Source: a virus
Direction: 5' to 3' (one strand)
Virus record (IMG/VR): IMGVR_UViG_3300020455_000008
Span: 20,946-84,945 of that record
Length of the DNA stretch: 64,000 nucleotides
Below, piece after piece: positions 1-64,000 of the stretch. Every line of letters begins with the position of its first letter. Positions within the stretch are counted from its first letter, which is position 1. The notes under the pieces were generated by a model. The model was not told the DNA's origin, ran no database searches, and worked only from the letters and a program-made list of their open reading frames with translations. The position numbers were made by a program, and so were the translations under genes.

Positions 1-1
1 A

Positions 2-73
2 GCATATGATAATGACGACTATGAAGATTACTTAGATAGAAGAAAAAGGTTTGCTTGGTTAGGTCGTAAGTAG
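2..73 (+). CDS. C-terminal end of a gene cut by the window edge
   Basis: An open frame enters from the left edge and stops with TAG, giving 23 visible residues that are acidic and aromatic (AYDNDDYEDYLDRRK) and end RFAWLGRK. It is followed directly by the AT-rich promoter of the amidase. Too little is visible to name a family; phage coding density and the clean stop are the only support. Confidence 0.55.
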   Translation, partial: AYDNDDYEDYLDRRKRFAWLGRK

Positions 74-96
74 TTCTGAGATACTAGGGTCGCTCT

Positions 97-135
97 TATA
101 TATAATATATAATATAAGATATACTTTATTATAAG
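97..135 (+). promoter_or_regulatory. AT-rich promoter region with two TATAAG-type boxes
   Basis: A run of alternating T and A ends in AATATAAGATATAC and is followed by a second ATAAG box 14 bases on, about 35 bases ahead of the amidase start. The same layout, TATATAAG boxes 12-20 bases apart, occurs at 16454-16475 and 44033-44058 ahead of two other transcription units. That suggests a phage-specific (perhaps late) promoter class. Inference from position and repetition only. Confidence 0.5.
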
Positions 136-169
136 GGAGAGCACTTCAGTTCTCAGAAAAGGAAAACCA

Positions 170-1099
170 ATGTCATCTAGTGTTAGGCATACTAGAGCTT
201 CGGCTTGCTCATATAATCTAAAGTCTTCAAAATCTATTGGTTGGTTATCTGCCATGCCCGAAAGTGCAATGGACTGTTATCCAGGCTTAGGGGAAGATCC
301 TAGTAGCAGTGAGTTAGCAGAAGCCGTAGAACAGTTTCAGCTTGAGAATGACCTTATTGTTGATGGGAAGCTTGGGCGTGGTACTTGGGGCTTAATATTA
401 AAAACCTTTAACCATATCGCAAATGAGGACTCCTTTTGGACGATTAATGACCAAAGGGTAGGGGTGCAGACTGACGACAGAGTAAAAATGGTCAATTTTG
501 ATCAACCCAAGGGTCTTGACCTGCATAGGTTTGGCCACTTCTCTAGCAGGAAGAGCAGGAATCCACACTTAATCGTTGTTCACTGGGGCGGTCTTGATCC
601 TCATCACTGTTATCGAGTATTCAGTTCCCCCGACAGAGAGGTGTCTAGTCACGCAGGTATTGGCTTAGACATTGATGGGTCACCTACCATCTATCAATAC
701 CTCGACCTAAACCACAAGGCTTGGCATGGAGGATGGGTGAACTCTTACTCAGTGGGTATCGATATTTGCCAGCAACCCTCCCTCAAGTGGAAGGATCATT
801 ATGAAAAGAAGGGTTATATAGTTCCCGTAAAACAAAATGATACAGGTCGTGGCGATAAACGTGTTCTAAGTCTTAGCCTTGGAGTTGCGCTTGCTACTAG
901 AGAAGCAGTAAAGACCTTGTGTTCTGTTTTAGATATACCGTATCAGTTCCCTATGCACTCTGATGGGTCATACAACCATAATGTTCTTAGCAAGGACTAT
1001 CTACTAAATGGTTTTACTGGTGTGGTAGGCCATCATCACTTAACTGCCAAAAAATGGGATTGCGCTTGCTGGTGGGAGGATATATTCGATGAGCGTTAG
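170..1099 (+). CDS. N-acetylmuramoyl-L-alanine amidase endolysin with peptidoglycan-binding domain
   Basis: 309 residues. Residues about 38-80 look like a PG_binding_1 domain (AVEQFQLENDLIVDGKLG, GTWGL). Residues about 132-300 look like a type-2 amidase: VVHWGG with His138, SSHAGIG with His161, AWHGG with His186, and GHHHLTAKKWDC with His288 and Asp297/Cys298 as likely zinc or catalytic residues. It should cleave the bond between muramic acid and L-alanine at lysis. The start at 170 has a weak AAGGA upstream; Met29 (254) is an alternative but has no ribosome site. It is one of three peptidoglycan-active genes in the window, with 38112-38987 and 40838-41329. Confidence 0.85.
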   Translation: MSSSVRHTRASACSYNLKSSKSIGWLSAMPESAMDCYPGLGEDPSSSELAEAVEQFQLENDLIVDGKLGRGTWGLILKTFNHIANEDSFWTINDQRVGVQTDDRVKMVNFDQPKGLDLHRFGHFSSRKSRNPHLIVVHWGGLDPHHCYRVFSSPDREVSSHAGIGLDIDGSPTIYQYLDLNHKAWHGGWVNSYSVGIDICQQPSLKWKDHYEKKGYIVPVKQNDTGRGDKRVLSLSLGVALATREAVKTLCSVLDIPYQFPMHSDGSYNHNVLSKDYLLNGFTGVVGHHHLTAKKWDCACWWEDIFDER

Positions 1100-1352
1100 T
1101 GATGAGCAGTTAATAGCGAAAAGCGTTCAGTATTCAGCAAGCGGTTTTGTAAACAAGTTTGAAGAAGACTGTAATGCAAGTTTATTGAGTGTTACGACTT
1201 TGAATAAGATTAACTTTGAAAAGCAAAAGGATATTGTGGTCTTACACAAGATGGGCGGTGGGGCTTTACCCTATAAAGTAGGCTCTTGGGAACAGACTAG
1301 AGAAGTAAGAGGTTCACTTGTCTCAATTGGGGTGTATAAAAAACATAGATAA
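1089..1352 (+). CDS. Hypothetical protein, 87 aa
   Basis: Overlaps the amidase stop by 11 bases, as in translationally coupled phage genes; an ATG at 1101 is an alternative start. The product has no signal peptide, membrane segment or motif I recognise. Its position between the endolysin and the replication block gives no functional hint. Confidence 0.6.
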   Translation: MSVSDEQLIAKSVQYSASGFVNKFEEDCNASLLSVTTLNKINFEKQKDIVVLHKMGGGALPYKVGSWEQTREVRGSLVSIGVYKKHR

Positions 1353-1421
1353 ATTTTATTGACGTTTTGTAGGCAAGGGTATATGTCTTTGGTTAGTCAA
1401 GGTTTCGACAAAGGAGAAGAC

Positions 1422-1643
1422 ATGGTACGCCTAGACAGTAAAAAAAATAAACTTGTGCTCGATCTTAAGCATGATACAGGTAAGCAACTTGCCGCAATGG
1501 TTCTGCAAGCCATTTACTTGTATGGCGCTGAATCTGAAGAGGACAAAGCTATCCTTCGGCAAATGGAGAGGATGATAAAGGGTGAAGAACCTTCAGTGAC
1601 AGTTGATCTAAAAGATTACTTGAAGGGTGGTAAGAATGATTGA
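1422..1643 (+). CDS. Hypothetical protein, 73 aa, first gene of the replication block
   Basis: I chose the ATG at 1422 because AAGGAG lies just ahead of it; the frame is open further upstream but without a ribosome site. The product is helical and mixed in charge (LDLKHDTGKQLAAMVLQAI, then an acidic stretch). Its stop overlaps the start of the DnaD-like gene. The pairing with a replication initiator suggests a replication or regulatory role, but no family is recognised. Confidence 0.65.
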   Translation: MVRLDSKKNKLVLDLKHDTGKQLAAMVLQAIYLYGAESEEDKAILRQMERMIKGEEPSVTVDLKDYLKGGKND

Positions 1644-2484
1644 GTTCTCTAGCCTAAGTGCTGAAGGGTTCCTGCCTGTCAGTCGAGTATTTCTTACTAA
1701 TTATCGAAGTTTAAATATCAGTATGGAAGAAGCTATGCTGGTATTGCATTTATTGGATCATAGTTGGTTTGGTAACAGAGAGTTCCCTAGTGCAGAGTAT
1801 TTTGCAAAGAAGACAGGTAAAAGTGGTCAAACAGTTAGGGCTTATCTTCGTTCACTCAGTCACAAAGGCTACTTAATACCTATTCGCTCTGAAACAGGTG
1901 ATAAGACCTTTGATTACAGTCCACTTCTAGGCGCACTAAAGGACTTAGCTGGTGTTCCCGTTGCTGAAGAAGAGAAGCCAAAACCTATGCATGACGAGTC
2001 TCCCAAAGATCCACTTAAAGAGCTGATAGATACGTCAATGGCTATGGCAAAAGACAAGTCTAAGAAAAGAGCGCCTGTGCAGACGAAACCCGCACATTGG
2101 CGCAGATTGCAAGCGTTTAACGACAAGACTCCCGAACAATATAATGCTAAAGATATGGAGTTTGTTATGGCTCAAGAATGGCGTAAGAAATGGCAGTCTC
2201 CGCCCCCACGATTCTTTGGTCGGGATATGAAGCATACCAAGGATCTGATCAGTATTTATGGTGCAGATGTCGTTTCTGATGTAATCACTAAGTGTGTAGC
2301 TGACTGGGAGTCAATTGCGCCTAAGTTTAATATTAAGGGCTACCCTAGTATGCCCATATTTTGGGGGTTTCGTAACTCCATATTCCCGTTAATGATAGAT
2401 GGCGAACTTGACAACAAGCCCTCGTGGGGCAGTCAGTTTAGCGATACAGAAGACACTCCCGATGGGGGTGAGATAGGATGGTAA
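1636..2484 (+). CDS. DnaD-like replication initiation / helicase-loading protein
   Basis: 282 residues from the ATG at 1636, which overlaps the previous stop. Residues about 15-90 resemble a DnaD-type winged helix: a helix with MEEAMLVLHLLDH, then FPSAEYFAKKTGKSGQTVRAYL and a wing SHKGYLIPI. A charged linker (115-150) leads to a C-terminal helical region rich in Trp and Lys. DnaD-like phage proteins bind origin DNA and recruit the helicase loader, and the DnaC-like and DnaB-like genes lie just downstream. The fold assignment is by pattern only. Confidence 0.65.
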   Translation: MIEFSSLSAEGFLPVSRVFLTNYRSLNISMEEAMLVLHLLDHSWFGNREFPSAEYFAKKTGKSGQTVRAYLRSLSHKGYLIPIRSETGDKTFDYSPLLGALKDLAGVPVAEEEKPKPMHDESPKDPLKELIDTSMAMAKDKSKKRAPVQTKPAHWRRLQAFNDKTPEQYNAKDMEFVMAQEWRKKWQSPPPRFFGRDMKHTKDLISIYGADVVSDVITKCVADWESIAPKFNIKGYPSMPIFWGFRNSIFPLMIDGELDNKPSWGSQFSDTEDTPDGGEIGW

Positions 2485-2485
2485 A

Positions 2486-2773
2486 ATGTCTTTTACTGAA
2501 ACACAAAAAATAGGAATTGTCGTTAATGATGATCCAACAAATCACCTACACCGTTTATATGCTATGCGGATAGAAGTCGGTGACAGATACAGTAAATATT
2601 TTATATTAGACCAAGTAAGAAGCGGCAAAAGAGCTACTCTCAGACGAGAGAGAGTACTAACCGTTGACCTCCCAAGACAAGCAAGAGAAGCTGCAAGAAA
2701 GTGGCGTATTCTCAGACAAAATATCGAGGTGTTAAATGAGGACAGTGAATCCAAAACCAAGAAATCTAAATGA
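2486..2773 (+). CDS. Hypothetical basic protein, 95 aa
   Basis: Starts two bases after the DnaD-like stop and overlaps the DnaC-like gene by 38 bases, so it belongs to the same operon. The product is basic (GKRATLRRERVL, ARKWRILRQN) with a Lys-rich end, compatible with nucleic-acid binding. No family recognised. Confidence 0.65.
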   Translation: MSFTETQKIGIVVNDDPTNHLHRLYAMRIEVGDRYSKYFILDQVRSGKRATLRRERVLTVDLPRQAREAARKWRILRQNIEVLNEDSESKTKKSK

Positions 2774-3359
2774 GGAAACTCTACACCGAATGAACATAGG
2801 TAGACGGTACTGGTCTGCTGAAATGTCACAGGTAGAAGAATCTCCCGCTAAAACTATATTCAGACGCTATGCACAAGACCTTACAACTAACTATGACCAA
2901 GGTTGGGGGATTTTCTTATATGGTTCTAACGGTATAGGGAAGACATATACAGCCTGTGCCTTTTTGAAAGAGATACAAAAGAGAGGTTACTCTACCTACT
3001 GTGTTCTAGCCGATGTTCTGAAGGTTGCGTACATCGATGGTCAACGATTCGACCAAGACAACTCTGTTGTCCAGCGTGTAGAGTCAGTCGATTTTCTTCT
3101 CCTAGAGGATCTTGGGAAGGAGTATTCAGGTAAGGGGAGTGGTTTTGCTGAGTTATGTTTTGAGAATATGCTCAGAAAACGCTCTAGGGAGTGCTTACCT
3201 ACAATTGTGACCACCAACCTATCTCCCAAAGCCTTTCAAGAGCGCTACAAGCAATCTGCGGCTTCTTTGGCTATGGAATGTATGGTTGCTTGTCAAATGA
3301 AGGGCGCTGATCGTAGGAAGGTTGCGGGTAGCGTCAAGACTCAGGAGCTATCTGTATGA
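2736..3359 (+). CDS. dnaC: DnaC-like AAA+ helicase loader
   Basis: 207 residues. Walker A GSNGIGKT lies near residue 65, Walker B FLLLEDLG near residue 120, and a sensor-I-like IVTTNLSP near residue 155, the pattern of DnaC/IstB-type ATPases. Such proteins load the DnaB helicase onto single-stranded origin DNA. It sits between the DnaD-like gene and the DnaB-like helicase, which supports the role. The C-terminal half is short and ends with a Cys-containing segment (MECMVACQMKGADRRK). Confidence 0.85.
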   Translation: MRTVNPKPRNLNEETLHRMNIGRRYWSAEMSQVEESPAKTIFRRYAQDLTTNYDQGWGIFLYGSNGIGKTYTACAFLKEIQKRGYSTYCVLADVLKVAYIDGQRFDQDNSVVQRVESVDFLLLEDLGKEYSGKGSGFAELCFENMLRKRSRECLPTIVTTNLSPKAFQERYKQSAASLAMECMVACQMKGADRRKVAGSVKTQELSV

Positions 3360-3706
3360 TGAGGGGTAACATAGCCAACACTGTTGTGCCCACCTTGTGG
3401 ATTCACTCTGATTGTGTATTGGAATACACAGGGAGGTGGCTATACATTGGTACGAAACAGTATTCTAAGAAGAATGAAAGTTGGTTATGGGGCGTGAGCT
3501 ACCTTCTTAGACCAGTTATTGTATACATAGACCAAGAACCTAATAAGTTGTTATCTGATTATGATAGCTTGCAATTCACGAACTTTAAAGAGTGTCGTGA
3601 CACGCTAAGGCGTAATCACCGAGCAGTCGAAATGGTAGTGGCAGATCCTAACTTGGTCTGCTCTGAGACTGTATTATTTACATCAAGTTTGAAAAGATAT
3701 TGTTAA
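3356..3706 (+). CDS. Hypothetical protein, 116 aa
   Basis: Overlaps the loader stop (ATGATGA; either ATG, 3356 or 3359, may start it) and ends three bases before the helicase gene. It is rich in aromatic residues and beta-prone stretches and has no membrane segment or motif I recognise. Placement inside the loader-helicase operon suggests a replication accessory role. Confidence 0.65.
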   Translation: MMRGNIANTVVPTLWIHSDCVLEYTGRWLYIGTKQYSKKNESWLWGVSYLLRPVIVYIDQEPNKLLSDYDSLQFTNFKECRDTLRRNHRAVEMVVADPNLVCSETVLFTSSLKRYC

Positions 3707-3709
3707 GAC

Positions 3710-4936
3710 ATGGATATTGAAAAAAGAATCATCGACAAATGCGCTGAGTCACCCAAGCTGTATGCAGAAGCGATTGACATGGCAGTCATACCCGAAATGT
3801 TCAATGGGATGTATGCTGAGATATGGGAGTTCTCAGTCAACTACTTAAAAGTACATGGTGTTGGGCCGACTGATGAAGCCATTAATAATCAGTTCAATGA
3901 TTACATTTGGGATTTCCCTGCGCCTGAACCACTGACATACTACGTAGAGCAGTTAAAGAGAAAACACGCCTTTAATCTTACGCTAACTGGTATACAGAGT
4001 GCTTATGACAACCTAAATAAGCGAGAAGTAGAGAAGGCAGTCGATCACCTACGTGACGCTCTTAGGAAGATCGAGGACGCTACCGCAAGTGAAGCAGATC
4101 TTGACTGGGGTGCTTCTGCTGAACAGCGATATAACGATTACCTAGAGATCCAAAGCAAGGGCGGTATTGATGGTTATCGAACCCCATTTAATACCTTGGA
4201 TGAAGCTACCCAAGGTTGGCATGACGGTGAGTTTATTCTTGTTGTTGCAAGGCAGGGTGTGGGTAAGACCTGGTTGACCAACATTATGGCCCATAAGAAC
4301 TATCGTGATGGTTTGAAGGTTCTATACTTCACAAAAGAAATGCCTAGTAATCAAGTTGCACGTCGCTTTGACGCTCTCGAATATAATCTCCCTTACCAAG
4401 ATCTAAGAAGCGGTAAGTTAAACTCATTTAGGGAAGCTGAGTGGAGGGATAAGGTACAAGAGGGTTTGCCCATAGGTCAGATGGTGATTGTAGGTGAGGA
4501 AACAGGCGGTGTCTCCCAAGTAGCCGCAAAGATCGAACGCCATAGGCCTGATATTATTTTTATCGATGGTATGTATCTGATGGACGATGACCAAAGAGCT
4601 AGAGATAACTGGTTAAAGATCAGTAATATTTCAAGAGATATGAAGCGACTAGCTAAAAGAGTGATGATACCTATTATTGCTACGGTTCAGTTTAATCGTA
4701 GTGCAGACAATGCTAAGGGTGACGCTTCTAATATTGCTTATGGTGATATTGCTAAGGACGCAGATATTATATTGGGTTTATTCCAAGACGAAGACCAACG
4801 TCTTGATAAGCGTATGACACTACGTGTCCTAAAACAGAGAGAGGGTAGTAGACCAGAGATCGAGTTAGACTGGGATATGGATAATATGAAGTTTGCTGAG
4901 GTAGCCCAAGACCCATTCAAGGCGGTAGACTTCTAA
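3710..4936 (+). CDS. dnaB: DnaB-like replicative DNA helicase
   Basis: 408 residues. A helical N-terminal region (1-125) is followed by a RecA-fold motor: Walker A ARQGVGKTW near residue 180, Walker B IIFIDGMYLMDD near 285, then KRLAKRVMIPIIATVQFNR and a DIILGL segment, all typical of DnaB/gp41-type hexameric helicases. It unwinds the fork and pairs with the primase that starts at its last base. Length is slightly short for DnaB but normal for phage helicases. Confidence 0.9.
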   Translation: MDIEKRIIDKCAESPKLYAEAIDMAVIPEMFNGMYAEIWEFSVNYLKVHGVGPTDEAINNQFNDYIWDFPAPEPLTYYVEQLKRKHAFNLTLTGIQSAYDNLNKREVEKAVDHLRDALRKIEDATASEADLDWGASAEQRYNDYLEIQSKGGIDGYRTPFNTLDEATQGWHDGEFILVVARQGVGKTWLTNIMAHKNYRDGLKVLYFTKEMPSNQVARRFDALEYNLPYQDLRSGKLNSFREAEWRDKVQEGLPIGQMVIVGEETGGVSQVAAKIERHRPDIIFIDGMYLMDDDQRARDNWLKISNISRDMKRLAKRVMIPIIATVQFNRSADNAKGDASNIAYGDIAKDADIILGLFQDEDQRLDKRMTLRVLKQREGSRPEIELDWDMDNMKFAEVAQDPFKAVDF

Positions 4937-5901
4937 TGAGTAAACAAGAAACAGTATTTGACATATTAACCAAGAGCAACTTTAGGCCAAAGTTGGGTGC
5001 TGAGAATATTAGTATCCCTTGCCCTCTAGCTCCGTATACTCCACTACATAAAAACAATTATGACAGTAGACCTAGTATGGGTATCAGGGTAACCGATACC
5101 GCAGTTTTGGTGAACTGCTTTACTTGTGGGTTCAAGAGTGGACAGCTCTCCTATCTTTATAGCCGTTTAGCTCACCATGATAATAGCTGGCAACCTGCAC
5201 TACAGGCTGTGCAAGATATGGAGTCTAAATATCTAGGAGATGGACTGAATAGTCTGAAGCATATGGGATATTATAAGCAGTCGGTACAAGAGGATAAACC
5301 TTTAGATGAATCTCTGTTTGAGCCTTACTCAAGAAAGTTTGCGCCTTATCTACAAAAGCGGGGAATCACGCTAGAAACGGGTAAGCGTTGGGGTGTTGGT
5401 GTTGACCGAGAACAAAAAAGGGCTGTAATACCCGTAAGGGATACACAAGGGCAATTATGGGGTGCTGTAGGTAGGTCGTATAATGGCGCTAAACCGAAGT
5501 ATTTAAACTACTGGGAGATGAAGAAGGGTGCTCATTTGTTGGGTGCTCAGTTGATAACTCAGGCTAAGACTACTGTGATAGTCGAGGGTAGCCTAGACGC
5601 TATGTTAGCAGATCAAGCTCTGAGACAAGCGGGTTACGCAGACGATTATAACGTAGTAAGCATATTAGGTGCTTCAATGTCTGAAGCACAAGCCCATAAA
5701 ATAGTAGCCTGTTCTAACGCCATAGTAGTTGCACTAGACGCAGACGAAGCTGGTCAACGTGGTGTTACTCGAATAAAAGACTTACTTGGTAGCAGATTAC
5801 TCACTAGATATGCACACATAAGCTCTGTAAATAAGAAGGACTTTGGTGAGTGTTCGCCAAGTCAAATAGTAGAAGTTATTCTCGGAGCTTCTTTAATATA
5901 A
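4936..5901 (+). CDS. dnaG: DNA primase with zinc finger and TOPRIM domain
   Basis: 321 residues, start overlapping the helicase stop by one base. A CHC2-type zinc site is suggested by IPCPLAP and VNCFTCGFKSG in the first 80 residues. The TOPRIM core shows VIVEGSLDAMLA (metal-site Glu) and VVALDADEAGQRG (DxD). It makes RNA primers for lagging-strand synthesis. Transcription appears to pause here, since the next gene has its own promoter-like element. Confidence 0.88.
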   Translation: MSKQETVFDILTKSNFRPKLGAENISIPCPLAPYTPLHKNNYDSRPSMGIRVTDTAVLVNCFTCGFKSGQLSYLYSRLAHHDNSWQPALQAVQDMESKYLGDGLNSLKHMGYYKQSVQEDKPLDESLFEPYSRKFAPYLQKRGITLETGKRWGVGVDREQKRAVIPVRDTQGQLWGAVGRSYNGAKPKYLNYWEMKKGAHLLGAQLITQAKTTVIVEGSLDAMLADQALRQAGYADDYNVVSILGASMSEAQAHKIVACSNAIVVALDADEAGQRGVTRIKDLLGSRLLTRYAHISSVNKKDFGECSPSQIVEVILGASLI

Positions 5902-5903
5902 AT

Positions 5904-5936
5904 TGTTTTTGAAAACTATTGATTAATACCTATTTT
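5904..5936 (+). promoter_or_regulatory. Promoter built on the dispersed TTGAAAACT element
   Basis: TGTTTTTGAAAACT at 5904-5917 supplies a TTGAAA -35 hexamer, followed after 16 bases by TATTTT (5931-5936) as a possible -10. It lies about 50 bases ahead of the SSB-like gene. The same core occurs in about ten other places in the window (see findings), including correctly spaced copies at 23884 and, on the minus strand, 34076. Confidence 0.5.
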
Positions 5937-5984
5937 GCGGGTACAAAGAAACCTCCACCAACATAGATGACGAAAGGTTCAGAG

Positions 5985-6758
5985 ATGAGTTGGTATAATA
6001 ATGACGCTGGGTTCGTACAGAACCAACCTAAGAAATACACCAAACGATTTTGGATGCCGAATAACACAGATCGTTTGATTACATTCATTGATACGCCCAT
6101 AGTGGAGTTCGATGGCGTAAAAATTCAAACACCCTTCAAGTACAACGAGTACCAAATACAGCTAAACGGCAGTTGGAAGAACTGGTTTACACAACCTATT
6201 GACCCTAGCCAAGATGTTCTGAAAGAAATGGGATATAAGGCAAGTAAAGTTGCAGTTCTTACTGTTATCGATCATGCCGAATGGACAGACCGAAATGGTG
6301 CGGTACATAAGGATGAGCTTTCTCTTTACGTTGTAAAGAGATCACAACCTATTTGGGCGCAACTCGAAAAGATCATTGCAAGAGAGGGTGACCTCAGTGG
6401 TAAGACCTTCAGAGTCCATCGTATGGGAGACAAAAGCCCTGGCAGTGGTTCAATGCTTGAGAAGTATGAACAAAACTTTCCATTAGACCCTAACGTACAT
6501 AAGCCCTTCAACTACCTAGAGCTTCTAAAGCCAAAGAGTAAAGAAGAACTCGAAGCTTTATTTAACCCCGATATGAATGACCCATTCAAGCAGAGTTCTT
6601 CATCTAACTCTTCGGGTGCAGATTGGAGTCAAAGTACTAATAATAGTTGGAGTCAACAAGGTCAGACTCAAGCCCAAAATGCTGGTTGGGGCACTCCCGA
6701 TCAAAGTCGAGTGTTTGGCGCAACCAGCAATGGATCAAGTGATCCTATTCCCTTCTAA
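5985..6758 (+). CDS. Single-stranded DNA-binding protein (SSB-like, acidic/PIPF tail)
   Basis: 257 residues from the ATG at 5985, which has GAAAGG at ideal distance; an ATG 18 bases earlier lacks one. The N-terminal two thirds is beta-rich with aromatic and Lys residues. Residues about 195-250 are a flexible Ser/Asn/Gln/Gly linker, and the protein ends GSSDPIPF, like the DDIPF tip by which bacterial SSBs recruit partners. It probably coats single-stranded DNA during replication and recombination. It lies between primase and DNA polymerase and has its own promoter. Confidence 0.75.
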   Translation: MSWYNNDAGFVQNQPKKYTKRFWMPNNTDRLITFIDTPIVEFDGVKIQTPFKYNEYQIQLNGSWKNWFTQPIDPSQDVLKEMGYKASKVAVLTVIDHAEWTDRNGAVHKDELSLYVVKRSQPIWAQLEKIIAREGDLSGKTFRVHRMGDKSPGSGSMLEKYEQNFPLDPNVHKPFNYLELLKPKSKEELEALFNPDMNDPFKQSSSSNSSGADWSQSTNNSWSQQGQTQAQNAGWGTPDQSRVFGATSNGSSDPIPF

Positions 6759-6834
6759 GCTGCCTAGCTCATAGGTTTCTCCAACACTACAGGGGGGCAT
6801 GGGTGTGCTTAGAATTTAGATGTCCCATCTATCC

Positions 6835-6846
6835 GCCCTTCGGGGC
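6835..6846 (+). other. Small hairpin with TTCG tetraloop ahead of the polymerase gene
   Basis: GCCC-TTCG-GGGC forms a four-pair stem capped by a stable UUCG loop, 23 bases ahead of the polymerase start. No T run follows, so it is unlikely to be a terminator. It may stabilise or tune the mRNA. The 110-base gap around it otherwise shows only a G run (6792-6797). Confidence 0.45.
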
Positions 6847-6868
6847 ATTTACCATTAAAAGGAATCAA

Positions 6869-8695
6869 ATGCAGAGTTCTATACTGACCACAAGTTCTCA
6901 GATTGCAAATGTACTATCATTTATCGAGGGGCATACCGAGTTTGCCTTTGATACCGAAACCGATGGCCTTTCTTGGGATAGGCGGTGGATAGGTTTCAGT
7001 TTTGCAGTAAAAATAGGCGATGTATATACGGGCTGGTATATACCCCTTTACCATGAGAAGGGAGATGATCTATTTTCTCCTATTCCTAGTAATGCACCTC
7101 TTGATTGTGCAGACAAGCTTATACGTGAGATTTTTAAACCCGCAAATAAGGTGTGGATTCATAACGCTAAGTTTGATTTGAAAGTTTTACGCAACGAGGG
7201 CTATGATGTAGAAAATCTTTCATGTGAGATATTGGACACCATATGTGTGTCTTGGTTGCTTGAACCTGAGCGTATGGGAGGGCATGGCTTAAAGAGTCTA
7301 GTGCCCACCATATTACACAAAGATATGGGTTCATTTGAGCAGTTTAAGCTATACAAGAAAAACTCATACGCACCAATAGGTACGATGGGTAAATACGCAA
7401 TAGAGGACGCTGTGCTTTTATTAGAACTAGCTCATGCTTTATACCCTTGTTTATCCGATCCATTAAAGAAGGTTTTCCATGAGCTAGAAATGCCTTTAGT
7501 TCTTATTATGGAAGAGGTGGAGCATTATGGGTTTAGGCTAGACGTAGATACCCTAAAAGAGCTAGGAGTTGCTTTGAAAGATAAAGTAGATCACATAGAA
7601 AAAGACTTTAAAAAACTTTTTGGAGATCATGCTCAGATTGCTTCTACTCAATGGCTATCTAATAATCTAGTTGGTAACATATGGGGTATCAGGGGGGAGC
7701 TTAGTAAAAATGGCAAATATTCAACGGACGCAAATGCGTTAGAAGCTTGGGCTTCGGGTGAAGTTGTGGGTACAAGTAAAGTTGGCAGTAAGGTTGCCAA
7801 AAAAGTATTAGAGTATAGAAAAGCTTCAAAGCTGTATTCTACCTACTGTAAAAAGCTTGTAGATACTGCCGACTCAAAAGGTAGGATTCATGGATCATTT
7901 AATCAGTGGGGTACGGGTACGGGTAGATTTAGCTCTAGTAAGCCGAACCTACAGAATATCCCTAGTGGACGTAGCAAAGAAGGCGATCTAATCCGTAGAG
8001 CGTTTATCGCAGAAGATGGTTACAAGCTGATTGTAGCTGACTACTCACAAGTAGAGCTTAGGGTTACTGCCCATCTAAGCGGTGATCCTATAATGACTAA
8101 AATCTACCAAGAGAATGGCGATATACACCAAATGACAGCAGACGCTTGTAACTGCGCTAGATTTGACGCTAAGGCAATCAACTTTGGATTGATCTATAAA
8201 ATGGGAGCTAAAACTCTTAGTGGTCAGATAGATAAAACACCAGCAGAAGCTCAAGACTACATAGACAAGTACTTTGAGAACTACAGAGGTGTAGCCGAGT
8301 TCCAGGACAAGCTGATTGCAGAATGTCGTAAGCGAGGATACACTTGGACGATTACTGGTCGTAGACGACCGCTTAGAAACATAGATAGTTCTAATTTTGG
8401 TCTAAAGAACGCAGATGAGCGTAAAGCGATTAATACACAAGTGCAGGGTAGTGCTGCTGATATTATCAAAATTGGTATGCGTAACTTCTATAGAACACTA
8501 AGAGAACAAGGTTATAGTTCTGAAGACTTCAGAATTATTGGTCAGGTTCACGATGAGGTGGTTGTAGAAGTTAAAGAAAACCTTGCTGAACTAGTGTGCA
8601 ATACTTTGCAGCACGAAATGGAAAATGCCGTAAAGTTAAATGTACCTTTGATTGCTGAACCTAGTATTGGTGACTCTTGGGGAGAAGCAAAGTGA
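6869..8695 (+). CDS. polA: Family A DNA polymerase with 3'-5' exonuclease
   Basis: 608 residues from the ATG at 6869 (AAAAGGA upstream); the frame is open 66 bases further up but without a ribosome site. The exonuclease domain starts with FAFDTETDGL (Asp28, Glu30), with HNAKFDLKVL further on. Polymerase motif A is VADYSQVELR (Asp391), the O helix is AKAINFGLIYKMG (Lys435), and motif C is VHDEVVVEV (His561-Asp562). A 5'-nuclease domain is absent, as usual in phage replicases. The Gly that normally follows the O-helix Tyr is Lys here. It is probably the phage replicase. Confidence 0.93.
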   Translation: MQSSILTTSSQIANVLSFIEGHTEFAFDTETDGLSWDRRWIGFSFAVKIGDVYTGWYIPLYHEKGDDLFSPIPSNAPLDCADKLIREIFKPANKVWIHNAKFDLKVLRNEGYDVENLSCEILDTICVSWLLEPERMGGHGLKSLVPTILHKDMGSFEQFKLYKKNSYAPIGTMGKYAIEDAVLLLELAHALYPCLSDPLKKVFHELEMPLVLIMEEVEHYGFRLDVDTLKELGVALKDKVDHIEKDFKKLFGDHAQIASTQWLSNNLVGNIWGIRGELSKNGKYSTDANALEAWASGEVVGTSKVGSKVAKKVLEYRKASKLYSTYCKKLVDTADSKGRIHGSFNQWGTGTGRFSSSKPNLQNIPSGRSKEGDLIRRAFIAEDGYKLIVADYSQVELRVTAHLSGDPIMTKIYQENGDIHQMTADACNCARFDAKAINFGLIYKMGAKTLSGQIDKTPAEAQDYIDKYFENYRGVAEFQDKLIAECRKRGYTWTITGRRRPLRNIDSSNFGLKNADERKAINTQVQGSAADIIKIGMRNFYRTLREQGYSSEDFRIIGQVHDEVVVEVKENLAELVCNTLQHEMENAVKLNVPLIAEPSIGDSWGEAK

Positions 8696-9960
8696 AAGGT
8701 TGGGCATTAAAAAGATCTTGGACGGCCTTTGATCAAGAAGCTTTAACCTTTGGCGAAGCAGAGTATCGATGTGAGTGCTATATTGAGACAGATGAGGGCT
8801 TGCTCGTTCCAAGAGCATATGAGTCCTTCTCTAATCCCGATGATAGTATCACTCTAGGTGGCCAGTTAAGTGACTTATCTCCCATATCTTTAAGACCCGA
8901 ACAAGTGCCCGCAGTCAACGCTATGCTAAAAGTGTTTCACGCTCCAGGCACAGGGGCTATATTGTTTGCTCCTTGTGGAAAGGGTAAAACGGTAATGGGT
9001 CTTGAGATATTAAGAAGACTAAAAAGAAAGGCTCTAGTGCTAGTCCATAAAAGCTTTCTAGTAGACCAGTGGGTAGATAGAGCAAAGACCTTTTTACCTA
9101 AAGCGAAAGTTGGGCTGTGGCAAAGAGATCAAGTGCCTACGGGTGATGAAGACATTGTGATTGGGATGGTGCAGTCTATTGTAAACCCAAAGAGAGATTA
9201 CCCATCTAACCTGTATGAGATGTTCGGCACATTGATTGCAGATGAAACTCATAGGTACGCAGCGCCCATGTGGCAAGAAGCAATTAGCAACTTTACTGCT
9301 AGTTATCGAATAGGTTTAACCGCAACTCCAGAGCGTAAAGATGGATTACATCATGTATTCTATTCACATATTGGTCCGATTGCTTACTATATGGAAGGTC
9401 ATAAAAGGTTGCCATTAATATGGCGAATCGACACAGAAACGGTGTTTCCTCAGCGATCCTATCTTTTGTATAATGGAGAAGTCAATACTTCTAAGCTTGT
9501 CACTATGATCTCACAAGTAGAGCCAAGGACAGACAGAATAGTAGATTTTGCAATAAGGGCCTTAAATAAGGGAAGAAAGGTGCTTATTCTCTCAGAGAGG
9601 GTTGCGCACACAAAGGAAATGAATGAGCTGTTAAAGAGCAAGCTGAGTGATGATATGGCTAGTGCTTTATACATAGGAGGTATGAAGCAATCTGAGAGAG
9701 AAAAGGCAAGCGAAGCTGATGTGATATGCGGTACATATGCAATGGCGCAAGAGGGATTGGATATACCAGCACTAGATACATTGATTCTAGCTACGCCCAA
9801 AACATCCATTACCCAAAGTGTGGGTCGCATACTCAGAGATTCTCCCGACAAGAAAGACCCAGTAGTGGTAGACTTTGTAGACTCTGCTATTCCAATTCTT
9901 ATGGCGTATTGGGGCGCTAGAAAAAAGACTTACAAAAAATTAGGATATAATTTCTTTTGA
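8692..9960 (+). CDS. SF2 DNA helicase (UvsW/XPB-like)
   Basis: 422 residues from GTG 8692, which overlaps the polymerase stop and has GGGAG upstream. Motif I is APCGKGKT, motif II is IADETHR, motif III is GLTATPERKDG, and motif VI is QSVGRILRDSP. The order and the DETH box match UvsW/XPB-type superfamily 2 helicases, which unwind recombination intermediates and R-loops. Tight coupling to the polymerase and proximity to RecA fit a role in recombination-dependent replication. Confidence 0.85.
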   Translation: MKGWALKRSWTAFDQEALTFGEAEYRCECYIETDEGLLVPRAYESFSNPDDSITLGGQLSDLSPISLRPEQVPAVNAMLKVFHAPGTGAILFAPCGKGKTVMGLEILRRLKRKALVLVHKSFLVDQWVDRAKTFLPKAKVGLWQRDQVPTGDEDIVIGMVQSIVNPKRDYPSNLYEMFGTLIADETHRYAAPMWQEAISNFTASYRIGLTATPERKDGLHHVFYSHIGPIAYYMEGHKRLPLIWRIDTETVFPQRSYLLYNGEVNTSKLVTMISQVEPRTDRIVDFAIRALNKGRKVLILSERVAHTKEMNELLKSKLSDDMASALYIGGMKQSEREKASEADVICGTYAMAQEGLDIPALDTLILATPKTSITQSVGRILRDSPDKKDPVVVDFVDSAIPILMAYWGARKKTYKKLGYNFF

Positions 9961-9961
9961 C

Positions 9962-9978
9962 ATACCATGTATTGGTAT
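9962..9978 (+). other. Short inverted repeat in intergenic gap
   Basis: ATACCA-TGTAT-TGGTAT forms a six-pair stem just after the helicase stop and 28 bases before the next start, which has its own AAAGGAG. It could be an mRNA-stability or processing hairpin; no T run follows. Confidence 0.35.
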
Positions 9979-10005
9979 CTATGGTGGTTGTGAAAGGAGA
10001 GTTTT

Positions 10006-10362
10006 ATGAAAGAACTCATTTACGAGTACCATGCGATTCAATCTCAAATAAGAGGTCTTGAGCAGAAAAAAAAAGACCTAAAGTTTAGGATTGACTTAGC
10101 GCTAAGTGCAGAAGACACAAACAAATATGAAGACAGTCATTATAGTGCTGTATTATCTCAACACCAAAGAGTTAAGTATGACCTAGAAGGTATTGAGCAC
10201 TTACTTTTACATAAAGGTATACCTGTTGATCGCTTTATTGAGACTAAAGTAGACCTAAAGAAAGTAGAATCTTTAATAGCAGAGGGTTATGTAGACCCTT
10301 CTGAGCTTGTAGACTTTGCCGAAGTCAAGACAATAAAAACATTAACAGTAAAGGAAACTTAA
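10006..10362 (+). CDS. Hypothetical coiled-coil protein, 118 aa
   Basis: Good ribosome site (AAAGGAGAG). The first 60 residues are charged and helical (QIRGLEQKKKDLKFRIDLAL), suggesting a coiled coil; the C-terminal part is acidic with repeated V-D-L/K patterns. It ends on the A of the next start (TTAATG). No family recognised. Confidence 0.65.
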   Translation: MKELIYEYHAIQSQIRGLEQKKKDLKFRIDLALSAEDTNKYEDSHYSAVLSQHQRVKYDLEGIEHLLLHKGIPVDRFIETKVDLKKVESLIAEGYVDPSELVDFAEVKTIKTLTVKET

Positions 10363-10916
10363 TGTCTAAGGACAAAAGAGAATACCAGCGAGATTACTAT
10401 GCTGAGAATAAAGATCGCATTAAAGCTCAGAGAAGAAATCGTTACAAAAGCGATGATGAATATCGTGCAGAATTTAATCGCAAGCGAAGAATAAAAAGAA
10501 ACAAAATGTTACTGCCCGAGAGTTACGACTCTCTATATGTAGAGGAAGAGGTTACAGACGTGTCATTTGATTGTATGATGAAGGTGCTGAGTGCAGACCA
10601 AACCCAGTCCTGTGTATGTAAGATGTATACGATGAATGGTGTAGCGCTACAAGTTAGGGTCAACAAAGATAAGCTCGTACACTGGGTATATCTAAAGAAA
10701 CTGCCTAATGCGAAATATAGGAATGGTAGTAACTGGAGACTCTACACTGAATATGAAGTAGAACTACTGAAGAGAGCATTTAAGCATTTCAGAAAGAAAG
10801 CTTCTTTAGATAATAGGAAGTTCACTCTGACCAAGGAGATGACTGCTTATATATTTAAAAAGTTTGACAGCTTAACGGGTGGTATACCCGAAGACAAATT
10901 TACAAAAGAAGGATAA
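10362..10916 (+). CDS. Hypothetical basic protein, 184 aa, probable nucleic-acid binder
   Basis: The first 50 residues are strongly basic (REYQRDYYAENKDRIKAQRR, then KRRIKRNK), like the tails of many phage nucleic-acid-binding or HNH-associated proteins. No HNH or zinc motif is present, although CVCK gives a Cys pair near residue 85. The C-terminal part is helical and basic. It lies between a coiled-coil gene and the RecA operon; function unknown. Confidence 0.65.
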   Translation: MSKDKREYQRDYYAENKDRIKAQRRNRYKSDDEYRAEFNRKRRIKRNKMLLPESYDSLYVEEEVTDVSFDCMMKVLSADQTQSCVCKMYTMNGVALQVRVNKDKLVHWVYLKKLPNAKYRNGSNWRLYTEYEVELLKRAFKHFRKKASLDNRKFTLTKEMTAYIFKKFDSLTGGIPEDKFTKEG

Positions 10917-10921
10917 AGACA

Positions 10922-11137
10922 ATGAGTAAAGATACAGTACAAGAGAAAGCAAAAGTTAGAGCTGGAGCTTCTATTAAAATTAACTTGGGTAACTATGAGA
11001 GCGCGGGTGTTGAAGCAAGTATTGAGTTGCCTTGTGATATACAAGATGTGCCTAAAGAGTTTGAACGTGCTTGGGCTGAGGTTTACAGGCAACTAGATCT
11101 AAGAGTCGCTGAAATTAAAAAAGGGCGTAACCAATGA
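10922..11137 (+). CDS. Hypothetical protein, 71 aa, coupled to RecA
   Basis: Starts after GAAGGATAAAG and overlaps the RecA start by four bases. The sequence has alternating hydrophobic residues (SIKINLGNYESAGVEASIEL) followed by a helix with FERAWAEVYRQLD. Small proteins of this layout often precede phage recA-like genes, but I cannot name a family. Confidence 0.65.
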   Translation: MSKDTVQEKAKVRAGASIKINLGNYESAGVEASIELPCDIQDVPKEFERAWAEVYRQLDLRVAEIKKGRNQ

Positions 11138-12261
11138 GCTTTAAAGACTTAATAAAAAGTATTAACAAGCGCTATGGTGATGACTGTTTTGTGCAAGCGT
11201 CACAGTCAGAAAAGCTTAATACACGTAAGAGGATTGAAACTGGTATATTGTCTTTTGACTTAGCTTTAGGTGGTGGCATACCTCTTGGTACGATTATTAC
11301 ATTAAAAGGAGAATACTCAAGTGGTAAAAGCGCACTTGCTCATAGGATTGGTGCTAGTTTCCAGCGTACTTGTCGCAACTGCGGTAACCCTTTGGTACTG
11401 TGGAACGAGATTATACAAGATGGCGCTGAAGTAGCCTGTTGTGATAACCCCGAGCCTATGCGTGTGGTGTGGTTTGACGCTGAGGGTTCATATCAAAATG
11501 CATGGGCAGAACGACTAGGTATGGAGAGTGAGAATACTTATGTAATTCGTACCGAGTTTGCGGAGCAGGGCATTGATATTGCTGACTCTGTAATCAGAAG
11601 CGGTGAATGCGATTTGTTGGTTGTAGACTCAGTAGCGCACTTGACTCCCTCAGTGGAGATAGAGCAAAGCTCAGAAAAGTGGCAAATGGGTGTCCAAGCT
11701 CGATTGATGAACAAAGCTATGCGGAAATGGGTGTCTGCTCAAAATGCAGTTGGTATGAGTCGAGTAGTACCTCCTACTATCCTACTTATTAATCAAATCC
11801 GTATGAAACTTGGGGTTGTGTATGGTTCTCCCGAAACTTCGCCTGGGGGGAAAGGTATAGACTTTGCGTCTAGCGTAATATGCAAAGTGAAACGCAAGGG
11901 TTTTATGGAAGACAAAAGTGGCTCTGCGCCCTTTGGACAAGACATGGAAGTTACCATGCAAAAGAATAAGACAGCCCCCCCAAATAGATCCTGTCTGTTC
12001 AGTCTCTATTTTAGAGACTCTATGCCATATGTAGCTGGAGCGAGTAACTTTGCAGAGCAGCTTGTATCAGTCGGTGAATATTGGAAGCTGATTGAAAAAG
12101 GTGGAGCTTGGTACACACTACCAAATGGTGAAAAATACCAAGGTTTAACCAAGACAGCCGAAGCGCTTGCTAATGACGAGCCTGTCATGTTCGATCTCAA
12201 GGACGAAGTATGGAGAAGAGAAGTCGATTGGATGGGTGGAGATTCTTATGAAGAAGACTAG
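11134..12261 (+). CDS. recA: RecA-like recombinase with Cys-pair insertion
   Basis: 375 residues. The core begins ILSFDLALGGGIPLG, with Walker A GEYSSGKS (residues 59-66), Walker B DLLVVDSV, a loop-L1/L2 region around SSEKWQMGVQARLMNKAMRK, and INQIRMKLG. An insertion just after Walker A carries CRNC (80, 83) and CC (102, 103), resembling a zinc ribbon absent from bacterial RecA. It should form ATP-dependent filaments on SSB-coated DNA for strand exchange. The Cas4-like nuclease and SF2 helicase nearby complete a recombination set. Confidence 0.9.
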   Translation: MSFKDLIKSINKRYGDDCFVQASQSEKLNTRKRIETGILSFDLALGGGIPLGTIITLKGEYSSGKSALAHRIGASFQRTCRNCGNPLVLWNEIIQDGAEVACCDNPEPMRVVWFDAEGSYQNAWAERLGMESENTYVIRTEFAEQGIDIADSVIRSGECDLLVVDSVAHLTPSVEIEQSSEKWQMGVQARLMNKAMRKWVSAQNAVGMSRVVPPTILLINQIRMKLGVVYGSPETSPGGKGIDFASSVICKVKRKGFMEDKSGSAPFGQDMEVTMQKNKTAPPNRSCLFSLYFRDSMPYVAGASNFAEQLVSVGEYWKLIEKGGAWYTLPNGEKYQGLTKTAEALANDEPVMFDLKDEVWRREVDWMGGDSYEED

Positions 12262-12670
12262 TCTTGGATCTAAGCGGCCTATGCCAAATGTCTTTGATGA
12301 TAACGAACCTAAGTGCAATAAGAGTCGATCAGTCGTACATGAAGATCGTTTGCAAGGGGTTCTTAGGAGCAAGTCTACACCTAACAGTGGGGCTTTGCCC
12401 GAAATTAGCTACAAAGGCGATCTTCAAGATGGCTTGTTTGTTTGGCAAGCAAAACTAACAGATAAGGCTCGATTCACAATTACATCTGATGTACTTGTAG
12501 AGTTACAGAGACAGGCAAGCTTGAATTCTAAATGGCCTGGAGTTGCTTTGACCATAGAAGGATTACCTAATCACATCGAGAAGGATTGGGTTATGTTACC
12601 CGCTTCAGTCTTCGGTGAGATTATTGACTTATACCACCAACACACTATCAATAGTTTTCAAAAACTTTAA
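12248..12670 (+). CDS. Hypothetical protein, 140 aa
   Basis: The ATG at 12248 overlaps the RecA end by 14 bases and has GGTGGAG upstream; a longer frame begins inside RecA without a ribosome site. The N-terminal 60 residues are polar and probably disordered; the rest is a compact mixed domain. The last codons (SFQKL) are written by a copy of the AGTTTTCAAAAACT dyad, so regulatory and coding functions overlap here. Confidence 0.65.
   Translation: MKKTSLGSKRPMPNVFDDNEPKCNKSRSVVHEDRLQGVLRSKSTPNSGALPEISYKGDLQDGLFVWQAKLTDKARFTITSDVLVELQRQASLNSKWPGVALTIEGLPNHIEKDWVMLPASVFGEIIDLYHQHTINSFQKL
12653..12666 (-). promoter_or_regulatory. Copy of the AGTTTTTGAAAACT dyad
   Basis: A perfect 14-base inverted repeat lies over the last codons of the upstream gene and 15 bases before the ParB-like gene. 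In the orientation of the promoter-like copies it reads on the minus strand, followed by ATTGATAG. It may be an operator or an antisense promoter. Confidence 0.4.
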
Positions 12671-12681
12671 AAGGACAGACA

Positions 12682-13590
12682 ATGAACGTACAAGACATAA
12701 GCATACAAGATATAGATACTGACATTATTGTAAACTGCCGTAAAAACGTGTCAGTGGACGACTTGGTTGAGTCCATTCGAAAAACAGGGGTACAGATACC
12801 TATTGGTGTGTGTCTCCAAGAGAATGGCCGATATGGGCTAATTTATGGATTCCGCAGATATACTGCTTGCAACGAATTGGCTTTAGACACTATTCCAGCA
12901 AGAATTGTAGATAACCAAGAGCAAGCAGACTTGCTCGTCATGAATCTTCAAGAGAATGTCAGTCGTAAGAACTTGACTCCGATGGAAGAAGCTCTCGCTA
13001 TACAGCGTATAGTCAATGCGGGTCGTGATGTAGACCAATTCAGAACTGCGCTTGGTTGGTCGAAAACCATAATTACTCAGCGCCTTGGGTTGCTAGAGTT
13101 AAGCGCACCTCTTCAGTCAGCACTTGAGAAAGACTCAATCTCTGTTCGACAAGCAAATACTATTCAAGAAGCAGAGGAGAATATGCACCCTGAACTTATC
13201 GAGCTTGCAGAAAATGGCTGCACAGCAAGAGCTTTGAAGGATGAAGTCGATAGTCTTTCTTCTTTTGTACCCGTAGAAGACGATACACAAGAGCTTGTAC
13301 TGAGCGATGATGATAATGAAGGAGATGACAACTACTTAAAAGAGATTGAGAAAGAAGACGCTAAAGCACTTTCAGAAGCGAACTCTAATCTAGTCAAGAG
13401 TAGTCTGCTAGATGTTGGTGCTAAGTGTATCGATGACCAACACGCTTGGTTTGCCTTTCAGATTGCTATTAACAGTATTGAGTTTGACCGATTGCCAAAA
13501 GCAGAACTTGGTGCATTAGTAAATGCGATGAACACCCTAGCGGGTGAGCATGGTCTTAACGCTTGGGGCGAAGGGTCTATGCGTAAATGA
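12682..13590 (+). CDS. parB: ParB/Spo0J-like partition or DNA-binding protein
   Basis: 302 residues. The N-terminal ParB/sulfiredoxin-type domain shows VNCRKNVSVDDLVESIRKTG, YGLIYGFRRYTAC and LVMNLQENVSRKNLTPMEEA, which match the CTP/DNA-contact boxes of ParB. A helix-turn-helix follows (FRTALGWSKTIITQRLGLL). Residues 200-235 are an acidic linker. No ParA is encoded in the window, so plasmid-style partition is doubtful; transcription control or genome organisation is equally possible. The palindromes at 16313-16430 are candidate binding sites. Confidence 0.8.
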   Translation: MNVQDISIQDIDTDIIVNCRKNVSVDDLVESIRKTGVQIPIGVCLQENGRYGLIYGFRRYTACNELALDTIPARIVDNQEQADLLVMNLQENVSRKNLTPMEEALAIQRIVNAGRDVDQFRTALGWSKTIITQRLGLLELSAPLQSALEKDSISVRQANTIQEAEENMHPELIELAENGCTARALKDEVDSLSSFVPVEDDTQELVLSDDDNEGDDNYLKEIEKEDAKALSEANSNLVKSSLLDVGAKCIDDQHAWFAFQIAINSIEFDRLPKAELGALVNAMNTLAGEHGLNAWGEGSMRK

Positions 13591-14414
13591 GCTTAACCAA
13601 TATCATTAAGAACCTTCACAACTCTGGTGGAAACCCTTCACTTTCTGCGGAGATTGAGAAGCACTTTCTCCGCAAAGCCAATGAGTTTGACCAAGATAGG
13701 TTTGAAGATAAACTTACACGCTTCCATCCAAGTCAGATTAGTTACTGGGGTGTGTGCCCAAGGGCTTATTATCTAACGATGAAGCGAGATGAGCTTGGTA
13801 TTGCCATTAAACGCCCTGACCCCCATCCTACTTCTCTTCTTAGGATATTTGAACATGGGCATAGTATACACGCCATGTATCAAGATAAGGTTCTTGGTCA
13901 AGCGGGTATATTGTATGGGAAATGGGAGCTTAATGGGGAAGTGATTGAAGGCTTCCAACCTTCCGAAGAATGGAAGTATGTAGAACCTAGAATATGGTGG
14001 ACTGAGAAAAGAATATCGGGTTACTGTGATGGTTTTCTACAGATCAATAGTAAGTGGTACTTGTTAGAAGTTAAATCATCGGGAGATCAACCTTTTAGGT
14101 ATCTAAAGCGAAGTGGTCAACCAAGAGAATATCATACTAGGCAAGCACAAATATATATGAGTGCTCCGCATGACCTTCAGATTAAACCTAAATTTGAGGG
14201 TGCGTTTATCTTATACGTGAATAAAGACACTGGCGAAGAACTTGATCTATTTATCAAAAATGATCCAAGCCGAATACAGCCTTTGATGGATCAAATAGAT
14301 GAAGCAATTGACTCTTTAGAACTGCCTACTATTCCTATGCGTGTCGATGATTGTAAGACTAGTAAATCAAAACGTGCTAAAGACTGCATTGCTTGTAGTG
14401 TATGTTTTACTTGA
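13587..14414 (+). CDS. Cas4/RecB-like PD-(D/E)XK exonuclease with Fe-S-type cysteines
   Basis: 275 residues. The nuclease core shows GYCDGF (Asp148), LLEVKSS (Glu161, Lys163) and the RQAQIYM helix (Gln186). Cys57 in WGVCPRAYY and a C-terminal trio (Cys267, 270, 273, plus Cys256) match the 4Fe-4S cluster of Cas4/AddB-type nucleases. No cas1/cas2 is nearby, so this is the phage recombination type, probably resecting DNA ends for RecA. It overlaps the ParB-like gene by four bases. Confidence 0.85.
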   Translation: MSLTNIIKNLHNSGGNPSLSAEIEKHFLRKANEFDQDRFEDKLTRFHPSQISYWGVCPRAYYLTMKRDELGIAIKRPDPHPTSLLRIFEHGHSIHAMYQDKVLGQAGILYGKWELNGEVIEGFQPSEEWKYVEPRIWWTEKRISGYCDGFLQINSKWYLLEVKSSGDQPFRYLKRSGQPREYHTRQAQIYMSAPHDLQIKPKFEGAFILYVNKDTGEELDLFIKNDPSRIQPLMDQIDEAIDSLELPTIPMRVDDCKTSKSKRAKDCIACSVCFT

Positions 14415-14422
14415 GGTGAGCT

Positions 14423-14887
14423 ATGGTAGATCAAAAAGTAATTGATTTTGGTACTCATAGTAGAGAGCTTCTATCTAGTTTAGGACTTCATGCACCCTCT
14501 CACCCTAGCACTGAATTAATATTCCCAAATGATCTAGGGAAGCTGAGTGATGACGAGGTAAGTGCTCATCTATCATACTGGGCAAGTATGACTGCTTACG
14601 CACATCAAAAAGTTTCTGTGCTTGAAGGGGCTTTGGTTTTAGCAAAGAGTGATTATGAATTAGAATATGACCTAAGGTTATATAACAAGCCAGGTAACAG
14701 TGTTTCAGAACGCAAGATAGGGTTAGGTGCTTCCAAAGTTCTGAGAAACATGAAAGTACGTATCGCAGTTATCGAAGCCGATCTGAAGGTGTTAAAATCT
14801 ATCCTAGTAGGGTATGATCTCAAGAACTCAGCAGTGAGTAGAGAAATTACAAGACGTAACAACGAGAGGAACTTGAGGGATGGATAA
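14423..14887 (+). CDS. Hypothetical helical protein, 154 aa (possible recombination mediator)
   Basis: Follows the Cas4-like gene with a GAGGTGAG ribosome site. After an N-terminal tail it is almost entirely helical, with a Tyr/Lys/Glu-rich region (LAKSDYELEYDLRLYNK) and a basic stretch (ERKIGLGASKVLRNMKVR). Size, helicity and position beside RecA recall the UvsY recombination mediator, but I see no alignable signature; treat that as a guess. Confidence 0.6.
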   Translation: MVDQKVIDFGTHSRELLSSLGLHAPSHPSTELIFPNDLGKLSDDEVSAHLSYWASMTAYAHQKVSVLEGALVLAKSDYELEYDLRLYNKPGNSVSERKIGLGASKVLRNMKVRIAVIEADLKVLKSILVGYDLKNSAVSREITRRNNERNLRDG

Positions 14888-15158
14888 TGACACAAAAGAG
14901 ATAAACTTAAGAGTTGCGGGTCGTAGCGACCCTAGCTCAGTGGCGGGTAGTACCGTCAAAAACATAAATGAAAATAGAAGCGTAACACTAACTGCCATTG
15001 GTGCTGGTGCTGTTAATCAGATGTTAAAGGCTGTAACCATTGCACGTTCAATGGCAGCAAGCAGTGGCTCAGACCTTTACTTTACTAGTGGCTTTGCTAC
15101 CGAAATTATAAATGGAGAAGAGAAGACTGCTATGCGGATCTTCGTAAAGAAAAGATAA
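14880..15158 (+). CDS. spoVS: SpoVS-family protein (Alba-like nucleic-acid binder)
   Basis: 92 residues. It matches the SpoVS pattern along nearly its whole length: LRVAGRSDPSSVAGS, then LTAIGAGAVNQMLKAVTIAR, SGSDLYFTSGF and NGEEKTAMRIFVKKR. SpoVS is an 85-90 residue Alba-fold protein known for its role in sporulation of Bacillus and present in many non-sporulating bacteria. A phage copy inside a recombination operon (8-base overlap with the upstream gene) suggests binding of phage DNA or RNA, or interference with host regulation. Confidence 0.85.
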   Translation: MDNDTKEINLRVAGRSDPSSVAGSTVKNINENRSVTLTAIGAGAVNQMLKAVTIARSMAASSGSDLYFTSGFATEIINGEEKTAMRIFVKKR

Positions 15159-15481
15159 TGTTTACAGTAACGTATAAAATGCAAATGCCTAGTGGTATTT
15201 TGATTTTCGAGATAGATCTAATGATAGAGCGTTTAAATGAGGGTGTAGGCTATGAAGCGCCACTTTTAAAACAAGCCCTAACTGATTGGTGGGAAGACCC
15301 TAACTCACCACGAAGAAGCCCTGAAGAGGCTTGTTTGGGAGCGTGGGCTACGGTCACTGACCACCTAGTCGCTAAACGAGAGCACCCTAGAGTCCAGTGT
15401 TCTCGGATAAGCGTAGACACTTCAGGACAAAAAATAACCTTTCAACCCACAGAAGACGTTTGGAGTGATGTAAATGTCTGA
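15158..15481 (+). CDS. Hypothetical protein, 107 aa
   Basis: Start codon overlaps the SpoVS stop (TAATG), indicating translational coupling. The product mixes beta-prone ends with a Trp-containing helical middle (LTDWWEDPNSPRRSPEEACL). No family recognised. It overlaps the next gene by eight bases. Confidence 0.65.
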   Translation: MFTVTYKMQMPSGILIFEIDLMIERLNEGVGYEAPLLKQALTDWWEDPNSPRRSPEEACLGAWATVTDHLVAKREHPRVQCSRISVDTSGQKITFQPTEDVWSDVNV

Positions 15482-15884
15482 ATACAGAGAAAATGACGAT
15501 AATGTTGAAGTAGAAACTCTTGAGACTGCTTCTGAAGAGACACAAGAAGAGACACAAGAGACAGACTTTAATCCTACTAATCCCGATCTCACTGAGAATC
15601 AGATTGACGATGACATTGTGACCGCAGTGTTACTTGTTAAAAATCGACAAGGGGCTGTGCTGCCAGTGACCAATCTTCAATCCCTGAAGATGGATAGGCA
15701 AGCTAATGCACATGAGGTTCTGAGAATGTGTGCAGATGTTCAAGATCAAATCAGTGCGATTCGAGTAGTTGGGGAGCTTGCCCAAATCTTCCAACATCTT
15801 AACCAGCAGAGTCTCAGCACAGTGGCTAATCTGTTAAATGTAAAAATGAATGAGAGTGTGGGTGCAACCAGCTCTGAGAGTTGA
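15474..15884 (+). CDS. Hypothetical acidic protein, 136 aa
   Basis: Residues 1-45 are strongly acidic with Glu/Thr repeats (ETLETASEETQEETQET), probably disordered. The remainder is helical, with LRMCADVQDQISAIRVVGEL and a final helix FQHLNQQSLSTVANLLNVKM. It is the last gene before a strongly folded leader. No family recognised. Confidence 0.65.
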   Translation: MSEYRENDDNVEVETLETASEETQEETQETDFNPTNPDLTENQIDDDIVTAVLLVKNRQGAVLPVTNLQSLKMDRQANAHEVLRMCADVQDQISAIRVVGELAQIFQHLNQQSLSTVANLLNVKMNESVGATSSES

Positions 15885-15896
15885 TTGTAATATGCT

Positions 15897-15928
15897 ATAG
15901 TGACATACTGTCAATAGGAGGTCACTAT
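15897..15928 (+). promoter_or_regulatory. Hairpin enclosing the ribosome site of the next gene
   Basis: ATAGTGAC (15897-15904) pairs perfectly with GTCACTAT (15921-15928). The loop contains most of the AGGAGG ribosome site (15916-15921), and the start ATG at 15927 begins inside the right arm. An alternative small hairpin TGACA-TAC-TGTCA (15901-15913) would free the site. This looks like a translational on/off element or a protein-binding operator. Confidence 0.5.
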
Positions 15929-16316
15929 GGCAAAGAAATATAAAGATGAATGGTTTATTCCCCCACAGGGAGTACGCAACTCTGCTGAACGAGGTCTAAA
16001 GAACCGCAAAAAATATGGTAGGGGTGGACTCTCTAATAAACAGGCTTCAGAGCAAGGTATTGGCTCGGGTGTCCAACGTGCTGTCAATCTCAAGAATGGG
16101 AACAAGGTCTCTCCACAAACAATTAAGCGCATGAAAAGCTTCTTTGCTAGGCATGAGAAGAATAAAAACTCTCGTAAGCCCGATGGTACACCTGGTGCTG
16201 GGAAAATAGCTTGGGATCTTTGGGGTGGGAATCAAGGTAAGCGTTGGGCTGAATCTGTTGACCGAAAAATGAAAAGAGCAGATGAACAAGCTAAGAAGTC
16301 CAAAATTAAACGATAG
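15927..16316 (+). CDS. Conserved phage protein of unknown function, 129 aa, basic
   Basis: Contains a pattern I know from many phage genomes: VRNSAERGLKNRKKYGRGG, a SGVQRAVNLKNG segment, then VSPQTIKRMKSFFARHEKNK and GKIAWDLWGGNQGKRWA. The function of this domain is not established. The protein is basic at both ends. Its translation start is buried in a hairpin, and its stop is overlapped by the palindrome array at 16313. Confidence 0.7.
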   Translation: MAKKYKDEWFIPPQGVRNSAERGLKNRKKYGRGGLSNKQASEQGIGSGVQRAVNLKNGNKVSPQTIKRMKSFFARHEKNKNSRKPDGTPGAGKIAWDLWGGNQGKRWAESVDRKMKRADEQAKKSKIKR

Positions 16317-16430
16317 AAAGTATCTATAAAATCTATCGATAAAATTTAACTAAGAATTTTACGGTAAAATCTATCGATAGATTTTTTCATTTTGGTAACT
16401 TTGTATAAAATCTATCGATGAATTTTATAC
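16313..16430 (+). promoter_or_regulatory. Array of ATCTATCGAT palindromes ahead of a promoter
   Basis: Three copies of AAAATCTATCGAT (16328, 16366, 16407) lie within 118 bases. The second is a perfect 20-base palindrome (16366-16385). The third sits inside a longer inverted repeat with arms GTATAAAAT and ATTTTATAC (16403-16430). ATTTTAC-G-GTAAAAT (16356-16370) adds a fourth dyad, and CGATAGA at 16311 pairs with TCTATCG at 16332. This is an operator cluster, or a ParB-type binding array; related arms occur at 22963-22986. Confidence 0.6.
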
Positions 16431-16440
16431 AAGCCGCTTA

Positions 16441-16475
16441 TAATATATATATATATATAAGATAAACTATATAAG
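16441..16475 (+). promoter_or_regulatory. AT-rich promoter with twin TATATAAG boxes
   Basis: An alternating TA run ends in TATATAAG (16454-16461), and a second TATATAAG lies at 16468-16475, nine bases before the start codon of the 460-aa gene. The arrangement matches the regions at 97-135 and 44031-44058. It directly follows the palindrome array, so those sites may control it. Confidence 0.5.
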
Positions 16476-16483
16476 AGTAGACA

Positions 16484-17866
16484 ATGAAAATTTATCTGAG
16501 TGGAGTAGTGAGGAAAGATCGCTTAGGTCTTTTGATTGAAGCTGGTATTCAAAACGTGGTTATTGACTACTCAGTAGCTAAGGGCTTCTCAGTTCAAGAG
16601 TTTGAGCAGATTGCCAATCACTTTGATAGCATAATGTTAGAATATGACCTCTCCAGTCAGTGGTCTAAGATCAAATATCTGTGGACCAGCTCAGACTTAC
16701 GTCATGCAAAAGATATTGAAAAGCATGGTTCACTAGAAGAAGCACAAACTTATCACATACAGAGAATCACTAAACGTGTAGCAGATTACTTTATCTTTGC
16801 TCAGTCTATTCAGCACGTAGTGGACGTGGTATGGACACCCCATTTACCTATTGAGTATGAGTTTGAACCTAACGAAAGTATTGAACAGCAAAAAATAGGG
16901 AGACTAAAAAAAGTTTTCAAAAACTTTTCTGACTATATTTACAACTGTTCTCACATAGGTATTCCCAATGATGTTGGGTTACAAGACGTTAAAGACGAAA
17001 TAAAGCCCCATATTGCTTCTCTAAAGTCGTTTGGGATAAAAACACATAGGTGGGGTAGGGCTGACAAAGAAACAGCTCTCACAGGCCTATTTTGGAGTTC
17101 GTCCTCTTCTAACTGGGTAAGTGGGTCAAAACATGGGGTCACTTTTGAGTACGTAGGAAATCTAAAGCTAACTACGTATCATGGGTCTAAGGGTTCGGGT
17201 AAACAGATTAGAACTAAGCTCAAATCAAAATGTGAAACAATTGGACTTGACCACAATCTCTTAATGAACGATGACCGTAAGACTGTAAATTTATGGAATC
17301 TACATCAATGGAAGCTTTTGTCTAAAGATGTAGATTTTGTTAGTGGGTACTGGTCGACGAGGGAGCGGGATGTGAAAGATAAACAGCTTAGTGTTATACA
17401 AAATAACTCAAATTCTCAGCTTGCAACTCAAGACCAAATTGGCTCATACTTACGGAATTGTAATTCATGCTACCTAAGCGCAACTTGCCCAGTATACGAG
17501 TCGGATTCGACTTGTAAGATAACGTCTACACCGAAGGTTGAGACACCTAATGACGTGCAGGCTCTACTCAATCAAGTGATTCAGATCCAAGGGGAGAGAG
17601 TTCTTTTTGCTTCTATGTCAGAGCGAATTCAGAACGCTGGAATCAACCCCGAAGTCTCCAAGGAAATGGAGACACTTACAAAACTAATGAAAGACGCTAA
17701 AGAGATCACCTCCGTTGGTGGGGGTGACGAAGTTACGATTCGAGCTAAGGGGTCGGGTGTCATATCGAGATTGTTTGGCGGATATGGGCGCAGTGGTGGT
17801 GGTTCAAAACCATCTACATCGGAGACTATAATAGATGTCTCCCCAATGGAGTCAAAGGATGACTAG
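16484..17866 (+). CDS. Conserved phage protein of unknown function, 460 aa, with Cys cluster
   Basis: No enzyme family recognised. The N-terminal 300 residues alternate strands and helices in a way compatible with an alpha/beta barrel (KIYLSGVVRKDRLGLLIEAG, VVIDYSVAKGF). Residues about 325-350 carry a tight Cys set (CNSCYLSATCPVY, then STCK) like a zinc or Fe-S site. A helical segment and a Gly/Ser-rich tail follow. I recall similar Cys regions at the ends of other phage proteins of unknown role. It has its own promoter and overlaps the reductase start. Confidence 0.65.
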   Translation: MKIYLSGVVRKDRLGLLIEAGIQNVVIDYSVAKGFSVQEFEQIANHFDSIMLEYDLSSQWSKIKYLWTSSDLRHAKDIEKHGSLEEAQTYHIQRITKRVADYFIFAQSIQHVVDVVWTPHLPIEYEFEPNESIEQQKIGRLKKVFKNFSDYIYNCSHIGIPNDVGLQDVKDEIKPHIASLKSFGIKTHRWGRADKETALTGLFWSSSSSNWVSGSKHGVTFEYVGNLKLTTYHGSKGSGKQIRTKLKSKCETIGLDHNLLMNDDRKTVNLWNLHQWKLLSKDVDFVSGYWSTRERDVKDKQLSVIQNNSNSQLATQDQIGSYLRNCNSCYLSATCPVYESDSTCKITSTPKVETPNDVQALLNQVIQIQGERVLFASMSERIQNAGINPEVSKEMETLTKLMKDAKEITSVGGGDEVTIRAKGSGVISRLFGGYGRSGGGSKPSTSETIIDVSPMESKDD

Positions 17867-20843
17867 AAAATACTTCAGAAACGATCTAGGAGAACTTGTT
17901 TATCTACGCTCATATGCACGTTGGCTTGAGTCTGAGCATAGACGAGAGACTTGGAATGAAACCGTCAGTCGTGTAATGAGTTTCTTGTTTAAGGATTCAC
18001 CCGTCCAGCAAGAAGAGATAGACCTCATCGAAGAAATGATTTTAGAGCAGCAAGTTATGCCTTCTATGCGTTCATTGTGGGCGAGTGGAGACTTTGCTTC
18101 TGTTGATAATACTGCAATCTATAACTGCTCATTCCTACCCATCGATAACCTAAGAGCCTTCTGTGAGTTAATATACATCCTAATGCAAGGTACAGGCGTA
18201 GGTTTTTCGGTAGAGGGTAAGTTTGTTAATAAGCTACCTACTGTAGCCCAAATAGATGATACGCAGGTCGCTTCCCATCAAGTGGGGGATAGTGCTACTG
18301 GTTGGGCAGACGCAGTTTTTTTCGTAGTTACTCATGCGTGGAAGGGCTACGGCTCTATTGAGCTAGACTACTCACTTGTTAGGCCAAGAGGTAGTCGCTT
18401 AGTTACCAAGGGTGGAAGAGCAAGTGGCCCAGAGCCATTGAAAGCTGCCATCGAGTTCTTGATTGAGACTATCTACTCTGCTGAGGGAAGACAGCTCACA
18501 ACCCTAGAAGTTTACGATATGTGTTGCTCTTTAGCAGAAGTAGTAGTCGTAGGGGGTGTTAGACGTTCAGCTATGATCTCGTTTAGCGATCCCGATGATG
18601 AGTCAATGCGTCACGCCAAAGATTGGAAACGAGGTAACTTCCCACTCAAACGATATATGAGTAATAACAGTGCGTACTTCCAAGAAAGGCCAAGCAAAGA
18701 GGTCTTCGATAGGGAGTGGACACAACTCGCAGAGTCGGGGAGTGGTGAACGAGGTCTATCTATAGACAACTGGCATAGATATGCCCCAAGACCACAGGGT
18801 GGCACTCGATCTAACCCCTGCGTGACAGGCGATACTAGAGTTATGACAGAGGATGGCTTTATTCAGATAAAAGACTTCCTTAATGACCCTAAGACTTTAG
18901 TGATCGATTCTCGATTTGGTACTGAGAAGCAGGGTTATACTAGTGATAAAGGCGCTTTCATCACGGGTGAAAAGCAAGTGTTTAAATTAACTACAAAGCA
19001 AGGTTACGAAGTTAAGCTAACGGCAGATCACCGAGTTATGACCTCTAAGGGTTGGGTAGAAGCAAAAGATCTTGAGCTAGGTGATAAAATTCACATATGT
19101 AATAATGGCGGGATGTTTGGGTCTGAGGGCAATGAGGAGATAGGTGCTATTGCGGGGTGGTATGCAGGTGATGGAACTATTGCTGATGGAAGCCCAAGGT
19201 TATACTTCTACCACGAAGATAGAACTCTTACTTCTTACTTCAAGAGCTGCATAGAGAGCGTTGTGGGGCACGAGGTTAATATCTCTGAATATCTTCCTAC
19301 CAAGCGAGAGCACATAGAATCGGCTTCTTTGAGAGACTACTTGCCTACTGATGACCGAACTAAAGTTCCAGAGATAATTTGGAGAGGAACAGAAAAATGC
19401 CAAAAGTCTTATCTGTCGGCTCTGTTCTCAGCAGATGGCTGTGTGCTAGGCGACTTGAAAAAGGGCGCTTCCATTCGACTGCACTCAACTAAAATTGGTC
19501 ATCTGAAGGACGTGCAGCAAATATTATTAAACTTTAATGTTTATTCAAAGATATACACAGGTCGAATGAAAGAGGGCTTTAGGATAATGCCCGATGGTAA
19601 GGGGGGGTTGAAGAACTATTACTGTAAGGAATCAGCAGAGCTGATGATCTCTTGTAAAAGTTTGGTCACATTTTCACAAAGGATTGGGTTTATGCGACAG
19701 GATAAGCAAGAAGCCCTTAACTCGATTATTGACTCTTACAAGAGAAGACCTAATGCAGATAAGTTTGTCGCAGACTTTACGGGGCTTGAGCCTTTGGGGG
19801 TAGAGACTGTGTATGATTTGACTGAAGAGACTACACATTCCTTTATTGCAAATGGATTAGTCGTCCATAACTGCCATGAAATTGGTTTAAGATTTAGAGA
19901 ATCAAATGACCCTTGGTCGGGCGAAGGTGGGGGCGGTCAGTTCTGCAATCTCAGTGCTGTAGTTGTTCGCCCTGAAGACACATTAGATACACTAAAGCTA
20001 AAGGTGAGACTTGCTACGATCATTGGTTGTACTCAAGCTCAATTTACTAATTTTCCATATTTGCGCCCCGCCTGGAGAGAGCTATGTGAAGAGGATAGAT
20101 TAATTGGTGTGGACCTAACTGGTCAATGTGACCATCCAACTCTGTTAGATAATGTAGAAAACCTATCCATATTAAACGATGTGGCAATCTCTACAGCTAG
20201 TGAACTTTCTGAAATGTTGGGTATTAATATGCCAGCAGCAGTAACTTGCGGTAAACCAAGTGGCAACACCTCCCAAATGGTGGATTGTGCAAGTGGTTTC
20301 CATCCTCGTTACAGTGATTATTATTTTAGGCACGTTCGAGTTAGTGCAGATGATCCACTCTCAGCATTATTGAAGTCTGAAGGTGTACCTATGTTTCCTG
20401 AAGTAGGTCAAGAGAATCTTGATGAAAAAGATGTTAAAACATGGGTAGCACGTTTCCCCGTTAAGTCACCTAGTGGTTCGATGACTCGTAACGATGAGAG
20501 TTCATTTGATCAAATGGAGCGTTATCTGACAATAATGAAGGGTTGGTGTAGGGATCGAGGTCACAATCAATCAGCTACCATTTATGTAAAAGAGGACGAC
20601 TGGGGTAAGGTGGGTGAATGGGTTTGGGATAACTTTGACGACATCGTTGGGCTATCATTCCTACCTTACGATGGCGGTAACTATAAATTAGCGCCCTACG
20701 AAGAGATCTCTCAAGATGAATATGAGGACTGCATATTAGACTTCCCAAATATTGATTTCCAAAAGCTTTCTGAATTTGAAGATTTTGATCAAGGACAAGG
20801 TTCTACTGAGTTAGCTTGCACAGGTGGAACGTGTGAACTATAG
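17859..20843 (+). CDS. nrdJ: Class II (B12-dependent) ribonucleotide reductase interrupted by an intein
   Basis: 994 residues from the ATG at 17859 (GGAG seven bases upstream); an ATG at 17835 would add eight residues. Without the 351-residue intein the enzyme is about 643 residues. Extein signatures: YNCSFLPIDNLRAF, GTGVGFSVEG, a SNP/CHEIGLRF site formed after splicing, VTCGKPSGNTSQ, and the C-terminal redox pair in ACTGGTCEL. It reduces ribonucleotides for DNA synthesis using adenosylcobalamin and no oxygen. The intein sits exactly before the active-site Cys of the NPCxE motif, so unspliced protein must be inactive. Confidence 0.9.
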   Translation: MTRKYFRNDLGELVYLRSYARWLESEHRRETWNETVSRVMSFLFKDSPVQQEEIDLIEEMILEQQVMPSMRSLWASGDFASVDNTAIYNCSFLPIDNLRAFCELIYILMQGTGVGFSVEGKFVNKLPTVAQIDDTQVASHQVGDSATGWADAVFFVVTHAWKGYGSIELDYSLVRPRGSRLVTKGGRASGPEPLKAAIEFLIETIYSAEGRQLTTLEVYDMCCSLAEVVVVGGVRRSAMISFSDPDDESMRHAKDWKRGNFPLKRYMSNNSAYFQERPSKEVFDREWTQLAESGSGERGLSIDNWHRYAPRPQGGTRSNPCVTGDTRVMTEDGFIQIKDFLNDPKTLVIDSRFGTEKQGYTSDKGAFITGEKQVFKLTTKQGYEVKLTADHRVMTSKGWVEAKDLELGDKIHICNNGGMFGSEGNEEIGAIAGWYAGDGTIADGSPRLYFYHEDRTLTSYFKSCIESVVGHEVNISEYLPTKREHIESASLRDYLPTDDRTKVPEIIWRGTEKCQKSYLSALFSADGCVLGDLKKGASIRLHSTKIGHLKDVQQILLNFNVYSKIYTGRMKEGFRIMPDGKGGLKNYYCKESAELMISCKSLVTFSQRIGFMRQDKQEALNSIIDSYKRRPNADKFVADFTGLEPLGVETVYDLTEETTHSFIANGLVVHNCHEIGLRFRESNDPWSGEGGGGQFCNLSAVVVRPEDTLDTLKLKVRLATIIGCTQAQFTNFPYLRPAWRELCEEDRLIGVDLTGQCDHPTLLDNVENLSILNDVAISTASELSEMLGINMPAAVTCGKPSGNTSQMVDCASGFHPRYSDYYFRHVRVSADDPLSALLKSEGVPMFPEVGQENLDEKDVKTWVARFPVKSPSGSMTRNDESSFDQMERYLTIMKGWCRDRGHNQSATIYVKEDDWGKVGEWVWDNFDDIVGLSFLPYDGGNYKLAPYEEISQDEYEDCILDFPNIDFQKLSEFEDFDQGQGSTELACTGGTCEL
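18819..19871 (+). other. Intein with LAGLIDADG homing endonuclease domain
   Basis: 351 residues inside the reductase. It begins Cys1 with the block A pattern CVTGDTRVMTEDG, contains a block-B-like KLTADHRVMTSKGW, and ends SFIANGLVVHN followed by Cys as the first C-extein residue. The penultimate His and final Asn needed for splicing are present. The endonuclease domain shows two LAGLIDADG-type helices, IAGWYAGDG and LSALFSADG, each with its acidic residue, so it may still be able to home. Confidence 0.9.
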
Positions 20844-20899
20844 AAACTGTAAGAAATCTCAGTTATTATGCAACGTCAATATATTTTTGAGGTTGTGTA

Positions 20900-22321
20900 A
20901 TGAAATGGTTAAAAAAGAGACAGGCGGCTGAAGCACTAGGTATACCACCAAGACGTGTGAGGACTTTGGCAGACAAGGGAGCACTGCCTGTTCGATACGA
21001 AGGTCACCATAAATACTATGGTATTATTGATTCTAATGAAGATGTTGAAGAGATAGAAACTAAAGCTAAAGCAGAGTTTTTTGAAAAACCTTCAGACAAG
21101 TACATATTCGATACTTCCAGTGATACATACTTGTTTTTTGGTCTACCCGATCAGCCACCCGTTGTTCGTGTGAGTCGAGAAAGGGTAGACTCACTGATTA
21201 GAGATTATTCTAATGAAACTGGTGGCGCTACTATAAACCAACTTGCGGGAAAATATGAGCTTTCAAGAGCTACAATAAAGTCTATAATTTCTTGGCTTGG
21301 TAAAACGCACGACTCTGCACCGTTTTCTGACGAGACTTTAGCTATGACAGAAGAAGATGAGTTAGCAACATCTGTCCTAAAGGCTAAAGAGCAACGTGTA
21401 CTTGTGAAAGCGCAAAAAAAACGGTTACGAAGACATGAAGCAGTATTAGATAATGAAGATTGGATTCGCCATTTTCTCAAAGATTTGATGAATACTATAC
21501 CTGAACACAAAGCTGCTAAACCTAAGAAAAAGAAAAGATCATCTAGTAACCCATACATAGCTGTTTTGGGTTTAACAGATCTACATATAGGTAAGAGAGG
21601 GATTGATGGTTTCAACTCTCAAGTGGCCGCAGATAGAGCGATTAGAACTGTAACCGAAGCTGCGAAGTCTGCGAACTCTATGTGGGGCACTCCCGAGTAC
21701 TTTGTGATAACGTGTGGTAGTGATATGTTGCACGTAGATAACTACCAGGGAACTACCCAAAAAGGTACACCAATGGACACCGACATAGACGCTGTAGATA
21801 TGATGTCTATCGCATATCGAACAATGGAGTATCTAGTGTTGCACTTACAGAGCTACGCACCCGTAAAAGTTGTGGCTATGACAGGTAACCACGACCGTAT
21901 GTTAAGCGCATTGCTAGGCATGATGATTGACGCTAGATTCCATGATGATGATAGTATTGAAGTTTTAGACGGTAGTCGTGGAAGTGCATATATTCGGTAT
22001 GGCGACTCGCTTCTCGGTTTCAATCATGGTGACTCTATCAAGCCCCATAATCTACCTAGTGTAATGTCTGCTGAACGCCCAAAGGACTGGGGGGAGTGTG
22101 ATGGTAACTGGGAATGGTTCTGTGGGCATTTACACTCATTAGTCTTAAGAGTTAGTGAGTATAATGGTTGTCGAGTGTGGACAATGCCCGCACTCAGTGG
22201 TACTGATAGATGGCATAAGTTAAACGGTTACTCCTTCAATAGAAAACAACTAGCTATGTTTAGAGTAGAACCTAAAAATGGTGTGACCGCTATAGAATTA
22301 ATTGAAGGTACTGATGAGTAA
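20900..22321 (+). CDS. Metallophosphoesterase with N-terminal helix-turn-helix regions
   Basis: 473 residues. The C-terminal half is a calcineurin-like phosphoesterase: GLTDLHIGK (DxH), CGSDMLH, MTGNHDR (GNHD), FNHGD and CGHLH supply the usual dinuclear metal ligands. The N-terminus has a MerR-like helix-turn-helix (KKRQAAEALGIPPRRVRTLA), a second one near 110-140 (INQLAGKYELSRATIKSIIS), and a basic linker KPKKKKRSSS. It may be a DNA-directed nuclease or phosphatase; SbcD-like repair and nucleotide hydrolysis are both possible. It overlaps thyX by eight bases. Confidence 0.8.
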   Translation: MKWLKKRQAAEALGIPPRRVRTLADKGALPVRYEGHHKYYGIIDSNEDVEEIETKAKAEFFEKPSDKYIFDTSSDTYLFFGLPDQPPVVRVSRERVDSLIRDYSNETGGATINQLAGKYELSRATIKSIISWLGKTHDSAPFSDETLAMTEEDELATSVLKAKEQRVLVKAQKKRLRRHEAVLDNEDWIRHFLKDLMNTIPEHKAAKPKKKKRSSSNPYIAVLGLTDLHIGKRGIDGFNSQVAADRAIRTVTEAAKSANSMWGTPEYFVITCGSDMLHVDNYQGTTQKGTPMDTDIDAVDMMSIAYRTMEYLVLHLQSYAPVKVVAMTGNHDRMLSALLGMMIDARFHDDDSIEVLDGSRGSAYIRYGDSLLGFNHGDSIKPHNLPSVMSAERPKDWGECDGNWEWFCGHLHSLVLRVSEYNGCRVWTMPALSGTDRWHKLNGYSFNRKQLAMFRVEPKNGVTAIELIEGTDE

Positions 22322-22958
22322 TATTGAAGTTTTAGATAAAGGTTTTGTAAAACTAATAGATGTGATGGGTTCGGATAAAAGCGTAGTCAACTCAGCTAGG
22401 ATAAGCTTTGCAAAACAAGTAGAAGATATTGGTGCTAGGGATGAAAAACTCATTCGTTACCTATGGGAGCATAAGCACACTAGCCCCTTTCGTCATGCTA
22501 CATTACAATTTCATATTAAAGCGCCGCTCTTTGTATTACGTCAGTGGATGAAACACCAAGTGGGCTGCGCATGGAATGAAGTGAGTGGGAGGTATGTCGA
22601 GTTCAATAGTGAATTCTATCTGCCTAATAATTGGCGTGAGCAACATGAGTCAAATAAACAGGGTTCAAAAGGATCTGTTGATGATCAAGAAAAAGCTGGG
22701 CTTACCTATGTTGACTCTATGCATTTCTCTATCAATCGTTACTTAGAGCTTTTAGATCTAGGAGTGTGTAAAGAGCAAGCGAGGATGGTGCTGCCGCTAT
22801 CGTTGTATACGGAGTGTTATTGGACCGCAAGTTTACAAGCAGTTATGCATTTCCTTGAGCTACGAGAGGACTCCCACTCACAGTGGGAGATACAGCAATA
22901 CGCTAATGCAGTACGCTCTTTAAGTTCCTCTCATTTTCCAATAACTCTATCTCTGTAA
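22314..22958 (+). CDS. thyX: FAD-dependent thymidylate synthase ThyX
   Basis: 214 residues from the ATG at 22314 (GAAGG upstream). SVVNSARISF, the HTSPFRHATLQFHIKAP segment, and the ThyX signature region RQWMKHQVGCAWNEVSGRY identify the family; LPLSLYTECYWTASLQA and HFLELR follow. The classical RHR triplet of the signature reads KHQ here, a variation I associate with some phage enzymes. It makes dTMP from dUMP and, with the upstream reductase, feeds phage DNA synthesis. Confidence 0.88.
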   Translation: MSNIEVLDKGFVKLIDVMGSDKSVVNSARISFAKQVEDIGARDEKLIRYLWEHKHTSPFRHATLQFHIKAPLFVLRQWMKHQVGCAWNEVSGRYVEFNSEFYLPNNWREQHESNKQGSKGSVDDQEKAGLTYVDSMHFSINRYLELLDLGVCKEQARMVLPLSLYTECYWTASLQAVMHFLELREDSHSQWEIQQYANAVRSLSSSHFPITLSL

Positions 22959-22962
22959 TCTG

Positions 22963-22986
22963 ATAAAATCTCTCGTAACATTTTAT
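22963..22986 (+). promoter_or_regulatory. ATAAAATCT/ATTTTAT palindrome overlapping an extended -10
   Basis: ATAAAAT (22963-22969) and ATTTTAT (22980-22986) form a 24-base dyad with CTCTCG after the left arm. Arm sequence and total length equal those of the dyad at 16405-16428. TGATAAAAT (22961-22969) also reads as an extended -10 element, 13 bases before the ribosome site of phoH. A repressor site over a promoter is the simplest reading. Confidence 0.5.
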
Positions 22987-22998
22987 GAGGGAGATTCT

Positions 22999-23874
22999 AT
23001 GTTTGATCTTGCACAACTAATTGTTGAACCTACAGAGATTGACCAATTTTATAGAACGGGAGTGATTGAGAATACAGAAGCCAATGAGTTACCTAACTAC
23101 TTTTTTTGTCTTCGTACAGAAGATGGTAAACAGAGTGCGTTAGGATACTACAATGATGAGACTAGTTATTTAGAATTATTGAAGACAAAAGAGCTTCAGT
23201 ATCAGGGTTTTAAACCAAGGGATGGAGCGCAATCTTGTCTATTTTGGGCATTGAAAAGGAATGATTTGATCGTAGGTCTTGGTAGTGCGGGTACGGGTAA
23301 AACGACAGTAGCCCTTGCATATGCATTAAATGAGTTACATCGTAATGCTAAGGACATTGTTTTGTGTAAGCCTACCACTTTTGTGGGGATGAAAAGCAAT
23401 GCGATAGGTGCAATCCCAGGCGATCATAGAGAAAAGCTTGAGGGCTACATGGACAGTTATTTTACTGCTATGAAAAAGATTATGGGGGAGACATTCGAAC
23501 ATCACCTCTACCAGCTTGAAGAAGAGGGTAGGATTCTGTTTAAGCCATTCGAGTTGCTGAGAGGGCAGCACTTTGAGAATAGTGTCGTCATTATCGATGA
23601 AGCACAGAATACGACACCACATGAGTTATTAACAGCTATCTCAAGGGTAGGTGCGCATAGTACACTAATCATTCTTGGTGATCCTGATCAGATTGACTCG
23701 GGCTTAGGTCGTGAAGAAACTGGTCTATGGAAACTCATTCATAGTGACTCATTTGGTGAGTGTCCTTTTGCAGTCGGTATTAAGCTAACAGCGCAGTATC
23801 GCAGTGCAATGGCTCAATTAGCACAAGAGGTTATTGAAGAGTTAAGGGCTGAAAAAGAAGAGAATGAAAAATAA
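22999..23874 (+). CDS. phoH: PhoH-like ATPase
   Basis: 291 residues, GAGGGAG ribosome site. Walker A is GSAGTGKT near residue 97, followed by CKPTTFVGMKS, Walker B VVIIDEAQNTT near residue 200, and ILGDPDQIDSG, all typical of the PhoH/PhoH2 ATP-binding domain. An N-terminal extension of about 75 residues has no recognised domain. PhoH-type genes are common in phages of aquatic bacteria; helicase- or RNA-linked roles are proposed but unproven. It is the last gene of the nucleotide-metabolism cluster. Confidence 0.88.
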   Translation: MFDLAQLIVEPTEIDQFYRTGVIENTEANELPNYFFCLRTEDGKQSALGYYNDETSYLELLKTKELQYQGFKPRDGAQSCLFWALKRNDLIVGLGSAGTGKTTVALAYALNELHRNAKDIVLCKPTTFVGMKSNAIGAIPGDHREKLEGYMDSYFTAMKKIMGETFEHHLYQLEEEGRILFKPFELLRGQHFENSVVIIDEAQNTTPHELLTAISRVGAHSTLIILGDPDQIDSGLGREETGLWKLIHSDSFGECPFAVGIKLTAQYRSAMAQLAQEVIEELRAEKEENEK

Positions 23875-23883
23875 ATTAAAAAT

Positions 23884-23917
23884 AGTTATTGAAAACTCTT
23901 TTTAGATGGGGTATCTC
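23884..23917 (+). promoter_or_regulatory. Promoter built on the TTGAAAACT element
   Basis: AGTTATTGAAAACT gives a TTGAAA -35 (23889-23894). A 17-base spacer containing TTTTTAG and GGGG leads to TATCTC (23912-23917) as -10. It lies about 65 bases ahead of the 75-aa gene and is the best-spaced copy of the dispersed element. The minus-strand promoter at 40779-40807 shares the GGGGTAT end. Confidence 0.55.
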
Positions 23918-23950
23918 TTGTAAGTCAACAGCGACAATCACTAACGATAA

Positions 23951-23962
23951 GACCTACGGGTC
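23951..23962 (+). other. GACC-TACG-GGTC hairpin in a leader
   Basis: A perfect four-pair stem with a TACG (UNCG-type) tetraloop, 18 bases ahead of the 75-aa gene and followed by CAAGAAAGAGAA. An equivalent hairpin precedes the next gene at 24215. Confidence 0.45.
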
Positions 23963-23980
23963 AAGAAAGAGAACAAAAGA

Positions 23981-24208
23981 ATGATTGAGGTTTACCCAAC
24001 TTTACAAGCCGTTATCTTTAACGGAAAAAACGGACTAAACAATAAACTTGTTTATAACTATATTGTTCGCAATGAAGAGAAAAAGCTTACTTTTACTGAA
24101 ATTTGTTCTGCTGTTTCTTCTGAATACTCAGGAGGTCGCAAAAAACTAACTCCTTTTAAAGTAGCACTTGCTATTCGTGCCCTACGCCAAGCGGGCCTAG
24201 TTACATAA
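23981..24208 (+). CDS. Small protein with a winged-helix-like pattern, 75 aa
   Basis: A helical region with TFTEICSAVSSEYSG followed by TPFKVALAIRALRQAGLV resembles a small winged-helix or helix-turn-helix unit. Its ribosome site is weak (AAGAAAGAGAA), and a UNCG hairpin lies just upstream. First gene of a unit with its own promoter, so perhaps an early regulator. Confidence 0.6.
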   Translation: MIEVYPTLQAVIFNGKNGLNNKLVYNYIVRNEEKKLTFTEICSAVSSEYSGGRKKLTPFKVALAIRALRQAGLVT

Positions 24209-24214
24209 AGAAAC

Positions 24215-24226
24215 AACCTACGGGTT
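24215..24226 (+). other. AACC-TACG-GGTT hairpin in an intergenic gap
   Basis: Same four-pair stem with TACG loop as at 23951, followed by the same AAGAAAGAGAA tract and then the 79-aa gene. Duplication of hairpin plus downstream tract suggests a shared control element of translation or mRNA stability. Confidence 0.45.
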
Positions 24227-24243
24227 AAGAAAGAGAAAATAAG

Positions 24244-24483
24244 ATGAAAAATACAAATTTACTAAAACAATATTATGCCGCAATGAAAATACTTGAAAAA
24301 GTAGGTGATGAAGAAACTCGTCAAGCCGTTGAACCGCTTCTACATTTATTGATTCAAAACGATAGTAAGCTAAAAAGGGTTCAAGGTCAGCTCAGAGACC
24401 TAATGGCTGCGGCTGGTATGTTTGAACATGAGGGTATGAAGTGTGACCTTATGGTCAGAGGATGGGAAAAGAAAGACAACTAA
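24244..24483 (+). CDS. Hypothetical helical protein, 79 aa
   Basis: Almost entirely helical (LLKQYYAAMKILEKVGDEETR, then LLHLLIQNDSKLKRVQGQLRDL), a likely coiled coil or helical bundle. No family recognised. It is preceded by the TACG hairpin and an AAGAAAGAG tract. Confidence 0.6.
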   Translation: MKNTNLLKQYYAAMKILEKVGDEETRQAVEPLLHLLIQNDSKLKRVQGQLRDLMAAAGMFEHEGMKCDLMVRGWEKKDN

Positions 24484-24527
24484 GACAAGAACCCGTAAGA
24501 CAATAAAACAAATAGAAAGACACAACA

Positions 24528-24899
24528 ATGAATAACAAACAACTGACACCCAACTTGATTCCTTTATTACAGAAAAACTTAGGCGAAAACTTAGGAGGAG
24601 TAGGGTTTAGCCGTAAACGTAAATATAACCCTTTGGGTACGTATTCTAACGAGTCTAAATCATCTAACGAGTCTCTTATGGGTAGGCACTTCTCGTTCAT
24701 AATAATAGCGGTAGACGCAGACAATAACTGTGTTTGGCTAGAAGGCCGAAGCAGTGAAAGTTCAAATACTCACAATAACCGTTATCATGGCAGTGTTTGC
24801 GTAGAGCTAGATGGTTGTATGTCGAGAAGAGATATAGCTCAAAGAGGTGCAGATCAATCCCCCGACTTTTACAAAGATGAAGTTGCTGGGTCATATTGA
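24528..24899 (+). CDS. Hypothetical protein, 123 aa
   Basis: An N-terminal polar region (NLGGVGFSRKRKYNPLG, then SNESKSSNES) is followed by a short beta-rich domain (RHFSFIIIAVDADNNCVWLE). No strong ribosome site is seen. It ends just before the ribosome site of the nuclease-like gene. No family recognised. Confidence 0.55.
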   Translation: MNNKQLTPNLIPLLQKNLGENLGGVGFSRKRKYNPLGTYSNESKSSNESLMGRHFSFIIIAVDADNNCVWLEGRSSESSNTHNNRYHGSVCVELDGCMSRRDIAQRGADQSPDFYKDEVAGSY

Positions 24900-24921
24900 A
24901 AGTGTTGGTAAGGTAATGACA

Positions 24922-25464
24922 ATGTCGGTTAGCAAATATGATTCAAATGGTCTTTGCTGGCAAAGAGGTAGAGCTTTTGAAGATAATCTGAAGGATCTAT
25001 TTATCAAAAAGGGCTACAAGGTTAGACCATCCACCCAGGAAGAGGACTATAAGCTTCATGCTGACTTTTGGGCATACTCAGACACATGGGGTAGGTGGTT
25101 AAGCGTGGACGCAAAAGCAATGAAGCGCATACAGAGAAATGGTGAGTTACAAGATGAGTTCACATATGTAGAGTGGAAAAATACTGCGGGTTATGCGGGT
25201 TGGTTATTGTGCGGTGCCGATGTAGTTGCATTTGAGCGCAGACGCAGCATAGTTCTTGCAGTCAGACATAGGCTAAAGGATTGGTGCTCTGAGAGAGTAG
25301 ATCGCAGTAAAACAGTAGACTCTCCAGCTCAATCATTATACTGTTCATACTCAAGAACTGGTAGGGAAGATGAGATCAGTATGATACGCATATCTGATAT
25401 ACCTATCGCCTTGACGACCATATGGATTACAGATGACAGAGAAGCCCCAAACGATATACCTTGA
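24922..25464 (+). CDS. Predicted PD-(D/E)XK-type endonuclease, 180 aa
   Basis: The ATG at 24922 has AAGG eight bases upstream; 24916 and 24847 are alternatives. The region GRAFEDNLKDLFIKKGYKV, then HADFWAY, WLSVDAKAMKR and YAGWLLCGADVVAFER fits the nuclease fold of resolvases and restriction enzymes: a Glu in the first helix, Asp in HADFW, and an Asp-x-Lys strand. It could process DNA ends or attack foreign DNA. The assignment is by pattern and not a named family. Confidence 0.55.
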   Translation: MSVSKYDSNGLCWQRGRAFEDNLKDLFIKKGYKVRPSTQEEDYKLHADFWAYSDTWGRWLSVDAKAMKRIQRNGELQDEFTYVEWKNTAGYAGWLLCGADVVAFERRRSIVLAVRHRLKDWCSERVDRSKTVDSPAQSLYCSYSRTGREDEISMIRISDIPIALTTIWITDDREAPNDIP

Positions 25465-25741
25465 ACCAAAAGAGACATACGATCAATGTATCCTCAAAAT
25501 TGAGGATGGTATTGTTTATTACTGCGTAGACTCAATACTAAACATATTGACTGACGATTTTGAGTCGTGGGTCAAAGACAGCCCAAGTTTCTCAGAACAA
25601 GATGAGAGTTACGAATATCAAGCTATAACACTAGCGTTAGAATGGTTTGATCACAATATGCACAGTGCATATCTTGGTAGGTATTCACCTAGATATGTAT
25701 TTAACACAGAAGACATGGAAAATAATGAATGTGGATCATAG
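25433..25741 (+). CDS. Hypothetical acidic protein, 102 aa
   Basis: Overlaps the nuclease-like gene by 32 bases and the methyltransferase start by 17. The product is acidic and Tyr-rich (SEQDESYEYQAITLALEWF). No motif recognised. Placed between a nuclease-like gene and a methyltransferase, it could belong to a modification module. Confidence 0.55.
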   Translation: MTEKPQTIYLEPKETYDQCILKIEDGIVYYCVDSILNILTDDFESWVKDSPSFSEQDESYEYQAITLALEWFDHNMHSAYLGRYSPRYVFNTEDMENNECGS

Positions 25742-27089
25742 CGAAAAACTTACCCATATATCCCTCTGCACAGGCTACGGGGGGATTGATCTTGGACTCA
25801 AACGAGCTATCGGATCAGTTAGCACAGTCTGTTATGTGGAGATCGAAGCCTTCGTCATCGAAAACTTGGTTGCGAAGATTGAAGCGGAAATCATCGACCC
25901 CGCGCCTATTTTCACAAACCTTAAAACCTTCCCTTGGGAACACTTTAGTGGACGAGTGGACATCCTCAGTGGAGGGTTTCCTTGTCAACCATTTAGTGCC
26001 GCAGGAAGAAGGGGCGGAGATGAAGATCCCCGACACCTGTGGCCATACATTGTCGATGGAATCAAACGGCTTGGAAGACCTCCCATTGTTTTCTTCGAGA
26101 ACGTGGAGGGAATCCTCAGCTCAAAGCTCAAGGGTGACCAATGGTCAGACCCCGAAGGAACACCCGTTTTGCTTCATGTCCATCGAGAGCTGGAAAGATT
26201 GGGTTACAGAGCAACGTCAAGCGTATTCTCAGCGGCTGAAGTTGGCGCAACACACAGAAGAAAAAGGGTCTTTATTCTCGGTGTCAGAAATGACCTCTCA
26301 GACAAAGGTAGGGAATGGATCACTCAAAGCATGGGCAACACCAAGGGCGAGCAAAATAGGTTCAGAGAACTTGGAGAAGTGGAAGAAGAGAGCAGAGAAA
26401 GGTCAAGTCAGCACAATGCCACTCGGTTTACAAGTGGAGGTTTCAGAACAGCATACCCCGCACCAAGGGGAGCAGAGCAATACCCCTATGAGCCACCAAG
26501 AACTCAATTGGGCAACTCCCAACACGATGGATCACCTATCCCCGAAAAGTGCGGAAACCCTAATGAGACAGGCCACAACTGTCAGAAAGGGCCGCAAATA
26601 TCCATCGAATCTGAGAGAGCAGGTCGATCCGAAGTCTATGCAAATATACAAGGAAACGAACTGGGCAACCCCCACGTCAAGGGATTGGAAGGGGGCGTAC
26701 TCAGAGGAGGGTCTGATCTTAAATCCAAAATGGGTTGCACTATTACCCGATCAAGTAAAAGAGAATCAGAAAATGTGGACAACCCCGATCAGTCGAGATT
26801 GTTACGAGATAGAAATGAAACAACAAATACCGAATCGGAAAGACGGGAAGACTCGCTTAGACACGATGCCGAGACAGATTCATCATCAAGAGGGGTACAA
26901 GGGGAAATTGAATCCGAGGTGGGTGGAAATGTTGATGGGTTTACCCATTGGATGGACTATGCCGAGTTGTACGAATCCTGTGATAGTAGAATTGACGAGC
27001 TTAGGATGTTGGGAAACGGAGTTGTACCTGACACCGCCAAAAGAGCCTTCACAGTTTTGTGGCAAATCTTACGTAGAGGAAGATATTAA
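25725..27089 (+). CDS. dcm: C5-cytosine DNA methyltransferase
   Basis: 454 residues from ATG 25725 (GGAA six bases upstream). Motif I is SLCTGYGGIDLGL, motif IV GGFPCQPFSAAG (catalytic Cys87), motif VI FFENVEG, motif VIII RRKRVFILG, and motif X MLGNGVVPDTA near the C-terminus, so the enzyme is complete. The long target-recognition region (about 210-410) is hydrophilic with repeated LGN/GNP steps. It likely methylates cytosine in phage DNA to escape restriction. A second open frame of 460 codons runs through the same DNA, starting four bases later. Confidence 0.92.
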   Translation: MNVDHSEKLTHISLCTGYGGIDLGLKRAIGSVSTVCYVEIEAFVIENLVAKIEAEIIDPAPIFTNLKTFPWEHFSGRVDILSGGFPCQPFSAAGRRGGDEDPRHLWPYIVDGIKRLGRPPIVFFENVEGILSSKLKGDQWSDPEGTPVLLHVHRELERLGYRATSSVFSAAEVGATHRRKRVFILGVRNDLSDKGREWITQSMGNTKGEQNRFRELGEVEEESRERSSQHNATRFTSGGFRTAYPAPRGAEQYPYEPPRTQLGNSQHDGSPIPEKCGNPNETGHNCQKGPQISIESERAGRSEVYANIQGNELGNPHVKGLEGGVLRGGSDLKSKMGCTITRSSKRESENVDNPDQSRLLRDRNETTNTESERREDSLRHDAETDSSSRGVQGEIESEVGGNVDGFTHWMDYAELYESCDSRIDELRMLGNGVVPDTAKRAFTVLWQILRRGRY

Positions 27090-27111
27090 TGATAGTAATA
27101 CTAATCAGTAG
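25729..27111 (+). CDS. Overprinted frame inside the methyltransferase gene (WATP / LNPxWV repeats)
   Basis: 460 residues in the +1 frame of the methyltransferase, starting at an ATG four bases after the dcm ATG, so one ribosome site could serve both. The product shows four WATP/WTTP units (AWATPRASK, NWATPNTMD, NWATPTSRDWKG, MWTTPISRD) and two LNP[KR]WV units, the last in LNPRWVEMLMGLPIGWT. I know that ending from phage and bacterial proteins annotated beside methyltransferases, but not its function. The repeats mirror LGN/GNP steps in dcm, so they may be a by-product of dcm constraint. Uncertain whether it is translated. Confidence 0.45.
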   Translation: MWIIAKNLPIYPSAQATGGLILDSNELSDQLAQSVMWRSKPSSSKTWLRRLKRKSSTPRLFSQTLKPSLGNTLVDEWTSSVEGFLVNHLVPQEEGAEMKIPDTCGHTLSMESNGLEDLPLFSSRTWRESSAQSSRVTNGQTPKEHPFCFMSIESWKDWVTEQRQAYSQRLKLAQHTEEKGSLFSVSEMTSQTKVGNGSLKAWATPRASKIGSENLEKWKKRAEKGQVSTMPLGLQVEVSEQHTPHQGEQSNTPMSHQELNWATPNTMDHLSPKSAETLMRQATTVRKGRKYPSNLREQVDPKSMQIYKETNWATPTSRDWKGAYSEEGLILNPKWVALLPDQVKENQKMWTTPISRDCYEIEMKQQIPNRKDGKTRLDTMPRQIHHQEGYKGKLNPRWVEMLMGLPIGWTMPSCTNPVIVELTSLGCWETELYLTPPKEPSQFCGKSYVEEDINDSNTNQ

Positions 27112-27166
27112 CTTAATGACGATACTCTTGTGTGCCGCAGTTCTAGCTGAATACCTAGACACCTAG
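27089..27166 (+). CDS. Very small hydrophobic peptide, 25 aa
   Basis: The ATG overlaps the dcm stop (TAATG). The product starts MIVILISSLMTILLCAAVLA and ends EYLDT: a single membrane helix with a short acidic tail. Coupled translation after dcm is plausible. Such peptides can be toxins, inhibitors or membrane adaptors; no family is recognised. Confidence 0.4.
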   Translation: MIVILISSLMTILLCAAVLAEYLDT

Positions 27167-27504
27167 TCATCTTCATCTAAGTCCATATCAAAATCAACTT
27201 CATCTTGTAGCTCAATAATACCAACGTGCTCAAATTTATTGAGTTCTACCTCTTCGTAGATAATAACTTGCTTTAACTCTAACTCTTCTGCAATCTCTTC
27301 CATGACAGCTACACACCGATCTCTGTCATTAGAAATCATACACAGACCTTTTGCTACGGGCTGGTAGAACAGATACAAATTAGCCCACATTGCTAACGGA
27401 ACTATCAAAAACGCAGTGATCAGTGACGTGAATAAAATGCAGATGATCACATAAATGACAAATAGAGCTTTTAGTAGATCGTCTTTATCAATATTAATCT
27501 CCAT
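27163..27504 (-). CDS. Two-helix membrane protein with acidic tail, 113 aa
   Basis: Residues about 12-48 form a long hydrophobic stretch with probably two membrane passes (LFVIYVIICILFTSLITAF, then IVPLAMWANLYLFY). The rest is soluble and acidic, ending FDMDLDEDD. It overlaps the upstream kinase-fold gene by 11 bases, so the two form an operon. Its 3' end abuts the convergent peptide gene at 27166. Confidence 0.6.
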   Translation of the reverse strand: MEINIDKDDLLKALFVIYVIICILFTSLITAFLIVPLAMWANLYLFYQPVAKGLCMISNDRDRCVAVMEEIAEELELKQVIIYEEVELNKFEHVGIIELQDEVDFDMDLDEDD

Positions 27505-28081
27505 CTATTACCTCCCGAATTGCTTTGAGAACTATAGGTTCAGCGTACGTAAACCATTGGTCAAAATCATTTACTGCGGGTGCAATCTCTACTACCTTGA
27601 CCCCCATTGCTTGCATACGCTCAAACCAGTCAATCAGTGCCTTAGACACTTCCATCAATCCCTCTTCACCAATGATTTTACATACTGAATCTTCGGCTTC
27701 TAAGTTGTTTTGAGCTGCTGCTGGGATAGAATGGAAATAGACAATGAGATCGGGCAGCGGGTTAAGTTCCTCCATTCCAAGCGTCATGTCTTTGAACAAG
27801 TCAATCTCAGCCTGGGCAAGCTCATCTGTCTTAGCCAATGCTCTAGCGTAATCATAACAAGCCCATACACTACGCTCATGTAGTGTAACTCCATTTGACT
27901 CTCTCCAGTTCTCCATATTCTGAGTAAGGGCGTAAGTCCAACTTTTGATTCCATTGAACGGTGGGGCGGCTACACCCACTTTTACAGTATCAAACTTAAA
28001 GTCACTCTCTGTAATAAACTTGTTAGTAAATTTTGGCATATTACTGCCCCATATCCCCTCAAACACAATACGCTTTGTCAT
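27494..28081 (-). CDS. Deoxynucleoside-kinase-like protein with degenerate P-loop
   Basis: 195 residues with an AAAGGA ribosome site. RIVFEG opens like a deoxynucleoside kinase, but the expected GxxGxGKS loop reads WGSNMPK. Downstream, LHERSVWACYDYARAL matches the ERS motif helix, and LPDLIVYFHS matches the strand that normally carries the LID-proximal PD.IIYL. Without a P-loop Lys/Ser, ATP binding is doubtful. A second protein with the same traits is at 31266-31856. They may be pseudo-kinases for sensing or inhibition. Confidence 0.6.
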   Translation of the reverse strand: MTKRIVFEGIWGSNMPKFTNKFITESDFKFDTVKVGVAAPPFNGIKSWTYALTQNMENWRESNGVTLHERSVWACYDYARALAKTDELAQAEIDLFKDMTLGMEELNPLPDLIVYFHSIPAAAQNNLEAEDSVCKIIGEEGLMEVSKALIDWFERMQAMGVKVVEIAPAVNDFDQWFTYAEPIVLKAIREVIDGD

Positions 28082-28106
28082 TACTTGTCCTTTTTAGGCT
28101 TTATTC

Positions 28107-28189
28107 TGCGTTTTAACGAATGTTTTAGGCTTAATCAAGGTGGATACACCTGTGTATTAGATAACAGCCTTTAAAACTTAAAATATGAG
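28107..28189. promoter_or_regulatory. Divergent regulatory region with paired conserved boxes
   Basis: Between the minus-strand kinase-fold gene and the plus-strand Cys-rich gene. TATTCTGCGTTTTAA (box ending 28116) and TTAAAATATGAG (28178-28189) recur at 37670-37679 and 37741-37752 with the same 71-base offset. ATACAC-CT-GTGTAT near 28145 is a further dyad. On the minus strand TTGATT and TAAAAC are 17 bases apart, a plausible promoter for 28081. Confidence 0.45.
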
Positions 28190-28231
28190 TTTTTAAATAA
28201 GTAACAAATCATACTTCTTATTGATCTGTAT

Positions 28232-28240
28232 TGATATAAT
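28232..28240 (+). promoter_or_regulatory. Extended -10 promoter of the Cys-rich/cyclase operon
   Basis: TGATATAAT is a perfect extended -10 (TGnTATAAT), nine bases before the GGAGGTG ribosome site of the Cys-rich gene. The sequence 17 bases upstream is a poor -35, as allowed for extended -10 promoters. Host RNA polymerase would probably use it early. Confidence 0.6.
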
Positions 28241-28259
28241 ACAATTTCGGAGGTGCATT

Positions 28260-28514
28260 ATGTATGATCTATCACATCTATCAACAGATAAATATGTAGT
28301 TGACAAACTTAGAGATTTTTCTGAAGAACTGGATCTTGATGAAACAATATGCGCTATCTGCGGACTAAGCCCCGACAAATGCCCATGTTACGTACATCCA
28401 CCTCACTCATGCACGTATGAAGACTGTGACTGTGCTTGTGATGACCCTGAGATAACCTGTTCATGCTGCATAGTAGAACTATGTGATTGTGAGAAGAAAA
28501 ATGGAGTTCAATAA
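28260..28514 (+). CDS. Cys-rich small protein, 84 aa
   Basis: The ATG at 28260 has GGAGGTG upstream. After 30 acidic residues there are 13 cysteines in about 50 residues (CAICGLSPDKCPC, CTYEDCDCACDD, TCSCCIVELCDCE), a pattern for zinc or other metal clusters. It overlaps the cyclase start by 14 bases, so it heads the operon with the cyclase and the membrane protein. No family recognised. Confidence 0.65.
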   Translation: MYDLSHLSTDKYVVDKLRDFSEELDLDETICAICGLSPDKCPCYVHPPHSCTYEDCDCACDDPEITCSCCIVELCDCEKKNGVQ

Positions 28515-29349
28515 TAGAATTCTAGCAATTGTACTCTTAGATATTATCGGCAGCACTGCGTTTGTAGAACGGTATGGCGCTAGAAAAGCAGCAGAATGGT
28601 TACAGTATCACGATAGACTCACTCGATCACTACTATATAAATTTAATGGTCGAGAGATAGATAGATCGGATGGATTCCTTCTTAGTTTTGATCGTCCTAT
28701 AGACGCTGTTAATTTCTGCTTGCACTACCAGCAATCAATTCCCAAAAAAACTAAGTTGCAGACTCGTATTGGTATGCATTGGGGAAAAATTGTAGAAGTT
28801 GTTCAAGATGAAAAATTTACTAATGTTGGAGCTAAGAGCATTGAACTTGAAGGTCTAGCTAAAAATATTACTGCTCGTACTATGTCTTTGTGTGGAGCGG
28901 GTCAAGTTTTGTTGACTAAAGAAGCTATGATAGCTGTGCAGAGTAGAACTAATCGCTTTACTCCATCAGGTACACGTTATGCGTGTGTAGGTCTCTATCG
29001 CTTCAAGGGCGTAAAGAAACCACAACAGATCTATGCCGTGGGTGCAACGATTGACTCTCTGCAACCCCCACCCTCTTCAGACAAAGTAAAGCGACTAGGT
29101 GGAGCTAAAAAGATCCGCAGCCGAATGAGAGATAGACAGTTAAAAGATCATATCTCTTGGGTATTTTACAGATTAGCCTTTATTTGTGCTATTTATTTAG
29201 GTCTATTCTTTTGGCCATTTATATCTACTGAAAGCGCAAGGATTACATGGGGTATAGATCACATTTTTTGGTGGATAGATGATGTCAAGAATTTCTTTAG
29301 CATTGTCATCGAAGCATACAAAACAGTTAGAAGGGATCTAGGATTTTGA
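28501..29349 (+). CDS. Class III nucleotidyl cyclase with C-terminal membrane helix
   Basis: 282 residues from the ATG at 28501. The cyclase homology domain runs from 6 to 182: LLDIIGSTAF with metal Asp14, GREIDRSDGFLLSF with second metal Asp57, IGMHWGKI, and KNITARTMSLCGAGQVLLT with Asn122 and Arg126 of the transition-state pair, ending GLYRFKGVKKPQQIYAVG. All catalytic positions I can place are intact. A membrane helix at about 223-243 (VFYRLAFICAIYLGLFFWPF) anchors it. It would make a cyclic nucleotide (base unknown). The next gene overlaps its stop. Confidence 0.78.
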   Translation: MEFNNRILAIVLLDIIGSTAFVERYGARKAAEWLQYHDRLTRSLLYKFNGREIDRSDGFLLSFDRPIDAVNFCLHYQQSIPKKTKLQTRIGMHWGKIVEVVQDEKFTNVGAKSIELEGLAKNITARTMSLCGAGQVLLTKEAMIAVQSRTNRFTPSGTRYACVGLYRFKGVKKPQQIYAVGATIDSLQPPPSSDKVKRLGGAKKIRSRMRDRQLKDHISWVFYRLAFICAIYLGLFFWPFISTESARITWGIDHIFWWIDDVKNFFSIVIEAYKTVRRDLGF

Positions 29350-29795
29350 TTGATGAACATGGTAATGATTTAGACCCCAAAGCTCGAAGAGGTTGGTGGT
29401 TCAGTGTGGTATTTTTACTTATCATTGTAGGCTTAATACTCTTCCTCACTTACGTCAAAATCGTAGACGAGAATCGTGATGTATTGATCGGCATTTTGGG
29501 TGTCTTAACTGGCTCTATCAGCTCAATGATGGCCATTGCCAGTGGTAGAGATCCAAGTGAAGTAGAAGAGTTGAAAGAGGAGCTGTCAAGAGCTAACGCA
29601 GACAGAGAAGCACTTATAGCCAGGCTAAGAGATTCACAGATCCAGCTTCAGATCAAAAATGAACAGATCGGTGACCTACAGACCGCAGTGATTGATAAGC
29701 TGTCTATGTTTGCGGGGGAGAAAGTCATACGTAAAAAAGCGCCTGAAGAAGTGATACTTGATCCTGACATTGAAGCATGGCTACCCAAGTCGTAA
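29346..29795 (+). CDS. Membrane protein with coiled coil, coupled to the cyclase
   Basis: 149 residues starting at TTG 29346, which overlaps the cyclase stop (TTGA). Two membrane helices (about 17-38 and 44-66) are followed by a charged coiled coil (70-115) and a cytoplasmic tail. There is no recognised cyclic-nucleotide-binding domain. Coupling to a cyclase recalls cyclase/membrane-effector pairs of the Pycsar type, but a holin-like or structural role is also possible. Confidence 0.6.
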   Translation: MIDEHGNDLDPKARRGWWFSVVFLLIIVGLILFLTYVKIVDENRDVLIGILGVLTGSISSMMAIASGRDPSEVEELKEELSRANADREALIARLRDSQIQLQIKNEQIGDLQTAVIDKLSMFAGEKVIRKKAPEEVILDPDIEAWLPKS

Positions 29796-29796
29796 A

Positions 29797-29810
29797 AGTT
29801 TTTGAAAACT
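29797..29810 (+). promoter_or_regulatory. Copy of the AGTTTTTGAAAACT dyad between convergent genes
   Basis: A perfect copy followed by ATTTATAGTATACC, in the 17-base gap between the membrane-protein stop and the minus-strand methyltransferase stop. As a promoter it would run antisense to the methyltransferase gene. Confidence 0.4.
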
Positions 29811-29812
29811 AT

Positions 29813-31234
29813 TTATAGTATACCTTTGAACAGTGGTAGGTCTTCTAAGTCTTTCTTCTTGACTTCGACTTCCTCAGCTTGACCACCCCAGTAAGCTATG
29901 CGCTTCTTAGCAATCTCAACGTACTCCTCGTTAAGCTCAATGCCAATCGCATTCACTCCTTCTACAGCGCAAGCGCACAGGGTAGACCCACTGCCTAAAA
30001 ATGGCTCTAAAACAGTGCCATCCTTTGGGCAGACTAAACGCAGGCAGTACTTCATTAAATCAAGTGGCTTGACCGTTGGGTGGTGATTAGCCCTCTTACC
30101 CGATGGCGTTCTAGTTTTCTCTAACGACCCGTCTATACGACCATTTAATGTACCAAAGTTTTTCTTCTCTAAATCTTGTAGTCCAGCTTCTTTCTCTTTC
30201 TTACTTGCTTTCGATGTATAGAAGAACCTACTTGCCCCACCCTTATCTCCGTACCCTTCTGAACCATAAGCCTTCCAGCCTACACCATCCTCGACTGAGG
30301 AGAGCTGCCCCTTGCCAGCTACTCCCCAAGCCCGACTCTTCTTCCCAGCTCTACCACTTTTCTGAATACCGCTTTGTTGATCGACCGCAAGTGCAGCTTC
30401 CTCATCTAGTATAACATTGGCAGGGAAACGACCTTTGGGTTTGTGCATTTGAATTTTACTACCGACTTTTGCTATGTGACCTGTCCACCCACTTTCCTTA
30501 TAAGAAGCAGTTTTCTGTTCATGCATTTGGGTGAAGTCGATATTTTCACTGTTATCATATTGCACTCTAGTATCATCGATATTGATTGCACCTACGCCCC
30601 ACGTCATTACATTGTCTGCAATAGATCCTTCGGGTGGTTTTCTAATCATTATGATGGGTTCATACGCTGGCTTGAGTGCAGTACCCCAACCCTCCCACTT
30701 CTCAGCTTCGGGGCATTTAGCTTGGTACTCTTCGACAGGATTTGACGTTAGTTTGTTTTTCTCTTCTACATCACTAGCTTGATACTGACTCGCAGTGGGG
30801 ATTGCTCTACCCCTATTAGGGTGACCAAACTTCTTATCAATCGCTAATGATACGTTATGACTTTTTGGGAACCCACTGCCGTACAGGTACATCAAAGTAT
30901 CCCTCACCTCGAACCCAGCTAAGCGCAAACTAATACTCATTAGGTCTTGGGTTCTTGAGGAAGCGAATACTAAACCATGCGCTCCAGGCTTTAGGACTCT
31001 GTATACTTCTTTCCACAAACTGGGAGGAGGCACCCAACTATCCCAAGACTTATTCATAAACCCCTTACCCTTGGGTGTCCAAGACTCTCCACTTGTCCAT
31101 GCTCTTAAGCAATCTTCTACATTCTTCGATGAGGTATTCCCCATACCGTAGGGCGGATCAGTGATTAAGCAGTCTAGTGAGTTGTCGTCTAATGTCTTAA
31201 GTATCTCTTCAGAGTCTCCATTTAGTATTTGCAT
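29813..31234 (-). CDS. DNA adenine-N6 or cytosine-N4 methyltransferase (beta class)
   Basis: 473 residues from the Met at 31234; the frame is open 51 bases further up but runs through the dyad. The catalytic motif IV ITDPPYG comes first, and the SAM-binding VLEPFLGSGST lies near the C-terminus, the order of beta-class enzymes. A long middle region (100-380) holds the target-recognition part. DPPY suggests N6-adenine methylation, although N4-cytosine is possible. It probably complements the C5 enzyme in protecting phage DNA. Confidence 0.88.
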   Translation of the reverse strand: MQILNGDSEEILKTLDDNSLDCLITDPPYGMGNTSSKNVEDCLRAWTSGESWTPKGKGFMNKSWDSWVPPPSLWKEVYRVLKPGAHGLVFASSRTQDLMSISLRLAGFEVRDTLMYLYGSGFPKSHNVSLAIDKKFGHPNRGRAIPTASQYQASDVEEKNKLTSNPVEEYQAKCPEAEKWEGWGTALKPAYEPIIMIRKPPEGSIADNVMTWGVGAINIDDTRVQYDNSENIDFTQMHEQKTASYKESGWTGHIAKVGSKIQMHKPKGRFPANVILDEEAALAVDQQSGIQKSGRAGKKSRAWGVAGKGQLSSVEDGVGWKAYGSEGYGDKGGASRFFYTSKASKKEKEAGLQDLEKKNFGTLNGRIDGSLEKTRTPSGKRANHHPTVKPLDLMKYCLRLVCPKDGTVLEPFLGSGSTLCACAVEGVNAIGIELNEEYVEIAKKRIAYWGGQAEEVEVKKKDLEDLPLFKGIL

Positions 31235-31247
31235 TGTCTCTCTCAAA

Positions 31248-31261
31248 AGTTTTTGAAAACT
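31248..31261 (+). promoter_or_regulatory. Copy of the AGTTTTTGAAAACT dyad upstream of the methyltransferase start
   Basis: A perfect copy followed by ATTTTTAGGTGGTGG, 13 bases upstream of the minus-strand methyltransferase ATG. The promoter-like orientation points away from that gene, so an operator role fits better than a promoter role here. Confidence 0.4.
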
Positions 31262-31265
31262 ATTT

Positions 31266-31856
31266 TTAGGTGGTGGCCCGCACAAATGAGTAGATCTGCT
31301 CTAGTAGTTTCTCAGACCAATACTCTCTCTCAAGGCCCATGATTTTAGGGGATTGAACTCTAAGTACCTGAACGCCCTTAGACTCCATTAACCCTAGCCA
31401 CGTTTCATACAATTCGTCAAGAGCCACAAACTGAGTATTCGATAAGGGTGAGTGACTAGCCGCACACTCAAAATACACAATGAGCGTTGGGAGCTGTATA
31501 TCATCTGACATAAGATTGTCATAAAACATCTTCAATCGCTGGTAGTCCTCATCACTCATACCAAGTCTCTCTCTATACTCCCACAGCGCAAAGGTCATCG
31601 CTGACCATACAGATCTCTCATAGAATGTAATCGGCACATGAGATCCCCACTGCTCACCTAAATGCCACTGAGAAAAAAGCGCAAGCATATAGCTCTCCCA
31701 CTTCTCTATATCCCAATCTCCATCTAATACACTCTCCTCCTCTCCCCATATCAAACGACTCACACCTAAGTTCTCCAGCTCCCACATAAATGCTCCCACT
31801 CCACTACCCACTATACCCTCAATCGAAATCCTAGAAAAAGCGCGCAAAGAATACAT
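31266..31856 (-). CDS. Second deoxynucleoside-kinase-like protein with altered P-loop
   Basis: 196 residues with AGGGGG upstream of ATG 31856. RISIEGIVGSGVGAF starts exactly like a deoxynucleoside kinase, but the Walker A Lys and Ser/Thr are replaced (GSGVGAF for GSGKST). FYERSVWSAMTFALWEY gives the ERS helix, and LPTLIVYFECAA the following strand. It is a distant paralogue of 27494-28081, and both have lost the P-loop. The coding DNA is already C-rich on the plus strand, part of the local skew. Confidence 0.6.
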   Translation of the reverse strand: MYSLRAFSRISIEGIVGSGVGAFMWELENLGVSRLIWGEEESVLDGDWDIEKWESYMLALFSQWHLGEQWGSHVPITFYERSVWSAMTFALWEYRERLGMSDEDYQRLKMFYDNLMSDDIQLPTLIVYFECAASHSPLSNTQFVALDELYETWLGLMESKGVQVLRVQSPKIMGLEREYWSEKLLEQIYSFVRATT

Positions 31857-32465
31857 ATGACCCCCTAATAACTAATTATCTATACCCCAGTATACCATAA
31901 GACTAAATATCCCTTACCCTCATACATAAACACACTCATCACATACACTAAACAATAATAACAACACTCTCACTCATACAATCATCATACACTCCTCAAA
32001 TATACAACAATCCCCAACAAAACATACCCCAAACCCCCTACTATACATCATCCCATAGAAAAACCAATCTCCCCATCGTAATATACATAACACCACCACT
32101 TGAGTGTTAGCGCCCTTCGCAAACCTTTGGAATCATTAAGTTTTTCGGAGTTGACAAAAGTGTCAACCGATGAGGTGATTTTGGTGAGTTGGAGAGCTTT
32201 AGAAAAGTGAAAATCCTAACATTCAGTAACTCTCGAATATCGAATGTTAGGATTTCAAAAGTATTTTATGGCTCATCACCCAGCAAAACAGGTGCGAAAT
32301 TGCCCCTAAACAGCAAAATGCTACTTATAAGTACCCATAAAACCATGATTCACCTAAAATAGGTGTATTTAAAAAACAGTGACTCTCACGACATCGAGTC
32401 TCCACTTTTACGGGGGGTAAATACAAGAAAAAATAGGGGGTTGTAGGTGTTTGTCCTACGTTACC
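31857..32465. other. Gene-free region with a G-free tract and several hairpins
   Basis: No gene-like frame. Positions 31902-32057 contain no G on the plus strand (156 bases of A, C and T). Further right are GTTGACA-AAAG-TGTCAAC (32150-32167), a perfect 14-pair stem (32211-32255) and CACCTA-AAA-TAGGTG (32351-32365). Near 32445-32460, GTAGG and CCTAC flank a short loop and may end the minus-strand operon. This is the left flank of the proposed origin region. Confidence 0.6.
32211..32255. repeat. Perfect 14-base inverted repeat
   Basis: AAATCCTAACATTC (32211-32224) and GAATGTTAGGATTT (32242-32255) flank a 17-base loop containing CGAATATCG. No T run follows on either strand, so a terminator is unlikely. 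It may be a protein-binding or replication-related structure in the skew-switch region. Confidence 0.6.
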
Positions 32466-32702
32466 CTAAGCAGTGATCTTCCAGTGCGCTTCGCCTTCCT
32501 CATCGTAGCTGCGAGTGATTGAGTAATACTGCTCATCCTCATAGTACTCGACAATAAAAGTCTCAGTGTGTTTGCGCTCTATGACTCTAACGAGTCTCCA
32601 ATTAGGAAATGGATCAGACAGGTATGCTGCTAGAAAGCTTTCTAGCGCCTGTGTCTCTTCATAGTCTATCGTATACCGAGTGGTCACTAGTGTATCTCCC
32701 AT
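32466..32702 (-). CDS. Hypothetical protein, 78 aa
   Basis: Last gene of a four-gene minus-strand operon; overlaps its upstream neighbour by 16 bases. The sequence is beta-prone and acidic (TETFIVEYYEDEQYYSITRS). A possible terminator hairpin follows at about 32445-32460. No family recognised. Confidence 0.6.
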   Translation of the reverse strand: MGDTLVTTRYTIDYEETQALESFLAAYLSDPFPNWRLVRVIERKHTETFIVEYYEDEQYYSITRSYDEEGEAHWKITA

Positions 32703-33271
32703 GACTTTGGGATGAGAGGGTACAATCTCTCTACGGCTTCAGGGAATGTCATACCCCAGCTCCACTGAGAGGGTGCGATCTCAACGGCCCATCCATCTGA
32801 GTACCCTTGACTTACAGGCTCATCTATATCCATGCCATCGATGAGATCTTGAAGCTCATCTTCTGTAGTGTACCTTATGTGCTGAGTAGGTAGACATTCA
32901 TCCTCTCCGACTACCAGTATCTCTTCGAATGTGATGATGGGGGTAAAGGGGAAGCCGCTTGCATAGAACTGAGATCTAATTGCTTGGTATACTGCATGAG
33001 CGATAGCGGTTTCTCTATCATGCCCGATTCCAACGTAGTGAGCGCCATCAGGGGTATGGGTATATACGCCAAACCCTCTCATAGCTTCTATGAACTCTAG
33101 GCCACACTCATCCATCTCCTCTTGGGAGAGGGGGCGGTCATATATAAATATGTAATGAGGGGGGAGGGCGTTGTCTTCGACAACGTGATATGTCCAAAGC
33201 TTCTCTAGCTCATCGCTGACCGCCATATTATCGATTAGCTTTAGGAACTGAGGGTGTATATTAAAGGTCAT
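32687..33271 (-). CDS. Hypothetical protein, 194 aa
   Basis: Shares one base with the gene upstream (33271) and overlaps the one downstream. It is acidic and soluble with many aromatic residues and no membrane segment. The middle contains GIGHDRETAIAHAVYQAIRSQF, a helix as in small phage proteins that present a substituted-phage-ssDNA-type domain, but I cannot assign it. Function unknown. Confidence 0.6.
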   Translation of the reverse strand: MTFNIHPQFLKLIDNMAVSDELEKLWTYHVVEDNALPPHYIFIYDRPLSQEEMDECGLEFIEAMRGFGVYTHTPDGAHYVGIGHDRETAIAHAVYQAIRSQFYASGFPFTPIITFEEILVVGEDECLPTQHIRYTTEDELQDLIDGMDIDEPVSQGYSDGWAVEIAPSQWSWGMTFPEAVERLYPLIPKSWEIH

Positions 33272-33540
33272 TACTTATTCTCCAGGTATGAGGGCTTCGG
33301 CATGAAGAGCCAAAAGGGAAAGGGTTGTGGTATCTCAAGTTTAGTCCAAGTGGAATGGGCTTCAGTAGGGGTCATTTGTTCTACAAGTGCGAGGAGGTGT
33401 CTCCACAACTGGTGAGCGACAAGGTATGCGAGGTATGACTCCTCATTATCCTCTACATCTGAGTAGCAAGTATTGAGTTGCGCCCATAGGTTGTCATTAG
33501 TGAGGTCTTCTACAAGTTCGTTTATTGTCATGTTATCCAT
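33271..33540 (-). CDS. Hypothetical helical protein, 89 aa
   Basis: Helical with many Leu and Trp residues (LAYLVAHQLWRHLLALVEQM) and a Pro/Phe-rich C-terminus. The start may be Met1 (33540) or Met4 (33531). It sits one base after the stop of the first gene of the operon. No family recognised. Confidence 0.55.
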   Translation of the reverse strand: MDNMTINELVEDLTNDNLWAQLNTCYSDVEDNEESYLAYLVAHQLWRHLLALVEQMTPTEAHSTWTKLEIPQPFPFWLFMPKPSYLENK

Positions 33541-33541
33541 T

Positions 33542-34018
33542 TTAGAATCTCCAGTTAGGATATTTGATAGGGTGAGTTGGGTTTAGTTCTGTGATGAGCT
33601 TCATCATGCGCTCAGTGGTGTCTATTGAGTCAATGCCGCAGATGAAGCACTCGATCATCTCTCTGCGTACACTCTCCTTCCATCCCTTCTGTAGAAGGAT
33701 CTCTGACCAAGTGGCTCTTATGCCCTGCTCTGTTAGAGCGTATAATGTTTGTGCCACTCTCTTGAAAGTAATTGCTCTACCGAACTCTCCACTCTCTGAG
33801 TAGAGTTTGTTGAGCGCCCAAAAGTGTCCAGCGACTGAGTGCTGGGATTCTAGTGTCCACTGACCGAACACTGAGGTGTTAGCCTGAACAGATCCACACT
33901 CAACTCTGTTACCAAGGAGGAGCGTAGTTCTGAAAGCTTCTCCCCATGTTATGTTGGGGTATGCTTTGCGGAGCTGGTGAGCGAAGCGATTGGTGTTAGC
34001 TGTAATGTGCTTTCTCAT
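33542..34018 (-). CDS. Hypothetical protein, 158 aa, first gene of the minus-strand operon
   Basis: A basic N-terminus (RKHITANTNRFAHQLRKAY) is followed by a helical domain with TWGEAFRTTLLLGNR and ATWSEILLQKGWK. The leader carries a promoter-like copy of the TTGAAAACT element about 40 bases upstream. The operon borders the candidate origin, so an early or replication-linked role is possible. No family recognised. Confidence 0.6.
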   Translation of the reverse strand: MRKHITANTNRFAHQLRKAYPNITWGEAFRTTLLLGNRVECGSVQANTSVFGQWTLESQHSVAGHFWALNKLYSESGEFGRAITFKRVAQTLYALTEQGIRATWSEILLQKGWKESVRREMIECFICGIDSIDTTERMMKLITELNPTHPIKYPNWRF

Positions 34019-34055
34019 TTTCTTGTCTCTTTCTGTGAGCCTTAACTACTTCTAT

Positions 34056-34089
34056 ACAATAACCTACCTATTAATAGTTTTCAATAACT
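34056..34089 (-). promoter_or_regulatory. Minus-strand promoter built on the TTGAAAACT element
   Basis: On the minus strand AGTTATTGAAAACT (34076-34089) gives TTGAAA as -35; 17 bases later TATTGT (34056-34061) is a -10 candidate. The order and the AATAGTTATTGAAAACT core match the copy at 23884. It would drive the four-gene operon 34018-32466. Confidence 0.5.
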
Positions 34090-34940
34090 ATTTTCACATT
34101 CTGCAAAAAAAATACCACACCCCTTCGATGGTCGATGGGCGGGTAGTTGGGTAAGGTCAACCACTGGGTAGTGATGAGCCAACACTAAAAAAAGACCACC
34201 CCAGGGTAGAGGAGGTCATTACATATAAGACAGATGTTCAGTACTCAGATGAGCGCAGAGTAGTTTACCCATTTTCAAAATACCACCCATCCTTCCACCT
34301 ACCTTTGGTAGAACAACCTCGATGAGGGGGTGAGGTTGCGTTATACGCTCATTTCTCTACCCCCGTTAATAGCCCTTGGATCTGTGGTCGGCTTAGACGA
34401 GCGCACAGGGCTAAATACGAACCCCACCAAAATCCACACTAGGGGTAAGGGTCACTCATCGGTATACACAAGAGGGTACTGGGTAAGCGCCAAGTGGTGA
34501 GCAGCCATCACCCAAAAAATCCCATAGGGAAGGCCACCCCCTCCTCACCCTTCTAGGGATATGGATGAGAGGGGCTAAGGCCCAAAGGGCTAGAGAGGTG
34601 ATTAGACGTTTCAAAGGCTTCCATATCTACTACTAACATAACTAGTTAAGCTCTCATAGATGAGAGCGGGTTAATAATATATAACAGATGAGTCACCTCT
34701 CCACCCCCATAGAAACACAACCCTCTATGGGGCGCAACAGGAAACATACATACGTATGATGAGTATACAGGGGGGAGGGTGTGATGAGCGCCGCCAAGGG
34801 TAAGGGCTAAAGGCAACCACTCACCTCAGCCCATAGGAGGTGTATACCGTATATACACTAAAGGCAATAAGGCGCATAAAGGTGATGAGTGGATAACTCA
34901 TCTACATACCAGTATCCCTCTATACACAGAGTGGATGAGC

Positions 34941-35076
34941 GCCCCGAAAAATTTTACTAAGGGATTTAGCAATAAACGGTACTAAGGGATAAACTCTAAG
35001 AATTCATAAGGGATGAGTCTATTTATCATAAGTCGTCAAGCCCCGAAAAATTTTGGAAGAGCTTTTTGCAATAAAC
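34941..35076. repeat. Direct repeat: GCCCCGAAAAATTTT with GCAATAAAC
   Basis: GCCCCGAAAAATTTT occurs at 34941-34955 and 35040-35054. Each copy is followed, 13 bases after its end, by GCAATAAAC (34969-34977 and 35068-35076). The 13 bases between the boxes differ, so the two boxes rather than the whole unit are conserved. The copies are 99 bases apart and lie at the right end of the GATGAG-rich segment. Confidence 0.6.
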
Positions 35077-35082
35077 AATTAC

Positions 35083-35124
35083 GTGCGCGCGCCCGCGCCC
35101 GCCCGCGCCCGCCCAGGCGCGCGT
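35083..35124. repeat. Extreme GC block with GCCCGCGCCC repeats inside a hairpin
   Basis: About 40 bases consist almost only of G and C, including two tandem copies of GCCCGCGCCC (35091-35110). The arms CGCGCGCC and GGCGCGCG can pair across it. In AT-leaning surroundings this is striking; a stable hairpin, Z-DNA-prone tract or protein site may be involved. Confidence 0.6.
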
Positions 35125-35220
35125 AGCAGCAGCCTTGGATGCCGTCATAGCGGGCTTTTTTGACGACACACCAGCAGCCCTAAAATAGCTTCGATGTCGT
35201 GAGAGTCGACGTTTGCGCAC

Positions 35221-35416
35221 CAGTACTGAAAGGTCGTTCAGTACTGAACAAAATACCATGTAAGACAAGAGACTACAAAGGGCCTGTATTACCTACTGAA
35301 CAAGTAATCATGTAGTCTAGTCTCTCACCTTGTGACTATATAATTGATCTAAAAAGGGCCTGATCAAATTACTGTGTACTTGTTCAGTGTATCCACTTGT
35401 TCACACTACTGAACAA
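35221..35416. promoter_or_regulatory. Cluster of ACTGAACA operator-like dyads
   Basis: GTTCAGTACTGAAC (35236-35249) is a perfect 14-base palindrome, with a further half-site at 35221. TACTGAACAAGTA (35294), TACTTGTTCAGTGT (35377), CACTTGTTCA (35394) and TACTGAACAA (35407) follow in both orientations. Another dyad, CAACTGAAC-AACT-GTTCAGTTG, is at 37833-37854, beyond the gene block between them. This fits a regulator that controls the block from both sides. Confidence 0.55.
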
Positions 35417-35523
35417 AGAAACAGTAAAATATGGCATTTACTTCTGGAATTTCGTTATGTACCTTATGTTTATCAAGTTCACTGTGAGCTTGTCTAATAC
35501 ATTCATCCTTAAGGGGATAACAC

Positions 35524-35643
35524 ATGATAAAAGATCTTAAATACTCTCTCTCTCACTTTGGACTAGTTCCCACACTAGTTTTTGTCTCGCTTTATGCGCT
35601 TGTTCTCTTTTCATGGGCCTATGGCCTTTACACTAGCCTTTAA
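35524..35643 (+). CDS. Small membrane peptide, 39 aa
   Basis: The ATG at 35524 has AAGGGG seven bases upstream. The product MIKDLKYSLSHFGLVPTLVF continues as a hydrophobic stretch ending in TSL, a single membrane helix with a short basic N-terminus. Its stop overlaps the next ribosome site (TAAGGAGG). It is the first gene of the block between the operator-like clusters; such peptides often act early on host membranes. Confidence 0.5.
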   Translation: MIKDLKYSLSHFGLVPTLVFVSLYALVLFSWAYGLYTSL

Positions 35644-35653
35644 GGAGGCGATT

Positions 35654-35944
35654 ATGATAACAAGTAAAGGAAAACAACGGTTAAAGCGTCACAATGAAAA
35701 GAGCGCTTTTAAGCGCTCTACGTGGGTATCGTCTTCTCACTCTGTCAACTTAGAGCGAGGTAAAAAGTATCTAGTTAAAGCAGGGTATAAACTAGGAACT
35801 GCTAACGATGGGTATTTCACTGATCAAGTAAAATTCGATGATGGCGAGACTATCATTTTATATACGTCTGTAGACGCATATAAAGCCTTATTTAAAGCAA
35901 ATATTGTCGCTTGGGAATTACAAGGCTACAATTATGATTATTGA
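35654..35944 (+). CDS. Hypothetical basic protein, 96 aa
   Basis: The ATG at 35654 has a perfect AAGGAGG six bases upstream; an upstream extension lacks one and overlaps the membrane peptide. The N-terminus is basic (SKGKQRLKRHNEKSAFKR); the rest is beta-prone and aromatic. No family recognised. Confidence 0.65.
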   Translation: MITSKGKQRLKRHNEKSAFKRSTWVSSSHSVNLERGKKYLVKAGYKLGTANDGYFTDQVKFDDGETIILYTSVDAYKALFKANIVAWELQGYNYDY

Positions 35945-36659
35945 ACAATTGCGTGTCTTCGGAAACCTTGCGTTATTTGCACAAGCAAACAGGTTTAATA
36001 ATAATCTTTCTAATCAGAAGATGAAAGCCGATCAATACAGCCTTGAAGGAGATTTCATTCAATATACTATTCTACCTCTTGAGCTTGTTAAATTAGGACA
36101 AATGAAGGGAAAAGGAATTACTCAATATGCACAAGATATAGCCTGCGCTTTAAGTTGTGAATTTACAGTCAGAAATGGGGGTGGCTGCTATGTCAACAAT
36201 GAAATAAGAACAGCAATCAAAAGTGCGCATAAGGTACTTAATAGTCGTTCACTCAGTTTTAAAGCGTATAATCCTAAAATTCGCTTGACTGTTTGGGGTG
36301 ATGTTGGGCGCTTAAACGCAGAGGGTAAAGCCTACATTTTAAACCTTGCTCAAAATGCTGATAGACTAAGTTATACAGCTGATTTTCAAAAAGAAAGCAT
36401 GCAAAAATTCAAGGGCTTTTTCTTGGCGAGTGTGCAGTCAATACCTCGGCTCTTAACCGCTCAGTCGTTAGGATGGAAATCCTACATTGCAGATAGTGCG
36501 ACTTATGAATTTGTAAAGGTTCAAGGAATTGAAAATTTATATAAATGTCCTCAAAACAACAAGGGAGACGCGGTGAGATTCGGTTGTTCAACTTGTAAAA
36601 TCGCGTGTAATGGCTTGCGATCTGTTGTCGCTTATAGCGTACACAGTCAAGCGTTATGA
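35934..36659 (+). CDS. Conserved phage protein of unknown function, 241 aa (DUF7227-like)
   Basis: The ATG at 35934 overlaps the preceding stop. The sequence shows a Cys-containing region after NGGGCYVN, a core with VWGDVGRLNAEG, and a C-terminal Cys set (YKCPQNNKG, FGCSTCKIACNGL). This layout recalls a phage-wide family (DUF7227) with a CP...GC..C start and a C..C..C end; function unknown. The cysteines suggest metal or Fe-S binding. It could be a replication-region protein given its place beside the candidate origin. Confidence 0.55.
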   Translation: MIIEQLRVFGNLALFAQANRFNNNLSNQKMKADQYSLEGDFIQYTILPLELVKLGQMKGKGITQYAQDIACALSCEFTVRNGGGCYVNNEIRTAIKSAHKVLNSRSLSFKAYNPKIRLTVWGDVGRLNAEGKAYILNLAQNADRLSYTADFQKESMQKFKGFFLASVQSIPRLLTAQSLGWKSYIADSATYEFVKVQGIENLYKCPQNNKGDAVRFGCSTCKIACNGLRSVVAYSVHSQAL

Positions 36660-36739
36660 GTACGCTTGAGATCGTCTTTACAATCGGTTTACTAATCACA
36701 GACTATAGACTCTTTTTATTATACCTAATACTTAGGTAA
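36656..36739 (+). CDS. Very small membrane peptide, 27 aa
   Basis: ATGA overlap with the preceding stop. The product MSTLEIVFTIGLLITDYRLF ends LLYLILR: hydrophobic with a central Asp-Tyr-Arg. Coupled translation is plausible, but there is no independent ribosome site. It is the second hydrophobic micro-gene in this block. Confidence 0.4.
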   Translation: MSTLEIVFTIGLLITDYRLFLLYLILR

Positions 36740-36758
36740 ACACTTAAAAACACTACAC

Positions 36759-36785
36759 AAGGGCCTCGGCTGGAGGCTCCCCTTT
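36759..36785 (+). other. GC-rich leader hairpin
   Basis: AAGGG and CCTC on the left pair with GAGG and CCCTT on the right around GGCTG, with a small bulge. It ends just before the AAGGAGG ribosome site of the next gene and contains GGGCCT, a hexamer repeated in this block. A role in translation or mRNA stability is likely. Confidence 0.45.
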
Positions 36786-36796
36786 AAGGAGGTAAC

Positions 36797-37159
36797 ATGA
36801 ACACACTTTCGAGTAAAGCAATGAAGCGAGATCAAGACGAACTAAAACGAACTTTCGGAGGTGCTTTGAAGGGCCTTTATGAACTTGATTTTGATATGTA
36901 TACTCAAGATGTGGAATTGTTGATTTGGCTATTTGAGCAAGAGAACGCAGAGGAATTATATATTATCGAGTGTTTAACAAGCTTTGATATGTATGATGAG
37001 TATATAGCCGAATTACCCGAGGGCTATGAGGGAACAACCTCATACCCTAGATTGTCTATTCTTTGTTATTTGGGGAGGGTAATGACTAACGATCTAAGAA
37101 GAATGTTACTAAACGAACACTTTGCAGATATTAACAAGCGTAAAGCTATAAACAACTAA
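36797..37159 (+). CDS. Hypothetical acidic protein, 120 aa
   Basis: AAGGAGG ribosome site. Acidic and helical with several Tyr residues (LIWLFEQENAEELYIIECL). No family recognised. It is followed by a short CAACTAAA tandem repeat and a GGGCCC hairpin. Confidence 0.65.
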   Translation: MNTLSSKAMKRDQDELKRTFGGALKGLYELDFDMYTQDVELLIWLFEQENAEELYIIECLTSFDMYDEYIAELPEGYEGTTSYPRLSILCYLGRVMTNDLRRMLLNEHFADINKRKAINN

Positions 37160-37193
37160 ACAACTAAACAACTAAACAAGGGCCCAAGGGCCC
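37151..37193 (+). repeat. CAACTAAA tandem repeat and GGGCCC-AA-GGGCCC hairpin
   Basis: Three tandem copies of CAACTAAA run into GGGCCC (37180-37185), AA, then GGGCCC (37188-37193), which can fold back or act as two palindromic sites. It lies ahead of the last gene of this operon, in the place taken by GC-rich hairpins before neighbouring genes. Confidence 0.5.
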
Positions 37194-37208
37194 AAGAAAG
37201 AATTCATT

Positions 37209-37559
37209 ATGTTTATCTCAGCAAAACAACTTCAAAACATCATCGAAACAAACAAGCAGCAAGCGCAGCATATACAATATTTGACTACTCAAGTAGAAGC
37301 GCTTCAACACACAGTTAAAGAGCTAACAGAAGTTAGAAAGCTTCTTACTGATGACGAGGTTGAGGCATTAACTGAACAACTCGTAAATAATGATGAATTT
37401 CAATACTCTTTGAGTGAATGGATTAATATATATCTCGGTGATAATATTGATGATTATGTCAGTAGTTACATTGATAATCATCACTACATAATCACTGATC
37501 TAGTAGACGATAAAATAAACGAGATCTTTGAGGAGGTAACTATCAAAATAGAGAGATAA
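37209..37559 (+). CDS. Hypothetical coiled-coil acidic protein, 116 aa
   Basis: Residues 8-55 form a clear coiled coil (QLQNIIETNKQQAQHIQYL, then VEALQHTVKELTEVRKLL). The C-terminal half is very acidic (LGDNIDDYVSSYIDNH). It has a weak ribosome site and is followed by a strong terminator. Possibly a DNA-mimic or oligomeric adaptor; function unknown. Confidence 0.65.
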   Translation: MFISAKQLQNIIETNKQQAQHIQYLTTQVEALQHTVKELTEVRKLLTDDEVEALTEQLVNNDEFQYSLSEWINIYLGDNIDDYVSSYIDNHHYIITDLVDDKINEIFEEVTIKIER

Positions 37560-37588
37560 CAAGCAAAACAAAGAAACGACCTTTCAGG

Positions 37589-37624
37589 CCCTTGCTAGTC
37601 TCCACACTAGCAAGGGTTTTTTTT
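37589..37624 (+). terminator. Strong rho-independent terminator
   Basis: CCCTTGCTAGT (37589-37599) pairs perfectly with ACTAGCAAGGG (37606-37616) around a six-base loop, followed by eight T residues. It ends the plus-strand block 35524-37559. Confidence 0.95.
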
Positions 37625-37669
37625 GTCTTTTTGAATACCAACCCCCACCAACCCACAAAAACCGTATTT

Positions 37670-37854
37670 TGCGTTTTAAGCCACGTTAAAACACTGGTCT
37701 ATATCAATACAGTGGTTAGGTGGCTATCTTTCGTCTTACGTTAAAATATGAGCTAATTTAACTATGTTCATTCTTTGGTTTGAGTCGGGCCTGTATGCTG
37801 CTAGCGATTAGAGAGAAGTTGACCCGTCAAACCAACTGAACAACTGTTCAGTTG
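37670..37854. promoter_or_regulatory. Regulatory stretch with boxes shared with 28107-28189 and an ACTGAAC dyad
   Basis: TATTTTGCGTTTTAA (ending 37679) and TTAAAATATGAG (37741-37752) repeat the boxes at 28107 and 28178 with the same 71-base offset. GGGCCTGTAT (37787-37796) repeats 35280-35289. CAACTGAAC-AACT-GTTCAGTTG (37833-37854) belongs to the ACTGAACA operator family. No gene lies in 37625-38111. Confidence 0.45.
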
Positions 37855-37893
37855 CCCCAAGACACCCATCCCCCATACCTGCGCAAGCAACTT

Positions 37894-38024
37894 TTACACT
37901 AATGTAAATTGAGTTGGGTTATGTCCACTATGCACTAATGTAAACTGAGATGAGTTATGTCCAACCATTATGCACTAATGTAAATTGAGAGGGTTTATGT
38001 CCAACCATTATGCACTAGGGTAAA
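37894..38024 (+). repeat. Tandem direct repeats of about 40 bp
   Basis: CACTAATGTAAA starts at 37897, 37933 and 37973, with a diverged copy CACTAGGGTAAA at 38013. Between them TTATGTCCA and CCATTATG are also repeated, giving a period of 36-40 bases. The first unit contains the dyad TTACA-CTAA-TGTAA. They lie about 90 bases ahead of the endolysin-like gene and may be iterons or operator sites. Confidence 0.7.
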
Positions 38025-38111
38025 TTGTGTTTGTATGATTGGGTATTGTGGGTTTGTGTGTATATATGTTTTATTAGTTGTGAGAATAGACAAGAGAGAG
38101 AGAGATAAGAT

Positions 38112-38987
38112 ATGATGACATTAAGAAGGGGAGACAAGGGTAGTTTTGTATTGTTTCTGCAAGAGCGATTGAATTTTCATGGTTTTTACACGAGTCAGGG
38201 TGGAGAGTTTAATGTGGGAACGGAGCGTACGTTAAAGGAGTTCCAGGTGTTATGGAATTTGGAGGTGAATGGTATATGTGGGGATGTGGAGTGGGGTTGT
38301 TTGTTGCAGAATTTTGGTTGGAGTCGTGGTGGTCATTTTGAGCGTAAGCGATTACCTGAGTTATTATTGGAGCGAGTGGAGAAGGAGGGGGATGTGAGTG
38401 TGGAGTGTATGGGTGTATTGGGGGAGATGTTAGGATATTTGGGATGTGAGGAGCGTCCATTTGGTCGTAATCGTGGTAAGGAGGTATTGGAGTTGGTGCA
38501 GGGAACGTGTGTAACGGGTGAGCGTAGGTTATTGGGTAGTGAGTACAAGCGTCATTGTGGTTTTAGTAATCTGAAGTATTTCCCATTATGGAGTGTGATT
38601 GGATTGAGTACGATCTTTGCGAAGTATTTTGAGGCGGATGATTGGAGTGAAGCGCCATTTGGTGATTGGTTGGGAACAGTAGACCAGTTATTGATATGGG
38701 GGGAGGGGCATGGTGTGTTGCGTGTTGGAGATTTGGGGTATTTGCGTCCAGGGGAGATCTTTGTGATAGGGATGGTGGATGTGGATTATAGTGTGCGTGG
38801 TTATGATGGGGGTGCACGTCCGAGGGGTGGTCATTGTGGTTTAGTGTTATGGGATTGTGGAGATGGTACAGTGCAGACGGTGGAGTGTAATACAGCGAAT
38901 GGTGTACGAGTGAGGAGGAGAAAGAAGTCTCAGTTGTATGGTGTGATCAATTGGGAGGGTGCATTGGAGGGGTTGGGATATGAGTGA
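38112..38987 (+). CDS. Endolysin-like protein: peptidoglycan-binding domain plus CHAP/NlpC-like domain
   Basis: 291 residues. Residues 1-70 are a PG_binding_1 domain (LRRGDKGSFVLFLQERLNF, then TLKEFQVLWNLEVNGICGD). The C-terminal part resembles the CHAP/NlpC layout: LRPGEIFVIG, GGHCGLVLWDCGDG with the catalytic-type His, and VECNTANGVRVRRR. The position where a WC would carry the catalytic Cys reads LWSVIGLS, so activity is uncertain. The DNA is extremely C-poor on this strand, with Leu encoded mostly by TTG or TTA. Confidence 0.65.
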   Translation: MMTLRRGDKGSFVLFLQERLNFHGFYTSQGGEFNVGTERTLKEFQVLWNLEVNGICGDVEWGCLLQNFGWSRGGHFERKRLPELLLERVEKEGDVSVECMGVLGEMLGYLGCEERPFGRNRGKEVLELVQGTCVTGERRLLGSEYKRHCGFSNLKYFPLWSVIGLSTIFAKYFEADDWSEAPFGDWLGTVDQLLIWGEGHGVLRVGDLGYLRPGEIFVIGMVDVDYSVRGYDGGARPRGGHCGLVLWDCGDGTVQTVECNTANGVRVRRRKKSQLYGVINWEGALEGLGYE

Positions 38988-39345
38988 TTATATATATGAT
39001 CGTGAGTTATGTAGGGAGCGAGCGATTTGTTTGAAGTTGGGTGGTTTAACGATACGGGAGGTGATGTCCGTTTTAGCGGATGAGGGTTATATGAATAGAG
39101 ATACGGGTCGTGGTTATGGTTATGAGAGGGTGAGAGTATGGTGCAAGGGTATCTGTGACCAGCGTGGTTACCGTCATGTGCATTTACGTGGTATGAGTAT
39201 AGAGGAGCGTAAGTTACATGATGAGCGTCAGCATGAGATCCGATTGCAGCGTGTACGTGATTGGCGTGAGCGCAATATGGATCGAGTAAGGGAGTATGAC
39301 CGCTGGTACTATGAGAATTTTAGGCGTGTGTTTCGCAATTCTTAG
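38980..39345 (+). CDS. Hypothetical basic protein with a possible helix-turn-helix, 121 aa
   Basis: The ATG at 38980 overlaps the endolysin-like gene and has GGGGTTGGG upstream. The segment LKLGGLTIREVMSVLADEGYM looks like a helix-turn-helix. The C-terminus is rich in Arg and Glu (RLQRVRDWRERNMDRVREYD). It could regulate the adjoining genes or be a DNA-binding accessory; no family recognised. Confidence 0.6.
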   Translation: MSDYIYDRELCRERAICLKLGGLTIREVMSVLADEGYMNRDTGRGYGYERVRVWCKGICDQRGYRHVHLRGMSIEERKLHDERQHEIRLQRVRDWRERNMDRVREYDRWYYENFRRVFRNS

Positions 39346-39346
39346 T

Positions 39347-39360
39347 ACTTATTGAAAAGT
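39347..39360 (+). promoter_or_regulatory. Diverged copy of the TTGAAAACT element
   Basis: ACTTATTGAAAAGT followed by ATGAATAGGGGTGTG, between convergent genes. It keeps the TTATTGAAAA core and the TAGGGG tail. As a promoter it would run antisense to the minus-strand operon. Confidence 0.35.
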
Positions 39361-39379
39361 ATGAATAGGGGTGTGTGTA

Positions 39380-39730
39380 TTAGTTATATTTGAGTTCTTT
39401 AAATACGGCCAGTTGGAAGAGAACGTCAGCGACTTCTGCGTCTTCATCATTGTGGATGATGAGTTGCAGGTATGTGGGGTATTCTTTAGCCATGATATGT
39501 AGTGCTTGGTGTAGATCCTGTAGTGTGATGATATGTATTTTGTTGTCTTCTATTTCGTGAATGATGAGTGACCAGTCTTTATTGAGTTCGAGTAGGTTTT
39601 GTTCTTTTGGTATTTTGGTAGTGGCCCAGTATGAGATACCAGCTTCGATGGCAGTTTCTAGGACTTCAGCGATTCTGTAGTTGGGTATGGTGTATTGTAT
39701 ATGAACGGTGCATGATGTGTGTGTTGTCAT
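39380..39730 (-). CDS. Hypothetical protein, 116 aa
   Basis: Soluble, mixed alpha/beta (CTVHIQYTIPNYRIAEVLE, then LIHEIEDNKIHIITLQDLH). Shares its first base with the upstream neighbour's stop. Last of four genes in this minus-strand operon. No family recognised. Confidence 0.6.
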   Translation of the reverse strand: MTTHTSCTVHIQYTIPNYRIAEVLETAIEAGISYWATTKIPKEQNLLELNKDWSLIIHEIEDNKIHIITLQDLHQALHIMAKEYPTYLQLIIHNDEDAEVADVLFQLAVFKELKYN

Positions 39731-40029
39731 TAGTGTATGCCTTTAAGTATTTGGATATAGTCTTGTTGTGTTTGTGTGTGTATTTGTTTGATTTGTTTGA
39801 GTACGGACTGTTTTTTATTGAGATGTAGGGTAGTGGGTAGTTTATGTTTAACTCTTTGGGCGCGCCATCGGTAGATATTGCTATCTAGGACGAAGAGGGC
39901 GAGTTGGTGTAGGTATGTTCGGTTGCTAGCGTGTGTATACTCTTGTGAGAAGGTGTGCCATAGATCTCGATCTTCGTGTGTCGTGTATTGTAAGAGTTCT
40001 TGGTAGTATTGTGTTTGTGTGTGTGTCAT
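39730..40029 (-). CDS. Hypothetical helical protein, 99 aa
   Basis: Helical, rich in Gln, His and Tyr (QTQYYQELLQYTTHEDRDLW), with a basic C-terminus. The plus strand here is very G/T-rich, which gives Gln/His/Thr-rich coding on the minus strand. No family recognised. Confidence 0.55.
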   Translation of the reverse strand: MTHTQTQYYQELLQYTTHEDRDLWHTFSQEYTHASNRTYLHQLALFVLDSNIYRWRAQRVKHKLPTTLHLNKKQSVLKQIKQIHTQTQQDYIQILKGIH

Positions 40030-40054
40030 GTTGTATATCCGTTAATAATGTCTT

Positions 40055-40408
40055 TTAGAGATACTGTAAGAGTTTAGCTCCGATTTCATGTGGGATGAGA
40101 TCACAGGGCATAACGGTCATTGTTTCTTTGTGTGAGTGTGCTAGGTCATCGAGCCAACAGTTGTCTTCGATATACAGGGCACGATCGACAAAGAGGTGAA
40201 CATCTACGCTGGTAAAGGATGTGGGGTAGAAGAAGAAGCTAATCTCTGTTCTTTCGTCATCTTTGTATGCAGTGATTCTGAGAGCTGGATCACTTGAGTC
40301 TCCTTGGATCTCAGTATTGATTTTTCCTGTGTAGTGTTGATTGAGGTATTCTACAACTTCTTGTAGGAAGAGGTATTGCCCACTTTTCATATGATCTAGT
40401 AAGTTCAT
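40055..40408 (-). CDS. Hypothetical protein, 117 aa
   Basis: Begins MNLLDHMKSGQYLFLQEVVE and continues beta-rich (RTEISFFFYPTSFTSVDVHLF). Overlaps the upstream gene by four bases. No family recognised. Confidence 0.6.
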   Translation of the reverse strand: MNLLDHMKSGQYLFLQEVVEYLNQHYTGKINTEIQGDSSDPALRITAYKDDERTEISFFFYPTSFTSVDVHLFVDRALYIEDNCWLDDLAHSHKETMTVMPCDLIPHEIGAKLLQYL

Positions 40409-40728
40409 TGTGCTTCATCCTTATTTGGGAAGTCGAAGCAGAGTGTAGACTTCGTGGGTGTATGTGTCATGGTGGTTGCCCCGTAGGGGTGGTTAGCGAG
40501 TCCAGAGATAGTTATGCCAGCCACAGTGGAGTTATATTTTGAGTTCCTTCTGCATTTGATTTCGATGGTAGTATCGTTGACTTCAGATATTTTGACTTTC
40601 ATTGCATTGGCGAGTGGTGTGATTGCTTCGACTAGGTGACCTTTAACGATAGTGGGATAGATCTCGTTAGGTGTTAAGCCTTGATCGATTAACTCATGTG
40701 CAGTGTGTAATAGGTGAGCGTATGACAT
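40405..40728 (-). CDS. Hypothetical protein, 107 aa, first gene of its operon
   Basis: Preceded by AAGGAGA and by a well-spaced promoter at 40779-40807. A helical N-terminus is followed by a small beta-domain (VKISEVNDTTIEIKCRRNS). No family recognised. Confidence 0.6.
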   Translation of the reverse strand: MSYAHLLHTAHELIDQGLTPNEIYPTIVKGHLVEAITPLANAMKVKISEVNDTTIEIKCRRNSKYNSTVAGITISGLANHPYGATTMTHTPTKSTLCFDFPNKDEAQ

Positions 40729-40778
40729 TGTGTTCTCCTTAGAGAGTGTTTAGTAAAAAAGCACTAAGCTTGATACAA

Positions 40779-40807
40779 GATATACCCCACTATTTAAGGT
40801 AGGTCAA
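40779..40807 (-). promoter_or_regulatory. Sigma-70-like promoter for the minus-strand operon 40728-39380
   Basis: On the minus strand TTGACC (40802-40807), a 17-base spacer ending AATAGTGGGG, and TATATC (40779-40784). The GGGGTAT junction matches the promoter at 23884-23917. It lies 50 bases ahead of the first start codon. Confidence 0.65.
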
Positions 40808-40837
40808 TAGGGAAAAATAAAAATATTTTATATTGGC

Positions 40838-41329
40838 TTAATCCTGTTCCATTTCTTCAAAGCATTTCTCTTGGTTGAAGTATAAAATATCTGTGTATAT
40901 ATCGATGATATGTTGTGCATAGTTGTACTCTGATCGACCTTGTTTGCATTTCCCTTTAAGCCCTCTGTTGTACTGGGCAAGTGCTTTGCATTTCTTTTGG
41001 TTATTAAGGTCTAGGAATTTCTTGAGTGCCGTTATCCCTGCTTTAGTATAGTTGCACTCACCTTCTTTTGGGCAGTGGTATTGAGGTAGAACACCTAATG
41101 GGCCTTTTGCGCCTTTATGGCTTGTGATATTCTCGAATCGAGTCTCATCATATGCGACTGAGATGGCGAGTATGGGGTCTACCTTTTGTTTGATGGCTTC
41201 CTTAGCAACTTCTTGGCAGATTGCCATTCGTTTTGGGATAGTCTTAGAGATTTTCTTTTGGTAGCTGATCGAAGCATTAGGTGACATGATATTCATCATA
41301 ATGATCCAGCATAGGTTTGTTACGTTCAT
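40838..41329 (-). CDS. Lysozyme/transglycosylase-like secreted protein, 163 aa
   Basis: Residues 1-23 could be a signal or signal-anchor segment (NLCWIIMMNIM). The domain that follows reads like an SLT/lysozyme fold: VAKEAIKQKVDPILAISVAY, then DETRFENITSHKGAKGPLGV with the likely catalytic Glu, and ALAQYNRGLKGKC. It would cleave glycan strands at lysis or during entry. It is coupled to RusA by a four-base overlap. Confidence 0.7.
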   Translation of the reverse strand: MNVTNLCWIIMMNIMSPNASISYQKKISKTIPKRMAICQEVAKEAIKQKVDPILAISVAYDETRFENITSHKGAKGPLGVLPQYHCPKEGECNYTKAGITALKKFLDLNNQKKCKALAQYNRGLKGKCKQGRSEYNYAQHIIDIYTDILYFNQEKCFEEMEQD

Positions 41330-41718
41330 TGTGCTTCCTTTATTGTGACCTCAGTCCTTGGTTGGTTACTACGCTCTGCATAGTATTTGTATGCGTGAAT
41401 GGTGCATACCTGAGCGTCATCTTTGAGTGTTTTATTAAGTGCGTCTAGTACGGCCTTGATGATATTGTCAAGGTCGGGTCTTTTAGTATGTTTGATGAGT
41501 CCATCGGGGTATTTCTTAGGCATAAGTCTTTGTGGTCTTGGGAAGACAGCAAGTAATGTGACTTCTATAGGGCCTTGTATGTCTTGTTCTTTAATGAGTG
41601 CCTTGAGTGCGTTTTCGTAGTCCTTTGTTCTTTTGGGTGTGTATGCTCTACCGTTACCGAATCTTGGTCTGCCTTTGGGTACAGGGGTGCCCATTAAGGT
41701 GATGGTAATAGGGTTCAT
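41326..41718 (-). CDS. rusA: RusA-like Holliday junction resolvase
   Basis: 130 residues. MGTPVPKGRPRFGNGRAYTP, KRPDLDNIIKAVLDALN with the paired acidic residues, and KDDAQVCTIHAYK are the classical RusA signature. RusA dimers cut four-way junctions symmetrically, here probably resolving recombination intermediates before packaging. It overlaps neighbouring genes by four bases on both sides. Confidence 0.92.
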   Translation of the reverse strand: MNPITITLMGTPVPKGRPRFGNGRAYTPKRTKDYENALKALIKEQDIQGPIEVTLLAVFPRPQRLMPKKYPDGLIKHTKRPDLDNIIKAVLDALNKTLKDDAQVCTIHAYKYYAERSNQPRTEVTIKEAQ

Positions 41719-41936
41719 TCATTTTCCCACTTACGTACACCCCAGTATTGTCCACCATTGGCTCTATCATCATCTAGGTAAACGATGGAATATCCGTTAG
41801 TGTTGAGGTAGGCGGTTGCAGCGTGGAAACAGTCAAAGTGTGCAAGTTGGTCTTTGTTTTCAGTATCGGGGTTATAAAGGGTAACCCATGTATATGGTCG
41901 GTCGGGTCTTGTGTCTTCAATAACTATTTCTTTCAT
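41715..41936 (-). CDS. Hypothetical protein, 73 aa
   Basis: Acidic, aromatic, beta-prone (TWVTLYNPDTENKDQLAHF, then YSIVYLDDDRANGGQYWG). Coupled to RusA by overlap. No family recognised. Confidence 0.6.
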   Translation of the reverse strand: MKEIVIEDTRPDRPYTWVTLYNPDTENKDQLAHFDCFHAATAYLNTNGYSIVYLDDDRANGGQYWGVRKWENE

Positions 41937-42121
41937 AGTTTGACTCGCTTTCTGACCATGTATAACTTTTGCTGTGGACCACCTTTTTTGATCATAATTT
42001 GTTTATTTGTTTTGGAGAACTGGGTGCCGTAGCCACGTTCGAGCCAAAGTTGGATTTCTTTTTTAGCTTCCATGTAGTTGGGGGTAATCAAAATGATCTC
42101 CCAAGGGTTTGACTTTTTCAT
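41933..42121 (-). CDS. Hypothetical basic protein, 62 aa
   Basis: First gene of the RusA operon, with GAAAGGAAA ahead of the start. Basic C-terminus (KKGGPQQKLYMVRKRVKL). No family recognised. Confidence 0.6.
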   Translation of the reverse strand: MKKSNPWEIILITPNYMEAKKEIQLWLERGYGTQFSKTNKQIMIKKGGPQQKLYMVRKRVKL

Positions 42122-42157
42122 TTTTTTCCTTTCTGTGTGCGTACACTTATGGAAATG

Positions 42158-42186
42158 TCTATAGCACTCATGTTGAATCTCTTCAA
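42158..42186 (-). promoter_or_regulatory. Minus-strand promoter of the RusA operon
   Basis: On the minus strand TTGAAG (42181-42186), a 17-base spacer, and TATAGA (42158-42163), 37 bases ahead of the first start codon. GTTGAA and TTCAAC repeats around 42172-42199 form dyads between this promoter and the divergent one. Confidence 0.5.
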
Positions 42187-42192
42187 GATTTA

Positions 42193-42221
42193 TTTCAACA
42201 TACCAACGTGTGGGTTATAAT
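42193..42221 (+). promoter_or_regulatory. Plus-strand promoter ahead of the 42.2-43.6 kb genes
   Basis: A perfect TATAAT -10 (42216-42221) with TTTCAA 17 bases upstream (42193-42198), 36 bases ahead of the first start codon, which has TTGGAGG. Divergent from the RusA-operon promoter. Confidence 0.6.
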
Positions 42222-42257
42222 ATGTTAGATACTCACTAATACTTTTGGAGGTACGTA

Positions 42258-42518
42258 ATGAACGTCAATATGGACATGGTTTTTAAGGTGATGAGCGTAG
42301 GTTTGATTCCAGCTATGTTATGGGTCAACTCGCAGTCTGTAGATATTGCTTTGTTGAAGCGAGAGCTTGAGTCGAACAAGACTCGATTAGACAAGGTAGA
42401 AGCGCAACAATCTAAGATTTTACAGGGAGTCACAGATAATCAAATTGCTCTTAAAAGCATGACAGTGACTATGAACTTTATGAAAGATATTTTAACGGAT
42501 ATTAAAAATGCTAGGTAA
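42258..42518 (+). CDS. Membrane-anchored coiled-coil protein, 86 aa (lysis candidate)
   Basis: An N-terminal hydrophobic segment (VFKVMSVGLIPAMLWV) is followed by a coiled coil (DIALLKRELESNKTRLDKVE). Topology and the coupled second membrane gene recall spanin or holin-accessory pairs, but there is no defining motif. It has its own promoter. Confidence 0.55.
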   Translation: MNVNMDMVFKVMSVGLIPAMLWVNSQSVDIALLKRELESNKTRLDKVEAQQSKILQGVTDNQIALKSMTVTMNFMKDILTDIKNAR

Positions 42519-42837
42519 CTTTTGGCGAGGTGTGGCATTGGTTGTTTTTTGGGTATTATGTGCTTTTGTGTATCAGTCTTTGTTACATACAGACGATTAC
42601 CAAAAGTCAGCCGCTAGTACAATGGATACCGCCCCTATGAAATCTGCTAAACGTGTTGTAAGGCGTAAGCGTAAGTTAAAGCGTAAACGTAAAACTAAGA
42701 AGCCGTATTTACTTGAAGTTAGAGTAAGGGACGCTAACCCTGTTGACATTCATCAAATGGAACAACAGTTAAATCAGATGAGTATAGATGTGATTGACCT
42801 AAAGGTTAGTCAGGGGATTCCCAATGGATATAAATGA
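42508..42837 (+). CDS. Membrane protein with very basic region, 109 aa
   Basis: A membrane helix at about 8-25 (VALVVFWVLCAFVYQSLL) is followed by a Lys/Arg-rich stretch (KRVVRRKRKLKRKRKTKK) and a soluble end. Overlaps the upstream gene by 11 bases and MazG by 14. It could pair with the upstream protein in lysis or contact nucleic acid or phospholipid. Unassigned. Confidence 0.55.
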   Translation: MLGNFWRGVALVVFWVLCAFVYQSLLHTDDYQKSAASTMDTAPMKSAKRVVRRKRKLKRKRKTKKPYLLEVRVRDANPVDIHQMEQQLNQMSIDVIDLKVSQGIPNGYK

Positions 42838-43150
42838 GTATCAAAATAAAGCAAGAGAGACCGCCTTGTACCCTACAGAGCATGGGCTTACCTACTGTAC
42901 TTTAGGTTTAGCGGGTGAAGCGGGTGAAGTTGCGGATAAGATTAAGAAGATTATTCGTGATAAGAACTGTGTGGTGAGTGAAGAAGACCGCATGGAACTA
43001 GCAAAAGAATTAGGTGATGTATTTTGGTATTTAGCAAATCTCTCCTTTGAGCTAAACTTAGCTCTCGATTTTGTGGCTAATAAGAATATCGAGAAGCTAA
43101 TGAGCCGCAAAGAACGTGGTGTAATTTCGGGTGAAGGAGATAATAGATAA
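42824..43150 (+). CDS. mazG: MazG-like nucleotide pyrophosphohydrolase
   Basis: 108 residues. GLAGEAGEVADKIKK and ELAKELGDVFWYLA form the ExxE...ExxD metal site of the MazG family. It would hydrolyse NTPs or dNTPs, possibly (p)ppGpp, to their monophosphates, recycling nucleotides or altering host stress signalling. Common in phages of aquatic bacteria. Confidence 0.88.
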   Translation: MDINEYQNKARETALYPTEHGLTYCTLGLAGEAGEVADKIKKIIRDKNCVVSEEDRMELAKELGDVFWYLANLSFELNLALDFVANKNIEKLMSRKERGVISGEGDNR

Positions 43151-43317
43151 TGCCAGTGTATAAAGTAAAAGGTGGGTATCGTTGGGGTAAGACAGGGAAG
43201 GTTTACAAAACCAAAGCCGAAGCAGAACGTCAGGGTCGCGCTGTGAGGACTTCTATGTCTTATAAGGGTTCTAGTAAGGGGAAAAAGGGTAAAGGCACTA
43301 AGAAGGGGAAATACTGA
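43150..43317 (+). CDS. Small basic phage protein, 55 aa
   Basis: Start overlaps the MazG stop (TAATG), and the stop overlaps the next start (TGATG). The product begins MPVYKVKGGYRWGKTGKVY and ends in a Gly/Lys-rich tail. I recognise this short KVKGGYRWG-type pattern from many phages; function unknown. Confidence 0.7.
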   Translation: MPVYKVKGGYRWGKTGKVYKTKAEAERQGRAVRTSMSYKGSSKGKKGKGTKKGKY

Positions 43318-43643
43318 TGTATGTAGAAAAGAAAAGGGCGGATGGAATAAAGGTAACTCATGCGGGTGGTGAAATTGCAATCACAGACAAAGAGTTAGAT
43401 CTTAGTGTTGCATTGCCTTCAATGGGTAAGCCCTTTTCAGAAGACCAACTAAAGGCAATTGAGGATCGTTTAGAGAGTCACGATGACTTTGTGAAGCCTA
43501 TGATGGCTGTGACTAGAGTTGACGGGGTTTTTGCTAGGTTAGACTTGGGCGGCTACTTCTCTCCTTGGGTTGTTGGAGAAGAGCTTGAGGATGTCATGGA
43601 GCAGTTAGATGACATTTATGGAGTCTATGATGACTACTTATGA
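43317..43643 (+). CDS. Hypothetical protein, 108 aa
   Basis: Coupled to the small basic gene. Mixed alpha/beta, acidic C-terminus (GEELEDVMEQLDDIYGVYDD). Its end overlaps the 3' end of the convergent DUF3310 gene by ten bases. No family recognised. Confidence 0.65.
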   Translation: MYVEKKRADGIKVTHAGGEIAITDKELDLSVALPSMGKPFSEDQLKAIEDRLESHDDFVKPMMAVTRVDGVFARLDLGGYFSPWVVGEELEDVMEQLDDIYGVYDDYL

Positions 43644-43987
43644 GATTCTAGACTTACAATTTGACTCTGAAGATAGAAAATTGCTTTACGGAGGTCTTCA
43701 ATCTCCGTTTCGGGATTTTTCCTTCCAGCTCGGCAAATGTATTTTAGTGCGTTTCCCATTGCGAAGTTTAGTTCCCAAGCTCTTATCACATTGATTGCTT
43801 CATACACGCCTGGACGATAATGATCGGGATGGCTGATCAGATCGTTTCTGACTGCCAACTCATCGACTTCCATCCTTGGTTTACCCAAGCCTTGAGAATC
43901 ATCCTCTTGAGCGTCAAAAGTTTTTGAAAACTTTTTATAGGTGGGGTCTTCGCTATCTAGTTCTCTTATAAAGTCTTGTTTTGTCAT
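43634..43987 (-). CDS. DUF3310-family protein
   Basis: 117 residues. The C-terminal half holds the family pattern SHPDHYRPGVYEAINVIRAW, then GNALKYICRAGRKNPETEIEDLRKAIFYL. Such proteins are often annotated as nucleotide-kinase-like in phages, but activity is unproven. The first 38 residues are not part of the domain and cross a copy of the AGTTTTTGAAAACT dyad; Met39 is an alternative start. It is the only minus-strand gene between two plus-strand blocks. Confidence 0.75.
   Translation of the reverse strand: MTKQDFIRELDSEDPTYKKFSKTFDAQEDDSQGLGKPRMEVDELAVRNDLISHPDHYRPGVYEAINVIRAWELNFAMGNALKYICRAGRKNPETEIEDLRKAIFYLQSQIVSLESHK
43919..43932 (+). promoter_or_regulatory. Copy of the AGTTTTTGAAAACT dyad inside the DUF3310 gene
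   Basis: A perfect copy followed by TTTTATAGGTGGGG. It falls in the non-conserved N-terminal codons of the DUF3310 protein, reading antisense to it. Confidence 0.35.
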
Positions 43988-44030
43988 AACGGAATTCGTT
44001 CCTTTTTGGGTGTCTGCCTTATATAGTATA

Positions 44031-44058
44031 TATATATAAGACTAAGTATATATATAAG
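44031..44058 (+). promoter_or_regulatory. Promoter of the packaging/structural operon with twin TATATAAG boxes
   Basis: TATATAAG at 44033-44040 and again at 44051-44058, about 16 bases ahead of the first gene of the late operon. The same boxes precede the amidase and the 16.5-kb gene. Candidate late promoter. Confidence 0.55.
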
Positions 44059-44074
44059 ATCAAGGGTAACTATC

Positions 44075-44566
44075 ATGGCTAGAAAACCAAGTAAGTCTAA
44101 GTCTAAAACTAAAGTACCTAAGAAATACACTGCTGGACTCTCCGATGAGGATAAGAAGAAAAGAGAAGCACAGATCCGTAGAAGAGCTAAGGCTTCACGT
44201 AGTGGAAAACCTAACTACGGGCCAATGGCAGGTGATAAAGCTGCGAAGACCAAGCCTTCAAAGTACACTCAGCAAGCGAAGCGCAGTGGTTTGAAGAAGA
44301 AGATTGAAGAAAATATGAATGGTAAAGGGAAGGAAGCTTACATAAAAGCCGTATCTAAGGCTACTGGTTATCCTTTACCTATTCTTAGAGAGGTACATGA
44401 GAGAGGGGCTAGAGCTTTTGCTACGGGTAGAAGACCAGGTGCTTCTCAATCAGCTTGGAGTCGTGCGAGAGTTCTTAGTTTTGTCCAAGGTGGCAAGACC
44501 TCTAAGACAGCCGACAAAGAGCTTTATAAAAAAGCTAAAGAGCAGATGAAAAAACGAAAGAAGTAG
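44075..44566 (+). CDS. Basic phage protein with DUF5824-like domain, 163 aa
   Basis: A Lys/Ser-rich N-terminus, then helical regions, and a C-terminal pattern YIKAVSKATGYPLPILREV, ARAFATGRRPGASQSAWSRA and GGKTSKTADKELYKKAK. I recall that pattern from many phages, often beside terminase genes, as a domain of unknown function. Possibly DNA-binding and packaging-linked. First gene of the late operon. Confidence 0.7.
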   Translation: MARKPSKSKSKTKVPKKYTAGLSDEDKKKREAQIRRRAKASRSGKPNYGPMAGDKAAKTKPSKYTQQAKRSGLKKKIEENMNGKGKEAYIKAVSKATGYPLPILREVHERGARAFATGRRPGASQSAWSRARVLSFVQGGKTSKTADKELYKKAKEQMKKRKK

Positions 44567-44571
44567 TCACA

Positions 44572-46281
44572 GTGGAGATACAGAAAAAGACAACAGGCAG
44601 AAAGCCTAAAGCCCCTAACCACATCTTAACAAGAGCCGAATTGCTTGATATAGCAGAGAAGTGTTTTCAGTTCTGTTTAGAAGCAACAGGTATACAATTA
44701 TATCCTTACCAAGAAGAGTTCGCTAGGCGAATATGTCAATCGGTTATTCTTGAAGATGGTGAAGAGATTACAGCTTTATTTGCTCGTCAGTCGGGTAAGA
44801 CTGAATCGGTATCAGTGGTCGTGGTGGGTTTATCAGTTATTCTACCTACTCTTGCTAAGACGGATGGTCTAAAAGAGGATGATCGGATCAACAAGTTCAA
44901 ACGAGGTTTGTGGGTAGGGATCTTTGCACCCAACTATGAGTTGGCGGGCGTTATGCATAGTCGTATGGCGAATCGTATGCAGTCTGAGACTATGTTACAA
45001 GTTTTGAAAGACCCAGAACTAGGGATTGATCTACAAGGTGGTCGCAAGGTTCTTAGGTTACCGAATGGCAGCTTTGTGGACGCTAATAGTGCGGGGCCAC
45101 AAGCGAATATCGAGGGTAAGACCTACCACTTAATTATTTGTGAAGAGACTCAGGACATATCAAACTATAAGATTCGTAAGAGTATACACCCTATGGGTGC
45201 AAGTACTAATGCGACAATGATTAAGATTGGTACACCTAACCAACAGAAAAATGAGTTCTTTGACGCTTGTGAGCGAAACAGAAAGAAGACTGCGACTGTG
45301 GGCAAGGGTGAGTTACCGAATCACTTCCAATATGACTATGAGCACCCTGCTAGGTATAACCCAAGATATGGATCTTACATCGAGAAGGAGATTGAGCGTT
45401 TAGGGTATGAGTCTGATGAGTTCAGAATGTCGTATCGGTTACACTGGATGTTAGAGCGTGGTCACTTTATCGCACCCGAGATCTTTGACGCTTGCGGTAT
45501 CAAAAAGACTGACAAGCTACGTGTTAAGAAAAAGGGTAAGTTTGTCCACTTCAAGCGTAATGAGAGTCATTACTACAACGATAACTCTACAGATAACATG
45601 GTAGCGTCCATAGATATTGGTAGAAGCAATGACTCTACGGTCGTGACTGTAGCTAAGGTTTGGTGGGATAATCCAATCATGTTTGCGGGTGAGGATCGGT
45701 ACTACACCCATATAGTGAATTGGTTAGAGATCCAGGGAGATGACCATGAGTCGCAGTATCCACAGATCCTTCAGTTCCTAGCCAACTACAAGATAGGTTC
45801 TATCATTGTGGACGCTACTGGTCGTGGTGATCCAATCTTTGACCGATTAAAAGCAGACTTGTATGAAGAAGGTATTAATGTTCAACCCTTTATCTTTAGT
45901 CAACGAACTAAACACGAGGGGTATACGATACTTTACCAAGAGATCAAGGTGCAGCGATTAACCTATCCTGCAAGTGATCATGCACGTTCATACAGAAGGT
46001 GGCAGAAGTTTGTCAGAGAGATGTATGACCTTCAGAAGGATTGGCGTGGTAAGTACATGGATGTTAAAGCGCCAACAAGTGGTAAGAAAAAAACGGGTTC
46101 AGATGGTCACGATGATTACAGTGATTCACTAATGATGTTATGCTATCTAATCAATCGCAAAATGGTGTCTGCGGAGACTGCGGATAACCCTTTCTTAGGT
46201 AATGCGGTTGGCGATACAAGAAGGCGTTATTCTGCTCAGATAAAAGGTGGTCGTGCTCGGAGGAAGTTTGATGGCTGGTGA
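44572..46281 (+). CDS. terL: Terminase large subunit
   Basis: 569 residues from GTG 44572. The ATPase has FARQSGKTES (Walker A region), a Walker B segment LIICEETQD and a coupling motif KIGTPNQ. The nuclease domain has ASIDIGRSNDSTVV, IIVDATGRGDPI and SDGHDDYSDSLMM with the expected Asp residues. It translocates DNA into the prohead and cuts concatemers. No obvious small terminase is adjacent; the 73-aa gene just downstream with a helix-turn-helix pattern is a candidate. Confidence 0.92.
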   Translation: MEIQKKTTGRKPKAPNHILTRAELLDIAEKCFQFCLEATGIQLYPYQEEFARRICQSVILEDGEEITALFARQSGKTESVSVVVVGLSVILPTLAKTDGLKEDDRINKFKRGLWVGIFAPNYELAGVMHSRMANRMQSETMLQVLKDPELGIDLQGGRKVLRLPNGSFVDANSAGPQANIEGKTYHLIICEETQDISNYKIRKSIHPMGASTNATMIKIGTPNQQKNEFFDACERNRKKTATVGKGELPNHFQYDYEHPARYNPRYGSYIEKEIERLGYESDEFRMSYRLHWMLERGHFIAPEIFDACGIKKTDKLRVKKKGKFVHFKRNESHYYNDNSTDNMVASIDIGRSNDSTVVTVAKVWWDNPIMFAGEDRYYTHIVNWLEIQGDDHESQYPQILQFLANYKIGSIIVDATGRGDPIFDRLKADLYEEGINVQPFIFSQRTKHEGYTILYQEIKVQRLTYPASDHARSYRRWQKFVREMYDLQKDWRGKYMDVKAPTSGKKKTGSDGHDDYSDSLMMLCYLINRKMVSAETADNPFLGNAVGDTRRRYSAQIKGGRARRKFDGW

Positions 46282-46492
46282 ACAACTAACAATAGAACAG
46301 ATCTGTGAACTCAGTGGTTTATCTGCTAGGGCAATTAAGAAAGCCCTTTCTAAGGGTGACCTTCTTGATCAATCTCCTAGCTGTGTAGGGGAGTGGCTAA
46401 AATCTTCAATACAGATTAAAATGAGCGCAACAACGACTCGAACAGGCATACGCAAGGACAGAGAACCTATTGTCCATCGAAAGTGGGATTGA
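46271..46492 (+). CDS. Small helix-turn-helix protein, 73 aa
   Basis: The ATG at 46271 has GGAGG upstream and overlaps the terminase end. The segment LTIEQICELSGLSARAIKKA, then LSKGDLLD, is a clear helix-turn-helix. Position between terminase and portal suggests a small-terminase-like or assembly role, although it is short for a small terminase. Confidence 0.6.
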   Translation: MAGEQLTIEQICELSGLSARAIKKALSKGDLLDQSPSCVGEWLKSSIQIKMSATTTRTGIRKDREPIVHRKWD

Positions 46493-46500
46493 GGTGATAT

Positions 46501-48108
46501 ATGGGATTAATGAGTAGAGGTATAATAGCTGGCACACCCTATGGCAGTGCAGACTCCAATGTATATCAACTAGTCACCTCGACTGAGTTAGAACACTCAG
46601 CTAGGTTACAGAGATATAGAGAACACATGAGGTTCTACAGGGGTAAGCATTGGGATCACACTAGGGATGTGAATGAGCCATTTGTAACAATGAACTATTG
46701 TAGAAGGTTTGTAGACGCAAGTGTAAACTTTCTGATGAAGAGTGGCTTTACGGTGACGATACCCGATGATCCTGCAACACCAAGCAAAGAAGATGAGGAC
46801 AGAGAGTTTGTACGTCTAATGTTGGAGGGTACATGGGCTAAAAATAAGCGAGAACTAGTCGCTTTTGAAATGGCTCAGATGGGAGCTATTACGGGTGATG
46901 TTTTCATAAGGGTTTCCTGGGAAGAGAATGACCCGATTGAGAGTCCTTATGCTAGAGTGGATGTATTGCCTTCACAATATGTCTTCCCATCGTTTGGTGG
47001 TCCACATGGTGTGGATCGTAAGAAAGTAAACTCGATCTTAGTTCTATTCCCAAGATTTAAGAATGGTGACGCTTCATCTACGAATACCTTCGGTGACATA
47101 CCTTCACACAATGTGGAATGGTTTGGTGAGAGATGGTTTCCCAACAAGGTGATTGAGTATTCCCCATATGGTGGTGAGGTTGAACGGCCTAATCCTTTGG
47201 GTGAAATCCCTATAGTACATATCCCTAACTATCCGATTGCTGGAGAGTTCTATGGTCGTAGTGACTTAGTTGACATAATTGACTTGCAGCGTGAGTACAA
47301 TGAGAAGGCAACAGATATTAGTGATGTGATTAACTATCATGGTAGTCCTGTCACGATTGTGAAGGGTGCTAAGTTGACGCAGCTTGAGCGTGGCGCAAAT
47401 CGTATGTGGGGGCTACCTGACAATGCGTCTGTAGAAAACCTATCTCTGAATGGTGAGCTAGGACCATCGATGGAGTATTTAGATCGGATCAAGAAGGCTA
47501 TGCATGAGATAGGCGGTGTGCCTGAGATTGCTTTGACCTCTAATATCAATAACCGAGAAACGGGTGCTTCAGTCTCTATGAGATATATGCCTATGTTAGA
47601 GTCTAGGCAAGTAAAGGTTCAGACCTATGGTGCAGGTCTTCGTTTGATTAATCGTTTGGTTATGAAGATCACAGCTTTAGCCGATAATGATTTTGGTCGT
47701 GAGTTTGATAAGTTGAACGAGAAGAACAAATATAGAAATCATGTTCTCTTTCCTTCTCCTCTACCAAGGGATGAGAGTATTGAGCTGGACAGAGCAACCA
47801 CTCGCTTAGATATTGGTATTACTTCTAAGCGGTTTGAGATGGAGAAGATGGGAATGTCTCAAAGAGAGATTGAAAAGATCAAACAGGACATCGAGGATGA
47901 AAGAGAAGAACTGGCTGAACTAGAATTTTCTATTGGGCAGAAGTTTATGGATGATAGCGAAGCACCAGAGTCTGAAGAAGTTAGTCTTCCACCATCTTTG
48001 GAGAAACCCAAAGAGAGAAGTGGTAACCCTAACCCAAGAAGACCAAATCCCGACTCGGTAGGTGAGTCTATCTCTAACTCTAAAACTTCGGATATGATGG
48101 ATGGCTAA
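46501..48108 (+). CDS. Portal protein (SPP1 gp6-like)
   Basis: 535 residues. The pattern HMRFYRGKHWDHTRD, FVTMNYCRRFVDASVNFLMK, ITGDVFIRVSWEEN, IPNYPIAGEFYGRSDLVDI and LQREYNEKATDISDVINY is typical of SPP1-type portals, as are the helical, acidic end and disordered tail. Twelve copies would form the DNA gate at one vertex. Located between terminase and head-morphogenesis genes as usual. Confidence 0.9.
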   Translation: MGLMSRGIIAGTPYGSADSNVYQLVTSTELEHSARLQRYREHMRFYRGKHWDHTRDVNEPFVTMNYCRRFVDASVNFLMKSGFTVTIPDDPATPSKEDEDREFVRLMLEGTWAKNKRELVAFEMAQMGAITGDVFIRVSWEENDPIESPYARVDVLPSQYVFPSFGGPHGVDRKKVNSILVLFPRFKNGDASSTNTFGDIPSHNVEWFGERWFPNKVIEYSPYGGEVERPNPLGEIPIVHIPNYPIAGEFYGRSDLVDIIDLQREYNEKATDISDVINYHGSPVTIVKGAKLTQLERGANRMWGLPDNASVENLSLNGELGPSMEYLDRIKKAMHEIGGVPEIALTSNINNRETGASVSMRYMPMLESRQVKVQTYGAGLRLINRLVMKITALADNDFGREFDKLNEKNKYRNHVLFPSPLPRDESIELDRATTRLDIGITSKRFEMEKMGMSQREIEKIKQDIEDEREELAELEFSIGQKFMDDSEAPESEEVSLPPSLEKPKERSGNPNPRRPNPDSVGESISNSKTSDMMDG

Positions 48109-49072
48109 AAAGAAGTTTGTAGCTCAATCACCTAACAAGGGTGGTGGGTTAGTTTCTGATACACATACAGTAAAGACTGTAAGTGGTGGCTCGATGATCT
48201 TGAAGGCACGTCCTTTAAGTGTACGCAAGGGTGAACGCAACTATGAGGTTGCTGACGCTAAAAGGCGTATACTGAATAGATTACCTACCCAAGATGGTCG
48301 AGTACGGACTTTGATGTTGAATGGTATTCAAAAGGCAGAAGCAGTATTTCTGCGATATGATACAAGACGTAACAGTAGTACGGGTAAGTTAAGGCCACCC
48401 GAAAAGACAGCTCTTGCGAGAGAGCTAGAGGGTGTGGTGCGTAGTACAGTTCGTTCTGCTAGGGATCAAGTTCTTGAGAACATAGAAGGCTCAGTGAAAA
48501 CCTATTTGATTGGTGTAAGGCGAGGTCTTCCCAACAAAGACGTTTTACCTATGGCTACGATTAACCAAATTGCTAAACGAAAAGCTTTGCAGATCTATAA
48601 CCAACCTACGGGTAAGGATGGTATGAATACCGCACAGCGATTAGCAGGTGTTGGTGCTAGAATGGAAGGTGAACTAACCAAGCTCTTAGACTTGGGTATG
48701 CTCAATAGAATCAAACAGAGAAGCAAACTAAAGAAGTCCTTAGTAGACTCAAAGGGTGCGAATCGAGCGTGTGCTGCAAAGTCGATTAGTCGCATTAACC
48801 GTACAGAGCAGAACAGAGCTATGCACTCAGCTACCATTGAAGCAATGCAAGCTATTGGTGTGAATCTGTTCTATTGGAGACTCAGTGCCAGCCACAAGAG
48901 CTATGGGGGCGCAGAGGTCTGTGAGGTTTTATCTGTATCTACGGGTTCAGATGTAAGTAGTGTGTTACCCTCTGATTTCGGTAGAACTTTGAGTGGTTTA
49001 TATACTGACTCTAGTTTACCTGACTTGCCCCATCCTAACTGTATGTGCAGTATAGAGCCGATTTTAGTTTGA
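48101..49072 (+). CDS. Head morphogenesis protein (SPP1 gp7 / Mu F-like)
   Basis: 323 residues. The C-terminal third carries the MuF pattern: SISRINRTEQNRAMHSATIE, an FYWRLSASHKSYGGAEVCEV segment, and LPHPNCMCSIEPI, with Cys and His residues that may bind metal. Such minor capsid proteins attach to the portal and help prohead assembly. Overlaps the portal gene by eight bases. Confidence 0.85.
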   Translation: MAKKKFVAQSPNKGGGLVSDTHTVKTVSGGSMILKARPLSVRKGERNYEVADAKRRILNRLPTQDGRVRTLMLNGIQKAEAVFLRYDTRRNSSTGKLRPPEKTALARELEGVVRSTVRSARDQVLENIEGSVKTYLIGVRRGLPNKDVLPMATINQIAKRKALQIYNQPTGKDGMNTAQRLAGVGARMEGELTKLLDLGMLNRIKQRSKLKKSLVDSKGANRACAAKSISRINRTEQNRAMHSATIEAMQAIGVNLFYWRLSASHKSYGGAEVCEVLSVSTGSDVSSVLPSDFGRTLSGLYTDSSLPDLPHPNCMCSIEPILV

Positions 49073-49098
49073 TTATCTTTGTGCTATCATAGATAATC
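49071..49098 (+). other. Inverted repeat after the head morphogenesis gene
   Basis: GATTATCT and AGATAATC flank a 12-base loop, beginning at the stop codon. A T-rich tract (TTTTATTTTTTC) follows at 49110-49121, together with a diverged copy of the TTGAAA element on the minus strand (49115-49128). It could be a weak terminator or processing hairpin before the scaffold and capsid genes. Confidence 0.4.
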
Positions 49099-49148
49099 CC
49101 TATGGATAATTTTATTTTTTCAAAAACCAATTACATTGGAGAATCATT

Positions 49149-49352
49149 ATGCCTTTGTACTCAGCAAACAATGCAAAGCCAAGTAATCGTGCAGGTCAAG
49201 ACGCTACTACTCGTGATCGTGGTATGACTGATTACTTTGATATGCGTAAACAACCAAACAAGGCTAAAGTTCAAGATGGCCGCCTTGTGATGATGCAGAA
49301 CGCTGCAGGTCAACACGCTCGTAGAGCGCCAAAAGTTGATATTCTCCGCTAA
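49149..49352 (+). CDS. Hypothetical protein, 67 aa, between head genes
   Basis: TTGGAG ribosome site. Polar and basic (NAKPSNRAGQDATTRDRG, then AAGQHARRAPKVDILR). It probably has a head-assembly or decoration role by position; no family recognised. Confidence 0.6.
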   Translation: MPLYSANNAKPSNRAGQDATTRDRGMTDYFDMRKQPNKAKVQDGRLVMMQNAAGQHARRAPKVDILR

Positions 49353-49395
49353 TTAAATTTTAAGCGCACCTAACGATAAAAGGGCATATAGATAA

Positions 49396-50121
49396 ATGAG
49401 TGATACGACAAATACTACGCCAGCGAACACAGAAGAAAGTCAAGCGACCAACCCTACCCCTACAACCGATAGCAAAGATGTTGAGTCTAAGCCTTCTGAG
49501 GAAGTCTATACAAAGTCTCAGCTAGATGAATTGCTAAACAAGGTTAGGAGAGAAGAGAAGGACAAGCTATACAAGTCTCTTGAGAAGACAAAAGCTGAAT
49601 CCCAAACTCTTCAAACCGAGCGTGACAAGGTGCTAGAAGATTTAAAACTAGCGAAAGACCAACTTTCTACTTTACAGGACTCTAATATGAGTGACATTGA
49701 AAAAGTAAATAAGCAGATTGAGCTGCTTGCTGAACAGAATGACCTTCTTAAAAAGCAACTTGAATCCGTTTCACAGCAAGCGGAAGCAAGAGTGCGTGAG
49801 AGTGAAGTGAAATCTTATCGGCAAAAGCGGATTGAGAATAGCGGTTTACTTTTCCCCGAAATGGTAACGGGCAGCTCTCCCGAAGAGATTGACGCTTCCA
49901 TTGAGTTACTTTTAGAGCGAGAGAAGTCAGTTAGAAGTCAGTTAGAAGACAAGCTTCGTAGTGAGAGGGCGCAGGATGTACCTCGTCCAATGTCTCCCGA
50001 AATGAGTCAACCTAATGTTGCTTCTGCTGATCGTTATCGAGTCTCTAAGATGAGTCGTGACGAATACAGTGCGTATCGTCAAAAACTAATGGCGCAAGCC
50101 TTAGATTCAGTTCGCAGATAA
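49396..50121 (+). CDS. Scaffolding protein
   Basis: 241 residues. A Thr/Glu/Ser-rich acidic start, a central coiled coil of about 100 residues (SQLDELLNKVRREEKDKLY, LQTERDKVLEDLKLAKDQL), and a short basic C-terminal capsid-binding part. Composition and position just before the capsid gene are classical for scaffolds of SPP1/N4-gp56-type heads. Confidence 0.85.
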   Translation: MSDTTNTTPANTEESQATNPTPTTDSKDVESKPSEEVYTKSQLDELLNKVRREEKDKLYKSLEKTKAESQTLQTERDKVLEDLKLAKDQLSTLQDSNMSDIEKVNKQIELLAEQNDLLKKQLESVSQQAEARVRESEVKSYRQKRIENSGLLFPEMVTGSSPEEIDASIELLLEREKSVRSQLEDKLRSERAQDVPRPMSPEMSQPNVASADRYRVSKMSRDEYSAYRQKLMAQALDSVRR

Positions 50122-50156
50122 ACATTAATATTTAACTTTTAAGTTAGGAGTCAATT

Positions 50157-51194
50157 ATGGCTATTTCAGGTGTAGGTTCGTTAAATCTTGCTACAGGTGT
50201 CCGTTCCGATATGGGCGCTGGTAGTGGTAGTGCTATTACTACGCTTCCCTCAGCTCTACTAGACGTATTCAGTTTAGATATTCTTCATAACGCTCAAGGT
50301 ATTATGCGTTTTGAAGACTTTGCAGTTCGTAAACAAGAACTTCTCGCAAGTCCAGGCGAAATCGTTAAGTTTACCACTTACGATGATATTACTAGAGGTG
50401 GAAAACTAGACGAGAATGACATTCTTGGCTCACAAACTATGGCAGCTACCCAAAAAGGTATTCAAGTAAGTGAATGGGGTAACGCTATCAAGGTTTCTGA
50501 GAAGTTACTTCGTCTTTCATGGGATGACGTTATGTCAGAAGCGGCTACTCTTTTGGGTCGTGACTATGGTGTCGTTCGTGATCTTGCACTTCGTGACGCT
50601 TTATTTAATGGTGTAGCAAGCGCAATCACTGCGGGTGATATTGGTCAAGAACACAACTTCGACACAGACGCAACTGCTGGTATAAATCTAGGTAGCATTA
50701 GTCCTACTGAGACTTTTGATATTGAATCAATTCGTAAAGCAGTAGAAATTCTTCAAACACAAAATGCACCTAAATTCTTTGGTGACTATTATGTGTGCTT
50801 CCTTCACCCACACCAAGCTGCATATCTCCGAAGAGATCAAGATTGGATTAATGCTCACCAATATGTTGGTACTCGTAACCTATTTAATGGTGAAATTGGT
50901 CGTTGGGAAGACGTGATCTTCATCGTTACTACTCACGCTCCAAATGGTGTTGGTTCAGAAACTACAAATGTAGGATATGACAGCACTCTTGATGGCACAG
51001 GTGGTGACAGTGGAGATCTTTACAAAGCTTGTATATTCGGTGACCAATGTCTATACGTTGCAGATAGTCTTCCTGTTGAACTTCGTGACAACGGTGTTGA
51101 AGACTTTGGCCGTACACATGGTCTAGCTTGGTACTCAATCTTTGGTGTTGAATGTCTCAAGCCCGAGTATGCAGTAACCATTACTTCTGCCTAA
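50157..51194 (+). CDS. Major capsid protein (N4 gp56-like, HK97 fold expected)
   Basis: 345 residues, TTAGGAG ribosome site. The pattern GGKLDENDILGSQTMAATQK, VSEWGNAIKVSEKLLRLSWD and SEAATLLGRDYGVVRDLALR matches the N4-gp56 major capsid family, followed by a receptor-like middle and a compact C-terminus. It follows the scaffold, as expected, and should be the most abundant head protein. Confidence 0.9.
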   Translation: MAISGVGSLNLATGVRSDMGAGSGSAITTLPSALLDVFSLDILHNAQGIMRFEDFAVRKQELLASPGEIVKFTTYDDITRGGKLDENDILGSQTMAATQKGIQVSEWGNAIKVSEKLLRLSWDDVMSEAATLLGRDYGVVRDLALRDALFNGVASAITAGDIGQEHNFDTDATAGINLGSISPTETFDIESIRKAVEILQTQNAPKFFGDYYVCFLHPHQAAYLRRDQDWINAHQYVGTRNLFNGEIGRWEDVIFIVTTHAPNGVGSETTNVGYDSTLDGTGGDSGDLYKACIFGDQCLYVADSLPVELRDNGVEDFGRTHGLAWYSIFGVECLKPEYAVTITSA

Positions 51195-51215
51195 TTTATA
51201 ACAAAGAGGATATAA

Positions 51216-51515
51216 ATGATGACACGTAAAAAGAAAAGCGCAGATGAAGTCAAAGAAGTCGCACAAGAGATTGCTTCTGTTGTAATTGCAGAGAAGCCGA
51301 AGGTAGAAGTACCTAAAGCTAAGGTGGTTGAAGAGCCAAAGGTTCAAGAGGTGAAGGTTGCGAAAACAGCTCCAGTCAAAAATATTCGTATAAAGGCTAC
51401 CACCTCGATGAGAGGTCAGTATAATAACTTACGATACGAAATTAAGAGTGGAGAGGTTTATACCTTCCCCGAACCTCTTGCAAAGTGGCTCATCGATCTA
51501 GGTAGAGCTATCTAA
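51216..51515 (+). CDS. Head-associated small protein, 99 aa
   Basis: A Lys/Val/Glu-rich extended N-terminus (KPKVEVPKAKVVEEPKVQEV) leads to a small domain (RYEIKSGEVYTFPEPLAKWL). Between capsid and connector genes; possibly a head fibre or connector accessory. The start may be the second ATG (51219). No firm family. Confidence 0.6.
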   Translation: MMTRKKKSADEVKEVAQEIASVVIAEKPKVEVPKAKVVEEPKVQEVKVAKTAPVKNIRIKATTSMRGQYNNLRYEIKSGEVYTFPEPLAKWLIDLGRAI

Positions 51516-51530
51516 GAGTATGGAGATATT

Positions 51531-52319
51531 ATGGCTGATATTAACTCACTCATTAGGCGAATAAGGGCTAGAGTACACGATAACGTCAGTCATACATCGA
51601 GACAGGATGGTAGACCTTTATACTTAGACTCTTATTACATTGATAGTATTGAGAGTGGTTTAGGTCGATTGAACCTAGATACAGATAGTGCATATACGGT
51701 AGCTACGTTGCCCGTTAAATACGAATACTTAGCGGAGCTTCGTGGTACGATTAATATGTGCTATGTTCGAGGTGCAGAGGGCGCTACAGGTGATGTAGAA
51801 GACTTCCCCGATGTGCCCGATCAAATAGTCACTGTTCCTCAACTTACGGTGCAGAGACAACAAATGCCACTAGATGGACCAAAGTTTTGGTTACGTCTAG
51901 GTGAGAAGCTAGAGAATGAATACCTTGAAGCTCTAGCTAGGTTAAGAGACAGAGGTGATGAGGGTGCTGAGATTCAGCAATACACCATGTCGAGAATGTC
52001 ATTAAGAACTGGTAGGCGTATGCCTTATGTCTATGACAAGGCCATTACACCGCCTGAAGGTTTTGCGGTATCTGTGAGTGGCAATGTGGTGAATGTGGTA
52101 TGGGGTGTCGTGTATGACGAATACTTCAACTACTATGAGCTACAAAGAAGTAGTACGATAGATTTTGCGTCCAAGACCACGATCTATTCATCTAGCGATA
52201 ATCACGATAATATCTTCAACGATTCGCCTGGAGTGGGTCAGTGGTATTATCGTGTAGCGATCTACAACTCTAATGATCTTGTCTCTTACACATCTTCTGC
52301 AAGTGTTGAAGTACAATGA
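51531..52319 (+). CDS. Head-tail connector-region protein with a fibronectin-like C-terminal domain
   Basis: 262 residues. The N-terminal 160 residues are helical (INSLIRRIRARVHD..., LGEKLENEYLEALARLRDRG). Residues about 170-262 look like a fibronectin III or Ig-like sandwich (PPEGFAVSVSGNVVNVVWG, then WYYRVAIYNSND). By position it belongs to the neck; the sandwich may project from the virion. Confidence 0.6.
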   Translation: MADINSLIRRIRARVHDNVSHTSRQDGRPLYLDSYYIDSIESGLGRLNLDTDSAYTVATLPVKYEYLAELRGTINMCYVRGAEGATGDVEDFPDVPDQIVTVPQLTVQRQQMPLDGPKFWLRLGEKLENEYLEALARLRDRGDEGAEIQQYTMSRMSLRTGRRMPYVYDKAITPPEGFAVSVSGNVVNVVWGVVYDEYFNYYELQRSSTIDFASKTTIYSSSDNHDNIFNDSPGVGQWYYRVAIYNSNDLVSYTSSASVEVQ

Positions 52320-52753
52320 GTAAGAGTGTGATGAATGTAGCGCAAAAAGGGCTACTAAGGCAGCACAAAGCATACGGAGAGCTGGTAAGGCTCTTGAAGT
52401 ATATGCCAAGTGCTACAGGTGGTATTTATAGACAAAGAAAACGTGTATATGAGTCTCCATATGAGATTAAGGCTTCAGTGGCAAGGTTGCCCGAAGAGGA
52501 GATACTTAGTCGCATAGGGGAAGCTTCTGAGCGCAATGCCGAAATAACGATCCCAGTGGCTTATCTTAGAGAGGTCTTTGGTACATCTACTAAGCTAAGG
52601 GATATGATCACTACGAGTGATTTGATTGTGTTTGATAATCGTGTATGGCGTATCACACAGTGTTCGTTTACGGGTCGTATAGGAGATGAGCCACTTTTGG
52701 TGTATATTCTTCTTAGAGAGAAGTTGGGCGCTAAGGAGGTGGATTATGCCTAG
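52316..52753 (+). CDS. Head-tail connector/adaptor protein, 145 aa
   Basis: Overlaps its neighbours on both sides. A helical start is followed by beta strands (ITIPVAYLREVFG, DLIVFDNRVWRITQC). Size and place between capsid and sheath match head-completion or stopper proteins. Assigned by synteny. Confidence 0.6.
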   Translation: MSKSVMNVAQKGLLRQHKAYGELVRLLKYMPSATGGIYRQRKRVYESPYEIKASVARLPEEEILSRIGEASERNAEITIPVAYLREVFGTSTKLRDMITTSDLIVFDNRVWRITQCSFTGRIGDEPLLVYILLREKLGAKEVDYA

Positions 52754-53387
52754 TGCAAAAGATCCATTTTCAATGAGAATTACGGGTACTTTCTTTGGCG
52801 TAAAGGTCAATGCGTCTTACAAAGAGTTTAGGCGTATACGGAGTAAGCTGAGTCTTACGCAGAGTCAGTTACTTGGTAAGCTTATGCCTATGTTCAAAAA
52901 GAGGTTAGAGAACCGTATACCTAAGTTAATCCACCAACTACAGCATGGTGTCCAAGAGTTGCAAGGAACTGCGGAATTTGAGAGTCAATCTAACACTCAC
53001 GGTCACACACCACACAAAACAATAAAAGATCCTTTAAGCCGTATTGTGCGGCATGGTCTGAAGTACAAGCTCGAAGCCCATAAAGATAGTTTTAAGGTGA
53101 TGGTTATCCCAAAAAGGAATAGGGATAAGCGGATAAATTATCACACTAAGATGAAAAAGACCCCAAGGATCTTCCATGAGGGGTATACATACAATCCGAA
53201 CGATAAGAAGCCAAAGAATCGTGGTGTGTTACAAGGTTTAGATAACACTTGTTTGCCTTTCTTTAGGAATAGGCAACACGCTTTGATTATTGAGCGTTGG
53301 TTAGAGTTTAGTCGTATAGGTATGGCATATGCAATCAATGCATTTTTAAAAGGCGTACCTGACGATATGAAGGATGGTAAGTACTAA
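52746..53387 (+). CDS. Neck / tail-completion protein, 213 aa
   Basis: The ATG at 52746 has AAGGAGG upstream. A basic protein with helices (SQLLGKLMPMFKKRLENRIP) and several His residues. Synteny suggests an HK97 gp10-like neck or tail-completion protein; no decisive motif. Confidence 0.6.
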   Translation: MPSAKDPFSMRITGTFFGVKVNASYKEFRRIRSKLSLTQSQLLGKLMPMFKKRLENRIPKLIHQLQHGVQELQGTAEFESQSNTHGHTPHKTIKDPLSRIVRHGLKYKLEAHKDSFKVMVIPKRNRDKRINYHTKMKKTPRIFHEGYTYNPNDKKPKNRGVLQGLDNTCLPFFRNRQHALIIERWLEFSRIGMAYAINAFLKGVPDDMKDGKY

Positions 53388-54109
53388 TGGCAGTTGCATT
53401 TTGGAAATTAGAGGACGCTTTCGTTCAGTCTTTTACGGGTAAGCAGCTAAGAGATAGAAATGGTCGGTTTAACCCAGTACCGATCTTCTTAGATTATCCC
53501 GATATAGAAGAAGCACCCGAACAGAGGTTTCCTTCAATCTCTATTATGTTTAGTGGTATGTCTCCCGATATAGAGATGTATGACTCCTCCCAACAGCGCA
53601 CCTTAGACGTAGACTACTCTACGTCACCGCCTACCTTTGTTAAGAGAAGGATGGCTGAATTTTATGATATTCGATATGAGATCAGATCCTTTACGCTGAG
53701 TGCCGCAGAGGATCGTGAGCTAACACGTTGGGTAGAGTCTCGCTATGCCCCTAGAGACATAGTGACTGTGGATGGTCAAGCGTATCATGTATTCAGAGAG
53801 AGCTTTAGTGTAGCCGACTCTGTAGATGTAGATACTGTAATCTATGAAAAGACATGGGAGTACAGTATAAAGGCTGAAATAGAGGACACAGATAACGATG
53901 ACTACCAAAAAGGCGTAAATGAGGTTAGAATAGAGTCGAATATTGTAAAGACAACCCCTATTAAAATTATTGAACCAACAAGTGCTACTCAAGCAAAATA
54001 TGTATATAATGCACCCAAGTCTGCAACTACCGCAGACAAAGCCGACAAGACACTAAGTCGAGTAGTTGCTTTTGATGACCAAACATATTGGTTTCTTCCT
54101 AAAAAGTGA
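53387..54109 (+). CDS. Tail terminator-like protein, 240 aa
   Basis: Directly precedes the sheath gene. Beta-rich with FPSISIMFSGMSPDIEMYD and a FYDIRYEIRSFTLSAAEDRE segment similar in style to tail terminator proteins that cap tube and sheath. A disordered Ala/Lys/Thr-rich stretch precedes a short C-terminal motif. Assigned by position and pattern. Confidence 0.6.
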   Translation: MAVAFWKLEDAFVQSFTGKQLRDRNGRFNPVPIFLDYPDIEEAPEQRFPSISIMFSGMSPDIEMYDSSQQRTLDVDYSTSPPTFVKRRMAEFYDIRYEIRSFTLSAAEDRELTRWVESRYAPRDIVTVDGQAYHVFRESFSVADSVDVDTVIYEKTWEYSIKAEIEDTDNDDYQKGVNEVRIESNIVKTTPIKIIEPTSATQAKYVYNAPKSATTADKADKTLSRVVAFDDQTYWFLPKK

Positions 54110-54117
54110 GGTGAATT

Positions 54118-55968
54118 ATGGCGTACAAACGCCCAGACGTTTACATCGAGGAGATTCTTACTCCCGAATTAGCACCACAAGGTGTTTCTACTAGTATTGC
54201 ATCGTTTGTTGGAGCTACCAAGCGTGGGCCAGCTAATAAAGCTATCTTTATCGACTCTTTTGACTCCTTTAAGCGAGTATTTGGTGATACTGCGGTTGAT
54301 GGCGAATCGATGTTTTACAGTGTTCGTACATTCTTTGAGAATGGTGGCTCTGCTTGTTACATTGTGAGAGCTGTAAGTAGTGCTAGATTAGCCCTTCCTA
54401 TTAACCCTGCGAATGATACATTAACCAATGAAGCAAGCGGTAACCTTTTGAAGGTATCTGCTGGTTATCGTGGTGAGAGTAGCTATGGTCTTGAAGGTAA
54501 AAACCTAAGTATCTCTATCTCAGAGATTGGTCAATCTGCTACTAATAAATCTGCAATGGCTGATAGCCAAACTGATGTTGTTGTTAGTAGTCTTAGCGGT
54601 TTTCAAGTTGGTGACATCGTAGTTATTAGTGGTACTATTGGTGGAAGTGCCATAGCTCCTGACTTCTTAAAAATAGAAAGTATGGAAAGTGATATTGTGA
54701 GTGGAAGTATCCAACACAAAATTATATTTACTAGCGGAGTTGCACTCGGAAGCGGAAACACGTTGGCAATTGATGACGGTACTATCACAGTGCTTGCATA
54801 TGACCTTACGGTTAAGAAAAACAACACAGAAGTTGAAAGCTACTCAAGATTATCATTAGATCCTAGCTCTGATAGTTATGTTGAAACAGTTATTAATGAT
54901 GAGCAAACAGGATCTCGTTTCATAAAGGTGGAAGACCTTCTACCTTCTGCCGAAATCTTATCAAACGCTAAACAGGTTGGCGCAAGTGAACTTAGCGCAG
55001 AATCACACAGTTTATCAACAAATGGTGAAACAGAGCTAACTTCGTTCAGTATTGCCACTGACTTAAACTTGGCGCTAAAAGCTTTAGACGCAAAAGATTC
55101 TGTGAATCTTCTTTGTGTACCACCTTCAATCTTATCTAGCGGTATTTTCCCAAGCTCTAGCTTGAATATCACACAAGCTCTTATGCTAGATTATGTGAAG
55201 TACCGTATGGATATGTTCGCTATCTTGGACGCACCTAGTGGTAAGACTGCTGATAGTGTAGGATCGGGTTCTATTGGTGATTACCGAACTCTTAGCTTAG
55301 GTGTTGATTCTTTTTGGGGCGCTTTGTACTACCCACATATTAAAGTGCCAAAGGTACTTGGTAAGACTCAATCAATCACTATCCCACCAAGTGGCGCAAT
55401 TGCAGGTCTTTACAGCCGAGTAGACGCTATTGGTGCGCCTACTGGTGGTGTTGCTTCTGCACCTGCGGGTATTGGAGAGTTTGGACGTTTAGATGGTATT
55501 CTAAATGTAGAAGTAGAAGTAAGCGAAACACAGCATGGTGATCTAAATGTGATGGGTATCAACTGCCTAAGAATCTTAGATAACAGCAATACAGGCGTAT
55601 CGGTTAATGTTTTAGGTGCTCGTACATTGAGCAGTGGCTTAGACTTCCGTTATTTGAATGTTCGCAGAATGATGAACTTCATCGAGAAGCGAGTTAAGAA
55701 CATTGGTGAAGCAAGCCTATTTAGAAACAATGGCCCCGATCTATGGGCAAAGCTAACCTCAGAGATTGAATCTTTCCTCACACAGCGCTTTGAAGCTGGA
55801 GAACTAGCAGGTAACTCTACTTCTGAAGCTTTCTTTGTAAAGATTGATTCATCAAATAATACCGCAGATAACATCCGACAAGGAATTTTAGTAGGAGAGA
55901 TTGGTGTTGCCCTTCTTAGACCTGCTGAATTTATTGTCTTCAAGTTCAGTCAAGTACAAGTAGGATAA
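54118..55968 (+). CDS. Contractile tail sheath protein
   Basis: 616 residues. RPDVYIEEILTPELAPQGVS, ASFVGATKRGPANKAIFI and SMFYSVRTFFENGGSACYIV are the signature of phage sheath proteins. SGAIAGLYSRVDAIGAPTG, NVLGARTLSSGLDFRYLNVR and FIEKRVKNIGEASLFRNN form the conserved C-terminal domain. Residues about 100-240 are an extra surface domain. It shows that the virion has a contractile tail. Confidence 0.95.
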   Translation: MAYKRPDVYIEEILTPELAPQGVSTSIASFVGATKRGPANKAIFIDSFDSFKRVFGDTAVDGESMFYSVRTFFENGGSACYIVRAVSSARLALPINPANDTLTNEASGNLLKVSAGYRGESSYGLEGKNLSISISEIGQSATNKSAMADSQTDVVVSSLSGFQVGDIVVISGTIGGSAIAPDFLKIESMESDIVSGSIQHKIIFTSGVALGSGNTLAIDDGTITVLAYDLTVKKNNTEVESYSRLSLDPSSDSYVETVINDEQTGSRFIKVEDLLPSAEILSNAKQVGASELSAESHSLSTNGETELTSFSIATDLNLALKALDAKDSVNLLCVPPSILSSGIFPSSSLNITQALMLDYVKYRMDMFAILDAPSGKTADSVGSGSIGDYRTLSLGVDSFWGALYYPHIKVPKVLGKTQSITIPPSGAIAGLYSRVDAIGAPTGGVASAPAGIGEFGRLDGILNVEVEVSETQHGDLNVMGINCLRILDNSNTGVSVNVLGARTLSSGLDFRYLNVRRMMNFIEKRVKNIGEASLFRNNGPDLWAKLTSEIESFLTQRFEAGELAGNSTSEAFFVKIDSSNNTADNIRQGILVGEIGVALLRPAEFIVFKFSQVQVG

Positions 55969-55979
55969 GGAGATAAGAT

Positions 55980-56468
55980 ATGTTAAATAAAGACGTATAT
56001 AGAGGGTTTAAATTTAACGTTACCATAACTAGTAATACTAATTTTTTTCAAGGTAGAGCTTCTTTTCAAAAAGTGAGTGGTATTCAATCTTCAGTAGAAG
56101 TTGTAGAGTATCGTGAAGGCAATATGGCTGACCGCATGGAAAAAATGGCGGGTATGATGAGTTACGACTCTGTGACTCTTGAGCGTGGCCTTTCTGATGA
56201 TGACGCTTTTAACACTTGGATGAAGACTGTTTGTGATGTAACTAATGGGCCTGCTAGTTCTAACGGAAGCGATAAATCATATCGTTGTGATGTGAAAATT
56301 GAGTTGCTAAACAAGCAAGGACTTGCTGTAAAAACATACACTTTAAAAGACGCTTGGCCGAGTGAGTACACCGTAGGTGACTTTGACGCTACGTCTAATG
56401 ATGTAGTAATTTCTACCTTAGTTTTACAACATCATGGAATCAAAGAAGAGAATATCTCTCAAAACTAA
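55980..56468 (+). CDS. Tail tube protein
   Basis: 162 residues. The pattern YRGFKFNVTITSNTNFFQG, ASFQKVSGIQSSVEVVEYRE, SVTLERGLSDDDAFNTWMK and NKQGLAVKTYTLKDAWPSEY is the T4 gp19/Hcp-like tube family. It stacks as hexamers inside the sheath; directly downstream of sheath as usual. Confidence 0.92.
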   Translation: MLNKDVYRGFKFNVTITSNTNFFQGRASFQKVSGIQSSVEVVEYREGNMADRMEKMAGMMSYDSVTLERGLSDDDAFNTWMKTVCDVTNGPASSNGSDKSYRCDVKIELLNKQGLAVKTYTLKDAWPSEYTVGDFDATSNDVVISTLVLQHHGIKEENISQN

Positions 56469-56484
56469 GACATACCCTAGAAAT

Positions 56485-56498
56485 AGTTTTCAAAAACT
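56485..56498 (-). promoter_or_regulatory. Copy of the AGTTTTTGAAAACT dyad between tube and chaperone genes
   Basis: AGTTTTCAAAAACT on the plus strand, 22 bases before the chaperone start. In the promoter-like orientation it reads on the minus strand, followed by ATTTCTAGGGTATGTC. Operator or antisense-promoter candidate. Confidence 0.4.
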
Positions 56499-56520
56499 TT
56501 ATAAAACATAGGACAATAAA

Positions 56521-57348
56521 ATGATTACAGATAATGATAGCGTAGTGCTACCTATTGGACTTGAAATTGATGGAATTCGATACCGCAAAGTCGTGATTGA
56601 CGAAATGACAGGTGTTGATGAGGAGAACCTTTCCTCACGCAAGGTTCGCAATAATGGTGCAAAGGCAATCTCTCTTTTACTCCGAAGGTGTATTCAATCT
56701 ATCGAAGGCGTATTTGAGCAAAAGAGAGATCCTTTGTCTCTTATTGATGAGAAGTATGTCCGTAATATGTATGTGGCAGACAGAGACTTCTTAGTAATGT
56801 CAATTCGTACTCTGAGTGGAGACTCGGAGTTACTTATGAATATAGATTGCCCATCCTGTGGTCAAGAGGTTCACCAGCTTGTAGACCTCAAGGCTTTAGA
56901 CGTATATGAGTGGGATGAGAATGAGCCTGTGGAGCTGACTGTAGATCTTCCAAGAGGGTTCTATAACCAAGAGACTCAGAAGTATGACAAGCGTATTACT
57001 TGGGCTTTCCCGAAAGGAACTTCTCAAGAGAGATTGGCTGCTTTACCTCAGAATGAAATGGGTACGAACTTAATTGCCATTGGTCTACGCTCAGTCGAGG
57101 GGCGTGAGTCTATACCGAGTGCTGATGAGGTACGTAGATTAAGTGTACGAGATCGAAGTGCGCTTGCCGATGAGATTATGGAGAACTCTGTTGGGGTAGA
57201 GACTCAAGTGGAGATCTGTTGTGATTCATGTGGACATGAGTTTAAGACAGAGGTGAACACTGTGGGTTTTTCCAATTTGGGTCAACGAAAGACCCAAAAG
57301 CCCTCAAGAAGTGGGACGAATGGTCGGAGAAAACGCAAAATTCGTTAA
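56521..57348 (+). CDS. Tail assembly chaperone, short form (zinc-finger type)
   Basis: 275 residues. The C-terminal half has two Cys pairs (CPSCGQE and CDSCGHEFK) forming a likely zinc site, as in baseplate or chaperone proteins of T4 gp26 type. It sits immediately before the tape-measure gene. A GGGTTTT heptamer in frame at 57264-57270 allows a -1 shift into an open downstream frame, giving the long form. Confidence 0.75.
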   Translation: MITDNDSVVLPIGLEIDGIRYRKVVIDEMTGVDEENLSSRKVRNNGAKAISLLLRRCIQSIEGVFEQKRDPLSLIDEKYVRNMYVADRDFLVMSIRTLSGDSELLMNIDCPSCGQEVHQLVDLKALDVYEWDENEPVELTVDLPRGFYNQETQKYDKRITWAFPKGTSQERLAALPQNEMGTNLIAIGLRSVEGRESIPSADEVRRLSVRDRSALADEIMENSVGVETQVEICCDSCGHEFKTEVNTVGFSNLGQRKTQKPSRSGTNGRRKRKIR

Positions 57349-57494
57349 TTCGTACAGTAGTTGCAATCGCAGAGCGTTGGCATTGGTCAAGATGTGATAT
57401 ACTCAGTTTACCCACACGACAAAGGGCTATATACTTAGAGGTATATGAAGAAATAGTAGATAAAGAACGAGAAGCGAGTAGACCTCGGAGGTAG
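56521..57494 (+). CDS. Tail assembly chaperone, long form by -1 ribosomal frameshift
   Basis: Reading G GGT TTT at 57264-57270 and slipping back one base continues for 74 codons to TAG at 57492-57494. The extension reads TKDPKALKKWDEWSEKTQNS, then VVAIAERWHWSRCDILSLPT and QRAIYLEVYEEIVDKERE, a sensible helical domain with no other start codon or gene assigned to the 150-base gap. The fusion is 324 residues. This matches the G/GT-type chaperone pairs that guide tape-measure assembly. Confidence 0.7.
57264..57270 (+). other. GGGTTTT slippery heptamer
   Basis: In the zero frame it is read G GGT TTT, the X XXY YYZ form of a -1 slip site, 78 bases before the zero-frame stop. It joins the chaperone to the open -1 frame ending at 57494. 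Confidence 0.7.
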
Positions 57495-57496
57495 TT

Positions 57497-60400
57497 ATGG
57501 CAAATCCACAGCTAACGCAAACGATTAACCTTAAGATACAGGGAACTCGGGAAATCTCGAACGGGATTAGAGGTGTGACTCAAGCGCTAGATAGGATGAC
57601 AGAAGCCTTTAATCGTTCTTCTAGGAATCAAAAACAACACCAAAAACAGACAAAGACGAGTCAGCAAGGGTTATCTAATATTCAGGCTGGCTTAGTTCAG
57701 TTAAGTACTTGGTTGCTGAATACGAATGTAAGGATAAACAATTTATTCGATAACATGACTAGGCGCTTTGTGGAATCGGAGACTGCGGTTAATCAGTTAA
57801 AGATTACTATGGGTTTAGCAGGGGAGTCTCAACGTAATCCAATGTTTGCGGCTAGGTTTGAAGAATTCGAGAGATTCAAGTCTACCATAGATGAACTTGC
57901 TATGACGACTGAGTATACGAAGCGAGAGGTAGCGGACGCATTTACAGCTTTAGTTCAAAGTGGTCGTAGTGGTAAAGAAGCAATGAAGATGTTGCATGGT
58001 ACTTTGCAACTTGCCACAGCTTCGGGCGGTCAGCTTGATTTAGGGCAAGCTGTAAATATTGCTACCTTAACTTTAGGTACTTTGGGGGGTAAGGTAGATG
58101 AGACTCACGACAACTTAAATATGTTATTGAAGACCTCTCAAAAGACTAAGATTGGCTTTAAGGATTTAGAGCAAGTACTTGGTAGTCTAAGGGCAACATA
58201 TACAAGGTTTAGTGAGTCTACAAAAGTAAGTAGAGAAGCAGAGATCATGGCAATGGCTGCTGCGGCTAGGACAATGGGTTTAAGTGCAGCTAACTCTGGT
58301 GAGAAAATAGATCAGTTCTCAAGACAGATATTAAGTCTTGTAGAGGTTGTAGGTAAGTCGGAGCTAAGGACTTTAAAAGGATTAAAGTCCGAAGGTCGGT
58401 TTAGTATGAAGCGGGAGAGATTATTACAATTCTTCGGTGTTGGCACTGATCTCGACAAATTAAACAACGAAATGGATACACAATTTAAAGATGTAACCTT
58501 AGCTAGGGATGAATTTGTCAAAAGACAAATTATGGAGTTTGATCAACAAGATCAGAAATATAAGAAGAGAACTATTTCTAGTTTGATGGAAAAATTAGTA
58601 GATCGGTTTGTAGCTCTACAAAATACTAAAGGGGCGGACGCAGAAGCTATTGCAAAAACTGCTTTTGGTACTGAAGCTGCTTCTTTTATGTTAAAAGCTA
58701 TTCTAAAGTTAGCCGAGGGAACAGAAGGCGGTATTGCAGAAGCAAGTAAAAGATTCTCTGAGTTAGTACAAAATATCTCTAAAAATAACGGAGAGCTTGT
58801 TAAGGCTCAGAATGAGTCTTTAAAGACCTTAGCAAAGCGAATGGAGTTAGTAGAGAGCGCAGAAGACGCTTTAGCGACTACGATCTTCCAGCATGATATA
58901 TATGCTAATGCAGTGTTAGATACTTATAAAGAGATGGTTGGTGCAACTAATCTCTTAATGAAGAACAATGAGTCTTTAGCGTCCTCTGTTTCTTTTATTG
59001 GTCGTACCATGCAAGTACTCACAGGGGTTGGTACTACATTAGGGTTTACTTTAACGGCAATGGCTACCTTCAGTATTGCTCTGAAGTACTCTTTACAAGG
59101 CGCTACAAAAGCGACTAAAGGACTAGGGGGCACATTAAGGGCATTTGGTGAAATGTTTCTTAAACCGACTCTTATTGTTCTTGGGCAAATGATTGGCGGT
59201 ATCGCATTATTGTCTTTGGGTATTGTTGCCTTGATGAGACATTTTTCGGGTGCACAGGGAATAGGCGAGGGTTTCAGTATTGTATTAGAGAAAATAGGTA
59301 ATCGTGCAAAGGCCGCAGGGGGGTTGATTCAGTTAGCATTTTCTAATTTATCCACTGATAAGTCTTTAGTTCAGTTGACTAGTAGATTTTACGAGCTTAG
59401 GGACAGTATAGATGGGCTTAGAAGAAAACAGCTTGATGTGTCACTATGGGCAACTGATAGTAATGAACTTAAAAGAAAGTATGAAGAGCTATCAAAAATA
59501 AATGAGGTATTAGGGAAGTCGGGGCGTAAGGCTTTAGTAGAGTTTGAGCTGGGTGAAGGCGGTCAAGAGACTATTTCTTTCATGGCTAAAGTAGGCGATC
59601 AATTAAAGGCTTTAGCTAATGGGTTATCTATCATAGGAGAAGCTGCGATCCAACCTCTTATGTTTAGTTTAAGTTACATATTTGAGGGGTTAGGTTTATT
59701 CTTTAATTATACCCTAAATCTTTTGCGCTTCTTACTTGGTTGGCTTTTTGTTTTTTCTGACGAAGCCAGTTTTATGACCTCAGTTTTAAAGACTCTCGGC
59801 TATGTGTTAGGCACTATATTATCTGTTTATTTAATGTCTAAAGTATGGGGTTTATTTATTGGAACATTAGGAAGTATCTACAATTTTTTTACACGTCTTG
59901 GTCAAGGTGTAGTCAACTACAATAGTAGTCTACTTAATATGCAAAGACGTACTGATCTCCTTAATGCTAGTAAGCAGCAAGAAATAAGGTTGTTAGACAC
60001 GTTAAAGCTAAAATATTTACAAGCAACAAATCAAGTAGCCAAGCATAGACTTGCGATTAAGAAGTTAGGAAATCAAAGCAGAACCTCATTTCAAGATTTA
60101 AGTATCTCTGTTCAAACTCTAGGAGGTGGTTTCGCCACTTTAGGTGGGGCTGTGAGTTTGCTTGGGTATACATTTGAAAATGAAACGTTTCAAATGTATG
60201 GGAATTGGATAATGATGGCAGGTGGCCTTGTAAGTGTGCTACCCGCTATACTTGGGGCCATCGGTAAGATGATAACAGCTCTGAAATCATTAAGGGAAAT
60301 ATCATTGGTAACTGCCTTAGCTACGCTTAAAATATGGGCCCCGTTTCTTATTGTATTTGGCCTACTAGCTGGGCTTATTTATCTCTTTTCTAATACTAAA

Positions 60401-60757
60401 GCTCCGAAGGTCAAAACACCAAGCCCAGGCTCAAGTGTACCATCATCCACAGAAGATATTTTTGCACTTGATAGAATACAAAGAAAAAATTTAAATATGT
60501 CTACTTATTTAGATCCTGCGCAGCAAAGTCATTATTCTGTACCTAATACTTCTTATATAGACTCTGCTACAGTGCCCTATGCTTCTCCTACTAGTATGAA
60601 TTCGGGTACGACTGTAGTTCATCATTTTCATATAAGAGAACAGAATATTAATGGAGTCCAAAACCCTAAAGATTTTGGTCATCAAATGAAAAGAGAGGCC
60701 CAAAAGAGTTCTAGCCTTGGGTATAGTACGTCAGGCGTAACTGAAAAACCAACATGA
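57497..60757 (+). CDS. Tape measure protein
   Basis: 1086 residues, the longest uninterrupted structural gene. Long helical stretches; early signature TLGTLGGKVDETHDNLNMLL and an ARTMGLSAANSGEKIDQFS region typical of tape measures; hydrophobic helices near 510-590, 745-800 and 940-1000 (ATFSIALKYSLQG, MIGGIALLSLGIVALM). It sets tail length and may form a channel in the host membrane. Ribosome site CGGAGG lies inside the end of the frameshifted chaperone. Confidence 0.92.
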   Translation: MANPQLTQTINLKIQGTREISNGIRGVTQALDRMTEAFNRSSRNQKQHQKQTKTSQQGLSNIQAGLVQLSTWLLNTNVRINNLFDNMTRRFVESETAVNQLKITMGLAGESQRNPMFAARFEEFERFKSTIDELAMTTEYTKREVADAFTALVQSGRSGKEAMKMLHGTLQLATASGGQLDLGQAVNIATLTLGTLGGKVDETHDNLNMLLKTSQKTKIGFKDLEQVLGSLRATYTRFSESTKVSREAEIMAMAAAARTMGLSAANSGEKIDQFSRQILSLVEVVGKSELRTLKGLKSEGRFSMKRERLLQFFGVGTDLDKLNNEMDTQFKDVTLARDEFVKRQIMEFDQQDQKYKKRTISSLMEKLVDRFVALQNTKGADAEAIAKTAFGTEAASFMLKAILKLAEGTEGGIAEASKRFSELVQNISKNNGELVKAQNESLKTLAKRMELVESAEDALATTIFQHDIYANAVLDTYKEMVGATNLLMKNNESLASSVSFIGRTMQVLTGVGTTLGFTLTAMATFSIALKYSLQGATKATKGLGGTLRAFGEMFLKPTLIVLGQMIGGIALLSLGIVALMRHFSGAQGIGEGFSIVLEKIGNRAKAAGGLIQLAFSNLSTDKSLVQLTSRFYELRDSIDGLRRKQLDVSLWATDSNELKRKYEELSKINEVLGKSGRKALVEFELGEGGQETISFMAKVGDQLKALANGLSIIGEAAIQPLMFSLSYIFEGLGLFFNYTLNLLRFLLGWLFVFSDEASFMTSVLKTLGYVLGTILSVYLMSKVWGLFIGTLGSIYNFFTRLGQGVVNYNSSLLNMQRRTDLLNASKQQEIRLLDTLKLKYLQATNQVAKHRLAIKKLGNQSRTSFQDLSISVQTLGGGFATLGGAVSLLGYTFENETFQMYGNWIMMAGGLVSVLPAILGAIGKMITALKSLREISLVTALATLKIWAPFLIVFGLLAGLIYLFSNTKAPKVKTPSPGSSVPSSTEDIFALDRIQRKNLNMSTYLDPAQQSHYSVPNTSYIDSATVPYASPTSMNSGTTVVHHFHIREQNINGVQNPKDFGHQMKREAQKSSSLGYSTSGVTEKPT

Positions 60758-60770
60758 GAGAGGTTAAATA

Positions 60771-61277
60771 ATGTTAAGTGGCACTTTTAAAACAAGTAAA
60801 AAAGGGGCACTCAGCTCCTTTGACCGTTCTGGCCGTAGTCAAACTCTTAAATTTCAGTATAATCCGACTACCATACTTGAGAAGCGGTCTGTGAAGTACC
60901 ATTTTTCTGAAGCTCAAGGTCAAGTATTACCCTTAGCGCAATTTGGTATGATAGAGCCAACAGAGATAGAGTTTGAGCTATTCATGCATGACCACAATGG
61001 ACTTAGATCGAAATTGGTAGAATTAAGAAAACTCACTCTGCCTAAAACCTTATCTCGTCCTCAATATTATCAACAGGTAAGCCCACATAAGTATAACCTT
61101 GAGTTAGGAACTACTATTTATACGGGAGTCATCAATTCTGTTGAGATAAACATATTACAATATCACAAAAAAACTTTTGAACCCATACATTTAACTGCGG
61201 CCATTTCATTTACAGCAATTAGTACATCTATAGATGGAGATGTTACAACCCTAAAAAGTTTGGTGAGCGCACAATGA
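60771..61277 (+). CDS. Contractile-injection tube/baseplate adaptor (CIS_tube-like), 168 aa
   Basis: The pattern LKFQYNPTTILEKRSVKYHF, FGMIEPTEIEFELFMHDHNG and TGVINSVEINILQYHKKTF matches the CIS_tube family found between tape measure and hub genes, where it joins the tail tube to the LysM protein and hub. It overlaps the LysM gene by four bases. Confidence 0.75.
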   Translation: MLSGTFKTSKKGALSSFDRSGRSQTLKFQYNPTTILEKRSVKYHFSEAQGQVLPLAQFGMIEPTEIEFELFMHDHNGLRSKLVELRKLTLPKTLSRPQYYQQVSPHKYNLELGTTIYTGVINSVEINILQYHKKTFEPIHLTAAISFTAISTSIDGDVTTLKSLVSAQ

Positions 61278-61603
61278 GTTTAGTCACAAGAAAAAGTAGA
61301 TACAAAGAGTATGGTTTTGTTGTTCATTATGAGTATAGAGAAGAGTCAAGGTCGATAGAAGCTTCTCCCGAGAGGGAGGTGATTACAACTCTTTTACGCC
61401 CGACTGCCTTTGGGTCTAATTTAGAGCTGATTACTCATACTGTTAAAATGGGAGAGACAGCTCATCATCTTGCTCTGCATTATTACAAAGACGCTCGTTT
61501 GTGGTGGTTTATTGCTGATTACAACCCTTTATTAGACGCTAATAACTACAAAGAAGGCGATCAAGTGCTTATACCGCCTAATACTGAAGTCAACCAGTAC
61601 TAA
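61274..61603 (+). CDS. LysM-domain baseplate hub adaptor, 109 aa
   Basis: The C-terminal half is a LysM fold: THTVKMGETAHHLALHYYKD, then RLWWFIADYNPLLDA and GDQVLIPP. In contractile tails such small LysM proteins (T4 gp53 / XkdP-like) link tube initiator and hub. Located between the CIS_tube-like and hub genes as expected. Confidence 0.85.
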   Translation: MSLVTRKSRYKEYGFVVHYEYREESRSIEASPEREVITTLLRPTAFGSNLELITHTVKMGETAHHLALHYYKDARLWWFIADYNPLLDANNYKEGDQVLIPPNTEVNQY

Positions 61604-61612
61604 GGGGGAGCT

Positions 61613-63940
61613 ATGGGCAAAAATATAAAAACTAAAAGTAAAAAAATTCCCGTTGTAAAAAAGACAAAGCCTACAGTACCTAGGCGAAAAAGAGAAAGGG
61701 CCAGTAATAAATATACTCCTACAAAGATTAAAGCTATCGTTAAAAGTGGGCAACTCTTTAACGAGCAATCTATACCTTTTCACTCGATTGTTGGGCATTT
61801 AGATCTTGATCCTTATGTATGGATTACTTTAGCAAAAGATAAAGGCACTGATAGAGAATTTAGTATTACACCACTTAGGTCGGGTCTAAAGAATATTTCA
61901 TTATCGAATGAGACTCAAAAATATCCTAAAGTGGACTTTACTTTATATGTGCCCGACTATCGGTTGGCTAATCAAGAAAACCAAACAGATGACAATTCGG
62001 GTAGAGCAATCACTGAGCTGCACATAGGCGCTAGATTCTATGTAAAGTGGGGGTATGCGAGTAACCATACTCAATGGGGGCCTTTTAGAGTAATGGAGCG
62101 TGATATATCCTTTGAAGAGGGTACAGCTTTACTTCAAGTCACAGGAGTCATGGGTGCTAGATTACTAGCGACCAGTACCGCAGAGGTCTTTTCCAATAGT
62201 AGTAAGGGGACGATTATAGATCAAGTGGCTTCCTTAGTTGATATAACTGTAAATAAACAACGTCTTTTACAAGGCGAAATCGATCAAATCAGCGTTGATA
62301 CAGATGAAAAATTAACAACTAGCGGAAAAAATCTAGGTCAAGGCTTATTTGAGATCACTACTAAACGTGGCATAGAAATGCACTTTGATCCCGAAAGTGA
62401 CATCTTACACTTATCTACTCCTTTTAAGTATGAGCTAGTAAAAAGAGGGCAGAAACCGATAAGGATGACTTATGGGTACCCTACCTCTAATATTGCTAGA
62501 ATAGATGTAGAAACAAAGCACCCTATAAAAAAGGGCGTATCACCTAACTTCGTACAGACAAATGGGCAAAAACCAAGTAGCAACTTTGCGCAAACAGGCG
62601 AAACAATAAGATATGCCGTACAAGGCCGAATACCGTACTTAGATAAAGATAATAAAGAGCAAGAATGGATAATTGGTACGCCTACACACTTAGCATGGGG
62701 TAAATGGATTTTTCCAACACAAGACACAGAAGATGATGGGATTACTGTACTCCCAAATTCTTCTGATAAGGGATATGCACAAGCTATTAAAAATGCAGAG
62801 AAAGTTTGGAAGCCAGAACAAGGGTACAAAGTCTCCGCTACACAAGGTGGTGAAGGTGCAGATGTGTTACGCACAGCTAGTTGGGCATTGCTGATTGAAA
62901 AAGAGTATGAACTACAGCCTAATACTCTTTTTAAAGATAAATTTGTTACTTTCGCAGACTACGTAAAATTGTCTGCAAAAAATGGTTCTAAGACTGTTAC
63001 TGTTATTAAAAATGTTAATCTTAATGAAGATGGGAACATAGAAGTAAGACAGTATCGTGTTATACCAAAACAGCCCTCGGTAACTCCGCCAGCTAAAAAA
63101 GTCGATGACGCTAAACCCGCAACTACTACCGTAGAAACAGTGGCTAATAGTGATCCCGATGTACCCGAGGGTGAAGAGGTTATCGATAAAGTTATACCTA
63201 TAAAAGGTGCTAGTATAAGAACAGATATACTAAACTTTAAAGGCAAAAAGCTAAGGGACAACTATAAAAAACAGCTAAAAGAGTATGAAGAGAAAACACA
63301 ATTTTATAAAGACGTAGCAGCAAGTGAGGAACATTTTACATTTCAAGAAACGATTGTAGGCGACTATACACAAGCTAGTATGATTGATGTTAGAAGAGAT
63401 CCTAGTAAGGCTTCTGATAAGAAGAAAAGTACGGGATCTGCTGATACAGCAAGTACAGATCCTAGTAAGCCACAAACAGGGTTTAAGCCTAAGAGCCAAG
63501 TTAGTGGTGTAGGGCTACCTAATCGTAGAATCACTTTAACCACAGTGACTATTGACTTAAAAGCGGGTGATTGGACTATGCGTGTGGGTACAATTATTGA
63601 GATTGTAGACCTACATAAGAAGATAAATGGTTTTTACTATGTATTTGCAGAGGAACACTCTATAGATACGAATGGTTTTCATACTAAGATTAAGTGTAAG
63701 AAGGCTTCTCAGAGAATGGTAAATCAATATGGGCGTAGAGCCATAGGAGCTTCTGTAATGCCTAATCCTACGAACCCGACTCGCAACCCCATCAACCCTA
63801 TAGATGAAACAAAAGTAGCTGCGGCTGTTCAAGAGGGTATAAAAGTCTTTGACGAAGCCGAAGCCCAAAGAAAAGCCAAAGAAAGTCGTTTGGAGGTGAA
63901 TCAAATGGTTCAACTTGGTGTGGACAGTGTTATACGATAG
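61613..63940 (+). CDS. Baseplate hub protein (late control D / gp27-like)
   Basis: 775 residues, AGGGGGAG ribosome site. After a basic start, residues about 50-330 follow the hub pattern (GLKNISLSNETQKYPKVDFT, HIGARFYVKWGY, MERDISFEEGTALLQVTGVM, RLLATSTAEVFSN). A disordered Pro/Asp/Thr-rich section (about 480-620) precedes a second folded part (LTTVTIDLKAGDWTMRVGTI). It forms the central hub beneath the tail tube and carries the spike; the two-part layout suggests a built-in extension. Confidence 0.8.
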   Translation: MGKNIKTKSKKIPVVKKTKPTVPRRKRERASNKYTPTKIKAIVKSGQLFNEQSIPFHSIVGHLDLDPYVWITLAKDKGTDREFSITPLRSGLKNISLSNETQKYPKVDFTLYVPDYRLANQENQTDDNSGRAITELHIGARFYVKWGYASNHTQWGPFRVMERDISFEEGTALLQVTGVMGARLLATSTAEVFSNSSKGTIIDQVASLVDITVNKQRLLQGEIDQISVDTDEKLTTSGKNLGQGLFEITTKRGIEMHFDPESDILHLSTPFKYELVKRGQKPIRMTYGYPTSNIARIDVETKHPIKKGVSPNFVQTNGQKPSSNFAQTGETIRYAVQGRIPYLDKDNKEQEWIIGTPTHLAWGKWIFPTQDTEDDGITVLPNSSDKGYAQAIKNAEKVWKPEQGYKVSATQGGEGADVLRTASWALLIEKEYELQPNTLFKDKFVTFADYVKLSAKNGSKTVTVIKNVNLNEDGNIEVRQYRVIPKQPSVTPPAKKVDDAKPATTTVETVANSDPDVPEGEEVIDKVIPIKGASIRTDILNFKGKKLRDNYKKQLKEYEEKTQFYKDVAASEEHFTFQETIVGDYTQASMIDVRRDPSKASDKKKSTGSADTASTDPSKPQTGFKPKSQVSGVGLPNRRITLTTVTIDLKAGDWTMRVGTIIEIVDLHKKINGFYYVFAEEHSIDTNGFHTKIKCKKASQRMVNQYGRRAIGASVMPNPTNPTRNPINPIDETKVAAAVQEGIKVFDEAEAQRKAKESRLEVNQMVQLGVDSVIR

Positions 63941-63975
63941 ATAATAAATTTAGTTTTTAAAGAAAATAGACCCAC

Positions 63976-64000
63976 ATGATAGATCAACAAGAGTATGAGC
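63976..64000 (+). CDS. Start of the next gene, cut by the window edge
   Basis: ATG at 63976 opens a frame reading MIDQQEYE to the edge, 35 bases after the hub stop. No strong ribosome site is visible (AGAAAATAGACCCAC). By synteny a further baseplate gene is expected; nothing more can be said. Confidence 0.35.

Follow-up and report, generated by a model that had tools for sequence, protein, structure and literature searches.

The window, by which we mean the whole stretch of DNA analysed, covers 64,000 bases of a virus record that is 84,945 bases long. In its tail region, entirely on the plus strand, a gene for the tail tube protein (55980..56468; PF06841, E 1.4e-35) lies directly 5' of an open reading frame (56521..57348; hereafter the 0 frame) that encodes a 275-aa chaperone of the T4 gp26/gp51 family (PF12322), in which residues 110/113 and 234/237 form two CxxC pairs. 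Near the end of this gene, and in register with it, is the slippery heptamer G GGT TTT (57264..57270), which is preceded by an internal Shine-Dalgarno-like (SD-like) sequence, GAGGTGA (57250..57256; anti-SD energy -7.1), and followed, starting 5 nt past it, by an 8-bp candidate stimulatory hairpin, TTTGGGTC-AACGAAA-GACCCAAA (57276..57298). The -1 frame is open over 57246-57494, and its part from the slip onward (57270..57494) is a predicted extension of 74 codons plus a stop, here called the T domain; the predicted fusion therefore has 250 + 74 = 324 residues. Its stop lies two bases ahead of the ATG of the tape-measure gene (57497..60757; PF10145, E 9.1e-10; phrog_4704 tape measure, E 9.4e-15), so that the chaperone gene pair sits between the tube and tape-measure genes, the position typical of lambda-type chaperones. 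The initial annotation had described G GGT TTT at 57264 ahead of a 74-codon -1 frame ending beside the tape-measure start, and our positions agree with it; the peptide that it gave for this frame, AERWHWSRCDILSLPTRQR, is present, and its gap of 150 bases measures 148 from the 0-frame stop to the tape-measure ATG.

PF12322 matches the 0-frame protein with E 2e-12 and 47.7 bits, above the curated cut-off of 24.5. The baseplate hub family phrog_150 also matches it (E 4.4e-11), as do gp26/gp51-type models when compared with a model of the protein. The four cysteines are invariant in all 24 aligned chaperone proteins; the family match and these cysteines bear out the earlier description of a zinc-finger-type chaperone. 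In the AF2 model, the residues ahead of the slip are mostly predicted with confidence, and residues 249-275 have a pLDDT near 31. No relative was found in searches of solved structures or when genome_contigs was scanned with the chaperone alignment (A2), and a search of plasmids with the window chaperone protein gave no match.

Coding in the -1 frame and the slippery site

Past the 0-frame stop, the -1 frame is under purifying selection: dN/dS between the window and five relatives is 0.075 (L002), 0.044 (L003), 0.083 (L005), 0.132 (L006), and 0.113 (L026), and the same region read in the 0 frame gives 0.88-1.10. Within the overlap, neither frame is clearly favoured by dN/dS, as is expected because the sequence there is doubly coding. 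Among six sequences, synonymous variability is 0.52 over codons 1-247 versus 0.06-0.09 in windows from codon 248, and the heptamer codons are identical in all six; in close relatives, codons from the heptamer onward are nearly unchanged, with synonymous sites elsewhere in the gene near saturation.

The T domain might instead be a separate gene, with ribosomes reinitiating close to the 0-frame stop, as is apparently the case in the bacterial injection loci described below, where a 4-base stop/start overlap marks the start of DUF6760 in 18 of 19 Actinomycetota loci. For the window we consider reinitiation very unlikely, since the drop in synonymous change begins at the heptamer, about 80 bases 5' of that stop, and since the -1 frame contains no ATG, GTG, or TTG in any of seven sequences (the window, L002, L003, L005, L006, L026, and L027) and therefore lacks an independent start of the usual kind. 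In relatives farther out, start codons do occur within the shifted frame, and for those relatives reinitiation is therefore possible.

Canonical heptamers (GGGTTTT, TTTTTTC, AAATTTT, or TTTTTTT) lie within the open overlap in 22 of 23 distinct -1 loci, the exception being L035. As a background, an in-frame heptamer of the form X XXY YYZ was counted at 26 of the 4489 codons upstream (20 of 21 -1 loci; L031 was left out), and a heptamer in the overlap is thus more frequent than expected by chance. Runs of six or seven T in L027, L029, L008, L018, and L085 would also be compatible with a shifted message produced by slippage of RNA polymerase rather than of the ribosome. However, G3 is followed by no more than T5 in the window, and L010 has AAATTTT; short runs are weak substrates for RNA polymerase slippage, and we regard this explanation as extremely unlikely. 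It is also true that one base would fuse both frames, as if a recent indel, or an error in sequencing, had cut the 0-frame gene short, but the 23 distinct -1 loci, including those of weak identity, repeat the two-frame layout, so that the relatives already refute truncation and leave it a probability close to nil. A second heptamer, T TTG GGT at 57276, was considered as the slip site; GGGTTTT was preferred because the second one lies inside the hairpin and is altered to T TTG GGG in L006.

The candidate stimulatory signals are less uniform. GAGGTGA ends 7 bases ahead of the heptamer, and 4.3% of the gene's other stretches are as strong; an SD-like stretch ranking in the top 11% for its gene was found in 12 of 21 loci (L035 and L085 were left out of this analysis and of that of the hairpin). 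The hairpin has an energy of -10.9 kcal/mol and z -3.5 (36-nt window, 300 shuffles). Hairpins with z <= -2.8 occur in eight of the 21 loci (the window, L002, L003, L026, L008, L025, L012, and L018), a weaker stem is kept in L005 and L006, and virtually no stem was found in L027, L020, and L030-L032; a stimulatory hairpin is not general among the loci. Note that the bases of the hairpin likewise encode both frames, and therefore their conservation is no proof of structure. These signals may resemble the dnaX cassette.

We are highly confident that one gene with one start yields two tail-assembly chaperones, G (275 aa) and GT (324 aa), by a -1 slip on G GGT TTT, probably with assistance from the SD-like sequence and the hairpin. 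Most ribosomes would produce the 275-aa gp26-type protein, G, and a minority would slip into the -1 frame at the heptamer, probably aided by the internal SD-like sequence and the downstream hairpin, to produce the 324-aa GT, whose last 74 residues would form the helical, DUF6760-like T. By analogy with lambda, G may coat the tape measure and T may recruit the tube protein, and both G and GT would depart before the tail is completed.

The T domain in phages and bacteria

The T domain of the window is predicted to form three helices (mean pLDDT 81.5). As judged by profile comparison, it is related to Pfam DUF6760 (PF20546): its match of 13.2 bits is below the curated cut-off of 27, and, of 26 T domains, 17 have a DUF6760 match with E no higher than 1 (best, 3.6e-7), but a profile of T domains matches the DUF6760 profile with E 6e-9 and a probability of 95.9%. 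In addition, the DUF6760 ORF from L045 is detected with a model of the -1 domains (E 8e-6). A search of phages with the T domain of L009 gave no match.

Relatives were collected from scans of viral_contigs and phage records, which gave 32 distinct testable loci. All 32 have a shifted-frame extension, in -1 in 23 and in +1 in nine. The -1 set consists of 21 IMG/VR sequences including the window, the uncultured phage LR756511, and Xanthomonas phage XacN1; the +1 set consists of five Streptomyces phages, Listeria phage LIS04, Bacillus phage SP-15, Streptococcus phage GXN1, and the uncultured LR756508. L033, whose contig ends ahead of the region, was left out of the counts, as were duplicates (L004, L011, L019, L021-L024, L036-L039, and the second records for BRock and SP-15). 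Both L015 and L086 were counted, although they are nearly identical across the chaperone region. For the alignments, L002 was left out of A3 and A4, and L008 (contig end) out of A4. The initial annotation had named stops in the -1 frame, or a missing slippery site, in relatives as what would speak against a frameshift; the shifted frame is open in all testable loci, and only L035 and the nine +1 records depart from the canonical -1 heptamer. The joined gene is annotated in none of nine annotated phage regions examined, and LR756511 and LR756508 carry no annotation; there are thus phage records whose -1 or +1 extension lacks a joined-gene annotation.

A blind search was carried out with a model made from the -1 domains only on 2247 six-frame ORFs of 23 loci. 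The top twelve matches are predicted T domains, among them five Streptomyces +1 frames (E 8e-5 to 0.004); weak matches include LR756511 (E 0.062) and LR756508 (E 0.35). The T domains of LIS04, SP-15, GXN1, and XacN1 do not appear among the matches listed by this search, and therefore their assignment rests on position and alignment by eye. The +1 domain of GXN1 (L083:2300-2515) weakly matches the tail assembly protein family phrog_39 (E 0.024), a match that may link the T domains of other phages. Three related +1 phages (L082, L016, and L083) have in common CC-CGA-TT just 5' of the 0-frame stop, a possible +1 site.

DUF6760 also occurs in 19 of 296 Actinomycetota genomes drawn. It begins at the 4-base overlap (GTGA, ATGA, or CTGA), in -1, in all but L061, and the ORF 5' of it has gp26-like motifs in 18 of the 19 loci, the remaining one (L059) being cut by its contig. 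These upstream ORFs were chosen via motif strings selected by the analyst, and a Pfam search found PF12322 in none of eight upstream proteins; the probable kinship with phage chaperones is based on a profile comparison in which five of them match the phage chaperone profile (E 2.6e-11). In four loci, of Streptomyces anthocyanicus, Rhizobium and Ensifer plasmids, and Actinacidiphila, both domains follow the tube gene in one frame. Sheath and tube genes are found near the DUF6760 loci, which would be working injection machines. Domains of the T type seem to be joined in differing ways in other phages and in bacterial injection machines. In L053 and L056, the DUF6760 ORF has no ATG, GTG, or TTG start and the overlap at the stop is CTGA, so that CTG may be the start codon.

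T4 gp26 and gp51 and known two-protein systems

A frameshift of this kind is already known. Lambda G/GT and its counterparts in long-tailed phages resemble the present case in having two proteins from one start, a -1 slip, and a position between tube and tape measure, with neither protein expected in the virion (review, PMC5009743); unlike lambda G/GT, the first domain in the window belongs to the T4 gp26/gp51 family and has two CxxC pairs. The same review describes the tail-chaperone frameshift as widely conserved except in T4. The conserved trick of tail-chaperone genes invoked in the initial annotation accordingly holds insofar as the shifted frame is open in all relatives that could be tested, but is too simple as worded, because T4 is excepted there and the window gene is of the T4 gp26/gp51 family. 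In T4, gp26 and gp51 are hub-assembly chaperones, according to PMC3004832.

PF12322 covers T4 gp26 nearly end to end (residues 1-206 of 208; profile match P 4.9e-8), and in gp51 it covers residues 1-201, leaving about 48 residues. Compared with T-domain profiles, this gp51 C-terminus gives P 9.4e-5 (A3; probability 58.8%), 2.5e-4 (pooled), and 0.039 (A5 alone), and its pooled score of 24.3 compares with at most 13.3 across 60 column shuffles. As controls, six other gp51 segments gave 0.01-0.59 and gp26 gave nothing. L066 (a near copy) and L074 (frame broken early) were left out of the gp51 profile. In the blind search, the ranks after the twelve predicted ORFs are held by three gp51 proteins of other T4-like phages (E 0.76, 1.2, and 3.4; none individually significant), all three aligned at the C-terminus and two with their best alignment there; of the seven gp51 loci searched with the -1 model, four (T4's own, L076, L077, and L079) are absent from the listed gp51 matches. 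These comparisons make the link between T4 gp51 and the T domain suggestive, not proven. The T4 genes end at the start of the next gene, and therefore have no extension frame behind them.

With these observations we lean, by a small degree, towards T4 being no exception to the two-chaperone rule: gp26 would act as G and gp51 as GT, two related genes of the PF12322 family, without a frameshift, and DUF6760 would everywhere be the T half, joined to a gp26-type half by frameshifting (-1 or +1), by gene overlap, by simple fusion, or by gene duplication. A two-gene solution has a precedent in phage 0305phi8-36, of another lineage, where G and GT have counterparts encoded by two genes, with no need of a shift (PMC2147016). 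A +1 shift at TTT-CGC near the stop is proposed for HF1-like haloviruses (PMC7230728), and TTTCGC occurs near the stop in three of the five Streptomyces phages. DUF6760 itself is a domain type common to the window T and to the bacterial loci, where it is a separate overlapping gene.

The links to DUF6760 and to T4 are of most interest here. A literature search, which mostly did not extend to subscription journals and so is weak evidence of absence, found no frameshift reported for the PF12322 family, no account of DUF6760, and no description of gp26/gp51 as G/GT. With these links, the function of DUF6760 becomes predictable, bacterial contractile injection systems would be tied to the control of phage tail assembly, and both the exception made for T4 and the role of gp51 become directly testable.

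Elsewhere in the window, an ORF at 28483-29349 has a weak nucleotide-cyclase match (PF00211, E 5.8e-4), below the cut-off, and a B12-type ribonucleotide reductase ORF (17835-20843) contains an intein with a LAGLIDADG domain (PF14890, E 8e-18; PF14528, E 3.8e-15). At 25647-27111, two long ORFs in different frames have 1.36 kb in common, and each of them has matches to DNA-methyltransferase families of phages, the first to PF00145 (E 1e-33) and phrog_363 (E 2.9e-50) and the second to phrog_1008 (E 1.7e-12). Going by these matches, this looks like real dual coding.
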